Origin: Campylobacteraceae bacterium
Lineage (GTDB): Bacteria; Campylobacterota; Campylobacteria; Campylobacterales; Campylobacteraceae
Assembly: GCA_031263195.1 (NCBI GenBank)
Contig: JAISGD010000022.1
Coordinates: 62,001-126,000, forward strand
Direction: 5' to 3'
Length of the DNA stretch: 64,000 nucleotides
Part shown: piece after piece, positions 1-64,000 of the stretch
Layout: the number at the start of each line of letters is the position of its first letter
How positions within the stretch are numbered: the stretch's first letter is position 1
Notes under the pieces: generated by a model
What the model saw: the letters and a program-made list of their open reading frames with translations, nothing else
What the model was told of the DNA's origin: nothing
Databases searched by the model: none
Position numbers and translations under genes: made by a program

Positions 1-1
1 T

Positions 2-274
2 TTAAGAGCTGCAAAGGTGGATGGATATAGTATGATACCAATACTTATGCCTGACAGTATCGTTATTTTTGACACACATAAAAATGTTTTTGCAGGAGAT
101 GGGCTATATGTCCTTATTTGGCGTAATGTTATGATGGTCAAGATTTTACAACTCACAAATAAAGGACAGTTGTTAATATTGTCAAAAAATCAAGATTATC
201 AAAGTTGGGAAATAGATCCTGACGACCAAAGCGTATTCAAAATTTTAGGTAAGGTTGTAAAAACAATAATATAA
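2..274 (+). CDS. LexA/S24-type repressor C-terminal domain (5' truncated by window edge)
   Basis: The reading frame is already open at base 2 (LRAAKVDGYSM...), so the GTG at 17 is probably internal and the gene begins outside the window. The motif KVDGYSMIP fits the S24/LexA nucleophile box (usually V.GDSM.P), and VMMVKILQL supplies a candidate catalytic lysine about 25 residues later. The family consists of phage-type and SOS-type repressors: an N-terminal helix-turn-helix followed by this self-cleaving peptidase fold. Only the fold's C-terminal half is visible, so its target is unknown. The usual GDSM is GYSM here, a small deviation. Confidence 0.7.
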   Translation, partial: LRAAKVDGYSMIPILMPDSIVIFDTHKNVFAGDGLYVLIWRNVMMVKILQLTNKGQLLILSKNQDYQSWEIDPDDQSVFKILGKVVKTII

Positions 275-308
275 AAATATACTACTACATTAATTAAATA
301 TTTTGTAT

Positions 309-314
309 TATAAT
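309..314 (+). promoter_or_regulatory. Candidate -10 box (TATAAT) for the lipoprotein gene at 338
   Basis: A perfect TATAAT preceded by T-rich sequence (TTTTGTAT) lies 24 bases before the ATG, and an AAAAGGGGG ribosome-binding site follows. There is no clear -35 box, which is common in Campylobacterota. Inferred from consensus only. Confidence 0.45.
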
Positions 315-337
315 AAGCATTTAAAAAGGGGGTAAAA

Positions 338-1021
338 ATGAAAAAGTTTCAGACTGTATTGTTTGCTTGCTTATTTATATTGTTTGTTGGTTGCGGTGGT
401 GGTGGAAGCGATGAGGGTGACAATGGCGGAGGCAACAACCTTAATAGTGGTTTCCCAACGCTTGACAATGTATTCCCTGCGTTTAATCACGCCAACCAAA
501 CTTGGATTACAAAAAGAATCGGTTATGGTAATGTTACTGCAGACTATATGGAAGAGTACAGAGACCAACTAATGTCACTTGGTTTTGGCTGTGGAGGCGG
601 TAGCCTGACATATATTCAATGTTATAAATTACCTCCGATAGAAGATAATGTAAATCCGTATGCTGTTTTTAATGAAATAAACTCTCAAATCTATGATTTT
701 ACATTGAGGTTAAGCAAAGACATTGATTTTAGTGTCTCTCTATTTAATAGGATATTTCCTGCGGTCAATCTAACACCATTGCTGCATGGTCTCGAAAAAA
801 GATACAGTATTAATATAGCAGCTGATCTTGAAAGCTACATAAACGACATCGGCTTTATACTCAGCTCTACCGAATATTATGCAGGTGGGACATATACTAA
901 AACCTATATCAAGAGAATGAATAGCAATGTATATATTTTTCGCCATACTGCAGATATCTCCTATTCTACTGCATATTGGGAAATATATGACGCCGCTTAC
1001 TATGACGCATACATACGGTAA
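338..1021 (+). CDS. Lipoprotein of unknown function, Gly-rich linker
   Basis: A 227-residue protein with a type II signal peptide: Lys-rich start, hydrophobic core and lipobox FVGC, so Cys19 is the likely lipidated residue. A Gly/Ser/Asp/Asn-rich linker follows (about residues 20-35), then a mixed domain containing FPTLDNVFPAF. A strong RBS (AAGGGGG) and a consensus -10 precede it. The lipoproteins at 54288 and 54967 have the same design (lipobox, Gly/Ser linker, a FP/VFP segment, then ~190 residues), suggesting a paralogous family. No domain is recognised. Probably anchored in the inner or outer membrane facing the periplasm. Confidence 0.75.
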   Translation: MKKFQTVLFACLFILFVGCGGGGSDEGDNGGGNNLNSGFPTLDNVFPAFNHANQTWITKRIGYGNVTADYMEEYRDQLMSLGFGCGGGSLTYIQCYKLPPIEDNVNPYAVFNEINSQIYDFTLRLSKDIDFSVSLFNRIFPAVNLTPLLHGLEKRYSINIAADLESYINDIGFILSSTEYYAGGTYTKTYIKRMNSNVYIFRHTADISYSTAYWEIYDAAYYDAYIR

Positions 1022-1050
1022 TCAAAAATAGACTAAGTTATAACAACTAT

Positions 1051-1074
1051 AGAAAGGAACATTTGTTCCTTTCT
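1051..1074 (+). terminator. Hairpin after the 338 lipoprotein gene
   Basis: AGAAAGGAAC pairs perfectly with GTTCCTTTCT across an ATTT loop, 30 bases after the stop. There is no clean U-run; T-rich direct repeats of the 3' arm follow instead. A Rho-independent terminator is likely but not classical. Confidence 0.55.
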
Positions 1075-1106
1075 AATTCTGTTCCTTTCTAATTCTGTTC
1101 CTTTCT
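1065..1106. repeat. 16-bp direct repeat (GTTCCTTTCTAATTCT), about 2.6 copies
   Basis: GTTCCTTTCTAATTCT occurs at 1065-1080 and 1081-1096, then a partial GTTCCTTTCT copy at 1097-1106. The repeat unit is the 3' arm of the hairpin at 1051-1074, so any copy could pair with the single 5' arm. Confidence 0.8.
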
Positions 1107-1313
1107 CATATTTTACAACTGTTGCGATTCACAGCAAAAAAATCGCGCAAATTACCAAGTATCAAAGCTTTTAAACAACTGATCACAGTAAATTTTAAAA
1201 ACTTGAGAAAGTGACAAAGTAACAGAAACGAGCAGAAACCTTAAACTATCAAACCGCAAAAAATATGCTACTAAAACCCTCACAAACAACGATTTTATCG
1301 CTATTTCATTTGA

Positions 1314-2087
1314 CTAAGTTACAAAATACAAAAGTATCATAATTATTGCATTTCCACACTTTGACGAATTTTTGTTCTCTAGATAAAACTTGCTTTTTGC
1401 TAACTTTTCCGTGTTCTTATCTATATGCTGCGTAACTATAGTTTTATTTGCAGCCGCTTTTATAGACAGAGTACTGTAATTAAACCCTTCCGCTATGGCT
1501 GCTTTATCGCAAGTATCATAAGGGAAAAATACTTTTCTGTACGCTTTATCTGTCAATTTATTGCCGTTTTTATCATAAAGCTTTTTTTTTTCGTCTGCAA
1601 AATTTGCTCTTCTATCGACTATTTTGCCTTCTTTAAGCGTTAGAAGTTCAGAATTAATAAAATCCCCGTTTCTGTTTTGCCAAAATCCAATCAAAACTTC
1701 ACCAAGCTTATAGTGATATATTTTATTAGTATTACTGTTATTAAAATGACATTTATATCGCTGTTCCTCTTTTAATCTTCTAATAGCGGATATTTCATTC
1801 TCTTCCGTTGTAGTATTAAGCATTTTGCAGTATTTGTTTTTCATTACTTGCATGTAGATAACTTGCTGGGTTGATTTTTTATAGTTATCAATGCATGCAT
1901 TGTTATTTTTGCAAATGTAGGCGATATATTGTTTATCTGCTATCCCGCTTCCCGATGAAGCGTAATTACTATGATAAATCTTATAAACGCCGTTTAATTG
2001 TTCTGATTTTAAAGGAATGAATAAATCTTTGGTAGATGCACAGCTTACAAAGTAAAATAGTGCAAAAATCAAAATCAACCCCTTCAT
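1314..2087 (-). CDS. Lipoprotein, truncated paralogue of the 2108-3658 gene
   Basis: ATG at 2087 is chosen over the upstream ATG (2102) because AGGGG lies just before it and the product then begins as a lipoprotein signal peptide (MKGLILIF..., lipobox FVSC). The body matches the first ~240 residues of the neighbour: shared NGVYKIYH near the N-terminus, then LYDKNGNKL and KFYLxNKNSSK in the same order. Immediately after NSSK the similarity stops and a hydrophobic 14-residue tail follows, where the neighbour continues into about 270 more residues. A 10-T run (1582-1591, Lys codons) lies in the coding region. Function unknown; it may be a partial duplicate still expressed or a pseudogene. Confidence 0.7.
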   Translation of the reverse strand: MKGLILIFALFYFVSCASTKDLFIPLKSEQLNGVYKIYHSNYASSGSGIADKQYIAYICKNNNACIDNYKKSTQQVIYMQVMKNKYCKMLNTTTEENEISAIRRLKEEQRYKCHFNNSNTNKIYHYKLGEVLIGFWQNRNGDFINSELLTLKEGKIVDRRANFADEKKKLYDKNGNKLTDKAYRKVFFPYDTCDKAAIAEGFNYSTLSIKAAANKTIVTQHIDKNTEKLAKSKFYLENKNSSKCGNAIIMILLYFVT

Positions 2088-2107
2088 ACAACCCCTAAAC
2101 ATATTTG

Positions 2108-3658
2108 TTAATTAGTGACACACTCTATAATATTGCAAGAGTTTAGCGTTATTTTATCGCAGATGGGAGGAATTATCTCTTTGGCGTTGATATCCATAAC
2201 AACTGTTTTACCTTCAAGTGTATAGGAAAATATACTGTTGTCAAGTGGTTTTAAATTTTTATATGATTTATCAAAAAGCTTATTCCAATTTTTGTCGTAG
2301 AGAATGCCTTCATTGTTGAATGACGCAATGTAGAAATTGTCATAAGCCGTAATATTATCCGCTTTTAAATCCTGCAAAATATTTTTCGAATAATCAAATA
2401 CAACCGCTCTATCTTTTGCATACGCGATAAAAACATTGTCTCTAAAATCAACTTTAGACAAATCTTTCATGACGGGCTTTAAATTTGCATCCAATAATCC
2501 TCTTTTATATATCCCATTCCCGTCTGCGTAAACGATAAATCCTCTGTATGTATTTTCAAAATCATATTTGCTTTGCAAATCCGTCACTATATTGCCGTCA
2601 AAGTCCGCTATGCCTGTTTTTTTATCCTTAAAAAATACAATCTTATCATATTTTGTCATGCTTGATTCGTAGCTTTGCTTTGCCCGATCGGCTTTGAACA
2701 GGACTTTTTTATTGTCAAAATCATACAAAAATGTTTCCAATTCGCTCGTATACGGTTTAATAGCTCTTACGATAAGACGATGATCGTTTATCTTTGCAGC
2801 CCACATTAAATCTATATCGTCAAATATATCTGTGCCATCTTTATCAAATAAGCGGTAGACTTTGATTTTACTTTTATGCTTTCCGGTACCAATAAATTTT
2901 TCACCATACTCCATCATATATCCGAATGGAGCAAAAGCTTTAATCTTGGAAGAGTTTTTGTTGTCCAAATAAAATTTTGTTTGAAGTAGTTTTTCTACTT
3001 CTTTATCCGTTGCATTAACAGTTGGAACTTTTTGGGCTGCGGCTATTGGTAAAATCTCGTATTTAAGCCCATCAACAGCCAATACTTTGCCGCATGTTTT
3101 GGGATAAAAATAGATATTTTGATGTGCTTTGTCTAATAATTTATTGCCGTTTTTATCATAAAGTGCGGTAGCTTTTGTGCTCTCTATCAATTTTCTATTT
3201 GCAACTTTCCCGTTTTGAAGCGTTAAAAACTCCGAATTGATAAAATCGCCGTTTTTGTCTCTTAAAAAGAATAAAAAAGTACCGCCTCTAATATGAGTTA
3301 GCATATCATAAACAAAATGACAGCTTATCGTTTTTTGCCTCTCCAATCTTGCAATTTCCGCCTCTTCATCATCTTCTATCGTACTGTCGAGGATTTTGCA
3401 ATCATTGCCATCCATCATACGTATATATGAAATTGCGCGGGGTGTGTCTTTGTACATTTGCTTACAAGTGTTATTTTCACACCATGCCTCTAAAAGGGCG
3501 TTTAGCGTTTTTTCATCATATTTAAAGTAATTTTGATGATAAATTTTATAAACTCCGTTTGTCTGCTCCGCTTTTATGGGAGTTTTGGGCTGTCCGTAAC
3601 TACCGCATCCAGATAACAAAAATGCTACCGCAATAAAAATTGCCATATTTATTTTCAA
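2108..3658 (-). CDS. Lipoprotein with WG/beta-propeller-like repeats
   Basis: A 516-residue protein with signal peptide and lipobox LSGC (Cys18). The N-terminal ~240 residues are the same domain as in the downstream gene at 1314-2087. The C-terminal half carries repeated ~35-45-residue units of the form 'ffkdkktGiaDfdGni.tdl', 'IYKRGLLDANLKPVMKDL', 'GILYDKNWNKLFDK', resembling WG (KWG) repeats that fold as beta-strand bundles. Transcribed just before its truncated relative with a 20-bp gap. Function unknown; a surface- or periplasm-exposed binding role is plausible. Confidence 0.7.
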   Translation of the reverse strand: MKINMAIFIAVAFLLSGCGSYGQPKTPIKAEQTNGVYKIYHQNYFKYDEKTLNALLEAWCENNTCKQMYKDTPRAISYIRMMDGNDCKILDSTIEDDEEAEIARLERQKTISCHFVYDMLTHIRGGTFLFFLRDKNGDFINSEFLTLQNGKVANRKLIESTKATALYDKNGNKLLDKAHQNIYFYPKTCGKVLAVDGLKYEILPIAAAQKVPTVNATDKEVEKLLQTKFYLDNKNSSKIKAFAPFGYMMEYGEKFIGTGKHKSKIKVYRLFDKDGTDIFDDIDLMWAAKINDHRLIVRAIKPYTSELETFLYDFDNKKVLFKADRAKQSYESSMTKYDKIVFFKDKKTGIADFDGNIVTDLQSKYDFENTYRGFIVYADGNGIYKRGLLDANLKPVMKDLSKVDFRDNVFIAYAKDRAVVFDYSKNILQDLKADNITAYDNFYIASFNNEGILYDKNWNKLFDKSYKNLKPLDNSIFSYTLEGKTVVMDINAKEIIPPICDKITLNSCNIIECVTN

Positions 3659-3683
3659 TATACAATATCCTTCTAGACTGATT

Positions 3684-4991
3684 TTATTCTACTCTTGTAC
3701 TTAATATTTTATTGATACGGTTGCCGTTTACTTCTAAAACTTTAAATTCAAACGGACCGTTTTTTACGATATCACCAACTAAAGGTGGGCGTCCCAATTC
3801 GTTAAAAACCATTCCGCCAAGAGTTAAAACTTCTTCACTGTCTTCAAGTTCAAAATCCAATATCTCGCACACGCTTTCTATATCAATCATGCCGTCAAAC
3901 TCATAAGTATTGTCGTCAATTTTGATAAAATCTTCACTTTTTGTATCATGCTCATCGGATATATCACCCATTATCTCTTCTAAAATATCTTCCATCGTCA
4001 AAAGTCCGGCTGTGCCGCCGAATTCATCTATAACAAGAGCTGTATGAATCTGCTCTTTGTTCATTCGCGACAATATATCTGAAATCGGCATATTTTCGGG
4101 TACAAAGATAATTTTTCTAGTCAATTTGGATAAATCTTTAATGGGACTTTCCGCAAAAACATTCTCTAATAAATCTCTTAAATGTATCATCCCCAAAGGG
4201 TTATCTTTACCATCATCGCAGTAAGGATATCTTGTATGTTTTGTCTCCAGAACGGTTTTTATATTCTCTTCGTACGAGTCTTCCGCATAAAGGCAGACTA
4301 TATCTTTCCGCGGAGTCATCACCTCTTTTGCTACCGTATCGGAAAAATCAACGGCATTTTTGATTATCTCACCCTCTACCGAATCTATAAATCCCGCGTT
4401 TAAACTCTCATTGACGATTATCTTAAGCTCCTCTTCGGAGTGCCCTTGATCATGCTCTCTTGCAGGATTTATACCGATTCGCTTTAGAAAAAACGCCGCC
4501 AAGACATCAAAAAGTTTGATGAACGGATAAAAGATTACCCAAAATAACTGTAAAGGTTTGGCTATAAGCAAGGAAGCTTTTTCGGATTTGGCTATGGCAA
4601 TGGATTTTGGGACAAGTTCACCCATAACCACATGCACTAAAGTTATTAAAGTAAACGCTATAATAAAACTTACCGTATGCACAAGTGCCTGATTTTCAGG
4701 AAAAATTTTGAAAATAGGAGCTTCTATAAGTTTTCCGACTGCAGGTTCCCCTATCCAACCAAGCGCCAAAGACGACAACGTAATACCAAGTTGCGTAGCG
4801 CTTAGATATGTATCGAGAGAATTTGACATTTTAAAAGCAAGTTTTGCATTGTCGTGTCCATTCTTTACCAACTCCTCAAGTCTTGTGCGCCTGACTTTGA
4901 CAATAGCAAACTCCGATAAAACAAAAAAACCGTTAAGAACAACAAGAAATACAGCGATAATCAACATTAAAACCGAGTTAGGTTCGGGCAA
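3684..4991 (-). CDS. CorC/HlyC-family membrane protein (CNNM domain, paired CBS)
   Basis: A 435-residue protein. An N-terminal CNNM/DUF21 domain with about four membrane helices (residues 1-190, including NGFFVLSEFAIVKVRR and ATQLGITLSSLALGWIGEPA) is followed by two CBS motifs (EVMTPRKDIVCL; ALVIDEFGGTAGLLTMEDILEEI) and a C-terminal CorC_HlyC transporter-associated domain (ILTLGGMV-type sequence). The family is linked to Mg2+ or other divalent cation transport, with CBS domains sensing nucleotides; older 'hemolysin' labels are not functional evidence. Complete length and all domains present. Stands alone between lipoproteins and the symporter gene. Confidence 0.85.
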   Translation of the reverse strand: MPEPNSVLMLIIAVFLVVLNGFFVLSEFAIVKVRRTRLEELVKNGHDNAKLAFKMSNSLDTYLSATQLGITLSSLALGWIGEPAVGKLIEAPIFKIFPENQALVHTVSFIIAFTLITLVHVVMGELVPKSIAIAKSEKASLLIAKPLQLFWVIFYPFIKLFDVLAAFFLKRIGINPAREHDQGHSEEELKIIVNESLNAGFIDSVEGEIIKNAVDFSDTVAKEVMTPRKDIVCLYAEDSYEENIKTVLETKHTRYPYCDDGKDNPLGMIHLRDLLENVFAESPIKDLSKLTRKIIFVPENMPISDILSRMNKEQIHTALVIDEFGGTAGLLTMEDILEEIMGDISDEHDTKSEDFIKIDDNTYEFDGMIDIESVCEILDFELEDSEEVLTLGGMVFNELGRPPLVGDIVKNGPFEFKVLEVNGNRINKILSTRVE

Positions 4992-5143
4992 GACAAATCC
5001 TTTGTAAAAGTTAGAAAATTAGAAAAGTTGTATATTAGCATATTTTTGTACAGATTTTATTATAAAACGGTAAAAAGACATGCAATGAGCTTTTTAAAAT
5101 CATATACCGCGTTTTTTCATTATATTCATGGTAACTGTTTTGG

Positions 5144-6511
5144 TTATTCATTCGAATTTTTAAAATACTCTTTTGCCATTTTAAATACTACAGGACTTAA
5201 GAGCAGCAAAGCTATTAAATTTGGTATAGCCATCAAAGCATTGAACAAATCCGACAAAGCCCATACTACTTTAAGTTCGGCTAACGCACCTATCGGCACA
5301 GCCAAAGTGAATATTATCCTAAATACAGCCGCGGCTTTATGTCCGAAAAGATATATGGCGCACCTTTCACCATAGACGCACCAGCCTAAAATTGTGGAGA
5401 AAGCAAACAGCGTCAAACTTATCGTTACAAACCAAGAGCCGAAATTACCGTGCGTGATAGAATTAAACGCCAACGTTGTCAAAGTCGCTGCATTATTATA
5501 ATCACCGTTTACCCACTCGCCGCTAACTAAAATAATAAACGCCGATATAGAACAGACTATGATAGTATCTAAAAATGGATCTACCATACCAAGAAGTCCT
5601 TGCTTTACAGGGTTTTTCACTATCGCGGCAGCATGGGCTATCGGCGCGCTGCCAAGTCCTGCTTCATTTGAAAAAAGTCCGCGCGCTACGCCATATCGTA
5701 TCGCCATAGCTACAGTTGAACCCGCAAATCCACCTACGGCAGCATGTCCATTAAATGCACTGATAAAAATGAGATTGAAAGCAGCCGGAATTTTGTCAAT
5801 GTGCATAATGAGAATAACACCGCCGCAAATAACATAAAACAGAGCCATTATCGGTACAAGCACACCCGCGACGGAACCTATGCGCTTAACGCCGCTTATC
5901 ATCACCGCGCCGCCAAACATTAATAGTATCGTCGCTATAATGGGAGGAGTTAGTAAACCACCTGAAAATTCGACTATATTACCCGTTATGGAGTTGGTTT
6001 GAACCATATTTCCTATACCAAAAGATGCTATCATGCCAAAAATGGCGAAAAGTGTAGCAAGCCATTTCCAATTTGCACCAAGACCATTCTTGATATAATA
6101 CATAGGACCACCTACAAAACTACCGTTTGGAGTTGTTTCGCGATATTTTACCGCTAAAGTTGCTTCGCAAAATTTAGTCGCCATGCCAAAAAGTGCGGTT
6201 ACCCACATCCAAAATATCGCTCCAGGTCCTCCCCACATAATAGCAGTCGCTACTCCTACTATATTACCCGTACCGACAGTTGCCGCTAGAGATGTCATCA
6301 AGGCTCTAAATGGCGATATTTCACCTTCATGTTCGGGATCATGTTTGCGCCCTTTCCACATAGCCGCCAATGCATGAGGAAGTTTTATAAAAGGCATAAA
6401 TTTCAAACCTATCGTTAAAAATATACCAACACCTAAAAGCAACGGTATTAAAAGATATGGCCCCGTAACAAAATTATAAATATTATCCAACAAGATGCCG
6501 ATAGATTCCAT
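5144..6511 (-). CDS. Alanine/glycine:cation symporter (AGCS family)
   Basis: A 455-residue, strongly hydrophobic protein with about 11 membrane segments. AGCS signatures are visible: ATVGTGNIVGVATAI near residue 80, the GGPGAIFWMWVTALFGM stretch, and GLGSAPIAHAAA in the second half. The family imports alanine, glycine or related small amino acids with Na+ or H+ into the cytoplasm. Length is normal. No partner gene is adjacent; the following gene on the other strand starts about 150 bp away. The precise substrate cannot be read from sequence. Confidence 0.9.
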   Translation of the reverse strand: MESIGILLDNIYNFVTGPYLLIPLLLGVGIFLTIGLKFMPFIKLPHALAAMWKGRKHDPEHEGEISPFRALMTSLAATVGTGNIVGVATAIMWGGPGAIFWMWVTALFGMATKFCEATLAVKYRETTPNGSFVGGPMYYIKNGLGANWKWLATLFAIFGMIASFGIGNMVQTNSITGNIVEFSGGLLTPPIIATILLMFGGAVMISGVKRIGSVAGVLVPIMALFYVICGGVILIMHIDKIPAAFNLIFISAFNGHAAVGGFAGSTVAMAIRYGVARGLFSNEAGLGSAPIAHAAAIVKNPVKQGLLGMVDPFLDTIIVCSISAFIILVSGEWVNGDYNNAATLTTLAFNSITHGNFGSWFVTISLTLFAFSTILGWCVYGERCAIYLFGHKAAAVFRIIFTLAVPIGALAELKVVWALSDLFNALMAIPNLIALLLLSPVVFKMAKEYFKNSNE

Positions 6512-6661
6512 TTTATACCTTTTGAGAAAAATAATAGCATATTGTAGCGTAAAGCAAGAGTGAAGACAAAAAATCGATTTTTAAGTAATTGCAAATTTTT
6601 GTAGCGGTTTGGCAATAATTTTAATGCAAAATTGTGAAATGAAAATTTTGAGGAGTAAGCT

Positions 6662-8492
6662 ATGATAAATATCAAAACGGTAATAGCAGCTAACTGTCTA
6701 TTGTTTAGTATGATCGCATTTGCAGATACGATATATCCTATAGACAGAGCATTTATACTTGAAGGCGGTAGATTTGATTTTAAAGTTGAATTTGACAATA
6801 AGCTCAAAGAGAATGATTATAAAATTATGATAAACGGCAAAAATTACCAAGATGTATTTAATAAAAAAGGAGAGTTTATAGCTAATGAAGATGCTCTAGG
6901 AGCATCATCTTTGGTAGTGAAAGATGTATTTATAAATAAGGCGGGGAGTTATACCGTCCAAGTTACCAGAAAAGATAAAACAAGCGAAGTTAATTGGAAC
7001 GTTTACGCGCCAACCTCAACAACTAAAGCTAAAAATGTGATACTGTTTGTCGGTGACGGACTTTCCGTAGCGCACCGCACGGGTGCCAGAATTCTATCAA
7101 AAGGGATTAACGAAGGCAAAGCCAACGGATATCTAAATACGGACGATTTCCCACATATGGCGTTCATCGGCACTTCCGGTACAGACTCTATAGCTACAGA
7201 CAGCGCGAACTCCATGAGTGCATATATGACCGGACACAAATCGGGCGTAAACGCTATGGGCGTTTACGTGAGCAGAGCGAAGGATTCGTTAAATCATCCG
7301 AAACAGGAAACTTTGGGCGAGTTGATTCGTCGCACATCAGACAAGTCTTTCGGCATAGTAAGTGACGCGGAACTTGAGGATGCCACGCCTGCCGCTGTTG
7401 TCGCTCATACAAGAAGAAGAGCGGATAAAGATAAAATAGTCGATATGTTTTACAATGTCAAGCCCGATGTTATGCTTGGCGGCGGTTCGGCTTATTTTTT
7501 ACCAAAATCAGTACCTGGTTCTAAGCGTAAAGACGATATTGACTATATAGCAAAATTCAAGCAAGACGGATATGTTTTGGCAACAGATGCCACAACGCTA
7601 CAAGAGATGAAGAGTAAAAGCGATAAACTCCTGGGTCTGTTTCATCTTAGCAATATGGACGGGGTACTGGATAGAAAATTTTTGAAAAATGACGTTACAA
7701 AAAAATTCCCGAATCAACCCGATTTGACTGAAATGACTTCAGCTGCTTTAGAGGTATTGTCTAAAAACGAAAACGGATTTTTCTTGATGGTTGAAGGGCG
7801 CGCTTATAGACAAAGCCTCTCATCCGTTAGATTGGGATAGAGCGTTGTATGATACTATAATGTTCGATAAATGTGTCGGCATTGCTAAAGAGTTTGCCAA
7901 AACCCACCCCGATACGCTGATAATAGTAACGGGGGATCACACGCACGGTATCTCTATCATAGGAACGATTGACGATGATAAAAAGGGTGAAATGCGTGAA
8001 AAAGTCGGGGTTTACGCTGAAGCAGGATTTCCAAATTATCAAGATCAAGATAAAGACGGATATCCTGATACACCTGACGTTTCAAAAAGATTGGCTGTTT
8101 TTGCAAACAATTTTCCTGATTATTATGAAACCTTCAGACCAAAACTTGACGCACAATTCGTACCTGCCGTTCAAAATGAGAAAGGCGCATACATAGCAAA
8201 TGAAGCGTATAAAAATGTCAAAGGAGCTGTGCCTAGAATCGGCAATATTCCTAAAAACACCGATACTGGCGTATACTCTGTTGATGATATGATCGTGCAA
8301 GCATATGGTCCTGGCAGCGACACGATAAGAGGCTATATGGACAATACTCAGCTTTTTAGAGTTATCGTTGATGCGATGGCACTTGGAAAGGTTAAAAATA
8401 AGTTCTTTAAAAAAAGGGTCTTTTGTAAAGCCTGTTTTAATTTTATTGCTATTGAGCATACACGGTGGTACGCAAGAGAGACTTGGTTTTGA
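6662..8492 (+). pseudogene. Alkaline phosphatase (PhoA type), frameshifted
   Basis: The first frame (6662-7840) gives a signal peptide (cleavage near AFA-DT), the metal-site motif ILFVGDGLSVAHR (usually GDGMG) and the nucleophile region TDSANSMSAYMTGHKSG. It leaves frame at the GGG run 7796-7798, where EGRAYRQS replaces the expected EGALIDKASH. The conserved remainder, with IVTGDHTHG (metal-binding His) and GSDTIRGYMDNT, continues in the +1 frame from 7791. Removing one G restores a single ~580-residue enzyme. The second frame has no natural stop after DAMALGKVK and overruns the next gene to 8492. Periplasmic phosphate-monoester hydrolysis is the family role. Sequencing error or true inactivation cannot be separated here. 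Confidence 0.8.
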
Positions 8493-8841
8493 CGAATTAT
8501 ATGAAAATACGGGGGTATTGGGACTTAGTTTCTCACAAAAGGTTAAATCGCTTTCGGGCAAAAAAGTTATTATAGATGTATTTATGGCACCGCCTTTAAA
8601 AGCTGAGGCTAACTTTTTCGTACTTACAAAAGCACCTATGGCTTTGTGTCCTTTTTGTTCGTCGGATACGGATTGGTCAATGGATATATTAGTAATTTAT
8701 CTCAAAAAACGCCAAATCTTTGTCCAGCACAACGCTATTATTCAAGTAAAAGGGATATTAGAGTACGGCTCATGGACAGATAATAAAAGTGGTTTTGTAA
8801 GTTTATTGCGCTTGAGGGATGCGATATTTGAGACAAAATGA
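8368..8841 (+). CDS. Small exported protein of ABC-exporter cassette (CPFC motif), start uncertain
   Basis: Only part of this frame is likely translated: the conserved protein appears to start near 8416, where FVKPVLILLLLSIHGG forms a signal peptide but no ATG/GTG/TTG lies at the expected place in frame. The mature part reads GLSFSQKVKSLSGKKVIIDVFMAPPLK...PFCSSD...LEYGSWTDNKSGFVSLLRL, a ~120-residue domain resembling DUF3299-type OB-fold-like periplasmic proteins; this family placement is tentative. It overlaps the next gene's start by 4 bp (ATGA), so translation is coupled to the ABC ATPase. Its missing start codon suggests a lesion. Likely works with the adjacent exporter. Confidence 0.55.
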   Translation: MMRWHLERLKISSLKKGSFVKPVLILLLLSIHGGTQERLGFDELYENTGVLGLSFSQKVKSLSGKKVIIDVFMAPPLKAEANFFVLTKAPMALCPFCSSDTDWSMDILVIYLKKRQIFVQHNAIIQVKGILEYGSWTDNKSGFVSLLRLRDAIFETK

Positions 8842-9509
8842 TTACTTTAAAAGATGTAAAAATAAATTTTGGCAACTTTAAAAAACCAACACTTGATATA
8901 CCGTTTTTGCAAATAGGAAATAATGTCAAACTTGCCGTTACGGGTATATCCGGCAGCGGCAAAACAACACTTATAAATATTTTATGCGGTTTGGAAAACA
9001 TAGATAGCGGTTCTATATTGTGGGATAATACCGCGTTACATTCGCTTAATCAAATGCAAAAAGACAGATTCAGAGGTGAAAATGTAGGGCTTATTATGCA
9101 AGATTTTCATCTTTATAACGGATTGGGTGTGCTGCAAAACGTTTTGCTACCCTCAAAACTGCGCTATTGTAAAATACCTGAGATAATAGCAAAAAGAGCG
9201 CTGTATTTATTGGAAAGGCTTAATATCCACCAATATTTGCAAAATATTGATACGCTCTCACGCGGTGAAAAACAGCGTGTAGCAATAGCAAGAGCCTTGG
9301 TAAACGCGCCAAAAATAATAATGGCTGACGAACCGACAGCCAGCCTTGATAAAGAGAATGGCAAAGAAGCTGTTAACCTGCTTATCTCTTTGGCAGCTGA
9401 GTTTAAAGCCGCACTTATATGCACTACTCATGATAGAGCTTTAATTGATAAAATGAGTTACTGTTTGGAACTTGAAAAAGGTAAAAAAGTGGAGGCATCT
9501 TTTTTGTGA
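8838..9509 (+). CDS. ABC transporter ATP-binding protein, LolD/MacB type
   Basis: 223 residues with the complete nucleotide-binding domain: Walker A GISGSGKTT (~residue 35), Q-loop LIMQDFHLYNGL, signature LSRGEKQRVAIARAL (~residue 138), Walker B IIMADEPTASLD and H-loop TTHD. The best fit is the LolD/FtsE/MacB group that drives extraction or export rather than import. The start overlaps the preceding gene by 4 bp; the stop overlaps the GTG of the permease frame (GTGA). The ATPase is intact although its partner genes on both sides carry lesions. Confidence 0.9.
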   Translation: MITLKDVKINFGNFKKPTLDIPFLQIGNNVKLAVTGISGSGKTTLINILCGLENIDSGSILWDNTALHSLNQMQKDRFRGENVGLIMQDFHLYNGLGVLQNVLLPSKLRYCKIPEIIAKRALYLLERLNIHQYLQNIDTLSRGEKQRVAIARALVNAPKIIMADEPTASLDKENGKEAVNLLISLAAEFKAALICTTHDRALIDKMSYCLELEKGKKVEASFL

Positions 9510-10693
9510 CAGGGATTATTTGGAGCGATTTTAAAAGAATGTGAGCAGGCAGCTTAATGATTATCCTGCTTATTGCCTCTGTTAGCGGATTTGGACTGTT
9601 TATCACTTTGGAAGAGCGCTCTTTACGTGAGGGAAGCGCAAAAGCAGCACAAAGATTTGATTTAATTGTAGGTGCAGCAGGTAGCGAGACTCAACTTGTA
9701 CTCTCTATAGTTTATCTGCAAAAATCACCTTTGCCTCTGCTGGATGGAAAATATTTTCACGAAATATTGAAGAATAACCTCACAGATTGGGCTGCGCCGA
9801 TAGCTCTTGGGGATTATTATAGAGAATTTTCTATCATTGGCACAACGGAAGCTTTAGTAACGGATGACAATCATCTGAAAATTACAAACGGAAGACTATT
9901 TGAAGAACCGTATGAGGCTGTCGCGGGAACCGGTACCGGACTATCGGTGGGTGATATATTTACTCCTCTGCACGGCGAAGGACATAATGCTCACAGTGAA
10001 GTAAAATATAAAGTTGTAGGTATAGCGCCGTTTTATGAAAACGCATGGGATAAGGCTATTTTTGTCCCGATAGAGAGCGTATGGCACATGCATGGTTTGG
10101 AGGAGTATGACGATGAAAAATATCAGCATAAAGAGCATTACCGCAACCACACTGTACCGCCTATATCTGCCGTTATCGTAAAGCCGAAAACAATCTCCGC
10201 TGCTTACGAATTGCGGAGTATATATAAAAAAGATTTGACACAAGCTGTTTTTCCCGCCGAAATTTTAACCAAATTATACGCGATACTCGGAGATGTGAGT
10301 AAAATACTATCTGATATAGCTTTTGCGAGCGGAGTTTTGGGTGCGATTGTTATTGTCGCCGTTTTGATACTCTATCTTAAGTTACATAGAAGGCAAATCG
10401 CATCTTTAAGAGCTTTCGGTGCAAATGCCAATCATATTTTTATGATGATATGGCTTGGTTTTACAGCACTAATGTGCGTAGGTTACATGGTTGGCACGAC
10501 AGTAGCATTTTTCACTGCAAAATTTATCGCCAATAAGTTATCCGCCGAGCAAGGATTCAAACTGACCGTATGGCTTGAATGGGGCGATATTGGTGCGATG
10601 GCAATCTCCTTAGTCGTCTTATCCGCATTCTTACTAATACCATGTGCACTAATTTATAGATACTCTGCAGCTTGGTGTCTGAAAAACTATTAA
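9506..10693 (+). pseudogene. FtsX/MacB-type ABC permease with in-frame TGA near the start
   Basis: GTG at 9506 overlaps the ATPase stop and opens the frame VTGIIWSDFKRM, which hits TGA at 9542-9544 and continues in the same frame as AGSLMIILLIASVSGFGLF. The remainder (ATG 9557, 378 residues) contains a first membrane helix, a ~240-residue periplasmic MacB_PCD-like domain (AAQRFDLIVGAAGSETQLVL) and three C-terminal helices of the FtsX fold. The stop removes the cytoplasmic N-terminal segment. Re-initiation at ATG 9557 would still give all membrane helices, so partial function is possible. A TGG to TGA change would explain it; sequencing error is the alternative. Confidence 0.7.
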
Positions 10694-10762
10694 TTTACAG
10701 CTATTGGCATTTTTTCCGCTTTTTTGCTATATTTTCATTTTTATTATTTCGTTGGAGTTTTC

Positions 10763-11635
10763 ATGGAAGAGCAAAAACAAAAAATGGGACTGCTTAGTCT
10801 TATTAAAAATATTCTTGGTTTTATCCAAAACCACTTTAAGGCGATGATTTTTCTTCTGATATGCTATCTTATTTTTACCACTTCAAACAACGAGGATAAC
10901 TCAAATCTAATGAGGATAGATTTAAGCGGCACAATACTGGAGAGCGATACAACTCTGGAAATTATCAATAAAGCAGCTCAAAACCATAACATTAAAGGCG
11001 TTTTATTTGTTGTGAATTCTCCCGGCGGCGCTGTTGCTCCGTCATTGGAAATATCTATGGCGATAAAACGTTTAAGCGAGCTCAAACCTGTTGTAGCTTA
11101 TGCGGCGGGTACTATGGCGAGCGGAAGTTACTACGCGTCGGCAAACGCAAATTATATTGTAGCGAATCCCGGCTCTATGATAGGCTCTATCGGTGTTATT
11201 ATGCAAGTACCAAATATTGAAGAACTTTCCAAAAAAATAGGTATTTCTCAGCAAGTCGTGAGAGCAGGTAAATTTAAAGAAGCCGGAACTTTCACGAGAG
11301 AGTGGACAAGCGAAGAGAGGGAGAGTCTGCAAGAGTTGGTAGACGATATATATAATCTTTTTGTAGATGATATTGTTAAGGCACGAGGACTTAATAAAGA
11401 GTTCGTAAATGAGTTTGCCAACGCAAAAGTTTTTATCGCCGCTAAAGCCAAAAGTGTCGGACTTATAGATGAAGTCGGCAGCATAGAGGACGCAAAAGAT
11501 GTTTTGATACAACTCTCGCAAGTACAATATCCTATTTGGAAAAAGCCTGATTTAATTGATAAATTGAGTAAAAAATTTGCTGCACAGACAAAGAGTGAAA
11601 TAAGCTCGTTACTATTCGGAATAAAAACATACTAA
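10763..11635 (+). CDS. sppA: Signal peptide peptidase SppA (S49 serine protease)
   Basis: ATG 10763 is preferred (GGAG six bases upstream); the longer frame from 10724 lacks an RBS. The 290-residue protein has one N-terminal membrane helix (AMIFLLICYLIF) and an S49 domain. VNSPGGAVAPS leads the fold, the catalytic serine sits in YAAGTMASGSYYAS and the catalytic lysine in VRAGKFKEAGTF. It is the short, single-domain SppA type that assembles as an octamer and degrades cleaved signal peptides in the inner membrane. It is followed by the convergent argH with a 21-bp gap. Confidence 0.93.
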   Translation: MEEQKQKMGLLSLIKNILGFIQNHFKAMIFLLICYLIFTTSNNEDNSNLMRIDLSGTILESDTTLEIINKAAQNHNIKGVLFVVNSPGGAVAPSLEISMAIKRLSELKPVVAYAAGTMASGSYYASANANYIVANPGSMIGSIGVIMQVPNIEELSKKIGISQQVVRAGKFKEAGTFTREWTSEERESLQELVDDIYNLFVDDIVKARGLNKEFVNEFANAKVFIAAKAKSVGLIDEVGSIEDAKDVLIQLSQVQYPIWKKPDLIDKLSKKFAAQTKSEISSLLFGIKTY

Positions 11636-11656
11636 TAAAGAACAATAACATCTAAA

Positions 11657-13063
11657 TTAAAAAGCTTGCTTGAGAGTCTTATAACTCTCGAGCCAATCTT
11701 CCATATCTTTTATTTGCGCTAATGTCGAGCTTTTCGCGGTACCGCCTTTTGAATTTCGTGCGTTCATAGAAGCTTCAAGACTTAAAAACCCTATAGCGTC
11801 GTCGCCTATTCTATCGTCTACCTTTTTAAGTTCTTCAATACCAATTTGTGAGATATCTACACCTAACTCGTCTGCTCTCGCGACCGCTTTACCGGTTATA
11901 AAATGAGCCTCTCTAAATGGAATATTGCTACGCGTCACGAGATAATCGGCTAGATCTGTAGCGCTCAAATGCCCTTTGGCGCAAGCTTTAAGCATATTAT
12001 CTTTATTGACGCTCATGGTTTTTAAAGTCTCATTTAGTATTTGAAGGGATATGCCGGCTGTCTCAACGCTGTCAAAAACACCCTCTTTATCCTCTTGCAT
12101 ATCTTTATTGTACGCTAAAGGCAGTCCCTTTAAAACCGTTAAAAGTCCGATAAGATTACCGTAAACTCTACCCGTCTTTCCGCGCAAAAGTTCCGGAACG
12201 TCAGGATTTTTCTTTTGCGGCATTATGGAACTTCCCGTTGAGTATTCGTCGCTTAGCGTGATAAATCTAAATTCCATACTTGACCAGAGTATCAACTCTT
12301 CAGCCAATCTTGAAATATGCATCATCAAAACAGAGATATTAAACAAAATCTCCAACGCAAAATCCCTATCGCTCACGCCATCCATTGCGTTTTTCATAGG
12401 CGCGTTAAATCCAAGCTCTTTAGCCGTTTTTTCTCTGTCTATTGGATATGGCGTGCCGGCTAACGCCGCGCTTCCTAAGGGTGAAAAATTATTTCTTTTG
12501 TAAGAGCTGTCAAATCTCTCAACATCGCGCCTAAACATATACATGTAAGCAAGAAGATGAAAAGCGAGATTAATCGGTTGAGCGTGCTGGAGATGCGTCA
12601 TTCCAGGAAGCAGAGTATCGGTATTTTTTTTGGCTATATCAAGTAACGTTTTAATTAAATTTGTTGTAAAAGAGATAATATGAAGCGAGTTTTTTTGCAC
12701 GTACAGTTTAAAATCAAGAGCGACTTGATCATTTCTGCTTCTTGCCGTGTGAAGTTTGCCGCCTATCTCTTTTCCGACAATTTCGCTAAGCCTCTTTTCA
12801 ACAGCCATATGGATATCTTCGTCTTGTATGTCAAAAACAAACTTTTTACTTTTAATCTCGCTTAAAACCGTTTTAAGTCCGTTTGTAATGGCACTGGCTT
12901 CATCTTTTGTTAAAATACCCTGTTTTTCCAACATAGCGGCGTGCGATAGCGAACCTTCGATATCTTCCTCGTAAATCTTTTTGTCAAACAACAAAGAGGC
13001 GTTAAATCTGTTTAAGAGTTCAGATGCCTCTTTTTTAAATACTCCGGATCTGGATTTTGCCAT
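11657..13063 (-). CDS. argH: Argininosuccinate lyase
   Basis: 468 residues, normal family length. The fumarase/aspartase superfamily signature [12 protein letters not shown] (~residue 275, catalytic Ser loop) is intact, as are the substrate-binding stretches [14 protein letters not shown] and [14 protein letters not shown] (catalytic His). It splits argininosuccinate to arginine and fumarate in the cytoplasm, the last step of arginine synthesis. No other arg genes are near. One TACATGTA octamer lies within the gene around 12539. Confidence 0.96.
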
Positions 13064-13120
13064 TATGATATTTCCTAAAATTCACAATATTATTTCATAC
13101 ATGTAAGCCGTTTTATGTTT

Positions 13121-14710
13121 TTATAAAAATTTCGGTCCGGCTTTTGAATAGTCAAATTCGCTATTTTGGATTACATACTTTTTAAAATTTTTAATAAACA
13201 TTTCTGCTAATTTAACTCTCGTCTCATCATACTGCGTTTTATCGCTCCAAGTATTGCGCGGATTTAAAATAGCGCTGTCAACGCCATTTAGCGATTTTGG
13301 AATTTGCAAATTAAAAATGTCCAGAGTTTCGTACTCGCTATTATTTATACTGCCATCCAAAATAGCGTTTATGCAACCTCTTGTGGCTTTTATACTCATA
13401 CGCTTACCAACGCCATAAACTCCGCCGCTCCAACCTGTGTTTACAAGGAAAACATTTACCTGATGCTTGTCTATTTTTTCACCCAAAAGTTTCGCGTAAT
13501 CGGTCGGATGAAGAGGCAAAAACGCTTCGCCAAAACAAGCGCTGAAAGTCGCTACAGGCTCCGTGATACCTCTTTCTGTTCCTGCGACTTTAGCCGTATA
13601 TCCGCTTAAAAAGTAGTACATAGCCTGTTCTTTATTTAACTTGGATACCGGCGGCAATATTCCAAACGCATCTGCCGTTAAAAAAATGATATTTTTAGGA
13701 TGCCCTGCCATAAGAGTTTGTTCATGATTTTTGATATGCTCTATAGGATATGAAACGCGTGTATTTTCGGTCTTTAAAGCGTCTTTAAAATCCACTACGC
13801 CGTCTTTATTCACAACCACATTTTCCAATAAAGCGTCCTTTTTGATCGCTTCATAAATTTCAGGTTCGCTACTTGGATCAAGATTGATACATTTAGCGTA
13901 GCAACCGCCCTCAAAATTAAATACTCCCTCATCGTCCCAACCGTGTTCGTCATCGCCAATTAATTTTCTTTTTGGATCTGTAGAGAGCGTTGTTTTGCCC
14001 GTACCCGACAATCCAAAGAAAAGAGCTGTATCGCCGTCTTTACCAACATTTGCGGAGCAATGCATGGAGAGTTTATTTTCCAAAGGAAGCCAATAGTTCA
14101 TCATGGAAAAGATGCCTTTTTTCATCTCTCCGCCATACCATGTGCCGCCGATAACGGCGATATTGCTTTCAATATTAAAAATGACGAAAACTTCCGAATT
14201 CAATCCATCTTCTTTATAATCCTCATTTACGCACTTGCAAGCGTTATAAACCGTAAAATCAGGCTCAAAATCAATCAACTCTTTTTCGCTCGGACGAATA
14301 AACATATTTTTCACAAAATGCGCTTGCCACGCGACTTCCGTGACAAATCTAACCCTTTTTCTGCTTGTCAAACTTGCTCCGCAATAAGCGTCTTGTATGT
14401 ATATATCTTTGTTTGAGAGTTGTTTTTTGGCTTTTTCAAGAAGTTTGTCAAAAAGTTGTTTTGATATGGGATGATTGACGCTTCCCCATGCTATATACTT
14501 AGACGACGGATCTTGTTTAACAAAATATTTGTCTTTTGGACTTCTGCCCGTAAAGATACCAGTATCTACCGTGAACGCGCCAAGCTTTGTTAAAACGCCC
14601 TCTTTATTTTGTATCTCATGTTTGAGAATCTCGTCGTAATTTAAATTGTAGAAAATCTCGCCTACGTTGCTAAGCCCCAACTCCTTGATTTTATTCACAT
14701 TCGGATTCAT
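13121..14710 (-). CDS. pckA: ATP-dependent phosphoenolpyruvate carboxykinase
   Basis: Start taken at 14710 ([18 protein letters not shown] just upstream); the frame is open 23 codons further but that extension has no family character. 529 residues. Landmarks: FTGRSPKDK near the N-terminus, the kinase-type P-loop [11 protein letters not shown] (~residue 240) and the metal-binding DDEHGWDD. It converts oxaloacetate plus ATP to PEP and CO2, the entry to gluconeogenesis. The oadA gene upstream on the same strand also acts on oxaloacetate/pyruvate, so the pair covers the PEP-oxaloacetate-pyruvate node, though 0.7 kb separates them. Confidence 0.96.
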
Positions 14711-14779
14711 CTTAATACCTTTATTTGTCAAGTCACAACACCGTAAAGGCGGCTTTTTTGGCTTTTGCAAAACCTTCAA

Positions 14780-15380
14780 GATTGTAAAACGACATTTTTC
14801 ACGAATTATAGACTATATTAAGTAGTATATCGCTTAATTTCGGGTGAAATAAATCTCATTTTTATATCAAATGATTGAGAGGGTTTATCATTTATTGGCT
14901 TTGAAAAAAATTTTAATGTATTTTTACGTAAAAACTTTTGGCTGTTTTTATAGCTTTTTATATATGTCAGCCCTATACATTTTCATTTATATCGACAATA
15001 AAACTATGTTCATCTCCTACTAAAACAAAAAATAAACTAAAAGAGCTAAAACATGCTTGCCAAAATTAAACGATATAATTTTCATCGTTATTTTTTTTAT
15101 AAAATTTTATAACTAAAAAAATTAAAAAGAGAGGCGAATAAAATATACTAAAAATAAAAATTACGCTAAGGAAAATTTATGTTTACTGCTGCTATATGAG
15201 AATTTAAAAATACTGATAATTATAAAGAGTTCTGACCTAAAAAACAATCTATAAAATTGATAATTTTTAACTTCTTTTATCATCAAAAATACTTAAAAAT
15301 CCTTGATATTTCGTTCTTTCAAACACTCTTTATCAGACAAAAAACCATTTAATATTTGGGTTTAAAAAAATTTGAGATTT
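14780..15380. other. AT-rich intergenic stretch, no gene identified
   Basis: About 600 bases between pckA and the oadA terminator with very low GC and no reading frame over ~20 codons with a good RBS. From ATG 15180 (AAGGAAAATTT RBS) a short frame MFTAAI stops at once, and the same frame then reads protein-like for ~60 codons interrupted by stops, which could be a gene remnant. No transfer RNA or riboswitch pattern was recognised. Confidence 0.4.
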
Positions 15381-15381
15381 T

Positions 15382-15432
15382 AAAGAAAAAAGCAGATAAG
15401 CGCCGTGACTGTTAAAAAGTCATAGCGCTTAT
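15382..15432 (-). terminator. Rho-independent terminator of oadA
   Basis: ATAAGCGCCGTGACT (15396-15410) pairs with AGTCATAGCGCTTAT (15418-15432) over a 7-base loop with one mismatch and one G-U pair; on the minus strand it is followed by CTGCTTTTTTCTTTA. It lies 14 bases after the oadA stop. Confidence 0.85.
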
Positions 15433-15445
15433 TAAAAGTTTTATT

Positions 15446-17311
15446 TTAAGATATGGCGCATAAAACTCCACCGCCTTCAACCGCTTGTCCTTGCGATACA
15501 AAAATTTTTTCTATTACGCCGCTTTTTGTCGCGCTTATCTCCGTCTCCATTTTCATCGCCTCAAGCAAAAACAGTATTTGCCCCTCTTTGACACTCTCTC
15601 CCTCTTTAACAAAAATTTTTGAGACGGAGCCCGGAAGTTCGGCTTTTATCATTAAAGCGTTCGCGCTAATCGCTTCATCAGCACTTTTTATATCCTCTTT
15701 TGTCTCGTCTTTGGAAAAATCCGAAGACTCTCCGACATTTGCCGCGACTTTTGTGATTTTGCTTACATCAATCGCCGCGCCTTCTCCTTCCACAACCTGC
15801 ACGTCATATTTTTCACCGTTAACTAAAACCGTATATGAGCCCACGGATGTCTTTACATTCTGAGGCGCGCAGACTTTTTTATCCTCTTGTGCAACGTTTA
15901 CATTGCTGTTTTTACGAACATTTACTTTCGCTTCGCCCTTTAAAAACGCCAATCCTTTATCTTTGCAAGCGGCGACTATAAAAATATTCTCATCCGTAGC
16001 TTCAATGCCAGCTTCTTCGAGCTGATGTCTTACGTAAAGAACCGTTTTTGTTATATCTTTGTCCGCTATGTCCACAGGATCTTCGGTAGTTGTTGGAAGC
16101 TTTAACTGTTCCGAAGCTATCTTGATGATATCTTCGTTTGGTTTCACGGGAGTTTTGCCAAAATACCCTAAAACCATCCTGCCATAACCGTCGGCTATTT
16201 TTTTCCATTTGCCAAATACAACGTTATTAAAAGCTTGCTGAAAATAAAATTGCGAAACAGGAGTTACGCTTGTTCCGTATCCGCCAAGCTCCACTACTTC
16301 TCTCATAGCTTTTATAACTTCCGGAAATTTATTTAAAATATTATTGTCTCTCATCATTTGCGTATTTGCTGTCAGAGCGCCTCCTGGCATAGGCGAAAAC
16401 GGAATTAGTGGTAAAACCTGCGTAGCTTCGGGTGGGAAAAAATAGTCTTTCAAGCAATCTCTTAACACCTCTTCATACTGCAACACCTTATCTATCTCAA
16501 GTCCGCCCAAATCATAATCCTTGCCCTTCACAGCGTGAAGCAGGGTTAAAATATCAGGCTGACTTGTTCCTCCACTTACAGGAGCGGCAGCCAAATCAAT
16601 ACCATCCACGCCAGCTTCCAACGCGGCTAAATAGCAAGCCACGCTAACTCCTGCGGTCTCATGAGTATGAAGTCTTACATGTGTGCCTTCGGGAAGCAGT
16701 TTTTTCGCCATTTTGATAGTTTCATATACTTTTTGTGGGCTTGATGTGCCGCTGGCGTCTTTAAAACACACGCTATCGTACGGAATACCGGTATCCAATA
16801 TCTCTCTTAAAGTCTTTTCATAAAACGCGACATCGTGAGCGCCGGTGCAACCTGGCGGTAAATCCATCATAGTTACGACAACTTCGTGTTTTAGATCATG
16901 TTTTTTTATGCGTTTCGCGCTATAGCGAAGATTATTCACATCATTTAGCGCGTCAAAATTTCTTATCGTTGTCGTCGCGTGTTTTTTAAACATTTTGGCG
17001 TGCAAATCTATAATCTCTCTGCTTCCGGTATCTAACGTAACGGTATTTATTCCGCGAGCCAATGTCTGAAGATTTGCACTAGGACCGGCGGCTTCTCGGA
17101 ATTTGTCCATCATCGTAAACGCGTCTTCGTTCAAATAAAAATACAAAGTTTGAAATCTAGCCCCTCCGCCAAATTCAAAGTGATTTATACCAGCCATTCT
17201 TGCCGCGCTTACGGCGGGTAAAAAGTCGTCCATAAGCACTCTTGCTCCAAATACGGATTGAAAACCGTCTCTAAAAGTCGTATCCATAATATCGATAAAC
17301 TTCTTTGCCAT
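15446..17311 (-). CDS. oadA: Oxaloacetate decarboxylase alpha / pyruvate carboxylase subunit B
   Basis: 621 residues. The N-terminal carboxyltransferase TIM barrel starts with MDTTFRDGFQS (metal and catalytic residues) and contains LHTHETAGVS and PVSGGTSQPD; a conserved PYC_OADA domain follows (to about residue 460). The C-terminus is a biotinyl domain with the biotin site EAMKMETEI (Lys ~586). The same architecture serves as PycB (anaplerotic, with a separate PycA) or as OadA of the Na+ pump. The upstream gene looks like OadG, favouring the oxaloacetate decarboxylase role, but neither PycA nor OadB is in the window, so the assignment stays open. Confidence 0.88.
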   Translation of the reverse strand: MAKKFIDIMDTTFRDGFQSVFGARVLMDDFLPAVSAARMAGINHFEFGGGARFQTLYFYLNEDAFTMMDKFREAAGPSANLQTLARGINTVTLDTGSREIIDLHAKMFKKHATTTIRNFDALNDVNNLRYSAKRIKKHDLKHEVVVTMMDLPPGCTGAHDVAFYEKTLREILDTGIPYDSVCFKDASGTSSPQKVYETIKMAKKLLPEGTHVRLHTHETAGVSVACYLAALEAGVDGIDLAAAPVSGGTSQPDILTLLHAVKGKDYDLGGLEIDKVLQYEEVLRDCLKDYFFPPEATQVLPLIPFSPMPGGALTANTQMMRDNNILNKFPEVIKAMREVVELGGYGTSVTPVSQFYFQQAFNNVVFGKWKKIADGYGRMVLGYFGKTPVKPNEDIIKIASEQLKLPTTTEDPVDIADKDITKTVLYVRHQLEEAGIEATDENIFIVAACKDKGLAFLKGEAKVNVRKNSNVNVAQEDKKVCAPQNVKTSVGSYTVLVNGEKYDVQVVEGEGAAIDVSKITKVAANVGESSDFSKDETKEDIKSADEAISANALMIKAELPGSVSKIFVKEGESVKEGQILFLLEAMKMETEISATKSGVIEKIFVSQGQAVEGGGVLCAIS

Positions 17312-17316
17312 CTCTA

Positions 17317-17520
17317 TTACCTTTGTTTTGATGTATGCAGATTAATAGCCGCTATAATGGCGGCGCAAACGGCGGGATCAGGAGAGCTGGAACTCTCATC
17401 TTGACTGTTTTGGGATTTTTCAAGCAGTGAAAATCGTTTAACAAGCCTTATTTGATAATACAAAACCGCACATAAAAGTGCGATAAAAAAGAATATTAAC
17501 ACAGTTAAGATAACGCTCAA
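17317..17520 (-). CDS. OadG-like oxaloacetate decarboxylase gamma subunit
   Basis: 67 residues: one N-terminal membrane helix (VILTVLIFFFIALLCAVLYYQI), a short Ser-rich linker and a C-terminal PAVCAAIIAAINLH, the AAIxAAIxxH pattern typical of sodium-pump decarboxylase gamma subunits. The gene ends 5 bases before oadA and is surely cotranscribed with it. The gamma subunit anchors the complex and binds Zn2+ through C-terminal residues; the final His fits. Shorter than many family members. Confidence 0.65.
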   Translation of the reverse strand: MSVILTVLIFFFIALLCAVLYYQIRLVKRFSLLEKSQNSQDESSSSPDPAVCAAIIAAINLHTSKQR

Positions 17521-17546
17521 ATCACTCTCCTAAGATAATCGATTTA

Positions 17547-17642
17547 CTAATTATAAAGCAAAGCTTTTAATAGTTCGCTTTGTTTGTCGGTTAAATTTTG
17601 TTTTGCAGGAAAATTTGTTATTTTAGTTACCAAAATTAACAC
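17547..17642 (-). CDS. Possible 31-residue ORF downstream of the 17644 gene
   Basis: GTG at 17642 lies one base after the stop of the preceding gene, so translation could be coupled. The product ends with FPAKQNLTDKQSELLKALLYN, which looks protein-like. It may be a real small gene, or the 3' part of the upstream gene after a frameshift. No homologue is known to me. Confidence 0.3.
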   Translation of the reverse strand: MLILVTKITNFPAKQNLTDKQSELLKALLYN

Positions 17643-17643
17643 T

Positions 17644-17925
17644 TCAATCAACTTTGCACTTTTGATTTAAAAAGAGTCTTGTGGGATCCTGTACGATAGC
17701 GCCGTGTTCGGCTATAGCTTCATCAGATGTTACATACCGCTCATTATAAAGCGGTTTAGAATATAATACCTCATTATCATTCTTGATTTCAAATACCATC
17801 GTTTCATATACTAAAAGATTGTTGTCTTTTTCAAAAAATTTGTGTCTGATTTTCATACTTATGGTAGATATGAGGTAATATTTACCATTGATAGCGATAA
17901 TATTTTTAAGTTCTATCTTTTTCAT
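17644..17925 (-). CDS. Hypothetical 93-residue protein
   Basis: A soluble protein with no signal peptide. Its beta-rich sequence (KYYLISTISMKIRHKFFE..., LLVYETMVFEIKNDNEVLYSKPLYNERYVT) suggests a small all-beta fold, ending DPTRLFLNQKCKVD. RBS AAAGGATATTT precedes the ATG. It is not recognised. It lies between oadG and an intergenic region with a decayed gene. Confidence 0.6.
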   Translation of the reverse strand: MKKIELKNIIAINGKYYLISTISMKIRHKFFEKDNNLLVYETMVFEIKNDNEVLYSKPLYNERYVTSDEAIAEHGAIVQDPTRLFLNQKCKVD

Positions 17926-18009
17926 AAATATCCTTTATGTATAAGGATTGAAATTCTACCATAAAGGATAAAATCCAGACTTAAAGTCTACAATTTTATC
18001 TAACCGTCA

Positions 18010-18660
18010 ATATTCAAAAATAAAAAATTAAATTGAGCAAAATAACTCCTTTAGACATACCGGCTTTTTTAAAGTTAGCATACCGTAAAAAGTTCCTTGA
18101 AATTTGATATTGTAATATCTCTTTATTGTAGATATTCACAGTTATACTATTTATTTTTATAAGACCAAAAATCACCCATTGCCTTGGGTACTGCAATACC
18201 AAGAAAACAGTATGAGCATTTTCACAAAAGAGTGATTGACCTTCTCTCTTTTCTATGCATGCGCAATTTTTCGCCCAAACTACTCTCTGCTGTCTCAAAA
18301 CCCATTTGTGACATCGCCAATAAACCTGCTAATAATATAAAGTTTGCTCCCGCAGCGACGCACCATACAATCAATGATACCTTTTACAAACAATAATATT
18401 TGTTTCATTTGGTTTTTAGTAAGTTGCTCAATCACACTGCGTTTAAGCAAAGTCAATCTTTCATTTTTTAACTATAGCTGTTTAAACCCAAATATAAATT
18501 TTCAAGTTTTAAAAACAGTGCTGCTATCTTTTCCGGCAAAATGATATTTTTTCACCTTCTATAAACAAAACAAATCTTTATATCTATAAAGGTTGCAACT
18601 TCCGTATTTGAGCTTTTTGTCGCAAAACTTACTTTTGCTTTTCTTAAAATCACGAGCAGC
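18010..18660 (-). pseudogene. Decayed gene remnant (membrane-protein-like)
   Basis: In this 830-bp region no intact gene is present, but the minus strand gives protein-like pieces in shifting frames: FATKSSNTEVATFIDIK (~18600), then a hydrophobic AAGANFILLAGLLAMSQ running into MGFETAESSLGEKLRMHRKE (~18360-18240), then FCENAHTVFLVLQYPRQW (~18215-18160). Several stops and at least two frame changes separate them. This looks like an old inactivated gene with a membrane helix. The family is not recognised, and chance similarity in AT-rich DNA is possible. Confidence 0.35.
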
Positions 18661-18755
18661 AATGCGCACTTTCGGCAAAGCTGCATAACTCTTTAAAATG
18701 ATTAAAATACTTATATATCTGAAACACTCTAAACGGACTATGTATATGTTTATTC

Positions 18756-19988
18756 CTAAAATGCACGGGCTAAATCAGAGTCCGGATGATTACCGCAACG
18801 CCTGTAATCATCAAAATCTATTGTAAGAGAGTGATTTTTACGTATCTTCTGAAGAGCAGATGAGAGTCTTACATAATACTCTAATGAAGCGTTTTTTTGC
18901 CCGGCTAAATAGGTGTTTGGACGTGGCACCCAAACCATATTTACAGTACTTACACCGTATGAAGCTAACTCATCTGCCTCTTTCAAAACCGCTTCCAAAG
19001 CCTCGTCTTCACTTCTAAAACCAAACGGTTTGGCAAGCTCCACGCCTGACACTATACCTGTATTTACTCTGCCTTCCCCAAAAATTTCCACAGCATCGAT
19101 AAGGCGCTTTTTCCACTCTTTGTAACCAACCCATTTGGCTTTTCCCGGACACACGATATTAAAGATATTTTCATTTAAAACCTCTATATCCATTGTAAGG
19201 CTTGAGATACCGGTTTCGTTGTAAAGACGCTTTAATTGCTTTGATGTGACTGCGGAACAGATAAGCTGAGACGGGAACTTTTTCGATGAAAAATTCTCTC
19301 CTATGGCGTTTAAAATCTCTATATAGTAGTCTATCTCTTTATCAAACGGTATCTCGCCGTGAAAATTAGAGCCCGATGTCAGGCAAATCGCACTGAATCT
19401 CCCTCTCTCTTTTAACGCTTCCCTGATCGTTTCGGATACATCTTTGGGTTTTATCTTTGTTTGCATCTCTATCTCATTTTTTTGCTGTCTAAGGTTACTG
19501 ACTATATCGCAAAATTTACAACCCATATCATCATTCCAAAAATAACAATATCTGTTTGGTATGAGATAAAGCCTTTGAGGACGGGCACCAACAATATTTT
19601 GCATAAGCACTCCACTTGATGTTCGTTTGTCATAAAAGTCGGGCTTATCCCAATAAAATACCTCCTCAATCTCTCTGCCCTCATCTGTTAAAATAAGCTT
19701 ATCATCTATCAAATCAACTATATACGGGTTATTCTCAAGCGGGGTTGGCGTACTAAGAACGGAGGTGCCGTCACGCAAAACAAAAGCTTCGGGACGCTTT
19801 GTAAGTTTGCCGTCTCTTGTCCCGAACAGATGTGTTCCTCCTAATTGATGGCGTGTTTCATCAACTGCACTAAGAGCGTTTGGCGTATAGTAAACACCGC
19901 GTCTGTGAATATCCGTCTTTAACATAATAAGTTTTGGAAAATCTGGGTATTTTACCGCAACTTCCTCAAAAATCAAACTATCATTCAT
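18756..19988 (-). CDS. Radical SAM protein with CX8CX2C cluster motif
   Basis: Start 19988 (MNDSLIF...) follows AAGGAGG, a near-perfect RBS; the longer frame (20048) runs through that RBS. 410 residues. The Fe-S candidate is CYFWNDDMGCKFC at about residue 143-155: three cysteines spaced CX8CX2C, not the canonical CX3CX2C. Downstream radical-SAM-barrel features include ICLTSGSNFHGE (a GGE-like strand), SLTMDIEVLNE and VNTGIVSGVE. Last gene of the ABC importer operon (138 bp after the permease), so it probably modifies or uses the imported compound. No substrate can be named from sequence. Confidence 0.8.
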   Translation of the reverse strand: MNDSLIFEEVAVKYPDFPKLIMLKTDIHRRGVYYTPNALSAVDETRHQLGGTHLFGTRDGKLTKRPEAFVLRDGTSVLSTPTPLENNPYIVDLIDDKLILTDEGREIEEVFYWDKPDFYDKRTSSGVLMQNIVGARPQRLYLIPNRYCYFWNDDMGCKFCDIVSNLRQQKNEIEMQTKIKPKDVSETIREALKERGRFSAICLTSGSNFHGEIPFDKEIDYYIEILNAIGENFSSKKFPSQLICSAVTSKQLKRLYNETGISSLTMDIEVLNENIFNIVCPGKAKWVGYKEWKKRLIDAVEIFGEGRVNTGIVSGVELAKPFGFRSEDEALEAVLKEADELASYGVSTVNMVWVPRPNTYLAGQKNASLEYYVRLSSALQKIRKNHSLTIDFDDYRRCGNHPDSDLARAF

Positions 19989-20125
19989 TAAATTGCCTCC
20001 TTTTTTGGCAAAGTATAACCAACCATATTTTGCAGTTTTAAAATCCACACTTCACTTAATGTCATTCTATCAAACCAACATTTTATAAGATAACTTACAA
20101 CTTGCGATTATAAAAACTTTGATAT

Positions 20126-21010
20126 TTAAAAGCTTCTCATTCCCCACTTAATCACTGTCCTTTTTTCTATAACTTTAAATATAATATTTTCTACCAATAC
20201 TCCTATAATGATAACGCTCAAAAGCCCGGCAAACACAACATCAATATCGAGTTGATTTTTCTTTTCATATATAAACCATCCTATGCCTCCTCCACCCGAG
20301 CTTACACCAAAAACCAACTCCGCGGCGATAAGCGTTCTCCACGAAAAAGCCCAGCCAACTTTAAGTCCTGTCAATATATTTGCAAACGCACCAGGGATTA
20401 ATATCTTAAATACAAACCTAAGGCCTGTCAATTCATAATTTCTGCCGACCATGCGCAAAGTATTGCTAACACCCATAAAACCGTTGTAGATATTAAGAGC
20501 GATAGGCCAAGTAACAGCGTGTACTATAACGAACATGATGCTCGGGTACCCAAGTCCGAACCACAAAAGCGCCAATGGTAAAAGAGCAATAGCCGGAAGC
20601 GGATTAAACATGGAAGTCAGCACATCCAAAAGGTCTGTACCAATCCGTGTCGTTATAGCCAAAACAGTCAGCGACGAAGCAAGTAAAATACCGCAAATAT
20701 AGGCAAAAAAAAGAATCTTTAAAGAAGTGATAATTTTTTCGGGAAGCTCCCCGCTTAACATAACGCTTATAAAGGCTCTTGCGGTAGAAACAAATGTCGG
20801 AAACATAAGCTCATTATCCAAATATAGAGAGTATACCTGCCAAATAAACGCTAAAGAGACTATGATAAGAAATTTGCGAACAAAGTTGTTATTGAAAAAT
20901 TTCTCCCAAAACGACAACTCTATCCTCGCTTCACTGCTGTTTTTTAAAAGAGCTTCACGCTCATACACTCTTTTCACTCTATCCATCGAAATTATCTTTT
21001 TCGCACCCAT
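20126..21010 (-). CDS. ABC importer permease, SsuC/TauC type
   Basis: 294 residues with six predicted membrane helices after a ~45-residue cytoplasmic start. The cytoplasmic EAA-type loop appears as NYELTGLRFVFKILIPGAFANILTGLKVG (Gly at the conserved site), and AFSWRTLIAAELVFG follows as in nitrate/sulfonate/taurine permeases. Partners are the ATPase (16 bp upstream) and the binding protein. It would form the homodimeric channel in the inner membrane. Confidence 0.88.
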   Translation of the reverse strand: MGAKKIISMDRVKRVYEREALLKNSSEARIELSFWEKFFNNNFVRKFLIIVSLAFIWQVYSLYLDNELMFPTFVSTARAFISVMLSGELPEKIITSLKILFFAYICGILLASSLTVLAITTRIGTDLLDVLTSMFNPLPAIALLPLALLWFGLGYPSIMFVIVHAVTWPIALNIYNGFMGVSNTLRMVGRNYELTGLRFVFKILIPGAFANILTGLKVGWAFSWRTLIAAELVFGVSSGGGGIGWFIYEKKNQLDIDVVFAGLLSVIIIGVLVENIIFKVIEKRTVIKWGMRSF

Positions 21011-21025
21011 TGCTTACTCTTCCTT

Positions 21026-21796
21026 TTATATCACGTAATCCATACGGTTTCTGAAAAGAGTATCGGAAATCCTCTCTTTTAGCATAGCAAATTCAAAACC
21101 AAGAGCCGACAAATCCACATCCAGCTCTTCCACTACTTCTCCAGGATGCGGTGAAAACATTACTATGCGAGTACCTAAAGTAATAGCTTCATCTATGGAG
21201 TGCGTTACAAAAATAAGTGTAAAACGCGTATCTGCCCATAACTCCAAAAGTTCTTCTTGCATTTTTTGGCGCGTTAAAGCGTCAAGTGACGCAAACGGCT
21301 CATCCATCAATATCACTTTTGACTTTAACGCCAAACATCTGGCGATAGCAACTCTTTGTTTCATGCCACCGGAGAGTTCGTGAGGATAAGAGTCCGCAAA
21401 TTTTTGCAAATTGACCTTTTTTAAAAGCTTTTTCGTTTCACTTCGCGCCTCTTCTTTTGTAACATCTCTTGTGGAACGAATAGCAAAAACGATATTTTCA
21501 AGCGCGCTCTTCCAAGGCAGCAGCTGGTCAAACTCTTGAAAAACAAAACTTCTATCTGAGCCGGGCTTTCTTATCTCCCGACCATTTAAGAGAATTGAGC
21601 CTGAAGTTGGTTTGATAAATCCCCCAATAGCTTTTAAAATAGTAGATTTGCCGCAACCGGAGGGTCCTAACAGTATAAGCCGCTCACCTTCGTTGACGCT
21701 AAAATTTATATCATGTGTAGCAGTTACTAAAAAGCCGTTTGTTTTATACTGCAAAGTAAGATTTTTTACCTCTAAAAACTGCTCTTGTTCCATCAT
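21026..21796 (-). CDS. ABC importer ATPase, SsuB/TauB type
   Basis: 256 residues. Walker A LGPSGCGKSTIL (~residue 45), Q-loop FVFQEFDQLLPWKSALENI (the LLPW form typical of nitrate/sulfonate/taurine ATPases), signature LSGGMKQRVAIARCL, Walker B VILMDEPFASLD and H-loop VTHSIDEA. It powers uptake through the permease at 20126. Starts 10 bp after the binding-protein stop. Confidence 0.92.
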   Translation of the reverse strand: MMEQEQFLEVKNLTLQYKTNGFLVTATHDINFSVNEGERLILLGPSGCGKSTILKAIGGFIKPTSGSILLNGREIRKPGSDRSFVFQEFDQLLPWKSALENIVFAIRSTRDVTKEEARSETKKLLKKVNLQKFADSYPHELSGGMKQRVAIARCLALKSKVILMDEPFASLDALTRQKMQEELLELWADTRFTLIFVTHSIDEAITLGTRIVMFSPHPGEVVEELDVDLSALGFEFAMLKERISDTLFRNRMDYVI

Positions 21797-21805
21797 GCCA
21801 AACTT

Positions 21806-22789
21806 TCAGTATACTTTGTCAAAAAACAGCTCTTTCCAGCTTTGAGGCTTTGTCTTAATCGCACCCGTATTGAAAAGAAAATCACTGAAAACTGTAATAT
21901 TCGGCAACGGCTTTGTCTGATATGAGATTTCCGGTTTGTTCAGTATAGCCTCGATAATCTCCAAAGGCTCTTTTGATTTTGAAGCTTGGAGGTAGAGTTT
22001 AGCCGCTTCGTTTTTATTATCCGCTATCCATAAGTCCGCCTCATTCAGAGCATCTATAATGACTTGCGAGAGTTTGGGATTGTTCTTGTAAAACTCCTCT
22101 GTAGTGGAGATGACATTTGTCGTATGTCTGCCGCCAAATACATCGTAAGAGTTGAAAACTTGATGTATATTTGAGTTTTGCTGTTCTATCGTTAAAAACG
22201 GTTCTGGAGCAAGGTGTCCGGTGATTTCGGATTTACCTGAAGTTAAAGCAATAAGCGCATCCGGATGCTTGAGCGTAACCGTCAAATAATCAAATTTGTC
22301 ATAATTTTCCACACCAAACTCTTTTGCAACAGCTATTTGAAATACTAAAGACTGTATGGAGACTTTGACAGCAGGAAGTGCGATTTTGTCTTTATCCGTC
22401 AAATCACGCAATGTTTTTACATTAGGATTTGCGCTATTTAAGACTAAAGGAGATTGGTCAAGCGCAGCTAATGCTCTGATTTTGCCTTTTGTCTTGTCCC
22501 ACAATCTTATAAACGGTGCATTTCCGCCCGAAATAATATCAACGCTTCCCGATAAAAGCGCGTCATTTGCCGTGGCTCCACCGCCAAATGTTATCCACTC
22601 AACTTTTATATCGCCAAGTCCGGCGGTTTTGGCATGCTTGGCGATTAACCCTTTCTTCTCAAGAATGACTAAAGGCAAATATGCCAACCCATACTGCTTT
22701 GATATGCGAAGTTCGCTCTTTTCAGCCGATAGCGTTGTACCGGCAAATAGTATTACAACCAATGCAATAAATAGGGATACTTTTTTCAT
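21806..22789 (-). CDS. ABC importer substrate-binding protein, NMT1/SsuA-like
   Basis: Start 22789 (MKKVSLFIALVV...) preceded by AGGAGG; the upstream frame extension covers the RBS and promoter. 327 residues with a signal peptide cleaved near TLSAEK. The fold is an NMT1/THI5-like or SsuA/TauA-type binding protein: LRISKQYGLAYLPLVILEKKGL, FGGGATANDALLSGSVDI, LTSGKSEITGHLAPEPFL. It captures a small organic ligand in the periplasm, possibly sulfonate-, pyrimidine- or alkane-derived; which one cannot be told. First gene of the operon, under a strong consensus promoter. Confidence 0.88.
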   Translation of the reverse strand: MKKVSLFIALVVILFAGTTLSAEKSELRISKQYGLAYLPLVILEKKGLIAKHAKTAGLGDIKVEWITFGGGATANDALLSGSVDIISGGNAPFIRLWDKTKGKIRALAALDQSPLVLNSANPNVKTLRDLTDKDKIALPAVKVSIQSLVFQIAVAKEFGVENYDKFDYLTVTLKHPDALIALTSGKSEITGHLAPEPFLTIEQQNSNIHQVFNSYDVFGGRHTTNVISTTEEFYKNNPKLSQVIIDALNEADLWIADNKNEAAKLYLQASKSKEPLEIIEAILNKPEISYQTKPLPNITVFSDFLFNTGAIKTKPQSWKELFFDKVY

Positions 22790-22821
22790 AGTAAACCTCC
22801 TTTTTTGTAATTTGTAAACGA

Positions 22822-22850
22822 AATATACCACTTTTTTAAATTTATGTCAA
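22822..22850 (-). promoter_or_regulatory. Sigma-70-type promoter of the ABC/radical SAM operon
   Basis: On the minus strand TTGACA (22850-22845) and TATATT (22827-22822) are separated by exactly 17 bases, 33 bases before the binding-protein ATG. This is the best consensus promoter in the window. Confidence 0.75.
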
Positions 22851-23217
22851 GTTTATATATCAATTTAATCGAGATTAAAATAGTAGCAAATAAAAATGAG
22901 TGCACAATCTTGCATGTTTAGCAATTTTATAGAATTGTCTTATAAAATTATTGTGACATGGGAGTTTATATATTTATTATAAAATACTTAAAAACGAAAA
23001 AATAAGTAATATGTTGCTGTCATAAAAAAGCGTAAACTTAAATAAATTCGATAAGCCAATAGAATCTACTTTGTTTTCTGCATATGTTTTTTGAAGGCTT
23101 ATGGCAAGCACTTTTTGTGCTATCTACCTGCAATATCTGCCGTAATTACAAAAAAGCATTTGACAAAGGAATTTATATGATTGATTTGCAGATTAGAATT
23201 AAAAAGTATTTTTATGT
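22851..23217. other. Intergenic region upstream of the ABC operon, no gene seen
   Basis: About 370 AT-rich bases between the glnK terminator and the importer promoter. No open frame with a plausible RBS, no recognisable riboswitch and no repeat were found. Confidence 0.5.
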
Positions 23218-23234
23218 GGGGGCTTTACGCCCCC
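23218..23234 (-). terminator. Hairpin directly after glnK
   Basis: GGGGGC / GCCCCC with a 5-base loop, abutting the glnK stop codon. On the minus strand it is followed by ACATAAAAATAC and then CTTTTTAATT, so the U-run is displaced; it may act bidirectionally. Confidence 0.7.
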
Positions 23235-23585
<351 letters not shown>

Positions 23586-24878
23586 TTATCTTAAGTTAAA
23601 TGCTCGCTCTCCGTGCTCCGTTTCATCCAATCCTTGAGATTCCGCATCGCTATCGACTCTCGCTCCTTTTGTAATTAAAGACGATATTCCAAACACTATA
23701 GCTGTACCAATAGCCGTATATATTATGGTTACTACGATACCCTCAATTTGAATCAGCACTTGAGACGGATTTCCGTATAAAAGTCCAACGCCGTTTGAAT
23801 TTATAGCGGGATTTGCAAATATCCCGGTAGCAATCGCGCCCCAAATACCGGATATCGCATGTACTCCAAAAACGTCAAGCGAATCGTCGTATTTCAAAGC
23901 TCTTTTGAGATAATTCACAGCGTAAAACGACAAAACTCCAGCTCCTATTCCTATCACAAAAGCTCCTATGGTATCGACAAATCCTGCTGCCGGGGTGATG
24001 GCTACGAGTCCTGCTACTATGCCTGAAGCTATGCCTATGAGCGTAAACTTTTTATATGTGATATATTCTATTATAAGCCACGCAAGAGCAGCCGCAGACG
24101 CCGCTATATTTGTTACCAAAACCGCATTCGCCGCAATCGCGTCAGCCGCGAGTTCGCTTCCGCCGTTAAATCCAAACCAGCCAAACCACAATAAAATCGC
24201 GCCAAGCACGGTAAACGATACGGACGAAGGAAATATAGCTTTGCCAAAATCCGCGCGTTTGCCAAGCAGTAATACTATCACAAGTCCCGCGATACCGGCA
24301 TTAATATGCACAACCGTACCGCCTGCAAAATCAAGCACCCCATCTTTTGCCAACCAACCGTTCTCACTCCAAACCCAGTGAGCTATCGGAGCGTAAACCG
24401 CGATAATCCACAACGCCGAAAAAATAAGCCACGTACTAAATTTCAATCTTTCGATCAACGAACCGCTGATAAGAGCGAGCGTAATTCCCGCAAATGTTAG
24501 TTGAAAAGTCGCGAAAAGAATTTCGGGAATAGTTCCGTGGACTTGGTCTAATCCTATATTTGTCAAAAAGAATCCGTCAAACCCAACTATGCCTCCGCCC
24601 AAATCCGTTCCAAACGCTATGGAAAAGCCGATTATAACCCAAACAAGTCCCGCTACTATGTAACCTCCAACGCTCATAGCGATAGTGTTCAACAAGTTTT
24701 TAGCGCGAGCCATACCACCGTAAAAAAGCGCCAAACCGGCAGGCGTCATAAGCATAACAAGCGTAGTCGCCACTATAATCCACGCCGTATCTCCGGTATT
24801 TAACACAGCTTCATCCTCAGCCGACAATATGGAAGGCAGCGATGACAGCGCCAAAAAATAAAGTAATCTTTTCCTCAT
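23586..24878 (-). CDS. amtB: Ammonium transporter Amt
   Basis: 430 residues: a cleavable signal-like N-terminus (LALSSLPSILSAED), then 11 membrane segments. Conserved Amt landmarks: NTGDTAWIIVATTLVMLMTP, ALFYGGMARAKN, AHWVWSENGWL, DFAGGTVVHINAGIAGL (pore His pair region) and FGVHAISGIWG. It conducts ammonium/ammonia through the inner membrane and is gated by the adjacent PII protein. RBS AAGGAGC upstream. No sigma-54 site was recognised in front. Confidence 0.95.
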   Translation of the reverse strand: MRKRLLYFLALSSLPSILSAEDEAVLNTGDTAWIIVATTLVMLMTPAGLALFYGGMARAKNLLNTIAMSVGGYIVAGLVWVIIGFSIAFGTDLGGGIVGFDGFFLTNIGLDQVHGTIPEILFATFQLTFAGITLALISGSLIERLKFSTWLIFSALWIIAVYAPIAHWVWSENGWLAKDGVLDFAGGTVVHINAGIAGLVIVLLLGKRADFGKAIFPSSVSFTVLGAILLWFGWFGFNGGSELAADAIAANAVLVTNIAASAAALAWLIIEYITYKKFTLIGIASGIVAGLVAITPAAGFVDTIGAFVIGIGAGVLSFYAVNYLKRALKYDDSLDVFGVHAISGIWGAIATGIFANPAINSNGVGLLYGNPSQVLIQIEGIVVTIIYTAIGTAIVFGISSLITKGARVDSDAESQGLDETEHGERAFNLR

Positions 24879-25068
24879 TTTTGCTCCTTATTCGGATAAA
24901 TTTTGAAAGATTTTAACATTTGACATCTACACTTTTGTACTGCACATTGCCTAATTTTTAACCATATGATGAAATTATTTTTTTATACATGTGAGGATAT
25001 TTTTGTCATAAGAGGGATTTTTGCGATATGAAAGTTATTTTAATTTTTATACATGTAGATATATTTTC

Positions 25069-25644
25069 TTATAATGGGTCGCTTGTCTTATCCATATTCC
25101 AAACATACTCTATCTGCTTTGCTATTTGTATCGCTTTTTGAATATCAAATATGTCGGTGACAAAACCCAAAGCCATATCAATTCCGGCACTCACTCCGGA
25201 TGATGTGTAAAATTTGCCGCTTGTTGTCCATCTGGCGCTTTTTATCCAATTTACATGTAAATTTTGCGACATCACCCATTCAAAAGCTTTTTTGTTTGTA
25301 GTAGCCTCTTTGCCATTTAGTAATCCTGTTTTCGCTAACAACGCGGAACCTGTACAAACAGATAAGCAATAACGCGATTTATTGCAAATTTCAAACAAAC
25401 TTCTTATGAAATTTTCATCATTAACCAACACTCTTGTGCCTTTGCCTCCGGGTATCAAAACTATATCTGCATCAACGTCTTTTACGGGCGTTGTATAAAT
25501 TTTCACCCCGTTCGCATCTTTTATAACGCCGCCGCTCAAAGAGACATAGTGCAAATCAAGTTCATCTACTTTGCCAAATACTTCAACCGGTCCAAACGCG
25601 TCAAGCGTTTCAAAGTCGTCAAATAACAGTATACATGTATTCAT
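25069..25644 (-). CDS. DJ-1/PfpI-family protein
   Basis: 191 residues. The family fold is visible: N-terminal CILLFDDFETLDAFGPVEVFG (the conserved Glu region), VLIPGGKGTR and the nucleophile elbow LSVCTGSALLAKTGLL with the reactive Cys near residue 96. The group includes isonitrile hydratase-like and GlxA-like proteins; the exact reaction cannot be read. Monocistronic. TACATGTA octamers lie within it (25252) and overlap its start (25632). Confidence 0.85.
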   Translation of the reverse strand: MNTCILLFDDFETLDAFGPVEVFGKVDELDLHYVSLSGGVIKDANGVKIYTTPVKDVDADIVLIPGGKGTRVLVNDENFIRSLFEICNKSRYCLSVCTGSALLAKTGLLNGKEATTNKKAFEWVMSQNLHVNWIKSARWTTSGKFYTSSGVSAGIDMALGFVTDIFDIQKAIQIAKQIEYVWNMDKTSDPL

Positions 25645-25750
25645 TTTTTCTCCTAAAAAATATATTGTATCACTAATTATTACGATATAAAAACATTTCT
25701 TAAGTTTTTATTTGCCGATATCGGTAAAATTTTCAAAGGGGGACAGAACA

Positions 25751-25828
25751 ATGTCATGCTGCGGAAAAAAAGATACTAAAGCAACAAAATCTGCCGACAA
25801 AGCGGATAGCAAAAAGAAATCAAAATAG
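25751..25828 (+). CDS. 25-residue CCGKK peptide
   Basis: ATG with AAAGGGGGAC just upstream; product MSCCGKKDTKATKSADKADS followed by KKKSK. It starts with a Cys-Cys-Gly pair and is otherwise Lys/Asp/Ala-rich and disordered. The excellent RBS and a hairpin immediately downstream support a real gene. The Cys pair might bind metal or a lipid/thiol partner, but there is no evidence. Confidence 0.6.
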   Translation: MSCCGKKDTKATKSADKADSKKKSK

Positions 25829-25844
25829 TTTGATTTTTTAAATG

Positions 25845-25872
25845 TAGTTGCGCTGAAAATTTAGCGCAACTA
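25845..25872 (+). terminator. Hairpin after the CCGKK peptide gene
   Basis: TAGTTGCGCT pairs perfectly with AGCGCAACTA over an 8-base loop, 16 bases after the stop. The following bases (TATCTGCTTTTATTT) give a moderate U-rich tail. Confidence 0.65.
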
Positions 25873-26108
25873 TATCTGCTTTTATTTACTGCAAAATTTC
25901 TCCTAAGTTTAAATTGCGAAAATTTCAAATTACTCTTTCAAATATATATCTTTACATGTAGCGAATTTAATGCGTTTAGGATGTAAAATCACGAGAATAC
26001 ATCTTGCAATATAATTTTAATTTAATAAGCTTACATGTAGAAAATAAATTTTACAAATGCTAATATTTTATCTGCTTGACGAATAATAAAGCAAGATTTA
26101 TTGGGAAT

Positions 26109-26138
26109 TATCATATCATTACATGTAATGATATGATA
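26109..26138. repeat. 30-bp perfect palindrome centred on ACATGT
   Basis: Bases 26109-26123 are the exact reverse complement of 26124-26138, with no loop; the core is TTACATGTAA. It sits in a ~500-bp intergenic region between the CCGKK peptide gene and tRNA-Leu. With no loop and no U-run it suits a protein-binding site or cruciform better than a terminator. It is the longest example of the TACATGTA motif found throughout the window. Confidence 0.9.
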
Positions 26139-26196
26139 GAAGCAAAAATAATAAATTGAAAATCAAACATCAAAGTATATTTTTTAATAAACAACA

Positions 26197-26271
26197 ATGG
26201 AAGGAAAGATTGAAAACAATAATAGCGCTATTTTTGAAAAATATGCTGAATTTATTAAATCAAAGAAGTAG
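26197..26271 (+). CDS. Possible 24-residue ORF
   Basis: ATG at 26197 opens MEGKIENNNSAIFEKYAEFI and stops at 26271. The RBS is weak, and it may be a remnant or chance frame between the palindrome and the tRNA. Listed for completeness. Confidence 0.2.
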   Translation: MEGKIENNNSAIFEKYAEFIKSKK

Positions 26272-26333
26272 ATGTGAATTTTAGCGTTTTGGACACAAAA
26301 GCAGACACGATATACGCGTGAAGCTCGAAATTA

Positions 26334-26418
26334 TGGTGCGGTCGACGAGACTCGAACTCGTACACCCGAAGGCACTACCCCCTCAAGATAGCGTGTCTAC
26401 CAATTTCACCACGACCGC
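26334..26418 (-). tRNA. tRNA-Leu (anticodon GAG)
   Basis: Minus strand: acceptor GCGGTCG/CGACCGC, anticodon loop TTGAGGG (GAG), class II long variable arm (TGCCTTCGGGTGT) and T-arm ACGAG-TTCGAGT-CTCGT. The CCA end is encoded. Reads CUC/CUU leucine codons. Located 40 bp downstream of atpE on the same strand. Confidence 0.96.
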
Positions 26419-26432
26419 AGAGTATTCAAATA

Positions 26433-26451
26433 AAGGAGCTTTTAGCTCCTT
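26433..26451 (-). terminator. Hairpin between atpE and tRNA-Leu
   Basis: AAGGAGCT/AGCTCCTT with a 3-base loop, 8 bases past the atpE stop. On the minus strand the tail is ATTTGAATACT, not a strong U-run, so read-through into the tRNA is possible. Confidence 0.6.
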
Positions 26452-26458
26452 GTGATTA

Positions 26459-26794
26459 TTATAAAAATGGATTTGCAAAAAGCAAAACAAGTGCTATAAC
26501 AAGCGTGTATATAACTTGCGCTTCAACCATCGCAAGAGCGATAAACATTGTACCCATTAGCTTTCCGCCAAGTCCTGGATTTCTAGCAGTTCCTGCAATT
26601 GTAGCGGCCGCGGTGTTTCCCATACCAATAGCACCTCCAAGAGCTGCGATTCCTAAGCCAACGCATGCTGCAAGAACAGAAAATGATTTTAATGTCTCAT
26701 TTAAAACTGCAATCTCAACCACTTGTTCCGCCTCTTGCTCTTGCCCGAAAGCTGCTGCAATACATACAACCAAAAGAAAAAGAATCTTTTTCAT
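26459..26794 (-). CDS. atpE: ATP synthase F0 subunit c
   Basis: 111 residues: a signal-like N-terminus (MKKILFLLVVCIAAAFGQEQ) precedes the two-helix hairpin. The polar loop is TARNPGL (usual ARNP), and the ion-binding carboxylate is the Glu in LAMVEAQVIYTLV. The c-ring rotates in the membrane to couple proton flow to ATP synthesis. As usual for Campylobacterota, it stands apart from the other atp genes and carries the extra N-terminal extension. Confidence 0.95.
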   Translation of the reverse strand: MKKILFLLVVCIAAAFGQEQEAEQVVEIAVLNETLKSFSVLAACVGLGIAALGGAIGMGNTAAATIAGTARNPGLGGKLMGTMFIALAMVEAQVIYTLVIALVLLFANPFL

Positions 26795-26903
26795 GAAATT
26801 CTCCTTAAAATTTTACAAAGTCTGTTCGGCTTGCGTATCCCTACTTATCACTTTGTGAGGTGTGATTATAGCCTTACAGAGGTTAAATTTGCTTTAATTG
26901 AGC

Positions 26904-29075
26904 TTACTCTTTACTCTCCAAAGCCAACTCTATTTTAGAGCCTTTTTGAAAAAGTACACGTACTTTTACTCTATCGCCGACATTAATCATATCGGTTACT
27001 TTATTTACTCTGCCCTCAGCTAACTTTGATACATGCAACAAACCGTCTACATCGCCTGGTAGTCCTATAAACGCACCGAATTCTACTACTTTTTTGACAA
27101 CTCCATCCACTATCGTATCTTTTTCAAACTCTACAATTTTCTGATGTCTATCCCTGCTGTTACCTCTGCCTCCTCTATCAAAACCACTTTTAGCATTATT
27201 GACGATATCCAAAATATGCTTTTTTGCCGCATCAACTTGAAGTCTGTTAATACCTGCTATTTTCACATCACCGCTTTCTCTGTCAAGGTCAATAGCTATA
27301 TCGTATTTTTCTATAATCTCTTTGATTGTTTTGCCGCCCTGCCCGATGATGTCCACCATTTTGCCGGTATCTACTTTAAAAACTTCAAATTTTGGTAAAA
27401 TCTCTTCATTAATAACTATCTTTGAAGCCGCTTCTTCCATTAAGCCTAAGATATGTTCTCTGCCCTCTTTTGCTTGATATAGAGCCTCTTTTAAAATTTC
27501 AGGCGCAATACCACCAAGTTTGATATCCATCTGAAGAGCCGTTATACCCTCTTTTGTTCCGGCTACTTTAAAATCCATATCGCCATCGTGATCTTCAAGA
27601 CCCATAATATCGGTTAATATCGCATAACCTCCATCTTCAAAAACGAGCCCCATTGCCACGCCCGCAACAAGTTTTTGCGTTTCAATGCCCGCAGCTTTCA
27701 ATGCCAACGAACTGCCGCAAACGGTGGCCATAGAAGATGAACCGTTGGATTCCAAGATCTCTGAGACAAGCCTTATAGTATAAAGACTGTTTTTATCTAT
27801 GGTTGGTTCTATAGCTCTTTTGGCTAAATTACCATGACCCAGCTCTCTTCGTCCCGGAGATTTAAGCGGAGTAGCCTCACCTACAGAAAAGCCAGGAAAA
27901 TTGTAATTGACCATAAATTTATCAACTCTACTCGTCTTTTCTGTCAGCATATCGTGCATTTGCGCGTCTTGATCGCTACCTAAAGTAGCAATAGCCAAAG
28001 CTTGTGTTTGACCTCTCGTGAAAAGACACGAACCATGCGCACAAGGCAAAATATTCGTAACTATAGATATATCTCGTATATCTTTAAGTCCTCTGCCATC
28101 AGCTCTTGTCCTGCCTTTTACTATCATTTCTCGGACTATATTATGTTTAAATGCCTCGAGAGCATTTTTTACTACCTCTCTACTCCAATTTGCCGATATG
28201 ACTGTCTCATCTGACATAATAGTCTCAAGCACTCTTTTTAGTTCCAACGCTCGCTCAGATTTAGCCATTTGCGTCAATGCAGCGTAAACATTCTCTTTGT
28301 AATTTTCTTTAATATGAAGATAAATATCGTCATTCATAATAGAGGCTTTATACTCAAGCTCAGCGTCAGTTTTTTTAACAGGAGCAAATACATCCTCATA
28401 TAATGCGGATGCATCGGAAATAGCATTTGCAGCAAAATTTATAGCCTCCACCATATCCTCTTCATTCATCTCATTAACAAGTTGATGTCCATCCCTAATA
28501 GAAGAGACGGCTCTCATCTCTATCATCAAAAGTTCCTCTTTTGTACCGGCCACATACAAATCAAGAGTACTGTTTTTAAGCTGCGAATTTGTAGGATTGA
28601 CAATAAGCTCATCATCTATTTTGCCGATTCTAACACCGCTGACACTTTTATTGACGGGAATATCAGATAGATATAATGCGGCACTTGCCGCATTAAGCGC
28701 TGCTACTTGCAAATCCACTTCGGCATCGCAACTTAAAACAAAAACAACTATTTGTGTCGGATAACCATACCCTTTTGGAAAAAGTGGTCTTAAACTTCTA
28801 TCTATAATTCTTGAAGTAAGCGTTTCAAAATCACCCGGTTTTGTTTCTCGTTTAATATAACCTCCAGGTATTCGCCCCGCAGCATAACTTTTTTCCACAT
28901 AATTAACAGTCAAGGGTAAAAAATCCTCTTCTACAGCCTTATCCTCTCTTGCTACAGTAGCTAAAATAACGGTATTTTTTATCTTTAACAGTACCGCACC
29001 GGAAGCATGTTTGGCAACACTGCCAACATCATAAATCTCTTCTTGATTATTAATCTCTATCTTGTATTCCATCAC
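26904..29075 (-). CDS. pnp: Polyribonucleotide nucleotidyltransferase
   Basis: 723 residues with two RNase PH-like cores (1: [35 protein letters not shown]; 2: [16 protein letters not shown] and [19 protein letters not shown]), then a KH domain ([13 protein letters not shown], ~residue 565) and an S1 domain at the C-terminus ([28 protein letters not shown]). It degrades RNA phosphorolytically from the 3' end. The start overlaps the preceding PRTase-like gene by 4 bp, so it is last in the purD-RDD-lptD-PRTase-pnp run. Confidence 0.97.
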
Positions 29076-29764
29076 TCATCTCCTTGTGATTTTTGAAACG
29101 ATATATAGTATTTACTCGATTCCAAAATATTTAAAACCTCTTCGCAGTCCAAATCTTCTTCTTTTGTTTTATAATAAAAATCCGTACACACAAAATTGCT
29201 AATACGACTCAAACAAAAGATCCCATCAACTTCGCTCTCCAACATCGCCGCTGTATTTTGCGCGATAACCGGCACAGCAAAAGAGGCTGATTTAGCTAAC
29301 TTTGAGATAGCCGTTTTCATAGACGCAAGCGCTCTCATACCGCTCTCACAGCCTATATCCAATAACAAAACACTCCTTCCTTTCAATTCTGCCAAAGGAG
29401 TGCCTTTTCTATATTTATATATCTTTTTTAAGATATTCTCTTCATATTTTCTTTTGGCTTCTCCGTAAACATAATCCAATTTTATCCCAAAAGAGTCTAT
29501 CAACGCACTTTGCGTGATTATCTCTTCTGTTTCGCTCACTACGCCTATAATACACTCCGAATTATTCGGCGCAAAAATAGGTTCGCTAAACATAATATCA
29601 AAAGACAATCCTGTATCATTTGATATAAAATTTGCTATCGGAACAGATGCAAGTGACAGTGCCATTACCGTCCAATTTTCATCCTCCATTTGATGTACAG
29701 GCAATATCTCTAGAAGTTTTGCCGCTGCCTCTTCATAAGAGGCAAACATATATCCTTCGCTCAT
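29072..29764 (-). CDS. Phosphoribosyltransferase-like protein
   Basis: 230 residues. The central Rossmann-type strand and loop [21 protein letters not shown] resembles the PRPP-binding motif of type I phosphoribosyltransferases (normally vDDg..TG.T), but the DD pair is only partly kept (DIG), so catalytic activity is doubtful. The N-terminal part ([20 protein letters not shown]) fits the hood region. It is locked between lptD and pnp with overlapping or near-overlapping ends. Its role is unknown; the neighbourhood suggests nucleotide or envelope housekeeping. Confidence 0.6.
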
Positions 29765-29773
29765 TTATCCTTC

Positions 29774-31837
29774 TTATAAATCTCTTGAGTTTTCAGCCAA
29801 AGAGTACTCATACCTCATACCTCCCAAAGGATAAAGATTGAAAAGCAAATAGATACCTCTTTTATCAACCGAACTCGCTTTGCCCGAACTTGTTAGCTTC
29901 GGAGCTATATCTTCTTTATACACAATCTTATAATCCCAACAGTTTTTACTCTGCGCAAAACCTATATTCCACGCTTTCATAAAACTTTTATCGATATCAT
30001 ACTGAATTTCCCCAAAAACAGAGCTGTTTTTGAAAATTTTACTCCGCACGCTTAACGCCGCATAATTGTTATTCTCATCTTTATTATAAGTATGCGAAAG
30101 ATAAAAAACGCCAATATTATTCTCATAAGAGGCATAACTTATCGACTTAACAATATCGCCCTTTTTGTGCGAGTATTTTAATTCATTTGAGAGTGATAAA
30201 TATGGCGCTATATCAAGTTCTATTTTATTTTCAAAAGGAGCATATTTATAGTCATAATCCTCAAAATAGTAAGATTGTCGCATTGTGTGCGAGAGTATTT
30301 TTTTACCGTCGCTATCATAAAAATATTGCTTAAAGTTAAATGCTATTTGCTCCATTTCGGTATTAATAGGTACAAATTCATCTCTATCAAGATATCCTTT
30401 TTGTTTTTCAAAGCTTGGTATTATATACTCTGCACCAAAGTAGATTTTATGGAAAAAATCCTCATACGCTTTTGCCAAATCCGTATATAAAGCCAAATCG
30501 TGGTAGTTTCTTAAATACTGACCATAATCATAACCATTCGATATATCATCATAATTTACACGCATAAAATAAACATTCTCCGAAATACCAAAATGCAACA
30601 TATCGTCAAACATTTGCCAATACAGCGTCGCGGGCAATTGAAACTCAAACTGCTGCGCTTTGAGTCCTGTCTTTCTATAGTAGTTATGATACTGCGCGTC
30701 AATGGAGTATTGAAAATTATTTACAAAAGCAGAGTCTAAAAACTTATGGTATTGCAACGTCGGAATCTCTTGCAGCGTATAGTCGTTACTGCTTTGATCA
30801 GTATCTATAAAGTATTTTGAGTAGATACCGGCATAACTCTTTTCATCGCGCAAAAAATAGTTGAGTCTTGATGTTACAAGTCTATCAAAATTATTAGAGT
30901 CACCATCTTGTAAATTCAGATAATCTATATCATTCAAATACTTCAAATCAAGCATTAATCCATCTTCCGTATTGTTGCCGAAAAATGATGACAATAGTTT
31001 ACTTCTGTCATAAGTTAAACTGTATCCGTAATGTTTACTGTTTTTTAAATCTTCCGATTTGGCATAAGAATCTTTCTCTTTAAAAATACCTGCTGTAATC
31101 TGTCCATTTGAATACAGTGAATCTGTGAAGCGAAATATACCGTAAAATCCACGCCCTCTATCCAATCTTATCTGAGGATCAATCTCCAAATCCCACTCAT
31201 CATATGGCGCAAAGTAAACAGGTTGTTTATAAAATAACCCTTCATTTTTCTCATAGCCCATTTCGGGACGCAATAGCCCCGTACGCCTTGTATCATCAGT
31301 CGGAAACGCAAAATAGGGCAGATAAAATATAGGTAAATCACCAGCGTAAAAAAGCGCATTATAAAGATGCAAAAAACTACTCTCTTTGTTAAGTTTGCCG
31401 CTTGTAAAAGTGATTTTCCAATCCGGATCTTCTACATTGCAACTTGAGACAATAGCCTTGTTCGCAAGATACATTTCACTTGTCATAGATACATTGCCGC
31501 AACTTACCCAAAGTTTACTGCCTTGATTAAAAAGAAAAAAGTTTGAAAAATTGCCGTTATCCCCTTCCAGATTTATAAACAAATAATCGCTTCTTGCTAC
31601 CTCATCGGAATCGCGGAAAATATTTACATTACCAAAAAGCTCCATACTATTTGTTTTAGTGTTATGCACGGCACGATCGGCGGTTATCAGATAGCGTTCG
31701 GAATAAACGACTATGCTGCCGTTAGCAAAAATAGTATCATTTGCCTCTTTCACATTTTGGGTTAAAAGCTCTATGTTTTGAACTTCGGCTATTAAACAAG
31801 ATGACAATATAAACAAAAACAGGCAAATTTTACGCAT
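29774..31837 (-). CDS. lptD: LPS-assembly outer membrane protein LptD
   Basis: 687 residues. Signal peptide (ICLFLFILSSCLIA-EV), then an OstA/LptA-like periplasmic domain (ANGSIVVYSERYLITADRAVHNTKTNSMELFGNVNIFRDSDEVAR) and a long aromatic-rich beta-barrel ending in the final strand YEYSLAEN. A conserved plug stretch YLPYFAFPTDDTRRTGLLRPEMGY is present. It inserts LPS into the outer leaflet with LptE. It overlaps the RDD gene upstream by 8 bp. Confidence 0.9.
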   Translation of the reverse strand: MRKICLFLFILSSCLIAEVQNIELLTQNVKEANDTIFANGSIVVYSERYLITADRAVHNTKTNSMELFGNVNIFRDSDEVARSDYLFINLEGDNGNFSNFFLFNQGSKLWVSCGNVSMTSEMYLANKAIVSSCNVEDPDWKITFTSGKLNKESSFLHLYNALFYAGDLPIFYLPYFAFPTDDTRRTGLLRPEMGYEKNEGLFYKQPVYFAPYDEWDLEIDPQIRLDRGRGFYGIFRFTDSLYSNGQITAGIFKEKDSYAKSEDLKNSKHYGYSLTYDRSKLLSSFFGNNTEDGLMLDLKYLNDIDYLNLQDGDSNNFDRLVTSRLNYFLRDEKSYAGIYSKYFIDTDQSSNDYTLQEIPTLQYHKFLDSAFVNNFQYSIDAQYHNYYRKTGLKAQQFEFQLPATLYWQMFDDMLHFGISENVYFMRVNYDDISNGYDYGQYLRNYHDLALYTDLAKAYEDFFHKIYFGAEYIIPSFEKQKGYLDRDEFVPINTEMEQIAFNFKQYFYDSDGKKILSHTMRQSYYFEDYDYKYAPFENKIELDIAPYLSLSNELKYSHKKGDIVKSISYASYENNIGVFYLSHTYNKDENNNYAALSVRSKIFKNSSVFGEIQYDIDKSFMKAWNIGFAQSKNCWDYKIVYKEDIAPKLTSSGKASSVDKRGIYLLFNLYPLGGMRYEYSLAENSRDL

Positions 31838-32288
31838 TTACCACCAGTGTTTTTGCCGCTATATCTTCCCATGTCTGCCTTTTAAAATTACCCAATGCCC
31901 ACAAAAAACCTACAAAAAATAGAGCTTCACTCACTAAGCGTATATTTGCCCTGATAAGCGAAAAAAGAATATTAGGCTTTTGTACGTCGGCGATAGAGAT
32001 AACGCGTATCTTTACAGCCATTTTCCCCACTGTCGCACCGTACATCCAAACAAAAAAAGTTTGATAAGCGACTTTCATCAAAATAATATAAGGCGTAAGA
32101 TAATACATCAATGTCGATACTTCATTAAAATTGCCAGCATCAATAGTTTTCAAAGCATCATTAAAAGCGAAAAAAATAAAAAATGTTATAATGACTTCAT
32201 CTATAATATACGCTACTGCACGTTTATATAAAGGCGAGAGCGTGATATTTTCACTCTCAAATTTTTTAATCAACTCATGTTCTGTCAT
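31830..32288 (-). CDS. RDD-family membrane protein
   Basis: 152 residues with three membrane helices. The RDD signature appears as [23 protein letters not shown] (R and D of the first helix) and [15 protein letters not shown] (GKxxxxxxV loop), with [12 protein letters not shown] at the end. The family's function is not established, though some act as cation/proton antiporters. It overlaps purD by 4 bp and lptD by 8 bp, so all three are translated together. Confidence 0.85.
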
Positions 32289-33541
32289 TTTAGAGCCTGA
32301 TAAGCAATATCGTTTCTAAATTTAGCGCCTTCAAAAGATATTTTTTTTGTCAAATCATACGCATTGTCGCGCGCTTCTTTTATGCTTTTGCCCGTGCCCA
32401 CGCAAACAAGCACTCGTCCGCCGTTCGCGTATATCGCGTTTTCTTTTTTACAAACTCCGGCATACGCTACATGTGAGTACACGCTTTCTTTATCATATAT
32501 ATTTATAATTTTAGGTTCTGAACTTTTATACGGATAATTTTCGCTCGCCACTACTACTCCGACCGCAAACTCGTCTTTAAATTTTAAATCAAGCTCGTTT
32601 AATCGTCCTGTGGCAGCTTTATAAAAAAGTTCGCTAGCAGGCGTTTCCAAAAGCGGCATTATAACTTCGCATTCAGGGTCTCCAAATCTTACGTTATATT
32701 CAAGCACGTAAACTTTTTTATTTACAATCATAGCGCCGATAAAAAGCACGCCGCTATATTGCGCCCCCTCCTCTTTCATACCTTTTAAAGTCGGTTTTAT
32801 GACAAACTCTTCTACTTGAGCATAAATATCGTCATTTACTAAAGGGGTAGGAGCATACGCGCCCATTCCGCCGGTATTCGGACCTTCGTCATTATCCAAA
32901 AGACGCTTATGATCTTGCGCCGCGGGAAGTATTTTATAATTTTCTCCGTCGCAAATAGCAAATATGGAAAGTTCGTAGCCGTCTAGAAACTCTTCTATTA
33001 CTATATTTTTACCAGCACTTCCGAAACTCTCTCCGCTTAGCATAGCGCTTGCCGCCTCTTTAGCCTCTTCTTTGCTTTTTGCTATTATCACGCCCTTGCC
33101 CGCGCAAAGACCGTCGGCTTTCACTACTATAGGCGCGGTTAGCGTATCTATAAAATCTTCCGCTTTTTCAATAGAACTTGTTTGTATATATTTTGCCGTC
33201 GGGATATTATGACGGGATAAAAAATCCTTCATAAAAGCTTTTGAACCCTCTAATTTCGCAGCGTCTTTTGAAACTCCGAAAATTACTAAATTATGTCTTT
33301 TAAATACGTCCGTTATGCCTTCAACCAAAGGCGCTTCAGGACCAACAATAGTTAAATCTATACCCTCTTTTTTTGCGAATCCAGCAAGTTCTTCGTAATC
33401 TTTAATATCAATATTAACGCCAAGTTTATCTGTAGCGCCGTTTCCCGGAGCAAAATATAAATTTTTTACGTTTTTATCGCGTTTTAGAGCAAGCGCGATA
33501 GCATACTCTCTGCCCCCGCCGCCTATTATCAGAATTTTCAT
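32285..33541 (-). CDS. purD: Phosphoribosylamine-glycine ligase
   Basis: 418 residues, family length. Begins [17 protein letters not shown]; the ATP-grasp domain shows [38 protein letters not shown], the signature [19 protein letters not shown] and [20 protein letters not shown]. It makes glycinamide ribonucleotide, the second step of purine synthesis, in the cytoplasm. Located directly downstream of the 6S RNA candidate. Confidence 0.97.
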
Positions 33542-33562
33542 TGATGTCTCCGAATATAGAAA

Positions 33563-33609
33563 AACAGCAATAATGCAAAAGTTTTGAAAACATCTGTATT
33601 ATTGCTGTT
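33563..33609 (-). terminator. Rho-independent terminator of the structured RNA upstream of purD
   Basis: On the minus strand AACAGCAATAAT (33609-33598) and ATTATTGCTGTT (33574-33563) form a perfect 12-bp stem, with further weaker pairing inside, then a TTTTC tail. It ends the RNA about 20 bases before the purD ATG. Confidence 0.85.
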
Positions 33610-33614
33610 TATAA

Positions 33615-33815
33615 ATTTAACCCGAGCGGGCGTTCCGCATTGTGTATTGGCCCTAAAAAGCCAACGATGCAAAAATGACAAAGCCTTCAGGCTGCGATGT
33701 CTCGCCTGTAAAACAGACTCAAACGACATTACGGACACACCGGCTTTGTACGCTTTCCGCCAAATCTTAGTGTTGGACCTCATTTAAGCGGGGTATCGCT
33801 TCGCCCAGGCTAAAT
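33615..33815 (-). ncRNA. ssrS: 6S RNA candidate
   Basis: About 200 nt on the minus strand fold as one long irregular hairpin. The ends close (ATTTAGCC with GGGTTAAAT; GGGCG with CGCCC), an inner arm pairs ACAAAGCC with GGCTTTGT, and a terminal hairpin forms from ATGTC/GACAT and CTGT-TTT-ACAG. GGTCC/GGGCC and CCAAC/GTTGG fit between. A rod of this length with internal bubbles is the 6S RNA plan, which binds and inhibits sigma-70 RNA polymerase. I recall 6S RNA lying near purD in this group, which supports the call. The strong terminator follows at 33563. The alternative is an unnamed structured RNA. Confidence 0.7.
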
Positions 33816-33823
33816 TTGAACAA

Positions 33824-34468
33824 TTATAAGCTAAGTTCGCTTAATTTTTTAGCAAATGCCACGCATTCGTCGATATTGGGTTTTGGGGAGATTAGAGGCT
33901 TTATGTCGGGTGTAAACGCCGCAGCTGTTTTTTTGCCTATAGCCACAGCTGTAAAATTTTCATTCCACTTTGCGTATTTTAAAAAACACTTCACGGATGA
34001 AGGCGAAGTAAAGATGAATATTCCGTCTTTTTGCAAAATAAACTTTTCGCAAGGCTTGCATATATTCTCATAAACCACAAGCTCTTCTACATGTACGTTT
34101 TTTGATTTTAGTATTCCGCTAACATCGGAGGCTACGACTTTAGCGCGCGCGAACAAAACAAGTTTACCAAAAAGTTCTTGTGATATTTGGACGGCAAAAT
34201 CATCTCCATATGAAATTTTTGCCTCATAAACCAAATTGCCCCCGAGCTCTTTTATAACTTTGCTCGTACCTTTTCCTATGGAGTAAGCGGGCAATTTTTT
34301 CCATTCTTTATAAATTTTATCTATGCCAAAAACTCCGTTTTTTGAAGTAAATACGATAGCTTCGTACTTTTTTGGAATAAATTTCGGAGTTAAATACTTT
34401 ATCTCAAACATACCGATATTTCTAACGCCATCGTATTTTGCATCGTTTAGCAGATAAATTTCCCGCAC
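33824..34468 (-). CDS. hemD: Uroporphyrinogen-III synthase (HemD)
   Basis: 214 residues. The weakly conserved HemD two-domain pattern is visible: EAIVFTSKNGVFGI (N-domain strand and loop), PAYSIGKGTSKVI, DGIFIFTSPSSVKCFLKYAK and AVAIGKKTAAAF. It cyclises hydroxymethylbilane to uroporphyrinogen III in haem synthesis. The family diverges strongly, so the call rests on these motifs and on length. It lies just upstream of the 6S RNA candidate on the same strand. Confidence 0.8.
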   Translation of the reverse strand: MREIYLLNDAKYDGVRNIGMFEIKYLTPKFIPKKYEAIVFTSKNGVFGIDKIYKEWKKLPAYSIGKGTSKVIKELGGNLVYEAKISYGDDFAVQISQELFGKLVLFARAKVVASDVSGILKSKNVHVEELVVYENICKPCEKFILQKDGIFIFTSPSSVKCFLKYAKWNENFTAVAIGKKTAAAFTPDIKPLISPKPNIDECVAFAKKLSELSL

Positions 34469-34559
34469 AGTCTCTCCAAAAATAAAGTTGTTTAATTATA
34501 GCTGATTTGGCAAGATATTAAGTTTTATGATATAAAAAATTGTGAATTTAAGTCGATTG

Positions 34560-34811
34560 TTAGTTGTTTGTATTTTTAAAAAATTCGCAGATATCAACCT
34601 CTAAAATAATGGCTATTTTGCTCAAATGCTCGATATTAAAATGTTTCTTATTGTGATAAAGCTCCGCAACGGATATAAGTCCCACCGATTTTAATCCGAT
34701 AGCAAGTGCTAAATCAAGCTGACTTATGTTTTTTGACTTTCGTATTTTTGCAACATTACAGCCAATACGTTTATATAGCTCATCAATGTCGTCAAAAATA
34801 ATCTTTTGCAT
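34560..34811 (-). CDS. XRE-type HTH regulator
   Basis: 83 residues. The helix-turn-helix follows a short N-terminal extension: GCNVAKIRKSKNISQLDLALAIGLKSVGLISVAELYHNKKHFNIEHLSKIAIIL, the usual Cro/C1-like five-helix domain. It is divergent from the PDZ lipoprotein gene, with palindromes in the 93-bp gap. Probably represses itself and/or its neighbour. Start of the AT-rich accessory island. Confidence 0.85.
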   Translation of the reverse strand: MQKIIFDDIDELYKRIGCNVAKIRKSKNISQLDLALAIGLKSVGLISVAELYHNKKHFNIEHLSKIAIILEVDICEFFKNTNN

Positions 34812-34819
34812 AAAAACTA

Positions 34820-34842
34820 CCTATGGTTAAACTCACCATAAG
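34820..34842. promoter_or_regulatory. Inverted repeat, candidate operator 1
   Basis: CTATGGT ... ACCATAAG: half-sites TATGGTTA and TATGGTGA face each other around 34822-34841, immediately upstream of the XRE gene start. The half-site resembles that of the palindrome at 34871. Confidence 0.5.
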
Positions 34843-34870
34843 TATATTTATATTAACATTCTTTCTCAAC

Positions 34871-34886
34871 TAACTATAGTTAGTGA
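34871..34886. promoter_or_regulatory. 16-bp perfect palindrome, candidate operator 2
   Basis: ACTAACTATAGTTAGT is a perfect palindrome 18 bases before the ATG of the PDZ lipoprotein and just after a TATATT box (34849-34854). It is well placed for repression by the divergent XRE regulator. Inferred from position and symmetry. Confidence 0.6.
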
Positions 34887-34904
34887 AAATTAATGGAAGT
34901 GCAA

Positions 34905-35687
34905 ATGAAAAATACCATTAAAATTAGCTTTTTTGTGTTAATAATTTTACTTTTTACATCTTGTTCTGGATATTCGCAATATTATAAGCCATTTATTAAA
35001 AAAGATGGAACTAATGTCGAATTCATTAAAAAAAACGAGGAACCAAAGCTCATTCGCAGCAATTCCAACAATATTGAAAACGATATATTTGAAATTATAT
35101 CTAACCACTATATCATTATGGGTGTATCGAGTTTTATTGGTTACAATCAAGAACGTGAGTTGAAATCTTTTGCCAAGTCTATCGGTGCATTTGTTGTTTT
35201 ATATTTTACAGAATATGTCAGTACTAGACAAATGACGATATTTATACCAACAACTGAAACATCAGCAATAAATCTAAATACTTATAGTGGCACAAAAACT
35301 TTTAATACTTACGGTGCTGTAACAAAAACTACAAATCAACCATACTCATATAGCTTTGATAAATATAAACATAATGCAGTATTTTTTGCCCGCGATACCT
35401 CAAAAAAAAGATTTGGTATTTTTTATAAATCTCTTACAAATCAAATGCGCAAAAAGCTACAAAGAAATGATGGTATCTTAGTTGGAGCAGTATATAAAGA
35501 AACACCTGCTTTTAACGCAAACATTTTGAGCGATGATTTGATAATCAGTATAAATGGTATTGAAGTTGGAGAAAATAACTTTTTAAACTTTTTAAATATA
35601 ATAAATGGTATACCCTCAGGCAAACAAATTAAGGTGGTTTTGCTAAGAGATGGGCAAGAAAAAACTTTGTATATGGTGTTAGAATAG
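34905..35687 (+). CDS. Lipoprotein with C-terminal PDZ domain
   Basis: ATG 34905 is chosen since the product then starts as a lipoprotein signal peptide (MKNTIKISFFVLIILLFTSC, lipidated Cys20); ATG 34893 is possible. 260 residues. The middle ~170 residues are not recognised but contain Ser/Thr/Tyr-rich beta-like sequence (TFNTYGAVTKTTNQPYSYSF). The C-terminal ~80 residues are a PDZ domain: ILVGAVYKETPAFNANILSDDLIISINGIEVG. No protease domain is present. Possibly regulated by the XRE protein; role unknown. Confidence 0.75.
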   Translation: MKNTIKISFFVLIILLFTSCSGYSQYYKPFIKKDGTNVEFIKKNEEPKLIRSNSNNIENDIFEIISNHYIIMGVSSFIGYNQERELKSFAKSIGAFVVLYFTEYVSTRQMTIFIPTTETSAINLNTYSGTKTFNTYGAVTKTTNQPYSYSFDKYKHNAVFFARDTSKKRFGIFYKSLTNQMRKKLQRNDGILVGAVYKETPAFNANILSDDLIISINGIEVGENNFLNFLNIINGIPSGKQIKVVLLRDGQEKTLYMVLE

Positions 35688-35709
35688 TCGAAATTATAGG
35701 GAGCAAATA

Positions 35710-36110
35710 ATGAATTTTTCTGAAAATCGATAAATATATATTTATTGATTCCTGCTTTTATTATATGCATATTAATCTTATTAAAAAGGATGATTGAAAA
35801 ATAAAACTAAACAAATTATATTGATATTTAATTTTAAAGATAAAATATCTTATTTGGAAATTATCACTAAAAATAAAGAAAACAATAAAATCAAAAATTA
35901 TTATAATGCAATGGAAAAGAATTAGTGGAATTTTGAACTGAAATATAGAAATCGTCTTAAAAAAATGTAACGAAAGTAACCCAATATTTGTAATAAACAA
36001 ATTTTATAAATATAGCTATGAAGTGCTTATTGATATCATCAAAAAACATGCTTTATAGGATAAACTTTTGATAGATGAACAGCATTCCAAAAAAATTTAA
36101 CAAAATTTTG
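35710..36110 (+). pseudogene. Decayed gene remnant in AT-rich spacer
   Basis: ATG 35710 begins MNFSENR and stops. Protein-like pieces then follow in changing frames: a hydrophobic INIYLLIPAFIICILILLKRM, then TKQIILIFNFKDKISYLEII, ELKYRNRLKK and NPIFVINKFYKYSYEVLIDI. Several frameshifts and stops separate them. Together they resemble one former gene with an N-terminal membrane helix of ~130 residues. AT-rich sequence makes chance frames likely, so confidence is modest. Confidence 0.4.
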
Positions 36111-36475
36111 ATCCTTAGGGAAAACTGTGCTCTCCGTCATTATGAATGAACGAAGTTTGCACAGCAATCCATAAGAACACGCAACTTAATAGTAATCTAT
36201 AAAAATTGATTTTTCTTTATTGGTGCAACTTGCAAAAACAATTGGCAACATTCCAGATGTCAAGAAAATAAAAATCCTTTTTATAAATTCATTCTTTTTG
36301 AAATTTATTCTATAGCTTATTTTTACTCATTAAGCTCATATAAATGTTAAACCTTGTTTATTTAGAAAATATTCTACTTCATCCTTGTTTTTATCCTTAT
36401 TTTATTTGCTATTGTGTCACAAAGATTTTTTAGTATCGGCTAAACATCTACCTGATAAGAATTAATAAATGAGTT
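36111..36475. other. AT-rich intergenic region with a dispersed-repeat-like segment
   Basis: No gene seen. Bases 36134-36172 read CCGTCATTATGAATGA...CGAAG...ACAGCAATCCAT, resembling the GTCATTGCGA...CGAAG...GCAATCC dispersed palindromic repeats known from many bacterial genomes. The copy is degenerate. Confidence 0.45.
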
Positions 36476-37798
36476 TTATGTCGAACCTATAGGAACATCA
36501 ATTCTATCACGCGCAACACATACACCGTTTTTAATAATATAGCATTCAACAAAATGGGGTCCATAGAAACTTGTGTGCTCCCTCTGTTTGTCGCTGTTGC
36601 TGGTTATTATCTGCCCACGAATTTGGTTTTTCCTCTTGGCTTCTGAACCTACATTGCGAACTTTCCACCATATTTGATATGGGCAAGGAACGTTGTTGCT
36701 TGCAATGAAAAACTCCAAAGATTTATTATGCTGTAAAAATCCACCCTCGCGTAAAAATATGGACAAAAGAAAATCTCTAAACCCGTTCTGCGTCACTCTA
36801 CAATCAATTTTAACCGAATATTTAATATCTATAGGAACACTATTCTCAATAAATTCCTCTGTGTCATCAGAATTCCTATCAGAATGTATATAAGAACTCT
36901 TTACTGGTGTGGTAGTATTCGGAAATAAAGAACCAAACACATAGATAAAAGCATCATACTTTTTTTCGTCTGTATCGCAGTCGCAGAATTTTTTATAAGC
37001 TTTATCTGCTTTCCCAATAAAAGAACCATTGTCCTTATTATAAACAAATTGATTACTGCCAACTGCCACCCAATAGGATTGATTTTTGTTGCGTTCTTTA
37101 AAATAGCAAAACAAGTATTTCAGCATATCAAAGTAATCATAGTATGTTTTGTCAGTATAATAATTCTGATCAACAAAGTGGTTGTATACCAATGTATCAA
37201 TCAATAGACCGCCTATTGCAACTCCACAATTACTTTTCCATTTTCGTATCATTCGGCAAAACCGATAATAGTGACTACAAGATGATACATTGCAAAACAC
37301 ACATTCATCTTGTTCAGCAATTGGGTCAGTATATTTCCATGAGCCACCATTGTGGGTATCAGGATACTTGAAGGTATCGTCACTTTGCTTAAATGCAGGA
37401 ACAAGTTCAACAGTAAATGAAATAAACTCAATTGAAATAACTTGCCCATCACCTTTTATATCAGTTGTAGGATAGCGTTCTTTCAGAACTTCTTTAACCT
37501 CTTGCAGTAAAGCAGATTGTCCATTGCTTTCATAGGCATTATATTTACTGTACATCGATATAGGCAAATCAAAAATCACATCTAAATCACTTGTTTTAAC
37601 AATAGCGGTTTTTCTACCAACAGAACCGACAATATAAATATGTTCGGCTTTTTCATTTGCGAGACCATAATAACAGGAATTTAGTTTTTTAGTAATCTCG
37701 CCACAAGTGGTTTCCATATCTGTAGTATCTAAACACAAATCGTCGCAAAAATTCTTAAAATCATCGGATAATGCCAAAATCAGCTCCCTCTTTTCCAT
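36476..37798 (-). CDS. SMODS-type CD-NTase with C-terminal AGS-C-like sensor domain
   Basis: 440 residues. The nucleotidyltransferase core has the GS loop and metal pair GSVGRKTAIVKTSDLDVIFDLP (GS ~residue 58, DLD ~residue 72). The third acidic site falls in FTVELVPAF as Glu rather than the usual Asp. The C-terminal ~130 residues match the adenylyl/guanylyl cyclase and SMODS C-terminal sensor (AGS-C): PYQIWWKVRNVGSEA, IRGQI, FYGPHFVECYIIKNG. Such enzymes make cyclic or linear oligonucleotide signals upon phage infection. Its start lies within the end of the SLATT gene (19-bp overlap), so they are translationally coupled. Confidence 0.85.
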   Translation of the reverse strand: MEKRELILALSDDFKNFCDDLCLDTTDMETTCGEITKKLNSCYYGLANEKAEHIYIVGSVGRKTAIVKTSDLDVIFDLPISMYSKYNAYESNGQSALLQEVKEVLKERYPTTDIKGDGQVISIEFISFTVELVPAFKQSDDTFKYPDTHNGGSWKYTDPIAEQDECVFCNVSSCSHYYRFCRMIRKWKSNCGVAIGGLLIDTLVYNHFVDQNYYTDKTYYDYFDMLKYLFCYFKERNKNQSYWVAVGSNQFVYNKDNGSFIGKADKAYKKFCDCDTDEKKYDAFIYVFGSLFPNTTTPVKSSYIHSDRNSDDTEEFIENSVPIDIKYSVKIDCRVTQNGFRDFLLSIFLREGGFLQHNKSLEFFIASNNVPCPYQIWWKVRNVGSEAKRKNQIRGQIITSNSDKQREHTSFYGPHFVECYIIKNGVCVARDRIDVPIGST

Positions 37799-38340
37799 AG
37801 AATATTGGGCAAGAAGTTATTTATCTCATTATCCGTATATTTATTATCGCTCTTGATTTTTAAGGCTTGACTTGCTAACTCTACGGCTTTATCAGAAGTG
37901 GACGGCGAGTCTAAATACGCTTTATGTTTTTCTTGTTCAAGCTCCATATACTCATTATTAAGTTCGATATAGCTTTTTTCGCCAATATGAATTTCCATTA
38001 GCAAGTGCTGATATTTATCACGGATAATAAGCAATGTGAGTGCGGATTTTTTATGAGCAGTGCATAACTCCTGCATGTTGAACGACTTTAATAACATACT
38101 TATCACAACCGTTACAAATGAAACAAGAGCTGAAATAAGCTTTATTAGGTACTCGTCGTAAAAAAGAAGAGTAACGATACCAACAGATGTAAAAGCAGAT
38201 GTTGTAATTTGTATTATTTCAAAACATTTGTATCTACAATCGTAAATATCAGCCTGCTTCTCCTGAATTTTGTGTGACCACACAACACCCGCAAAAGATG
38301 CTCTCACGGTATTTTCAATTATATTAAGTTTGTCGCTCAT
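37780..38340 (-). CDS. SLATT-like two-TM effector protein
   Basis: 186 residues: an N-terminal cytoplasmic segment (~35 residues), two close membrane helices (ITTSAFTSVGIVTLLFY and ISALVSFVTVVISMLL) and a long C-terminal helical tail (~100 residues, ELNNEYMELEQEKHKAYL). This is the layout of SLATT domains, predicted pore-forming effectors activated by nucleotide signals. First gene of the pair with the CD-NTase. It would depolarise the inner membrane on activation, which is inferred from the family prediction. Confidence 0.75.
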   Translation of the reverse strand: MSDKLNIIENTVRASFAGVVWSHKIQEKQADIYDCRYKCFEIIQITTSAFTSVGIVTLLFYDEYLIKLISALVSFVTVVISMLLKSFNMQELCTAHKKSALTLLIIRDKYQHLLMEIHIGEKSYIELNNEYMELEQEKHKAYLDSPSTSDKAVELASQALKIKSDNKYTDNEINNFLPNILWKRGS

Positions 38341-38498
38341 AATAAAGATGGCTCCTTTGCTAATAGTGGATTTATTGTGCTAATTTTTTTCTCTATTCAA
38401 ATACTCAAAGGTAATAAAATTAGTACTAAACCAGTATTAACGACCGATTTAATGTTCCGCAAATACACTTATAGCAAAACTTTTTTAGTTTGACTTAT

Positions 38499-40037
38499 TT
38501 ACTCCCACTCAATAGTCGCGGGCGGTTTGTTGGATACATCGTACACTACGCGATTTATCCCACTTACCTCATTTATAATTCTTGTGCTCATCCGCTCCAA
38601 AACTTCGTGTGGTAAATGAGCGAAAGAGGCGGTCATACCGTCTGAGCTTTCTACTATTCTAATGCAAACTGTGTTGTCATAAGTTCTGTTATCACCCATA
38701 ACTCCCACGCTTTTGACATTCAAAAGAACGGTAAAACTTTGCCAAGTCTTATCATAATACCCGCTTGCTTTCAGTTCCTCTTGCATTATCACATCAGCCG
38801 CTCTTAAAAGTTTCAAATCCTCTTTCGTTACCTCTCCGATTATTCTTATCGCGAGCCCTGGTCCTGGAAACGGATGGCGCATAATCATATCTCTTGTTAT
38901 GCCAAGTTCAAGTCCCAAAGCGCGCACCTCATCTTTAAAAAGTTCTCTTAATGGTTCTATGAGAGTAAATTTCATCCAATCAGGAAGCCCTCCGACGTTG
39001 TGGTGAGATTTGATAGTTTTAGAAGGACCTTTCACAGATACAGACTCAATAACGTCCGGATAAAGCGTACCTTGCGCTAAAAACGCTATGCCCTCATACT
39101 TTTTAGCCTCTTTTTCAAAAACTTCTATAAAAGTATGTCCTATGATTTTTCTTTTTTGTTCAGGATCCGTAACGCCTTTTAGCCGCGATAGATAAATCTC
39201 GCTCGCATCAACCGTAATGAGTGGGATTTTAAGATTGACTCTAAACATATTTTCTACCTGTTCCCTCTCATTTGCCCTCAAAAGTCCCGTGTCTACAAAA
39301 ATGGGCACAAGCCGTTCGCCTATAGCCTCATATAAAAGCGTCGCTACAACAGAGCTATCCACTCCGCCGCTTACCGCGCAAAGAACTTTCTTATCTCCCG
39401 TAATGCTTTGGATTTTTGATATCTGTTCTTTCGCGAACGATCCCATATTCCACGTAGTTTCGCACTCGCAAATCTCTTTTGCGAAATTTCTCAAAATTTT
39501 CGCTCCATACGTAGAGTGAGTAACTTCGGGATGGAACTGCAAAGCGTAAATCTTTTTTTCTATATTGGCTATCGCGGCGTGCGTAGAATTGTCGCTTGAA
39601 GCGATGCTTACAAAACCTTCCGGCAGCTTTTCAACTCTGTCGGCGTGACTCATCCAATAAACGCTGTTGTTTTCCGTATTTTTAAATATAGCGCAGCCTT
39701 CCGTATATTTAACGTTCGCTTTACCGTATTCGTGATGATTAGCCGCGGCTACCTCTCCGCCAAAATGATGCGCGACAAGCTGCATACCGTAACAAATGGC
39801 AAGTATAGGAAGTCCTAATTCATAAACGCTATCATCAAGCTTATAAGCGTCTTTCGCGTAAACCGAAGCCGGACCGCCTGAAAATATAAGTCCTTTGGGA
39901 TTTTTCGCTTTGATATTTTCCACGCTCTCGTTATAAGGAACTATTTCGCAATAAACTTTCTCTTCTCTCATACGTCTCGCGATTAATTGCGTATATTGCG
40001 AACCAAAATCCAAAATGATAATAGGAACATTTTTCAT
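38499..40037 (-). CDS. guaA: GMP synthase (glutamine-hydrolysing)
   Basis: 512 residues. Class I glutamine amidotransferase: [16 protein letters not shown] (Cys nucleophile ~80) and [12 protein letters not shown] (His/Glu). The ATP-pyrophosphatase domain has the P-loop [16 protein letters not shown] (~residue 222), and the C-terminal dimerisation domain ends [11 protein letters not shown], the typical GuaA terminus. Converts XMP to GMP. Complete. Confidence 0.97.
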
Positions 40038-40201
40038 GAAATCTCTCTTTTAATTGATTTTTGCGACATTAATTTATTTGATAAATCCTGTTTTGCTGTT
40101 TTTTGTGAAAAATTAACCGTATCGGATGATAAAGAGACATATTTTGGGTCGCCTTTATATCCGCAGCCGGAAAGTAAAAGTATAAATGTTATAATTAGCA
40201 T
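40034..40201 (-). CDS. Small lipoprotein (LptM-like)
   Basis: Taking ATG 40201 gives 55 residues: a signal peptide with lipobox LLSGC followed by [14 protein letters not shown], the CGxKGxP pattern of small LptM/YifL-type lipoproteins found near biosynthetic genes. ATG 40210 is an alternative. Its stop overlaps guaA (4 bp), so both are cotranscribed. The start codon abuts that of the divergent gene at 40202. It may aid LptD assembly if truly LptM; only the motif supports this. Confidence 0.65.
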
Positions 40202-40666
40202 ATGAAACATGTAAGCTCTGTTATTTCTCATATAAGACGGTATCCTTCGCTTGAAAAATTGGAACAAATAGCCTCTTACAAAAAGCTTTTGTCTCTTTTG
40301 CCTATCAGTTATCAAAACGCGGTAAAGTTTATGTACAATAAAAACGACACGCTCTTTTTCGTACTTAAACATCCGGCTTTTAAAATGGAGTTTAATTATA
40401 AGATTACATTGATAAAAGGTCTATTAAAAGAGCTCGTAAAGCAAGACAAAAGCTGCGAATGTATAAACGCGAACGATATCAAAGTATTTGTCACCAATAA
40501 AATATCCTTACATGTAGAGGAACAAAAAACCGATACGGTGCCGCTTTATGATGAAAAATCAAAAGGCGATTTTAAAAATCTCGCAAAAGACGCGAAGCTA
40601 AACAAATTATTTGAATCCATAAGAGATATGATTTGCGAGAAAACAGAAATTTTAAGAACAAGTTAA
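40202..40666 (+). CDS. DciA-like (DUF721) protein
   Basis: 154 residues, soluble. The pattern LSLLPISYQNAVKFMYNKNDTLFFVLKHPAFKMEFNYK is like the DUF721 core of DciA helicase-loading proteins: a short alpha-beta domain with LxxLP and strand-forming FFVL segments. The tail (residues ~100-154) is charged. DciA loads DnaB in bacteria lacking DnaC. The call is tentative since the domain is short and divergent. It begins immediately next to the start of the divergent lipoprotein gene. Confidence 0.5.
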   Translation: MKHVSSVISHIRRYPSLEKLEQIASYKKLLSLLPISYQNAVKFMYNKNDTLFFVLKHPAFKMEFNYKITLIKGLLKELVKQDKSCECINANDIKVFVTNKISLHVEEQKTDTVPLYDEKSKGDFKNLAKDAKLNKLFESIRDMICEKTEILRTS

Positions 40667-40690
40667 ATTTTAGGAATTTTTTTGCTAAAC

Positions 40691-42502
40691 ATGATAAAAA
40701 ATCTGCCAGATAGTGCTGGAATTTACCAATACTTTGACGCAAACAATAAACTCTTATACATTGGAAAAGCCAAATCTTTAAAAAAACGCGTAAAGAGTTA
40801 TTTTCGCTTTGAGGATGGATTATCACCCGCACCAAACTTAAGTCCCAGAATTCACAAAATGATAAGCGAAACAAACAGACTTGAGTATCTTTTGGTAGAG
40901 AGCGAACACGACGCGCTCATTTTGGAAAACTCTCTTATAAAGCAGTTAAAGCCAAAATACAATATTTTGCTAAGAGACGATAAAACGTATCCTTACATAT
41001 ATATAAATTTAGCGCAGGATTTTCCTCGTTTCGAGACAACAAGAAAACTTGTGAAAGGTTCGCATATCAAGTATTTCGGACCGTTTAGCTCGTCTCATAA
41101 AGCTATTTTAGAAGCGCTGTATCTGCTTTTTCCGCTTGTGCAAAAAAAAGGCTGTTTAAAGCATAGAAAAGCTTGTCTGTTTTACCAAATCAACAAATGC
41201 TTAGCTCCGTGCGAAGCGAAAGTCTCAAAAGAAGAGTACAGGCGAATAGTACAAGGCGCGATGGAACTTATAAACGACAAAAAGCTAATGATAAAGCGTC
41301 TTAACTCAAAAATGCTGCAAGCCTCAAAAGCGCTAAATTTCGAGGAAGCTTCAAGGCTTCGTGATATGCAAATCGCTATAAAAAACAGCGTACATGTAAG
41401 CCAAATTGATTTAGCGAAATTGGAAGATTTTGATATTTTCGCCGTATATATTGAGGGTAAAAACGCTTGCGCTTTGAGACTTTTCATAAGAGAGGGCAAA
41501 GTTACTTCATCAACACATACGATTTTAAATTCAACAAACGGATTTGATAAAGAGGAGCTTTATGAAAGACTCTTGTTTGAGTATTACACACCCGATATCC
41601 CGTATCTTGCGAAAAATATCTTAGTAGCGGACGAGCTTGAAAACAGAAATGTTATAGCCGAAGCTTTAAAAGAGCGATGCGGACATAATTTCAACATCCA
41701 AAACGCGAAAATAGGCGACAAAAAAGCGCTTTGTAATTTAGCGATAAAAAACGCGAAAGAGCTACTGTTATTCAATAAAAACGAGACAAAAATCACGCTT
41801 TTTGAATCTTTGCAAAATCTGCTTGAACTTGATAACACACCTTTTACGATTGAAACCTTTGACAACTCTCATTTGATGGGGGAAGCGAGCGTTGGAGCTA
41901 TGATAACATGTAAAAACGGCAAATTCGCAAAACAAAATTACCGCCATTATCATTTGCACGCTAAAGACGAATATTCGCAAATGAGAGAGCTTTTAAGCGA
42001 ACGCGCCAAAAGATTTGACAAAGATGCCACGCCGGATTTGTGGCTCATTGATGGTGGCGAGACTTTAAGAAGTTTGGCTGAAGATATCTTGCAAAGCGTT
42101 GGCGCTAACGTGGACGTTGTGGCGATAGCCAAAGAAAAAATCGACGCCAAAGCACATAGAGCAAAAGGAAGCGCGAACGATATCGTATATGTGAAAAAAG
42201 GGAAATTAAACTTAAGTGCAAATGACGAAAGATTGCAATTTTTGCAAAGACTTCGCGACGAGGCGCACCGTTTCGCCATCTCATTTCATAGACAAACGAG
42301 GCAAAAAAGAGCAAATGAAAGCTCCGCTTTAAAGGCGGCTGGCTTAAATGACGCTATTATCAAAAAACTCATAGACTATTTTGGCACTTACGAGGCGATA
42401 AGAAACTCTGACGAAAAAACGCTAAACCAACTACTTTCAAAACGAGCGGCAAAAAAAGTGCTGGAAGTGATAACTTTGCAAAATAAAGACGAACCTCAAT
42501 AA
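40691..42502 (+). CDS. uvrC: Excinuclease ABC subunit C
   Basis: ATG 40691 is preferred to the TTG at 40682. About 603 residues. N-terminal GIY-YIG nuclease (GIYQYFDANNKLLYIGKAKSLKKRVKSYF), a Cys-rich RHKACLFYQINKCLAPC region, a UVR motif (ASKALNFEEASRLRDMQIAI), the RNase H-like second nuclease (ETFDNSHLMGEASVGAMI...LWLIDGGETL) and C-terminal helix-hairpin-helix motifs. Makes both incisions in nucleotide excision repair. Complete. Confidence 0.96.
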   Translation: MIKNLPDSAGIYQYFDANNKLLYIGKAKSLKKRVKSYFRFEDGLSPAPNLSPRIHKMISETNRLEYLLVESEHDALILENSLIKQLKPKYNILLRDDKTYPYIYINLAQDFPRFETTRKLVKGSHIKYFGPFSSSHKAILEALYLLFPLVQKKGCLKHRKACLFYQINKCLAPCEAKVSKEEYRRIVQGAMELINDKKLMIKRLNSKMLQASKALNFEEASRLRDMQIAIKNSVHVSQIDLAKLEDFDIFAVYIEGKNACALRLFIREGKVTSSTHTILNSTNGFDKEELYERLLFEYYTPDIPYLAKNILVADELENRNVIAEALKERCGHNFNIQNAKIGDKKALCNLAIKNAKELLLFNKNETKITLFESLQNLLELDNTPFTIETFDNSHLMGEASVGAMITCKNGKFAKQNYRHYHLHAKDEYSQMRELLSERAKRFDKDATPDLWLIDGGETLRSLAEDILQSVGANVDVVAIAKEKIDAKAHRAKGSANDIVYVKKGKLNLSANDERLQFLQRLRDEAHRFAISFHRQTRQKRANESSALKAAGLNDAIIKKLIDYFGTYEAIRNSDEKTLNQLLSKRAAKKVLEVITLQNKDEPQ

Positions 42503-42556
42503 AAATATTTCAATATTTCGCTAAAATAACGTATTTAAATTTTTAAGGAATAGACA

Positions 42557-42886
42557 ATGACTAAAAATGAAAATGAATTTTTAGATAACGTTCTTTTAGA
42601 AGTTGTGCAACACAAAGATAAAGAGGTAGTTGATAAACTCAAAATATCCAACGAGAAGATAGAAAAATTTTATGAAAGAATACCAGGTTTACTTGAAAAC
42701 GTTCCGTATACAGAAAATATAACTGAGCTGGTTAATAACATAGTTCAAGAGGAGAACAAAAAACTTCTTATGGAGTTAAACGAATATCTCGACGAAGTAG
42801 TTAAAAACAGAAAAAATCCTCTAATTCCCATTTGGATAGCGATGTTTGTTGTTTTTGCGCTCCAACTCTTTTTGCTGTTTTCGTAA
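42557..42886 (+). CDS. Small tail-anchored membrane protein A
   Basis: 109 residues: an acidic/basic helical cytoplasmic part (~88 residues, NEKIEKFYERIPGLLENVPY) and one C-terminal helix PIWIAMFVVFALQLFLLFS reaching the end. RBS AAGGAA. Its layout matches the small proteins at 44608 and 44943. No domain recognised. First member, on the opposite strand, of the 42.5-45.3 kb block. Confidence 0.75.
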   Translation: MTKNENEFLDNVLLEVVQHKDKEVVDKLKISNEKIEKFYERIPGLLENVPYTENITELVNNIVQEENKKLLMELNEYLDEVVKNRKNPLIPIWIAMFVVFALQLFLLFS

Positions 42887-42897
42887 GCTATCCCATC

Positions 42898-43851
42898 CTA
42901 ATCATCCATCCTCCTAACATTATCGTCGTCATCTTTATCTTTGTTCGCCAATCTTTCTTGTTGTCTTGCTTCAAATAACTCTTCAGCTTCAAGTTCTTTT
43001 TCGAATTTTTCCAAATCTTCTTTTGTCGTGATAGGATTTAATATATAATCTTTCACATCTTCATCTGAAATTTCAAAGGTGTTTTGCAAGATAAGAAGTT
43101 TTTGAGTGAACTCTTCGGATAGAGTGTCTTGCTTAGTTATCTCTTTAGCGAAATTTATCATCTCTTGTGAAAGTTCTGTTTTTTGTTCTTGAGGGGATAT
43201 TACAAAATTACCGTTTTTGTCTAAAAACTTTTCGTCTTTGCTAACAAATGCTTTCCATTCGCTGTTTTCCAGTTTGTAACCTTTGTCTCCGTCTTTATTC
43301 AACACATATGTAATTCCTTCTTTGCAATGCACTTGATCAAGACACATTTTGATATTCTCGGCAATTTTATCTTGAAGGGTATCATTCTCAAGCATCTTTA
43401 AGAATTCATCTTTATTTACTCCAAGCTGTTGTCTTAATTCTTCCATTACGTCGTGTATGGCGTCAGATAGTAAGCCTGAACCTTTTATGCCCGCTAATTC
43501 CCAAGAACCTCCTTTTTTTGTTAAAAACGCGCCTACCGCTAAACTTGTTACCAAAGCACTGAAATAATATGCAGGTCTATCTTTGGCATCATTCCAAAGC
43601 GATTTAGCATACAACGGATATAATTCGTATTCCTTAAGAGCTTCCCATAAAAATTTTCTCTCCTGATTAGCCTTATCCTGTTCTATGGATAGAGTAAGCC
43701 CGTCGTACATAACGCTTTCGCTCTGCTCCTGCCAATCCCTAAAGCCTGTCCATCTCGCCAAATAATCGCCAAAATTGTAAGCTCCCGTATGCACACTTTT
43801 CATGCCATCCAAAAAGTCAGTCAACCAACTTCCGTCTTTCTCCTTAGCCAT
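42898..43851 (-). CDS. Unrecognised 317-residue protein with a hydrophobic segment
   Basis: Begins MAKEKDGSWLTDFLDGMKSVHTGAY; a Trp/Tyr-rich helical part to ~residue 90, a single hydrophobic stretch (AYYFSALVTSLAVGAFLTKKGG, ~95-115), then a helical charged domain with a repeated 'KDGDKGYKLENSEWKAF / KDEKFLDKNGNF' pattern and an Asp-rich tail (DKDDDDNVRRMDD). It starts 3 bases after the zinc-ribbon gene's stop (43855), so the two are coupled. No known domain; a toxin/effector or scaffold role cannot be supported or excluded. Confidence 0.7.
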   Translation of the reverse strand: MAKEKDGSWLTDFLDGMKSVHTGAYNFGDYLARWTGFRDWQEQSESVMYDGLTLSIEQDKANQERKFLWEALKEYELYPLYAKSLWNDAKDRPAYYFSALVTSLAVGAFLTKKGGSWELAGIKGSGLLSDAIHDVMEELRQQLGVNKDEFLKMLENDTLQDKIAENIKMCLDQVHCKEGITYVLNKDGDKGYKLENSEWKAFVSKDEKFLDKNGNFVISPQEQKTELSQEMINFAKEITKQDTLSEEFTQKLLILQNTFEISDEDVKDYILNPITTKEDLEKFEKELEAEELFEARQQERLANKDKDDDDNVRRMDD

Positions 43852-43854
43852 CGT

Positions 43855-44583
43855 CTACTCCTTATCATTGATTTTATCTATTGAAGATAGTGTTGCAAAT
43901 ATAAACTCGAACAAAGTAACCCATATTACCGCAGTCATTGCAATCGCAATAGTAAACTGTAAAAACCCGTTCATTTTAGGAAAGAGAGCGTCAATAGCAG
44001 CCAAATTAGCAAGAAACATGAAAAGCAAGAAAAAACCTGTAGTAAATTCCACAAAAAAAGAGGGCAAGAAAGTGATTTTATTCGAAATTTTATATTTGCA
44101 TCCACACTCTTTACATATAGCAATATTTTTCTCTTTGAAAAAGAAAATATCTCTAATTCCTCTTGTTTTCCAAATTTTATGACCACACTCTTGACATTTG
44201 AATGTCAAAAACGATTTAATCTCTTTTACGCTGTTGTCTATCTTTTTAACTGAAGAGAGTATTGTGAATATAAATGAAGCTAAAAATAACATCACTATCA
44301 TAGGCGTTACGACTGAAATTACTATCTTTAAAATAAACATTTTAGATATAAAAGTATCTAAAGTTCTTGTGAAAAAAATAAAAAGAACTGTTCCCAAAGC
44401 TATTAAAATCACATATATAAGCAAAGTAAGCAACCAATGAGTTTTTTGCGGTATTTCGTATCTGCATTTGCATCTCTTACATGTAACGATTTTACCTCGT
44501 TTGAGGAAAAAAATATCTCTTATTCCTCTCATTTTCCAAACTCTGTTTCCGCACTCTTCGCATTTGAATGTTAGCAGTGGCAT
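43855..44583 (-). CDS. Membrane protein with two tandem zinc-ribbon/2TM units
   Basis: 242 residues made of two copies of one ~120-residue unit. Unit 1: FKCEECGNRVWKMRGIRDIFF, a CxxC...CKRCKC half, then two membrane helices. Unit 2: FKCQECGHKIWKTRGIRDIFF, CKECGC, then two helices. Each unit has four Cys in CxxC pairs, so it should bind one Zn2+, and ends with IFTILSSVKKID / IFATLSSIDKIN. Internal duplication is plain by eye. Function unknown; likely a membrane-anchored sensor or scaffold. Confidence 0.75.
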   Translation of the reverse strand: MPLLTFKCEECGNRVWKMRGIRDIFFLKRGKIVTCKRCKCRYEIPQKTHWLLTLLIYVILIALGTVLFIFFTRTLDTFISKMFILKIVISVVTPMIVMLFLASFIFTILSSVKKIDNSVKEIKSFLTFKCQECGHKIWKTRGIRDIFFFKEKNIAICKECGCKYKISNKITFLPSFFVEFTTGFFLLFMFLANLAAIDALFPKMNGFLQFTIAIAMTAVIWVTLFEFIFATLSSIDKINDKE

Positions 44584-44607
44584 TTTTGTCCTTTGGTATA
44601 TATAATA

Positions 44608-44931
44608 TCATCTTAATCGCAACAATATAACTATCTGCAACACAAACATAACAGCAAGAGCGATATAAGTGCAGGTAATCTCTTTTTTGTAGTTTAAAAC
44701 TTTGTTTAATATAATGTTTTCTATTTCATTCTCAAACTCATTGTATTGTTTTTGAAAGCTGTATCCTAGTAGATATTCTACATAATTTTTATATTCGCTT
44801 TGGGCTGAAATTTTATTGGAAATACTTTTGGCGTTTTTCGCGAAATCTTTATATTCGTCTCTATGTTTTTCTATATTGTTTGAAACTTTTGGGATGATAC
44901 GTGACGCGAATATTGATTTTATATTTTTCAT
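44608..44931 (-). CDS. Small tail-anchored membrane protein B
   Basis: 107 residues; a charged helical cytoplasmic region (NNIEKHRDEYKDFAKNAKSI..., 80 residues) and a C-terminal helix CTYIALAVMFVLQIVILLRLR. The membrane segment shares VMFVLQ-like sequence with VVFALQLFLL of protein A (42557), suggesting relatedness. No domain known. Confidence 0.7.
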   Translation of the reverse strand: MKNIKSIFASRIIPKVSNNIEKHRDEYKDFAKNAKSISNKISAQSEYKNYVEYLLGYSFQKQYNEFENEIENIILNKVLNYKKEITCTYIALAVMFVLQIVILLRLR

Positions 44932-44942
44932 GAAAAACCTTC

Positions 44943-45281
44943 TTAAAATATATATTGTTTTACAAAAGATATTAGCAACAATAAAAAGATAAAGGCTATA
45001 ACCATATAAAGATAATTAAAGCGAGAATCCGACGATATGAGATCCGGGACTATTGTTCTTATTTCATACATTAATTTCTCGCTTCTCTCTTTAGCTTCGT
45101 CAAAAATAAAACTTGTTATATTCATAGAATATTTTTTATCCTTAGTTGTGTCCGTAATACTATTTTCTTCAAAACTAATCTCTTTTTGTCTCTCCGATAA
45201 TAAAGTATTTGTCTCTTCATCTATTAAACTTAGTTCTTGTTTGATATTTGACATTTGTTCTTTGTAGATTTCGATTTGCAT
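44943..45281 (-). CDS. Small tail-anchored membrane protein C
   Basis: 112 residues: a Glu/Lys-rich region, likely coiled-coil (EQMSNIKQELSLIDEETNTLLSERQ), then a C-terminal helix YLYMVIAFIFLLLLISFV ending VKQYIF. It starts the minus-strand group and is followed 11 bp later by protein B. RBS AAGGAG. Not recognised. Confidence 0.7.
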   Translation of the reverse strand: MQIEIYKEQMSNIKQELSLIDEETNTLLSERQKEISFEENSITDTTKDKKYSMNITSFIFDEAKERSEKLMYEIRTIVPDLISSDSRFNYLYMVIAFIFLLLLISFVKQYIF

Positions 45282-45588
45282 AAAAATCTCCTTATTAGGA
45301 ATATTGTAAAGAGTATTGAAACGTTTTTCTCGGAGTATTATATATCGTTTTACCGTTTATTGAGTTCAAATTATTACTTTTGTTAATGAAATTATTGTTT
45401 TTTTGTAACTTTTGAGAGTTTTTGGAGGTAGAACTTAACCCGCAATACCTATTAAAATCATTTATAGCTTTTGCGCGTTATATTAATATAATTTTACGAG
45501 ATTTAGACTATCTTTTTGCTTTTTAAAACTTTAAGATATTCGGAGTAGAATTACGGTTTTGCAAAAATACTACCTTCAGGAATCATTA

Positions 45589-46743
45589 ATGATATTTACA
45601 AAAAATTTCACATATGTCGCTTTGATAAATTTTTTCGTTTTAACGGCGTATTACATGCTGTTTGTCATAAGCGTACCGTATGCTGTGAGCAAATTTCAAG
45701 CAAGCAACAGTCTTGGCGGATTTGCGGCGGGTCTTATACTTATCGGATGTTTATGCGGGCGATTTATAGCGGGTAGAATAGTCCTTTCCTTAGGATTTAA
45801 AAAACTAATTTTTATCGGAATTGGCATATATATCTTAAGTCTCGCTTCATATCTCGCGGTCGATAATCTCTATTTTTTTATGACGGTGCGTTTTATAAAC
45901 GGCATCGGGATAGGCTGTATCGGAACGGTTGCCAGTGTGCTTGTGGTTCATATAATACCAAAAGAGTTGCACGGTCAGGGAATAAATTACTTTAGTTTAA
46001 GCGCGGTTATAGCTATGGCGATAGGTCCATTTTTGGCGATATATATGATGCTACATGTAAGCTTTTATACGATATTTATATTTTGTCTTGCCGTTGGAGT
46101 AGTAAGTTTTGTTTTCGCTCTTTTTGTCTCATATCCGCATATTGAAAATTCGGACGAGAAAAAAAGCTCTTTTAGTTTGGCGAATTATATCTCTTACGCC
46201 GTTTTGCCCGTGTCTGTCGTAACTATGCTTGTTGTGGCAGGGTATGGCAGTTTGCAAGCTTTTTTACCGATGTACGCTGAAAATATCAGTCTTTCAAAAA
46301 CAGCCGGCATATTTTTTCTGGTATACGCGGCAGCCGCATTTATATCGCGTCCGTTTACCGGCAAAACTTTTGATAAAAGGGGTGCAAATATCATTATATA
46401 TCCCTCTTTGGTTTTTACATGTATCGGATTTATACTGCTGTATTTAGCTAAAACGCCCGCTTTAATGCTCCTGTCCGCACTCTTTTTAGGACTTGGTATA
46501 GCGAACTTTCAAACCGCCATACAAACCGTATGTATCAAACTTGTTAAAGGTCGCTCAGTTTCTCAAGCTATGTCTACATATTTTATTTTTATGGATTTGG
46601 GTATAGGTGCGGGACCTTATCTATACGGACTTTTGGTGCCGTATATAAACTTTGACGGACTGTTTGCGGGTGCGGCTATAGTTACAATTATATGTATATT
46701 TTTATATTATCTCGTGTATGGGAAAAAAGCTTATACTCTATAG
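45589..46743 (+). CDS. MFS transporter
   Basis: ATG 45589 (MIFTKNFTYVALINFF) is preferred, with GGAA just upstream; the earlier frame from 45559 lacks an RBS. 384 residues with 12 membrane helices. The MFS loop-2 motif appears as LCGRFIAGRIVLSLGFKK, and the middle-loop equivalent as FISRPFTGKTFDKRGAN. Substrate unknown; it belongs to the drug/efflux-like 12-TM group by size. A TACATGTA octamer lies twice in the gene. Confidence 0.88.
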   Translation: MIFTKNFTYVALINFFVLTAYYMLFVISVPYAVSKFQASNSLGGFAAGLILIGCLCGRFIAGRIVLSLGFKKLIFIGIGIYILSLASYLAVDNLYFFMTVRFINGIGIGCIGTVASVLVVHIIPKELHGQGINYFSLSAVIAMAIGPFLAIYMMLHVSFYTIFIFCLAVGVVSFVFALFVSYPHIENSDEKKSSFSLANYISYAVLPVSVVTMLVVAGYGSLQAFLPMYAENISLSKTAGIFFLVYAAAAFISRPFTGKTFDKRGANIIIYPSLVFTCIGFILLYLAKTPALMLLSALFLGLGIANFQTAIQTVCIKLVKGRSVSQAMSTYFIFMDLGIGAGPYLYGLLVPYINFDGLFAGAAIVTIICIFLYYLVYGKKAYTL

Positions 46744-46829
46744 CTTTATGACAAAAATGTAATTTTCATACCACGCTTTTGCCAAAATAAATCTGCTAAA
46801 CTTTTGCAATTTCTTTCAAAGGATTTAGT

Positions 46830-47162
46830 ATGAAAAGATTTGAAACGGCGGTTTTAGCTATTTTTTTATCGGCATTTCCGATATTGGCTCAGCACTCTCA
46901 CGAACATCACAATACCGAAACAAAGCAGATGCGAACTAATAATGTTTTCTCAAAAGGAGTTGTTAAAGGCATAGATTTTGAAAATAAAAAAATCACGATT
47001 GAGCACGAAGCTATAGAAGTTCTCTCGTGGCCCGCGATGACTATGCGATTTACGTTTGAGGATGAAAATCTTGTAAAAGATTTAAAAGAGGGAGACAGTA
47101 TAGAGTTTCTTTTTGTACAGCAAGGAAAAATCTCGCTTCTTAAAAGCGTAAAGAAGATATGA
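46830..47162 (+). CDS. cusF: CusF-like periplasmic copper/silver chaperone
   Basis: 110 residues. Signal peptide (AILAQHSH) and a His-rich start (HSHEHH). The CusF metal site is the EVLSWPAMTMRFTF stretch, with the Trp and Met pair that cap Cu(I)/Ag(I). Its 4-bp overlap (47159-47162) with the downstream gene and its position fit periplasmic metal delivery to CusB. Confidence 0.88.
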   Translation: MKRFETAVLAIFLSAFPILAQHSHEHHNTETKQMRTNNVFSKGVVKGIDFENKKITIEHEAIEVLSWPAMTMRFTFEDENLVKDLKEGDSIEFLFVQQGKISLLKSVKKI

Positions 47163-48334
47163 GAAACGTAAAGATAGCCGCGTTTGTCGTATTGTCAAAT
47201 ATTTTAGTTTTTTTCGCGGCTCAGGCTTATTTTAACCCATCACATGTAGAGCAAAAACCAAAAGAGCTGCAAATACTTTTTTGGTACGACCCGATGTATC
47301 CTAATACTAAATTTGACGCTCCCGGACCCTCTCCTTTTATGGATATGGATTTGGTGCCAAAATACGCGGATGAGGAACAGATGTTTGAAGGCGTCAAAAT
47401 AGACCCCGTTCAAACGCAAAACTTAGCTCTTCGCACGCAAAAAGCACATTTTGGAAACCTCGTATTTTCTCAAAGCGCGAGCGCTAATTTGGATTATAAC
47501 AACCATAGTTTAGTTATTATTCAACCGCGAGCGGATGGATTTGTTGAAAAATCGTACGCTTTTAACGCAGGGGATAGCGTCAAAAAAGGCGACGCGCTTA
47601 TAGATATCACGGTACCCGAATGGGTAGAAGCGCAAAGCGAATATCTTTTCTCAAAAAATAAAAGTGTGCTGGAGCGTTTAAGGCTTTTGGGAATGCCGCG
47701 AGAAGCTATACAAACGCTGCAAAAAACGCTCAAAATTCAAACAAAATTTACTATAAAATCTCCAATAGACGGCGTCATCACCGCGTACGATTTAAGAGAT
47801 GGGATGAACTTCTCAAAAGATAAGATAGTAGCCGTAATCCAAAGCGTCTCGCCGATATGGATAAACGCTTTCGTGCCCGAATCCCTAACCTCTTTCATTA
47901 ATGAAAAAAGTGAGTTTAGCGTATATATCCCATCCTTAAAACAAGAGTTTAATCTGCTACATGTAGAGGTTTTGCCAAGCGTAAATCAAATCACCAAAAC
48001 TTTAAACTTAAGAGCGGAAATAGACAATGAAAAAGGTATCTTAAAGCCCGGTATGAACGCATATGTAAATATAAAAACAAAAAGCGATACAATGCTCTTA
48101 ATTCCTTCAAGCGCGGTAATAGACACCGGCAACGAACAACGCGTAATTACCGTTGGCGACAACAAGACGTTTGTGCCAAAACTTATAAAAATACTTGGCG
48201 AATCAAACGGATTTACGGCGGTTTTGGGTTTAAACGAGAACGAGAGCGTCGTGCAAACGGGTGTATTTTTGATAGATTCAGAAGCTGATATAGCGGGTGC
48301 CCTTGATAGAATGAGAAAAATCGACAATGATTGA
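47159..48334 (+). CDS. cusB: CusB-like membrane fusion protein
   Basis: 391 residues. N-terminal membrane anchor ([18 protein letters not shown]), then a heavy-metal-binding segment [29 protein letters not shown] (the CusB YxxPM...GMxLxP pattern, Met ligands), a barrel/hairpin/lipoyl region and [17 protein letters not shown] at the C-terminus. The periplasmic adaptor links the RND pump to an outer-membrane channel and passes Cu(I)/Ag(I). It overlaps CusA by 8 bp. It is the second gene in a CusF-B-A order. Confidence 0.9.
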
Positions 48335-51300
48335 ATATATCATTAAAGCCTCCATAAAAAACCGCTTTTTAGTAATCACGGGCTTAGTTTTTTTGACTAT
48401 TTTTGGCATTTGGACAATTCGAAACACTCCCATCGACGCTTTGCCGGATTTGTCAGACACGCAAGTTATAGTGCAGGCAAGCTACCCTTCTCAAGCCCCT
48501 CAAATCGTTGAAAATCAGATAACCTACCCTCTTTCAACGCTTATGCTATCGGTTCCGGGAGCAAAAACCGTAAGAGGCTTTTCATCGTTTGGAGAATCTT
48601 TCATATATATTATTTTTGAAGATGGCACGGATTTATATTGGGCAAGATCGCGCGTTTTGGAATACCTAAATCAAGCCAAACTTCCGGCAGGAGTTACGGC
48701 GCAAATAGGACCTGATGCCACAGGAATAGGCTGGATTTACGAATATGTTTTGGTAGATAAGACAAACAGTTATGACTTATCAGAACTTAGAAGTTTGCAA
48801 GATTGGTTTTTAAAATTTGAACTTAAAACTATCCCAAACGTCGCCGAAGTGGCGTCTATAGGCGGCGTTGTTAAAGAGTATCAAATAGCTGTAGAACCGC
48901 AAAAATTAGCCCAATACAATATACCGCTTTCCAACGTCAAACAATCTCTCGACAAATCAAATCAAGAGATGGGAGGTTCTGTCGTTGAATTGGCAGAAGC
49001 TGAGTATATGGTTCGAGCGAGCGGATATTTAAGCTCTTTGGAAGACTTTGACAATATCGTTTTAAAAACGGACGAAAACGGAGCGAGCGTATATCTCAAA
49101 GATGTCGCGAGAATTTCCACAGGCGCGCAAATGAGACGAGGAATCGGCGAATTTAACGGCGAAGGAGAGACGGCTGGAGGCATTATACTCATACGTTCGG
49201 GTAAAAACACAAAAGAGGTTATATCACAAATAAAAGATAAATTACAATCGCTAAAATCCAGCCTGCCAAAAGGCGTGGAGATAGTAACGGTTTACGATAG
49301 AAGCGAACTTATAGATAGAGCCATTGACAATTTAACCTCAAAGCTAATTGAGGAGTTTATCGTAGTTGCGCTTGTTTGCATATTGTTTTTATGGCATATG
49401 CGCTCGGCGTTTGTAGCCATCATCTCATTGCCGCTTGGAGTTTTTGCCGCGTTTATAGTTATGTATTTTCAAGGCATTAACGCGAATATTATGTCTTTAG
49501 GCGGAATAGCCATCGCTATAGGCGCTATGGTAGACGCTGCTATAGTTATGGTGGAAAACGCTCATAAAAAGATTGAAAAACGCTTACATGTAAACCAACC
49601 GCTCTCATCAAAAGAACGGTGGAATTTGATAGCGGAAGCTTCCATAGAGGTAGGACCTGCTCTATTTATCAGTCTGCTTATCATAACTTTATCTTTTATT
49701 CCCATTTTTACGCTTGAGGGCGAAGAGGGAAGATTATTTAAGCCGCTGGCGTTTACCAAAACTTACTCTATGGCGGGAGCCGCTATACTTGCCGTTACCG
49801 CGATACCGATATTGATGGGTTATTGGATAAGAGGTAAAATTCCAAAAGAGAGCCAAAATCCGTTAAATAGCTTTCTTATCAAAATATATCATCCGGCTTT
49901 GACTCTTGTGCTTAGATACCCAAAAATTACGATACTTGTAGCTTTACTCGCTCTATCGACTATTGTTGTACCGCTTAAAAAAATAGGCGGAGAGTTTTTG
50001 CCTCGAATAAACGAAGGTGATTTACTATATATGCCTTCCACGCTTCCTGGTATCTCTTCCGCTGAAGCCGCGAGATTGCTTCAAAACAGCGATAAACTTA
50101 TAAAAACGTTGCCGGAAGTTGAGAGCGTGTTTGGTAAAGCAGGACGCGCGGAGAGCGCGACGGATCCCGCACCTATGTCGATGATAGAAACGGTTATCAA
50201 GTTAAAACCTCAAAATGAGTGGCGAGAGGGTATGGACATAGATAAAATAATAAAAGAACTTGACGAAAGAGTACGATTTCCGGGAGTCGCAAATTTGTGG
50301 GTATTCCCCATAAGAAGCCGAATAGATATGCTCTCAACCGGCGTAAAAAGTCCTATAGGCGTAAAAATCTCGGGCGCGAATTTGGAAGAGATTGATAAAG
50401 CGGCAACACAAATTCAAGATATTAGCAAAAAGGTTGAAGGCGTTACTTCCGCGCTTGCCGAAAAATTGGTCGGCGGACGCTACATAGATATGGATATCAA
50501 AAGAGAGAAAGCGAGCAGATACGCGATGAGTATAGACGACGTTCAGCTTTTTGTCTCTTTGGCTATAGGCGGGGAGATAGTAGGACAAAGCGTCGAAGGA
50601 GTCGCCAGATATCCGATAAATATACGTTATCCGCAAAATTATCGCAATAGCGTGGAAGCGTTGAAAAAACTGCCGATATTAACCCCTATGGGTCAGCAAA
50701 TCACGCTTGAAGACGTCGCGGATATCAAAATAACTTCGGGCACTCCCATGTTAAAAAGCGAAAACGCTCGTCCTGCCAGCTGGGTTTATATAGACGCCAG
50801 AAACAGAGATATAGTGTCGGTAGTTGAGGATTTGAAAGCATTGATTGCCCAAGAGGTTAAAAGTGAAGGCATTAGTATCTCTTATACTGGTCAATTTGAG
50901 CTTTTGCAAAGAGCGAATCAAAAACTCAAATTAATGATACCTTTTACATTCGCTATCATATTTATCTTGCTATATCTTGCTTTTAAGCGATTTAGCGAAG
51001 CGTTACTGATTATTCTTACCATACCTTTCGCACTAATAGGAAGTTTTTGGTTTTTGTATTTGCAAAATTATAATTTTTCCGTAGCCACAGGCACAGGATT
51101 TATCGCGTTAGCAGGACTTGCGGCAGAATTTGGAGTAGTTATGCTGATATATTTAAAGCAAGCTATTAAAAATCATCCGAAATTTGCAGACACATCAAAG
51201 ATGAGCGAAAAAGATTTGGACGAAGCTTTATATGAGGGGGCAGTTTTGAGAGTACGTCCTAAAGCTATGACGGTTACCGTTATCGTAGTAGGACTTTTGC

Positions 51301-51464
51301 CGATTTTGCTTGGGCATGGCGCGGGTTCTGAAGTAATGAGCGCGATAGCCGCTCCAATGATAGGCGGAATGATAACGGCTCCTTTGTTGTCTATGTTCAT
51401 TATACCTGCCGCTTATAAAATTTTGAAAATGTCAAAAATCAAAATGGAAACTGAAAACGATTAA
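48327..51464 (+). CDS. cusA: CusA-like heavy-metal RND efflux pump
   Basis: 1045 residues, family length. HME-RND motifs: [25 protein letters not shown] near the N-terminus, the proton-relay [16 protein letters not shown] (~residue 404) and late [18 protein letters not shown]. Met residues of the metal path are present (e.g. [12 protein letters not shown], the region of the pump's Met triad). It exports Cu(I)/Ag(I) across the envelope. No CusC-type channel gene occurs in the operon. Confidence 0.93.
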
Positions 51465-51484
51465 CAATTTCGCGCATATTTTAG

Positions 51485-51490
51485 TATAAT
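51485..51490 (+). promoter_or_regulatory. -10 box of the cus two-component genes
   Basis: TATAAT with upstream TTTTAG, 29 bases before the ATG of the response regulator gene; suggests the regulators have their own promoter in the 54-bp gap after cusA. Confidence 0.5.
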
Positions 51491-51518
51491 CTGTATTTGA
51501 CGTTTTAAAGGAGATACC

Positions 51519-52193
51519 ATGAAGCTATTGGTAGTGGAAGATGAGATAAAACTTGGCAACTACTTAAAACAAGGTTTGATGGAAGCCGGATTTGTGGTAG
51601 ATGTCGCGACGGACGGATTAAACGGTCAGCATTTAGCGCTTACGGAAAAATACGACTTGATAATTTTAGATATTATGCTCCCTTTTATTGACGGATTGGA
51701 ACTCATACAAATCATACGAAAAGAGAATATCGCAACTCCCATTTTACTTCTCAGCGCTTTGGATAAAACGCAAGATAAAGTAAGAGGTTTGGACACGGGA
51801 GCGGACGATTACATAGCAAAACCGTTTGATTTCGCCGAACTTTTAGCGAGAGTAAGAAGTCTGCTTAGACGCAAAAGCAAGGATATAAAACCTACAAAAA
51901 TTCAAATAGGCGATCTGTCTGTGGATTTGATAAAAAGAGTTGTCAATAGAGGCGAGAAAAAGATAGATTTGACGAATAAAGAGTTTTTACTGCTTGAATT
52001 TTTACTCTCCTATAAAGGCGAAGTTGTCACAAGGTCGTTAATAGCCTCAAACATATGGGATATCAATTTTGACAGCGACAGAAACGTGATTGACACTATG
52101 ATAAAAAGGCTTAGAAATAAAATAGACAACGATTTTGACAAAAAGCTGATACATACCGTACGCGGAATGGGATATATTTTGGAACTAAGATAA
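51519..52193 (+). CDS. OmpR-type response regulator (CusR-like)
   Basis: 224 residues. Receiver: acidic DEIK near residue 8-11, phospho-acceptor Asp in [13 protein letters not shown] (~51), Lys in YIAKPFDF (~102). The C-terminal OmpR winged helix ends [13 protein letters not shown]. Placed after cusFBA and before its kinase, it should activate the efflux genes under copper or silver stress. Confidence 0.92.
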
Positions 52194-52197
52194 ATTC

Positions 52198-53562
52198 ATG
52201 CTAAGATTTTTAAATCCCAAATCATTAATTTTACGGCTGATGGCGGTGGTAAGCTTCGCTACTGTTTTGATTTTTCTGTTTTTCGGACTTTATATAGAAT
52301 ATACGATTAAAGTTCATTTTACGGAAATGGACATGTACGAGCTGGAACTTGTCTCAAAATCCGCAAAGAACAGCCTAAAGCTTACAAACAACGCATCAAC
52401 GCTAAAAACCTCTTTCGCGCCTATACTCTTGGCTCACCCAAACGTATTTATCTATCTTGAAGATAAAGACGGCAAGATAGTTTATATATCCGAAAGTGAT
52501 GATGGGGATTTAATAGCGCTCATCTCAAAAAACAGATTTTTGCAAAATGAGAAAATTCAAGTATGGAATAACGGCGAAAACTACTACCGCATACTTATGT
52601 CCGCTATCCAAAACAGCGATTACGCGGCGAAAATAACCGTCGGGATGAATATAGATTTTCATCAGCATTATATTTATTATTTTAGAACAAGTTTATGGTT
52701 CGCGACGTTAATAGCTTGCTTTATAACGGTAATAACCTCTTTTTTGGTTATCTACTTTGGCTTTAAACCGGTAAAAACTATCAGCAAAAAAATACAAGAG
52801 ATTACGACGGAGCGTCTTAATACAAGGCTTGACGAAAAACACGCCGTAAGCGAACTGAAAAGCTTAATAGTCTCTTTTAATAAAATGATAGAAAATATAG
52901 AAGACGTTTTTGAGAGACAATCAAACTTTTCAGCCGATATAGCTCACGAACTTCGCACCCCAATAAGCAGTCTTGTGACGCAAACTCAAATAATCCTAAA
53001 TCAAACAAGAAAAGCGGACGATTATAAAGAGATACTCTATTCAAATCTTGAAGAACTTGAGCGAATGTCCAAAATGGTAAACGATATGCTGTTTTTGTCT
53101 ACATGTGAGAGGGAAGCTATCTTAAAAGACGAGGTTGATCTATCTGAAGAGGTTTTAAAAACGGTTGAGTATTTCGGCATTCTCGCCGAAGAGAAAAATG
53201 TCACGCTTCTAACGCTAGGCGATACTTTTAAGATAGTCGGAAATAAAGAGATGATAAGGCGCGCTGTAGCCAATCTTATCTCAAACGCCATATATTATGC
53301 CGAAAAAAACAGCGCCATAACCGTAACGCTTTTAAAAAACAGAAAGACTTTGCAAATCTCCAATAAAACGCAAACGCCAATCTCCAAAGAAAATATAGAC
53401 AGACTTTTCGATCGTTTTTATAGAGTTGAGAGCGCTAGAAATAGAAAAAGCGGCGGAAGCGGCATAGGACTTGCTATAGTAAAATCGATAGTAAAAGTCC
53501 ATAAAGGAGATATTTTCGCCTCGTATGATAACGGCGTTATTGTATTTAACATCGCATTTTAG
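52198..53562 (+). CDS. Sensor histidine kinase (CusS-like)
   Basis: 454 residues. Two membrane helices flank a ~120-residue periplasmic sensor domain; HAMP region (KPVKTISKKIQEITTERLN) and the H-box ADIAHELRTPISSL with the phosphorylated His (~250). ATP-binding boxes: NLISNAIYYAEKN (N), GGSGIGLAIVKS (G). Starts 5 bases after the regulator stop. Its 3' end has been copied downstream (see 53702). Confidence 0.92.
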   Translation: MLRFLNPKSLILRLMAVVSFATVLIFLFFGLYIEYTIKVHFTEMDMYELELVSKSAKNSLKLTNNASTLKTSFAPILLAHPNVFIYLEDKDGKIVYISESDDGDLIALISKNRFLQNEKIQVWNNGENYYRILMSAIQNSDYAAKITVGMNIDFHQHYIYYFRTSLWFATLIACFITVITSFLVIYFGFKPVKTISKKIQEITTERLNTRLDEKHAVSELKSLIVSFNKMIENIEDVFERQSNFSADIAHELRTPISSLVTQTQIILNQTRKADDYKEILYSNLEELERMSKMVNDMLFLSTCEREAILKDEVDLSEEVLKTVEYFGILAEEKNVTLLTLGDTFKIVGNKEMIRRAVANLISNAIYYAEKNSAITVTLLKNRKTLQISNKTQTPISKENIDRLFDRFYRVESARNRKSGGSGIGLAIVKSIVKVHKGDIFASYDNGVIVFNIAF

Positions 53563-53788
53563 CTTTACATGTAAGCGGTTTTACTTTTTTGAAAAAACAA
53601 AACTTGTTTACATGTAGGGCGAATTTGTTTTGTTTTCTACATGTAAGAGATATCGTACTTTTGAAAAATTCATAAATCCATGTAGTATATCTACTGTAAA
53701 AACGACGTTATTGTATTTAACATCGCGTTTTAGCTTTACATGTAAGACGGTTTTGCTCTTTAAAAAAAATAAAACTTGTTACATGTAA
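53531..53788. repeat. Diverged duplication of the kinase 3' end, rich in TACATGTA
   Basis: Bases 53531-53618 and 53702-53788 are two diverged copies 171 bp apart: both contain GTTATTGTATTTAACATCGC, TTTTAGCTTTACATGTAAG and AAAACTTGTTTACATGTA-like tracts. The first copy is the end of the kinase gene and its trailer; the second is non-coding. Five TACATGTA octamers lie here (53576, 53609, 53638, 53737, 53780). Confidence 0.85.
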
Positions 53789-53862
53789 GATGATATTAAA
53801 AAATTTATAAACCCACGCCTTGAGACTAAAGCTTTTCGCCATAGTTTTAAAAGCGAATGTGC

Positions 53863-53868
53863 TATACT
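53863..53868 (+). promoter_or_regulatory. Candidate -10 box for crcB
   Basis: TATACT, 28 bases before the start codon. No fluoride riboswitch fold was recognised in the leader, which is too short to hold one. Confidence 0.35.
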
Positions 53869-53896
53869 TATCGCTAAAATTTTAAAAGGTTTTTGA

Positions 53897-54265
53897 TTGG
53901 GCTATTTAGCGATTGCTTTAGGTGCGGTTCTGGGCGCGTTTTTACGTCACGCGATGTTTAACCTCTTAAAAGTAGACTCATTTCCATATCATACGCTCAT
54001 TGTAAATGTCATCGGTTGTTTTTTGATAGGAGTATTCGCGGAATACTGCATTATAAAAAGCAATGTGCCCTCATCCGTCAGACTATTTTTTGTAACGGGT
54101 CTTTTGGGCTCGTTCACGACATTTTCGGCATTCGCGTTGGATACCGGATTTTTAGTAAGCAAAGGGGAAATTTTAAAGACATTTTTGTATATCAGCTCAT
54201 CCGTATTTTTAGGACTTGCCGGTTATTTTGCTGCGGTTTATATAGTAAAAAGTTTAATTAGATAA
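53897..54265 (+). CDS. crcB: Fluoride channel CrcB/FluC
   Basis: 122 residues, TTG start with AAAAGG upstream. Four membrane helices and the conserved GAFLRHAMF, NVIGCFLIGVFAE and GLLGSFTTFSAFALDT motifs of the dual-topology fluoride channel. Lowers cytoplasmic fluoride. Length normal. Confidence 0.94.
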   Translation: MGYLAIALGAVLGAFLRHAMFNLLKVDSFPYHTLIVNVIGCFLIGVFAEYCIIKSNVPSSVRLFFVTGLLGSFTTFSAFALDTGFLVSKGEILKTFLYISSSVFLGLAGYFAAVYIVKSLIR

Positions 54266-54283
54266 GCGGGTAAAACCCGCTTA
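54263..54283. terminator. Bidirectional terminator between crcB and the 54288 gene
   Basis: TAAGCGGGT/ACCCGCTTA around an AAA loop, overlapping the crcB stop and ending 4 bases from the convergent lipoprotein stop. AAAAATTATTTT follows. Confidence 0.7.
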
Positions 54284-54287
54284 AAAA

Positions 54288-54941
54288 TTATTTTACGACA
54301 GCGCCGTAAAAGTATGAAGAGTCATCATTTTCCTGCCATATATATACAAATGTATCACCTTCTCTTGTACATTTATATTTATTGTTCGTGGAAGAATTTT
54401 TATTGCACCTATCAAATCCTTGAAAATTAACTAAATTTAATGCATAGTTGACATATCGTGATGATATATTGTCATCATAGCGAACAAATAACAAAGCTTG
54501 CGTTAAATTTCCATCTAGACTGTCAAACTCATCATCAAAAACATCGTCATTCAATACGGAAAAATCAGCTAAAGATTCTCCGCGTATTGTTGCCAAAAGA
54601 GTTTCTGCTGTACTGTTGTGTTGCAAATAATACTCTATTCCTGTTGATGAATCTGTACGTGTATACCAACCATATGTGCTATTAAAAGCATACTCCGATT
54701 TATCAAAATCATCAAATGTTTCATTAGAAATGCTGTAAGCCTTTTCTTTATATACAAGAACAACGTTAGCTGCAACTGCTCCGAGTGAAAAAACTGGAAA
54801 TACGCTATCTATTTCCTGAAAAGAGATTGACGGATTAACGTAAGGTTCTTGACCTCCGCTTCCACTGCCACCGCTTCCGCCGCAGCCAACCATAAACCCT
54901 AAAACTAAAACCGCGATAAGCAGTTTAAACATATTTTGCAT
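54288..54941 (-). CDS. Lipoprotein of unknown function, Gly/Ser linker
   Basis: 217 residues, start ATG 54941 with GGAG upstream. Lipobox GFMVGC (lipidated Cys20) followed by GGSGGSGSGG and a domain with SFQEIDSVFPVFSLG, YSISNETFDDFDKSE and FVRYDDNISS. Same design as the 338 and 54967 genes. Acidic, no Cys pair. Function unknown. Confidence 0.7.
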   Translation of the reverse strand: MQNMFKLLIAVLVLGFMVGCGGSGGSGSGGQEPYVNPSISFQEIDSVFPVFSLGAVAANVVLVYKEKAYSISNETFDDFDKSEYAFNSTYGWYTRTDSSTGIEYYLQHNSTAETLLATIRGESLADFSVLNDDVFDDEFDSLDGNLTQALLFVRYDDNISSRYVNYALNLVNFQGFDRCNKNSSTNNKYKCTREGDTFVYIWQENDDSSYFYGAVVK

Positions 54942-54966
54942 GTCTACTCCTTGTAGGATAATTTTT

Positions 54967-55584
54967 TTAGTTAAAAATAGCCATATTTATATATATATGA
55001 AACTGTTCAGTCACACTATTAACAACTTTCCAGATATAAACTAAACCGTTAGCAGTTTTTTCGCATTGCATCTCACCGCTATTGTTAGTGCCACAACTAA
55101 ATCCATAATCTCTATCTCTAAGCTTTAAAGAGTATGGTCCGAAACTTTGCGGCACAGAATATACTCTTTCCGCGATTATATAAATAACTCTGCCATTAAT
55201 ATCGCCAAATACCATATTAAAAGTTTCATCGCTATCCAGATTGATATTAGCCGTACCATTAAGATATAAATCTATTGTGTCGCTATCAAGTGTAACGCTT
55301 GCATCTACATTTGGTAAAACATCAGTTTTTTCATATACTCCGTTGCCCAAATAGTCATATGAATCAAGAATAGTCGCATTAAAATCTTCAATCTCTTTTG
55401 ATGAAACCGCATACTCTTTATTAACGGTCATTTTTTTAAGTAATCCATTAGTGGTCGCGGGAAATGAATTCCAAAGCAAAGCAAAATTAATATCCGGCGA
55501 AGCGCTATCATCATCTCCGCCGCTGCAGCCAAATATAAACCCTAAAAGCAAACCCGTAATGAGCAATCTAAATGCATTTTTCAT
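54967..55584 (-). CDS. Lipoprotein of unknown function, same family
   Basis: Start 55584 (MKNAFRLLITGLLLGFIFGC) with AAGGAG upstream; the longer frame from 55620 covers the RBS. 205 residues; lipidated Cys20, Gly/Asp/Ser linker, then ALLWNSFPATTNGLLKKM and YAVSSKEIEDFNATIL. The last segments (GLVYIWKVVNS) match GDTFVYIWQEND of the neighbour, so the two are tandem duplicates that have diverged. Confidence 0.72.
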   Translation of the reverse strand: MKNAFRLLITGLLLGFIFGCSGGDDDSASPDINFALLWNSFPATTNGLLKKMTVNKEYAVSSKEIEDFNATILDSYDYLGNGVYEKTDVLPNVDASVTLDSDTIDLYLNGTANINLDSDETFNMVFGDINGRVIYIIAERVYSVPQSFGPYSLKLRDRDYGFSCGTNNSGEMQCEKTANGLVYIWKVVNSVTEQFHIYINMAIFN

Positions 55585-55667
55585 ATCGTGCTCCTTTTTG
55601 GAAAATCTTTTTAAGTTCAACCATAAAGTTATTCTTCAATAAAATAAATGCAGGTAGAAAAAACAAA

Positions 55668-55817
55668 ATGAATAATATAATGCAGGCGCTAGAAAATTCT
55701 CTTTTTTCTGACAACGCAGATGAAACAAATGATGTAATGAAAAAACAAGCGGATATTTTTGTAGAATATAATTTTAATAAATATTTAAGGTTATCTCTCT
55801 CTCTCTCTCAAATTTAA
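55668..55817 (+). CDS. Possible 49-residue ORF ending in a TC repeat
   Basis: ATG 55668 after CAGGTAG gives MNNIMQALENSLFSDNADET... and ends KYLRLSLSLSQI, the LSLSLS encoded by a (TC)8 microsatellite. The acidic, helix-like N-terminus looks protein-like. It may be the truncated head of a larger gene or a phase-variable small gene. No homologue known. Confidence 0.35.
   Translation: MNNIMQALENSLFSDNADETNDVMKKQADIFVEYNFNKYLRLSLSLSQI
55794..55809. repeat. (TC)8 dinucleotide microsatellite
   Basis: Eight TC units in a row in the 3' part of the 55668 ORF. Slippage by one or two units would change the frame and extend the short product. Confidence 0.9.
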
Positions 55818-55935
55818 ACTTAAATCTATATTAAACATTTTAGATTATAGTCCTCTTAATACTATTTTTATGTATTTTACATAAATGTTGATTAAAAATT
55901 GCTTGATAAATGGATAGTTTTATAAACTTACTATT

Positions 55936-56682
55936 TTAAATATCATATATAAAGTTCTCAGAAATATATGGATATTTGAGCGATATTTTGTGATTTAAAA
56001 TATAAGACAAAGAATAATGACTTTGATGTATCAAGAACCCTTCGTGTGCATCTATCAACTCTATAAGTTTGTTCGCTTGATTGAAATTTAAATGTTTGCC
56101 TTCGCTGTATTCTACATCATAACTCGCGTCTACAAATACGGCGTCCAAATCTGTTTTTCGCAAAAAATCCAAACTTTGCTCCCCAATTCCGGAACAATCC
56201 GTAAGATATGCTATTGTTTTATTAGGTGTTTTAATAAGATAACCATGAGTCGGACGAGTGTGCAGCAGCGGTATGGGTGTAAACTCCAAGTTTGCCACTC
56301 TTACACTTTCAAAAGGAGTATTTTCTATAAATTCAAATCCGTGCCCTCTTATCAAAAGATCGGCAAAACCTTTGTCGTCTTTGGGATGATAGCATGGCGC
56401 ATTTACCGCCATATGACGCAATCTTAAAAGCCCATAAGCGTGATCAGCGTGAAAATGAGTGAGAAATTGCGCTAAAAACTGCTTTTCTTCTCTTATTTGT
56501 AAAAATGTATCCGAACCGCTGTCTATAAATATCACATTATCTTCAAACTCTATATAAGCGCAACTCGGACCATTTCTCCTACCGCTTTTCCTGTACATAC
56601 TACACGCCGCACAATCACAGCCATATACGGGAAGTCCGGCTGTATCGCTTGTACCTATAAACTTTAACGTTATATTTAACAT
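55936..56682 (-). CDS. MBL-fold hydrolase, PhnP-like
   Basis: Start 56682 (MLNITLKFIGTSDTAGLPVYGCDCAAC); ATG 56697 is further upstream. 248 residues. N-terminal GTxxxxGxPxxGCDCxxC is the PhnP structural zinc motif, and TDFxHADH-type residues appear as FLTHFHADHAYGL (metal-binding HxHxDH). Others: YLTDCSGIGEQ, FVDASYDV, HQSHYS. PhnP hydrolyses cyclic phosphoribosyl phosphates; related enzymes act on other cyclic phosphodiesters. No phn genes nearby. Confidence 0.85.
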   Translation of the reverse strand: MLNITLKFIGTSDTAGLPVYGCDCAACSMYRKSGRRNGPSCAYIEFEDNVIFIDSGSDTFLQIREEKQFLAQFLTHFHADHAYGLLRLRHMAVNAPCYHPKDDKGFADLLIRGHGFEFIENTPFESVRVANLEFTPIPLLHTRPTHGYLIKTPNKTIAYLTDCSGIGEQSLDFLRKTDLDAVFVDASYDVEYSEGKHLNFNQANKLIELIDAHEGFLIHQSHYSLSYILNHKISLKYPYISENFIYDI

Positions 56683-56867
56683 TGAGTGCCTGACCACTCA
56701 TTATACCAATCTTCCTGCTCCTCATGCCTTTGCTCCTTGCGTTTTAGCAGATTGTCACGAATATTCTCTAATTCCTCCGCGCTCATAAATTTCATCGCGC
56801 CAAGTTCCAAAAGCGGTACCGGTATAAGAACGGCTATCTCAGAAAGCAGCGTTTCCTTTTTATCCAT
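56676..56867 (-). CDS. Small conserved-looking protein next to the hydrolase
   Basis: Start 56867 (MDKKETLLSEIAVLIPVPLLE) with GGAG upstream; 63 residues. Amphipathic first half, then a charged helix SAEELENIRDNLLKRKEQRHEEQEDWYNEW. It overlaps the hydrolase start by 7 bp, so they are cotranscribed. No domain recognised. Confidence 0.6.
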   Translation of the reverse strand: MDKKETLLSEIAVLIPVPLLELGAMKFMSAEELENIRDNLLKRKEQRHEEQEDWYNEWSGTQC

Positions 56868-57009
56868 AATATATATCTCCACCAAAATCTCAAAACAGTA
56901 TCTTAGCACATTTGTCATAAAAGCTTTCAGAGAAGTTTTTAAGCGTATTAACGAAGCATTATTGTTTTTTAATGTAAACTACACATTACCTTCCGCAAAA
57001 GGATAAAAA

Positions 57010-57684
57010 ATGGCTCTTTCTGTTATTATGATAGAAGATGATGAGGATTTAGCGGAGTTGCTGGTAGATTTTTTAAGAAAATGCGGCATTGAAGTTACAA
57101 CTTTTCCCGACCCGTTTATCGGTATAAGTGCGATAAATATTAACAAATACGATCTTTTGATACTTGACTTGTCGCTTCCGGGACTTGACGGTTTGGAGAT
57201 TTGTAAAGAGGTACGTGAAAAAAGCGATATACCTATTATAATTTCATCGGCCAGAAGCGATGTTGAAGATAAGATAATAGGTCTTGAACTTGGAGCTGAC
57301 GACTATCTGCCCAAACCATACGAACCTAAAGAGTTATACGCCAGAATCATGAGTGTGATAAGAAGATACCGAAAAAGTGATAAAGAGATAGAACAAAAAA
57401 GTAATTTTGTTTTGAATGAAGATGCCAGAACTATAAGCTTTAAAGGCAGCATCTTAAAACTCACGCAAGCCGAATATGAAGTCTTATCGCTTTTAATAGA
57501 GCGCATAGGATGTGTTGTTTCGCGCAGAGATTTGATACGTTTCGCGCCATCTTTAAGGGATGAGAGCGAGAGCAGAAGTCTTGATGTACTCATCAGCAGA
57601 ATACGTGCAAAAATCAACGATAATTCTAAAAATCCGGAGTTTCTTCATTCTATACGCGGTATAGGATATAGGCTTACACGATGA
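57010..57684 (+). CDS. OmpR-type response regulator (ArsR-like)
   Basis: 224 residues. Acidic pocket MIEDDED, phospho-Asp in LLILDLSLPGLDG (~53), Lys in YLPKPYEPKELYARI. The C-terminal winged helix ends HSIRGIGYRLTR. It precedes and overlaps its kinase by 4 bp. Similar in layout to acid-responsive ArsRS regulators of Campylobacterota, a family-level suggestion only. Confidence 0.9.
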   Translation: MALSVIMIEDDEDLAELLVDFLRKCGIEVTTFPDPFIGISAININKYDLLILDLSLPGLDGLEICKEVREKSDIPIIISSARSDVEDKIIGLELGADDYLPKPYEPKELYARIMSVIRRYRKSDKEIEQKSNFVLNEDARTISFKGSILKLTQAEYEVLSLLIERIGCVVSRRDLIRFAPSLRDESESRSLDVLISRIRAKINDNSKNPEFLHSIRGIGYRLTR

Positions 57685-58970
57685 GACAACGATATTCACT
57701 TCAAACAAAAATAACAATTATATTTTGCGTAGCAATTGTAGCTGTGTGTCTCATAGGTATCGGCGCATACATCAAAAGTCAAAAAGAGTCGGCTTTGGGA
57801 TTTTATCATCTGGCTATTTCACTTGCTATTTCGGAAGACTCACGCGACGAGACGAACAATAGATTTATCGCTGAAAAATTCACAAACGAAGGATTTGTGC
57901 TTGTTGAGAATGAAACACTTGCGGATGAAATCTCCAAAACATATGATAAAGAACTTGTACTCCGCAAAAAAGGCTATGACGAACGCAGACGCTATAAAGG
58001 CGGCGGTGAAGCGAAATATAACAAAATCTATATAGCGGAAGATGGCTCTGACTTCGGCATAATCTTTCATAATAATAATGAGTATCTTATTTTAAATCAA
58101 GCTAAAGACGAACGCATTATATTTCAAGTCCCTCAGACAGTTAAAAATTACACTGCCCTTTTGATATTTGGCAGTATTGTGCTGATGCTGTGTCTTTTAT
58201 ATATGGGGACTATCAGGAGTATCCGTCCGCTAAGAACATTGCGCGAAAAAATAAAAGATCTTGCCGAAGGTAACGATGAAATAGAGATTAAAATACAAGG
58301 TGACGACGAAATAGCCGAAGTTATAAACGAATTTGATGTCGCGGTTAAAAAGATACGCGCCTTCAGACAAGCAAGGCAGCTCTTTTTGCGAAATATTATG
58401 CATGAATTTAAAACACCCATTATGCAGGGTAAACTCTCTGTGGAGATGTTAGAGGAGAGTACGTATAAAAGCTCTCTTGAGAAGGTTTTTATCAGGCAGG
58501 AGAATCTTTTAAACAGATTTATCAGTATTGAAAAACTTAGCACAGGCGAATTGGGACTTGATATTCACAACTATAATCTGCGCGATATTATAGATGCTTC
58601 GCTCGATATCATCGGCGATAGAGCTTTAAATATAAGCATTGAGATAGATGATAAAAATGTGCAGGCGGATTTTGATATGTTGGCTATAGCTATTAAAAAT
58701 CTACTTGATAACGCTCTTTTATATAGCTCCGACAAAAAAGCTTACATTAGAACAAAATGCGATGAAATTTTTATCTCAAATATCGGAAAACCTTTGGAGT
58801 TTCAGCTTGAAGAGTATAAAAAACCATTTTTTATGCAAGGTAAGAAGCAAAAAGAGTCTCGTGGACTTGGATTTGGACTGTTTATATCGCTAAATATTTT
58901 TGAACTGCACGGTATCAAAACAGAATACAACTATGAAAATGGAAAGAGTATTTTTACGCTAAAGTTTTAA
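57681..58970 (+). CDS. Sensor histidine kinase (ArsS-like)
   Basis: 429 residues: helix IIFCVAIVAVCLIGIGAYI, a ~115-residue periplasmic sensor, a second helix (TALLIFGSIVLMLCLLYMG), HAMP region and H-box LRNIMHEFKTPIMQGK (phospho-His ~241). The catalytic boxes are short: NLLDNALLYSSDK (N) and ESRGLGFGLFISLNIFELHG (G). The HEFKTP variant and short ATPase region resemble ArsS-type kinases. Confidence 0.88.
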   Translation: MRQRYSLQTKITIIFCVAIVAVCLIGIGAYIKSQKESALGFYHLAISLAISEDSRDETNNRFIAEKFTNEGFVLVENETLADEISKTYDKELVLRKKGYDERRRYKGGGEAKYNKIYIAEDGSDFGIIFHNNNEYLILNQAKDERIIFQVPQTVKNYTALLIFGSIVLMLCLLYMGTIRSIRPLRTLREKIKDLAEGNDEIEIKIQGDDEIAEVINEFDVAVKKIRAFRQARQLFLRNIMHEFKTPIMQGKLSVEMLEESTYKSSLEKVFIRQENLLNRFISIEKLSTGELGLDIHNYNLRDIIDASLDIIGDRALNISIEIDDKNVQADFDMLAIAIKNLLDNALLYSSDKKAYIRTKCDEIFISNIGKPLEFQLEEYKKPFFMQGKKQKESRGLGFGLFISLNIFELHGIKTEYNYENGKSIFTLKF

Positions 58971-58982
58971 TCTTCATCAAAC

Positions 58983-59004
58983 TGCCTCGCTTTAAAGCGA
59001 GGCA
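58983..59004. terminator. Bidirectional terminator (perfect 22-bp palindrome)
   Basis: TGCCTCGCTTT followed by its exact reverse complement AAAGCGAGGCA. It sits between the convergent kinase and dehydrogenase genes; TTATATTTAG follows on the plus side. Confidence 0.8.
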
Positions 59005-59010
59005 TTATAT

Positions 59011-60066
59011 TTAGAGTGTAACAACAGGTTTAATGAGATCTTTTGGTTTGTCCTTCATTAATAGCAAAGCCTCTTCTATGGAGTCGAGCCCTTTAAATCT
59101 GTGCGTCAAAAGCAAGCTCACATCAAGTTTGCCGTATTTAACTAAACGCGCAAGATACTCCATATTTTTCCTGCCGCCAGGCATAAGACCACCGGTAATT
59201 CTTATATGACCCATACCAAGTCCCCAACCAATACGAGGAATTTTTATATAATCCCCACTGCCAAGATAGTTAATGTTAGAGATAATACCGGCAGGTCGTA
59301 CAATCTGCACAGCTTGTTCAAACGTATCAACATCACCACCGGCGATAATGACTTTATCAACACCTTCACCGCCGACTATATCTTTAATCTGTTCTACAAT
59401 ATCTCCGTCTTTATAGTTTATGATATCCGTAGCACCATATTTTTTCGCAACTTCAATGCATTTAGGACGAGAACCAACTGCCAAAATACGAGCTGCACCG
59501 CGAAGATTTGAACCTGCTACTGCCATAAGTCCGACAGGACCGATGCCGATAACTGCAACAGTATCGCCATACTCAACTTCAGCGTTATTTGCGCCATGAA
59601 AACCCGTAGGTACCATATCGGAAAGCATTGTAGCCTCTTCGATACTAATCTCAGGCGGTAAAAGTGCCATATTGCCATCAGCTTCGTTTACGTGAAAAAA
59701 TTCTGCCATCAAACCATCTTTACTGTTAGAAAATTTCCAACCGTTTAACATACCATTTGAATGCTGTGAAAATCCTCTTTGTGAAGCTACTGCCTGCCAA
59801 TCAGGCGTAATGGCGGGTATAATTACTTTATCGCCGGGCTTAAAGTCTTTTACTAATGAACCAACCTCAACAACCTCTCCGACACCTTCATGCCCGAGTA
59901 TTAAGTTATGACGGTCGCCAATCGCACCTTCAAAAACCGTATGGATATCCGATGTGCATGGTGAAATAGCTAATGGACGCACAATAGCGTCAAATGGTCC
60001 CGCAACAGGTCGCTCTTTTTCTATCCAGCCGACCTTGTTGAGACCTAGCATTGCAAACCCCTTCAT
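59011..60066 (-). CDS. Zinc-dependent secondary alcohol dehydrogenase
   Basis: Start 60066 (MKGFAMLGLNKVGWIE) with AAGGAG; the longer frame has no RBS. 351 residues. Catalytic zinc residues: ISPCTSDIHT (Cys~37) and LILGHEGVGEVV (His, Glu). Rossmann cofactor site VAVIGIGPVGLMAVAG, with VGSRPKC after it, the SRP-type loop associated with NADP(H) preference. Closely resembles Thermoanaerobacter/Clostridium-type secondary alcohol dehydrogenases that interconvert 2-propanol and acetone. Tetrameric in the family. Monocistronic. Confidence 0.92.
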   Translation of the reverse strand: MKGFAMLGLNKVGWIEKERPVAGPFDAIVRPLAISPCTSDIHTVFEGAIGDRHNLILGHEGVGEVVEVGSLVKDFKPGDKVIIPAITPDWQAVASQRGFSQHSNGMLNGWKFSNSKDGLMAEFFHVNEADGNMALLPPEISIEEATMLSDMVPTGFHGANNAEVEYGDTVAVIGIGPVGLMAVAGSNLRGAARILAVGSRPKCIEVAKKYGATDIINYKDGDIVEQIKDIVGGEGVDKVIIAGGDVDTFEQAVQIVRPAGIISNINYLGSGDYIKIPRIGWGLGMGHIRITGGLMPGGRKNMEYLARLVKYGKLDVSLLLTHRFKGLDSIEEALLLMKDKPKDLIKPVVTL

Positions 60067-60226
60067 AAACTTCTCCTTACAAATGAATTTAATAGCCACA
60101 AACAGTAGTAACGGTGCATAAACCGCTTATAACAACAATTTATAGCTTAATTGTAAGAATACCATTTTGCAACATAAACCTACATAAAATTTTCTTAAAA
60201 TGCTTTATTAGTATTAACAAATAACC

Positions 60227-61258
60227 TTATGTCGCGGAGTCAATTATCCCGCTTCCTACAACATATTCGTCTTGATAAAATGTCGCCAATTGCCCTGCGG
60301 CTATAGCGCTGGCACTCTCATCCATAACAATTTTAGCGCCTTTTTTATCGTCATCTATAAATATTTTGCATTTTAATTTCGGACTTCTGTATCGTATTTT
60401 GACGGCTGCTTCAAGTTCGTTTTTATCTACGAACATATTTAAAGATTTTACCCTAAACTCTCTTGCCTCAAGCTCATTTTTATTACCGACTATGATTTGA
60501 TTTTTTTCAGGAATGATGGAGATGACGTAGTGCGGATCGTGAGCCCCTTTTATGTCAAAGCCTCTTCTTTTGCCTATCGTGTAGTGCATATAACCTTGAT
60601 GAGTTCCTATGACTTCGCCTTTTGTATTGAGCACCTCGCCTTGTCTTGAGACATTCATATGCTCTTGCAAAATCTCAATATATGTATTTTGCACAAAACA
60701 TATCTCGCTGCTCTCTTTTTGCGTAGAGAAATCTTCAAGTTCAGGAATGCTAAGCGCGAAAGCTTTTATATCTTTTTTATATTTTTCGCCCAAAGGAAAA
60801 ATCATAAATGGCAACGCGTCCAGCGAGACTTGCGCTAAAAAATAACTCTGGTCTTTGCTTTTATCAACGGCTTCGTATATAAGTCCGTCTTTTATCTGTA
60901 CATAATGACCTGTGGCTAATTTGTCCATTCCAACACTTTTGGCAAAATCAAGCAACGCGCCGAATTTTATATTTTTATTGCAAAGTACGCACGGATTTGG
61001 CGTTACGCCATCTTCGTAAGCTTTTACAAATGGGTTATAGACTATATCTTTAAACTCTTTATTCAGATCCAAAATATGATATTTTATCCCTAAAAATTCA
61101 GCTGCTCGTTTTACCATAGCTATATTTTTTTGGTGTTTTTTTTCATCTCCATGCAAACGCAGATAACAACCCTCCACATGATTTCCGGCTTGTTTTAAAA
61201 GATACGCCGTTGTAGTTGAATCAACGCCGCCGCTCATCGCTACTAAAATATTTGCCAT
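60227..61258 (-). CDS. mnmA: tRNA-specific 2-thiouridylase MnmA
   Basis: 343 residues. N-terminal PP-loop AMSGGVDSTTTAYLL, catalytic cysteines in TPNPCVLCNKNIKFG (~100) and SSEICFV (~190), YTIGKRRGFDI before the C-terminal domain. Thiolates U34 of tRNA-Lys/Glu/Gln. Complete; ends 30 codons earlier than some homologues but with intact domains. Confidence 0.95.
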   Translation of the reverse strand: MANILVAMSGGVDSTTTAYLLKQAGNHVEGCYLRLHGDEKKHQKNIAMVKRAAEFLGIKYHILDLNKEFKDIVYNPFVKAYEDGVTPNPCVLCNKNIKFGALLDFAKSVGMDKLATGHYVQIKDGLIYEAVDKSKDQSYFLAQVSLDALPFMIFPLGEKYKKDIKAFALSIPELEDFSTQKESSEICFVQNTYIEILQEHMNVSRQGEVLNTKGEVIGTHQGYMHYTIGKRRGFDIKGAHDPHYVISIIPEKNQIIVGNKNELEAREFRVKSLNMFVDKNELEAAVKIRYRSPKLKCKIFIDDDKKGAKIVMDESASAIAAGQLATFYQDEYVVGSGIIDSAT

Positions 61259-61270
61259 TTTTTCGACCTC

Positions 61271-62008
61271 TTAATTTGTAAAATTCTCAATCTGTTTTTC
61301 TATAAGTTTGTATCTTGGGTTATCTTGAAGTCCAAGTTCTCGCATTAGTTCAAGATATGTTTTTGTATATTTTTTAATATCATTTCGTATCCACTCCATA
61401 TCATCGCTTATCTGCCAAATGTCTGCTTCTTGGGGTTTGATTGTCTCGTAATTTACTAATACCGTTTTTATAAAATCAACCAAAGGCGTCCAAAATTCAC
61501 TGCCGTAAAGATAGATTTTTAACGGAAGTATCTTTCTTGTCAAAATAAGAGTAGTCGTATCAAATAGTTCATCCATCGTACCAAAACCACCCGGAAACGC
61601 CACGCAAGCGACAGCGTTTCTGATAAGCATATTTTTTCGTATGGCAAAATTCTCAAGCGTTGCCGCTCTTGTTGTAAACGAATTTGTATCTTGCTCAAAG
61701 GGTAAAACAAGATTAAAACCCAAACTCTCGCCATTTTTGCCTTGAAACGCTCCTTTGTTCGCCGCTTCCATAATGCCGTATGAACCGCCCGAAGTTATAT
61801 GAAATCCAACATCGGATAACATTTGAGCCATTTGAACGGCTTTTTCATAATAGGCATTCTCTTTTGTAAAACGAGCGCTTCCAAATATTGTAACTGTCGC
61901 GCCTATATCTTCCAAAAGCGCGAAACCTTTATCGCAATCATCTTTAAAACTCTTGATAACCTCTTTGCTTGTTTTTTTTATATCGTCACTGTATTTTAAA
62001 ATTTCCAT
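61271..62008 (-). CDS. LOG-family protein (lysine decarboxylase-like fold)
   Basis: Start 62008 (MEILKYSDDIKK...) with AGAGAG upstream; a start at 62062 would run deep into folK. 245 residues. The LOG signature is PGGFGTMDELFD (~165) with VTIFGSARF near the N-terminus and TSGGSYGIMEAANKGA. These proteins are phosphoribohydrolases that release nucleobases from nucleoside monophosphates, first known for cytokinin activation. Substrate not known here. Confidence 0.88.
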   Translation of the reverse strand: MEILKYSDDIKKTSKEVIKSFKDDCDKGFALLEDIGATVTIFGSARFTKENAYYEKAVQMAQMLSDVGFHITSGGSYGIMEAANKGAFQGKNGESLGFNLVLPFEQDTNSFTTRAATLENFAIRKNMLIRNAVACVAFPGGFGTMDELFDTTTLILTRKILPLKIYLYGSEFWTPLVDFIKTVLVNYETIKPQEADIWQISDDMEWIRNDIKKYTKTYLELMRELGLQDNPRYKLIEKQIENFTN

Positions 62009-62016
62009 TTTCTCTC

Positions 62017-62520
62017 TTATAACATAGATAAAGGCAACAAAACCGATAATCTTTCTTGCCATTTTGGATGTGGAATAATAATATTTTTTTGCATAAACTT
62101 TGCTGTATCAAAAAAAATAATATCCAAATCAAGCGTTCTGGGCGCGTTTTTAAAGCTTCTTTCGCGTCCGAAAATCTTTTCTACATGTAGTAAAAACTTG
62201 AGTAATTTTTGCGGGTTTAACGAGGTTTGCAGTACTATAATAGCGTTGAAAAAGTCGTCTTGTTTTAAATATCCAAAAGGCGGATTTTGTAAAATTGGCG
62301 AAGTTTTCCTTACATGTACCAATGATGAGCTTAAAAAATATCTGAAAAGTCGATCAAACCTCTTTTTTACATCTCCTACGTTTCCGCCAAGTCCTATAAA
62401 AGCCGTATGTTTAAACTCATCGTTTGACGTTTTTGAGATTGGAAAAAATTTAGTTTTGTGCCAACGCAAAACTTTTTTGTCGCTATTTATCTCCATATAA
62501 AACTTTGGCTTTGCCATCAA
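62017..62520 (-). CDS. folK: HPPK (folate biosynthesis)
   Basis: 167 residues. Core motif FIGLGGNVGDVKKRF, later the ATP/pterin stretch GRERSFKNAPRTLDLDIIFFD (RTLDLDI, the family hallmark) and IPHPKWQERLSVLLPL at the end. It has an ~35-residue N-terminal extension (MMAKPKFYMEINSDKK...) overlapping the peptidase gene by 38 bp. Adds pyrophosphate to 6-hydroxymethyl-dihydropterin. Campylobacterota typically link folK to aroQ and the M24 peptidase. Confidence 0.94.
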   Translation of the reverse strand: MMAKPKFYMEINSDKKVLRWHKTKFFPISKTSNDEFKHTAFIGLGGNVGDVKKRFDRLFRYFLSSSLVHVRKTSPILQNPPFGYLKQDDFFNAIIVLQTSLNPQKLLKFLLHVEKIFGRERSFKNAPRTLDLDIIFFDTAKFMQKNIIIPHPKWQERLSVLLPLSML

Positions 62521-63538
62521 CTACCGCTATCGTATCTTCTATTCGAACGCCAAACTCATTTGGAAGATATATCCCGGGCTCTATCGTAAATACCATACCT
62601 TCTTCGATAACTGTGCTTCCATACGGAGATATGACGGGCAATTCGTGTATATCAAGTCCCACGCCGTGTCCTGTTGAGTGAATAAAGTATTTGCCAAATC
62701 CCGCTTTTTCTATCACATCGCGGGCGGCTTTATCCACATCGCTGGCTTTGACGCCTATTTTAATCGCATCTATAGCCGCTTTTTGAGCTTTTAAGACTAT
62801 GTCGTAAATTTTTTGTCTAAACGGGTCTTTAAATTTTTGCGTATCTTTATGCGTAAATGTCGCGTTATCTCCCGCCTCTGTCGTGCGAGTTCTATCCGAG
62901 CAATAACGGCGGTATTTTACGCCTGCGTCCAAAAGCAGCAAATCGCCGTTTTTGAGCGTCTTATTTTTATTTGGCAGCGCGTGAGGTTTAGCGGCGTTTT
63001 CGTTTATAGCGCATATGGGCTTGAAACTCAGTTCATTTTGACCGCCAAATTTCATAGAATCTTCAGCTTTGTAGTGTAACCCTTCCTCATTTTCACCAAT
63101 TCCGCAAGTTTTTAAAATTTGCTCAAAACGACCAAATCCATCTTTCCCAATCATCGCGGCAGTTTCCAGCAATTCTATCTCTTTTGGCGTTTTTATTATG
63201 CGCTTTTTTTGAGAAAAATTTTTTTGCGACGCGAAAAACAGGTTTAGATTTTTTGACAATGCGTTAAATCTCGCTACGCTAAACTCTAAAGGGTCGAAAA
63301 CGATACGTTTTAAGCGCGCCTTTTTTATAATATCGCGCGCTTTTTTTATCAAATCTCTTTTGGCGTCCACAACTTCGGCGTTTGTTATATTTTCTTTCGC
63401 TTCGGCGACATATCTGCCATCCGTTATGAAATAGGCTTCATCCGTACCGAAGCGTAAAAACAGAGCGTTGTCGCAAGAAAATCCGCACTCGTAATAGAGC
63501 GCGTTTTCATTTTGGATAATGTACGCTCTGTTGTTCAC
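62483..63538 (-). CDS. M24 aminopeptidase (Xaa-Pro type)
   Basis: 351 residues. Small N-terminal creatinase-like part (to ~110), then the metal-binding pita-bread fold: DLLLLDAGVKYRRYCSDRTRT (two Asp ligands), FIHSTGHGVGLDIHELPVIS (His), VFTIEPGIYLP (Glu) and GVRIEDTIAVVDG (Glu). Two metal ions cleave N-terminal residues before proline. Starts 3 bases after aroQ. Could be labelled pepP/pepQ; substrate class not proven. Confidence 0.92.
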   Translation of the reverse strand: MNNRAYIIQNENALYYECGFSCDNALFLRFGTDEAYFITDGRYVAEAKENITNAEVVDAKRDLIKKARDIIKKARLKRIVFDPLEFSVARFNALSKNLNLFFASQKNFSQKKRIIKTPKEIELLETAAMIGKDGFGRFEQILKTCGIGENEEGLHYKAEDSMKFGGQNELSFKPICAINENAAKPHALPNKNKTLKNGDLLLLDAGVKYRRYCSDRTRTTEAGDNATFTHKDTQKFKDPFRQKIYDIVLKAQKAAIDAIKIGVKASDVDKAARDVIEKAGFGKYFIHSTGHGVGLDIHELPVISPYGSTVIEEGMVFTIEPGIYLPNEFGVRIEDTIAVVDGKAKVLYGDK

Positions 63539-63540
63539 GA

Positions 63541-64000
63541 TTATGCTTTTTCTGCTGCGATTTGAGCTTTTCGCTTATTAATAGCTTCTATTTCTGCAAA
63601 GATTTGCATCAAAGCTATCAACGCCAAATGATACCCAAACGGTCCGAATCCGCTTATTTGCCCTGCGCAAGCCGGCGCTGTAAGGCTTTTTTGACGGAAC
63701 TCTTCGCGGCGGTAAATATTGCTGATATGCACTTCGATCACAGGGATACCAATTGCACTTATAGCATCTCTTATCGCTACAGATGTGTGCGTATAAGCAG
63801 CAGGATTGATAATAACACCGTCAACCGTCCCCAAGCACTCTTGCAATTTATCTATCACTTCACCTTCGAAGTTTGATTGGAAAAACTCAATTTCGATTTT
63901 ATTTTGTTTTGCCGCATTTTCTAACTGTGCATGAATGTCATTGAGACTAATCGCTCCGTAGATATTTTGTTCCCTATGTCCCAGCATATTGAGATTTGGT
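63541..64000 (-). CDS. aroQ: 3-dehydroquinate dehydratase, type II (start truncated by window edge)
   Basis: The frame runs off the right edge: upstream of the ATG at 63987 it still reads PNLN, which is the family's [16 protein letters not shown] start, so only a few residues are missing. 153 residues visible. Further motifs: [31 protein letters not shown] (catalytic His/Asn region), [20 protein letters not shown] and [15 protein letters not shown]. Third step of the shikimate pathway. Confidence 0.96.

Follow-up and report, generated by a model that had tools for sequence, protein, structure and literature searches.

A putative organosulfonate-uptake operon joining an SsuABC/TauABC-type importer to a CX8CX2C radical SAM protein in a Campylobacteraceae bacterium

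Within the window (the whole 64,000-nucleotide stretch analysed here), a four-gene operon on the minus strand at 22789-18756 encodes a binding protein, an ATPase, a permease and a radical SAM protein, all four of which were confirmed. Its best explanation, to which we give an even chance, is the uptake of an organosulfonate followed by radical chemistry on the imported compound. The pairing of importer and radical enzyme is not a product of chance. Of 38 homologous radical SAM loci from three phyla, 35 have SsuA/TauA-type importer genes no more than 8 kb away; the loci are partly dependent, as many belong to related genomes and some lie on shared contigs. Sulfonate-sulfur acquisition by low-oxygen bacteria is only partly known, and a radical SAM protein and split-barrel protein kept together with sulfonate-type importers provide a compact, testable candidate route.

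Operon structure and gene decay

A sequence-only reading of this DNA had described the four genes as standing behind a consensus-type promoter, and both the genes and the promoter were recovered. The features of the operon and its immediate surroundings are:

22822..22850, minus strand: sigma-70-like promoter, TTGACA-17-TATATT with TG before the -10 element, 11/12 matches
21806..22789, minus strand: periplasmic substrate-binding protein of the NMT1_2 / SsuA family, with a signal-peptide-like N-terminus
21026..21796, minus strand: ABC importer ATPase, TauB/SsuB/NtrD-like by Pfam and NCBIfam models
20126..21010, minus strand: ABC importer permease, SsuC/TauC-like by Pfam and NCBIfam models
19994..20065, minus strand: remnant of a split-barrel gene, about 24 codons (blastx 42% over 24 residues)
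18756..19988, minus strand: radical SAM protein, 410 aa, with C148-x8-C157-x2-C160 and invariant C280 and C398 (NF045502, predicted fold)
18104..18747, minus strand: pseudogene of a PLP enzyme (threonine-synthase-like, PRK08197-type), with in-frame stops, a frame change and a large internal deletion

The promoter (22850..22822) is the top-scoring site of the region and sits 32 bases 5' of the binding-protein start codon; promoter-like sites in the region overall number 15 against 14.2 in shuffles, i.e. there is no excess. The importer genes follow one another at 9-15 bases. Their assignment to the nitrate/sulfonate/taurine/NMT1 type, as originally proposed, stands at the level of Pfam, where the binding protein matches PF13379 (NMT1_2) at 39.7 bits, the ATPase PF00005 (ABC_tran) at 125.6 bits and the permease PF00528 (BPD_transp_1) at 50.3 bits, each above its cut-off. 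It does not extend to the curated sulfonate families: the NCBIfam SsuA, TauB, SsuC and TauC models all match this importer, every one of them below cut-off (SsuA model TIGR01728, 89.9 against 163.5 bits; TauB, 223 against 357; SsuC, 84 against 347). With an NMT1-like binding protein, a BPD permease and an ABC ATPase in one operon, the set nevertheless has the make-up of an SsuABC/TauABC-type importer.

In relatives (e.g. L003 and L009) the genes run in the order binding protein, ATPase, permease, split-barrel protein, radical SAM protein, PLP enzyme, and the window operon is a reduced form of this arrangement in which the split-barrel and PLP genes have decayed. The split-barrel remnant lies in the 137 bases that separate the permease gene from the radical SAM gene, with a score reached by 0 of 1000 shuffles, and a clearer remnant is found at the sister locus L002 (E 7e-5). 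The PLP pseudogene is recognised by blastx in both its N-terminal (E 5.6e-9) and C-terminal (E 4.8e-7) parts; a 94-aa ORF at window 18014-18298 on the minus strand overlaps it and probably does not represent a separate gene. Upstream of the operon, genes for a P-II regulator and an ammonium transporter (Amt) lie at window 23235-24878 on the minus strand, with ORFs of the same length upstream in L001 and none in most relatives.

The same genome carries a second, complete cluster on contig C4 (L091), in which SsuD, a split-barrel protein, a radical SAM protein, an SsuA-type binding protein, a permease and an ATPase are encoded at 1506-6999. The radical SAM paralogue there is 79% identical to the window copy and is accompanied by SsuD (543 bits) and an intact split-barrel gene, whose product could serve both radical SAM proteins in trans. 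A histidine kinase gene and an amidohydrolase-type gene are also found near this cluster. In a 40-sequence tree the window copy groups with L001 (99/97), and the C4 paralogue falls apart from it, in a supported clade shared with other SsuD-linked copies.

The radical SAM protein and its partner

Homologues and a GGAGG ribosome site support the ATG at 19988 as the probable start of the radical SAM gene; a longer ORF, reaching 20048, would start at GTG. The protein passes the NCBIfam model NF045502 'variant_rSAM' (203.6 bits against a cut-off of 125), gives zero matches to Pfam and finds no relative in sequence searches of the PDB. The sequence-only reading had named a match to a characterised radical SAM family as the result that would count against it, and none was found above cut-off: TIGR04043 (MSMEG_0568/NitD) scores 68.6 against 303.7 bits, LipS2 28 against 270 bits, and the match to CofH is a weak 17 bits. 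An AlphaFold model from a 17-sequence alignment (pLDDT 80.8, pTM 0.85) has as its top Foldseek matches in the PDB radical SAM enzymes throughout, namely RlmN, lipoyl synthase (LipA), NosL, PylB, HydG and biotin synthase, at moderate TM-scores of ~0.4 over the query; the predicted fold class, a TIM-barrel-like radical SAM fold, is clear and its details are not. DesII and AprD4, enzymes in which a leaving group is expelled beside the radical, are also among the fold matches.

The CX8CX2C spacing noted earlier is exact (C-YFWNDDMG-C-KF-C), and C148, C157, C160, C280 and C398 are invariant across the 17 sequences of the family alignment. With a wide family profile, C157 and C160 line up with Cys2 and Cys3 of the cluster motif in a BioB-like CX3CX2C protein from this genome (E 3e-4, a single pairwise comparison), from which it follows that the long spacing would reflect an extended loop between the first two cysteines. 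The further idea that this spacing is special to the window protein had to be given up: the first spacing runs from CX8 to CX11 across the family, is CX8 or CX9 in Streptomyces, Agrobacterium and Rhizobium (NitD-type) relatives, and thus marks a wider group rather than the window operon. The family provides a defined set in which to study how a CX8-11CX2C loop would hold a radical SAM cluster.

The gene lost from the window operon appears, from its distribution, to encode the true partner of the radical SAM protein, a 150-aa protein of FMN-split-barrel-like type. Of 397 Campylobacterota genomes, six carry the partner and the very same six carry the radical SAM gene (both searches at E <= 1e-20). 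In a test of 18 genomes from several phyla the partner is present in 17, the exception being the L001 genome, which shows no copy. By sequence the protein falls into no confident family, although eight of 15 members match Pfam PNPOx_N weakly. The PDB matches of its model (pLDDT 88.3) include FMN-binding split-barrel proteins, HupZ and F420-binding split barrels, and the predicted fold is FMN-split-barrel-like (PNPOx-like). At L092 a 176-aa ORF was rejected as the split-barrel protein. It looks GNAT-like by eye, and the radical SAM gene stands between this ORF and the actual split-barrel gene.

Conservation and spread of the gene neighbourhood

A scan of species genomes yielded 27 loci, and neighbours were counted over the 38 homologous radical SAM loci with a reach of 8 kb, sampling Campylobacterota, Spirochaetota and Pseudomonadota. 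The 35 loci with importer genes include L023, where these are on the opposite strand; the exceptions are L022, L024 and L106. The 150-aa protein stands beside the radical SAM gene in 25/38 loci, the threonine-synthase-like PLP enzyme (PRK08197 type, over cut-off in both examples examined) in 15/38 in addition to the remnant in the window, and SsuD in 9/38. Around more distant radical SAM subfamilies, neither the importer set nor the 150-aa protein was found in any of nine loci. The coupling of importer and radical enzyme that the operon had suggested is therefore borne out by the homologue search, with gene order conserved across Campylobacterota and Spirochaetota. It extends to L098 (spirochaete G1016), where the radical SAM protein passes NF045502 at only 35% identity and the genes for a TauB-like ATPase, SsuC-like permease, SsuA-like binding protein, radical SAM protein and 150-aa protein are still contiguous, with neither an SsuD nor a PLP gene within 8 kb. 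Another spirochaete copy, 50% identical, adjoins a binding-protein gene of TauA-like type (243 bits against a cut-off of 304).

The recurring neighbours point, by their sequence families, to organosulfur compounds, and most simply to C2 or C3 sulfonates. This reading draws on SsuA and SsuD matches over or near cut-off, among them SsuD model TIGR03565 over cut-off in L010 and, in L014, a second binding-protein type beside SsuD that passes SsuA (186 bits); on the TauA-like binding protein; and on cystine-type amino acid importers near the radical SAM genes of L018, L019, L026, L096 and L105. It draws also on L009 9234-12464 in a Sulfurospirillum MAG, where the radical SAM gene is followed by genes for the PLP enzyme, a sulfolactate-dehydrogenase-like protein and a PGDH-family 2-hydroxyacid dehydrogenase. 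The last two families are those used for sulfolactate in known pathways, and this stretch is a possible sulfolactate module. Sulfonates and pyrimidines had both been offered as example substrates: the neighbours favour the former, and no thiamine or pyrimidine genes were recognised among those scanned.

The family is rare in every phylum sampled, being found for instance in 6 of 397 Campylobacterota genomes and 1 of 399 in the phylum of Accumulibacter. Its scatter over Campylobacterota, Spirochaetota and Accumulibacter suggests horizontal transfer, a suggestion that is not firm because the tree has several long branches and leaves many of its deep forks open. Many of the MAGs with these loci are, judging by their names, presumably of termite-gut origin. 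More distant radical SAM relatives are present in ~38 of 296 genomes of spirochaetes; the five loci inspected (L099, L100, L101, L107 and L108) encode a form of 430-445 aa with CQYFG...CX2C (CX8CX2C) and have neither importer nor split-barrel neighbours. In a plasmid collection, 370 Klebsiella records match the radical SAM protein weakly by tblastn. At one Accumulibacter locus (L022 7962-11122), a B12-binding radical SAM gene of BchE/HpnJ type comes after the split-barrel and radical SAM genes.

Proposed function and alternatives

We propose that the SsuABC/TauABC-type importer would bring in a C2 or C3 organosulfonate (taurine-, isethionate-, sulfolactate- or cysteate-like), on which the radical SAM protein, ancestrally with its small FMN-split-barrel-like partner, would carry out radical chemistry inside the cell. 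The likeliest chemistry would be abstraction of a hydrogen next to a hydroxyl or amino group and subsequent loss of the sulfonate; alternatively, the radical step might ready the compound for C-S cleavage. Sulfite so released could become a sulfur source through the genome's sulfite reductase, since CysD/CysH-type genes and a sulfite-reductase-type protein are present and sulfite could thus be assimilated. The elements of this proposal are not equally secure. We regard a sulfonate as quite probably the substrate class, and action of the radical SAM protein on the imported compound as likely, if less so; C-S cleavage by the radical SAM enzyme itself seems somewhat unlikely, and a role for the flavin partner as electron donor is a weak suggestion. 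The partner may even be dispensable, given its decay at the window locus and its absence from the L001 genome.

It is worth setting against the sulfonate reading the evidence that fits it poorly. Firstly, the importer scores fall below the SsuABC/TauABC cut-offs. Secondly, at L106 (G1120, 4496-9662) the importer genes that surround the radical SAM and split-barrel pair are of the sugar-type CUT1 class (UgpC/SBP_bac_1), and the two Accumulibacter loci, L022 and L024, have no importer within reach. Lastly, the Amt and P-II genes upstream of the window operon would also fit nitrogen use.

The alternative that survives best, though we consider it unlikely, keeps the sulfonate and moves the cleavage elsewhere: the radical SAM enzyme would dehydrogenate, rearrange or otherwise alter it for SsuD, the PLP enzyme or dehydrogenases, without itself breaking the C-S bond. 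Enzymes of such later steps (SsuD, the PLP enzyme and sulfolactate-dehydrogenase-like proteins) do share its clusters, and an adjacent SsuD that already cleaves C-S bonds when oxygen is present leaves room for the radical enzyme to do something else; the deep relative L098, however, retains only importer, radical SAM protein and split-barrel protein.

FMN or F420 is a common ligand of split-barrel and luciferase-like families, and it is conceivable, if improbable, that the radical SAM protein makes or alters a cofactor such as a flavin or deazaflavin for the split-barrel protein and the luciferase-like SsuD, with the importer a mere neighbour. The strict pairing of radical SAM and split-barrel genes, the F420-binding split barrels among the partner's fold matches and the weak CofH match would agree with such a role, but importer genes accompany the radical SAM gene no less constantly than the partner does, SsuD is mostly absent, and so rare and patchy a distribution misfits a general cofactor.

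Decay of two adjoining genes raises the prospect that the window radical SAM gene is itself a leftover on the same path; we find this very improbable, as strong purifying selection acts on the importer and radical SAM genes, all of them intact (dN/dS 0.02-0.10; 0.02-0.08 for the radical SAM gene against relatives), and C4 holds a second intact copy with its partner gene. Least probable of all is a NitD-like role (Nit1C cluster) in nitrile- or cyanide-linked nitrogen use with a nitrate/cyanate-type importer, for which TIGR04043 as the next best family, the long CX9CX2C spacing there and the upstream Amt and P-II genes might speak, since the TIGR04043 score is so far under its cut-off, sulfonate genes lie nearby instead and the neighbours scanned yielded no recognisable nitrilase or MSMEG_0572/0570 gene.

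Comparison with known systems

A search of the open-access literature returned nothing relevant on CX8CX2C radical SAM proteins or on the window operon, and the closest comparisons are with systems that share one or other of its elements. NF045502 variant_rSAM, which the window protein and that of L098 both pass, is a domain-level model with no assigned function, and the more distant spirochaete relatives that were inspected stand without importer and split-barrel neighbours. The MSMEG_0568/NitD protein of the Nit1C cluster (TIGR04043; PMC1199592) resembles ours in weak sequence similarity and in long spacing, CX9CX2C in a Rhizobium member, whereas it is without the CPGK cysteine and belongs to a nitrilase gene cluster rather than to one with an importer and a split-barrel protein; membership of TIGR04043 was rejected on score. 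The lipoyl synthase LipS2 (PMC9585515) was likewise rejected, its weak similarity falling well short of the family cut-off and its motif being a canonical Cx3Cx2C.

Oxygen-independent sulfonate use offers further parallels. In Rhodobacter capsulatus, the isethionate reductase system has IsrB together with SsuCAB and IsrHDK, with IsrB reported as closest to BciD and working with nitrogenase-like proteins (PMC11423573). There a radical SAM protein and a sulfonate ABC importer, two elements like those of the window operon, are both required if a sulfonate is to be used without oxygen; no nitrogenase-like isrHDK genes were recognised among the neighbour genes scanned around the radical SAM loci, and identity with IsrB was not adopted, IsrB being closest to BciD by its published description. 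The isethionate lyase IslAB / IseGH also performs oxygen-independent radical cleavage of a sulfonate C-S bond (PMC6453916), but as a glycyl-radical enzyme with its activase, whereas the window protein is a radical SAM protein, and the neighbours scanned included no recognisable glycyl-radical gene. There is no sign that the window protein belongs to either system. That a stretched-motif radical SAM enzyme, with or without its flavin-type partner, releases sulfite directly from an imported sulfonate without oxygen is a proposition we consider unlikely; if true, such direct release would constitute a desulfonating class distinct from SsuD/TauD, Xsc, the glycyl-radical lyases and the nitrogenase-like isethionate reductase.
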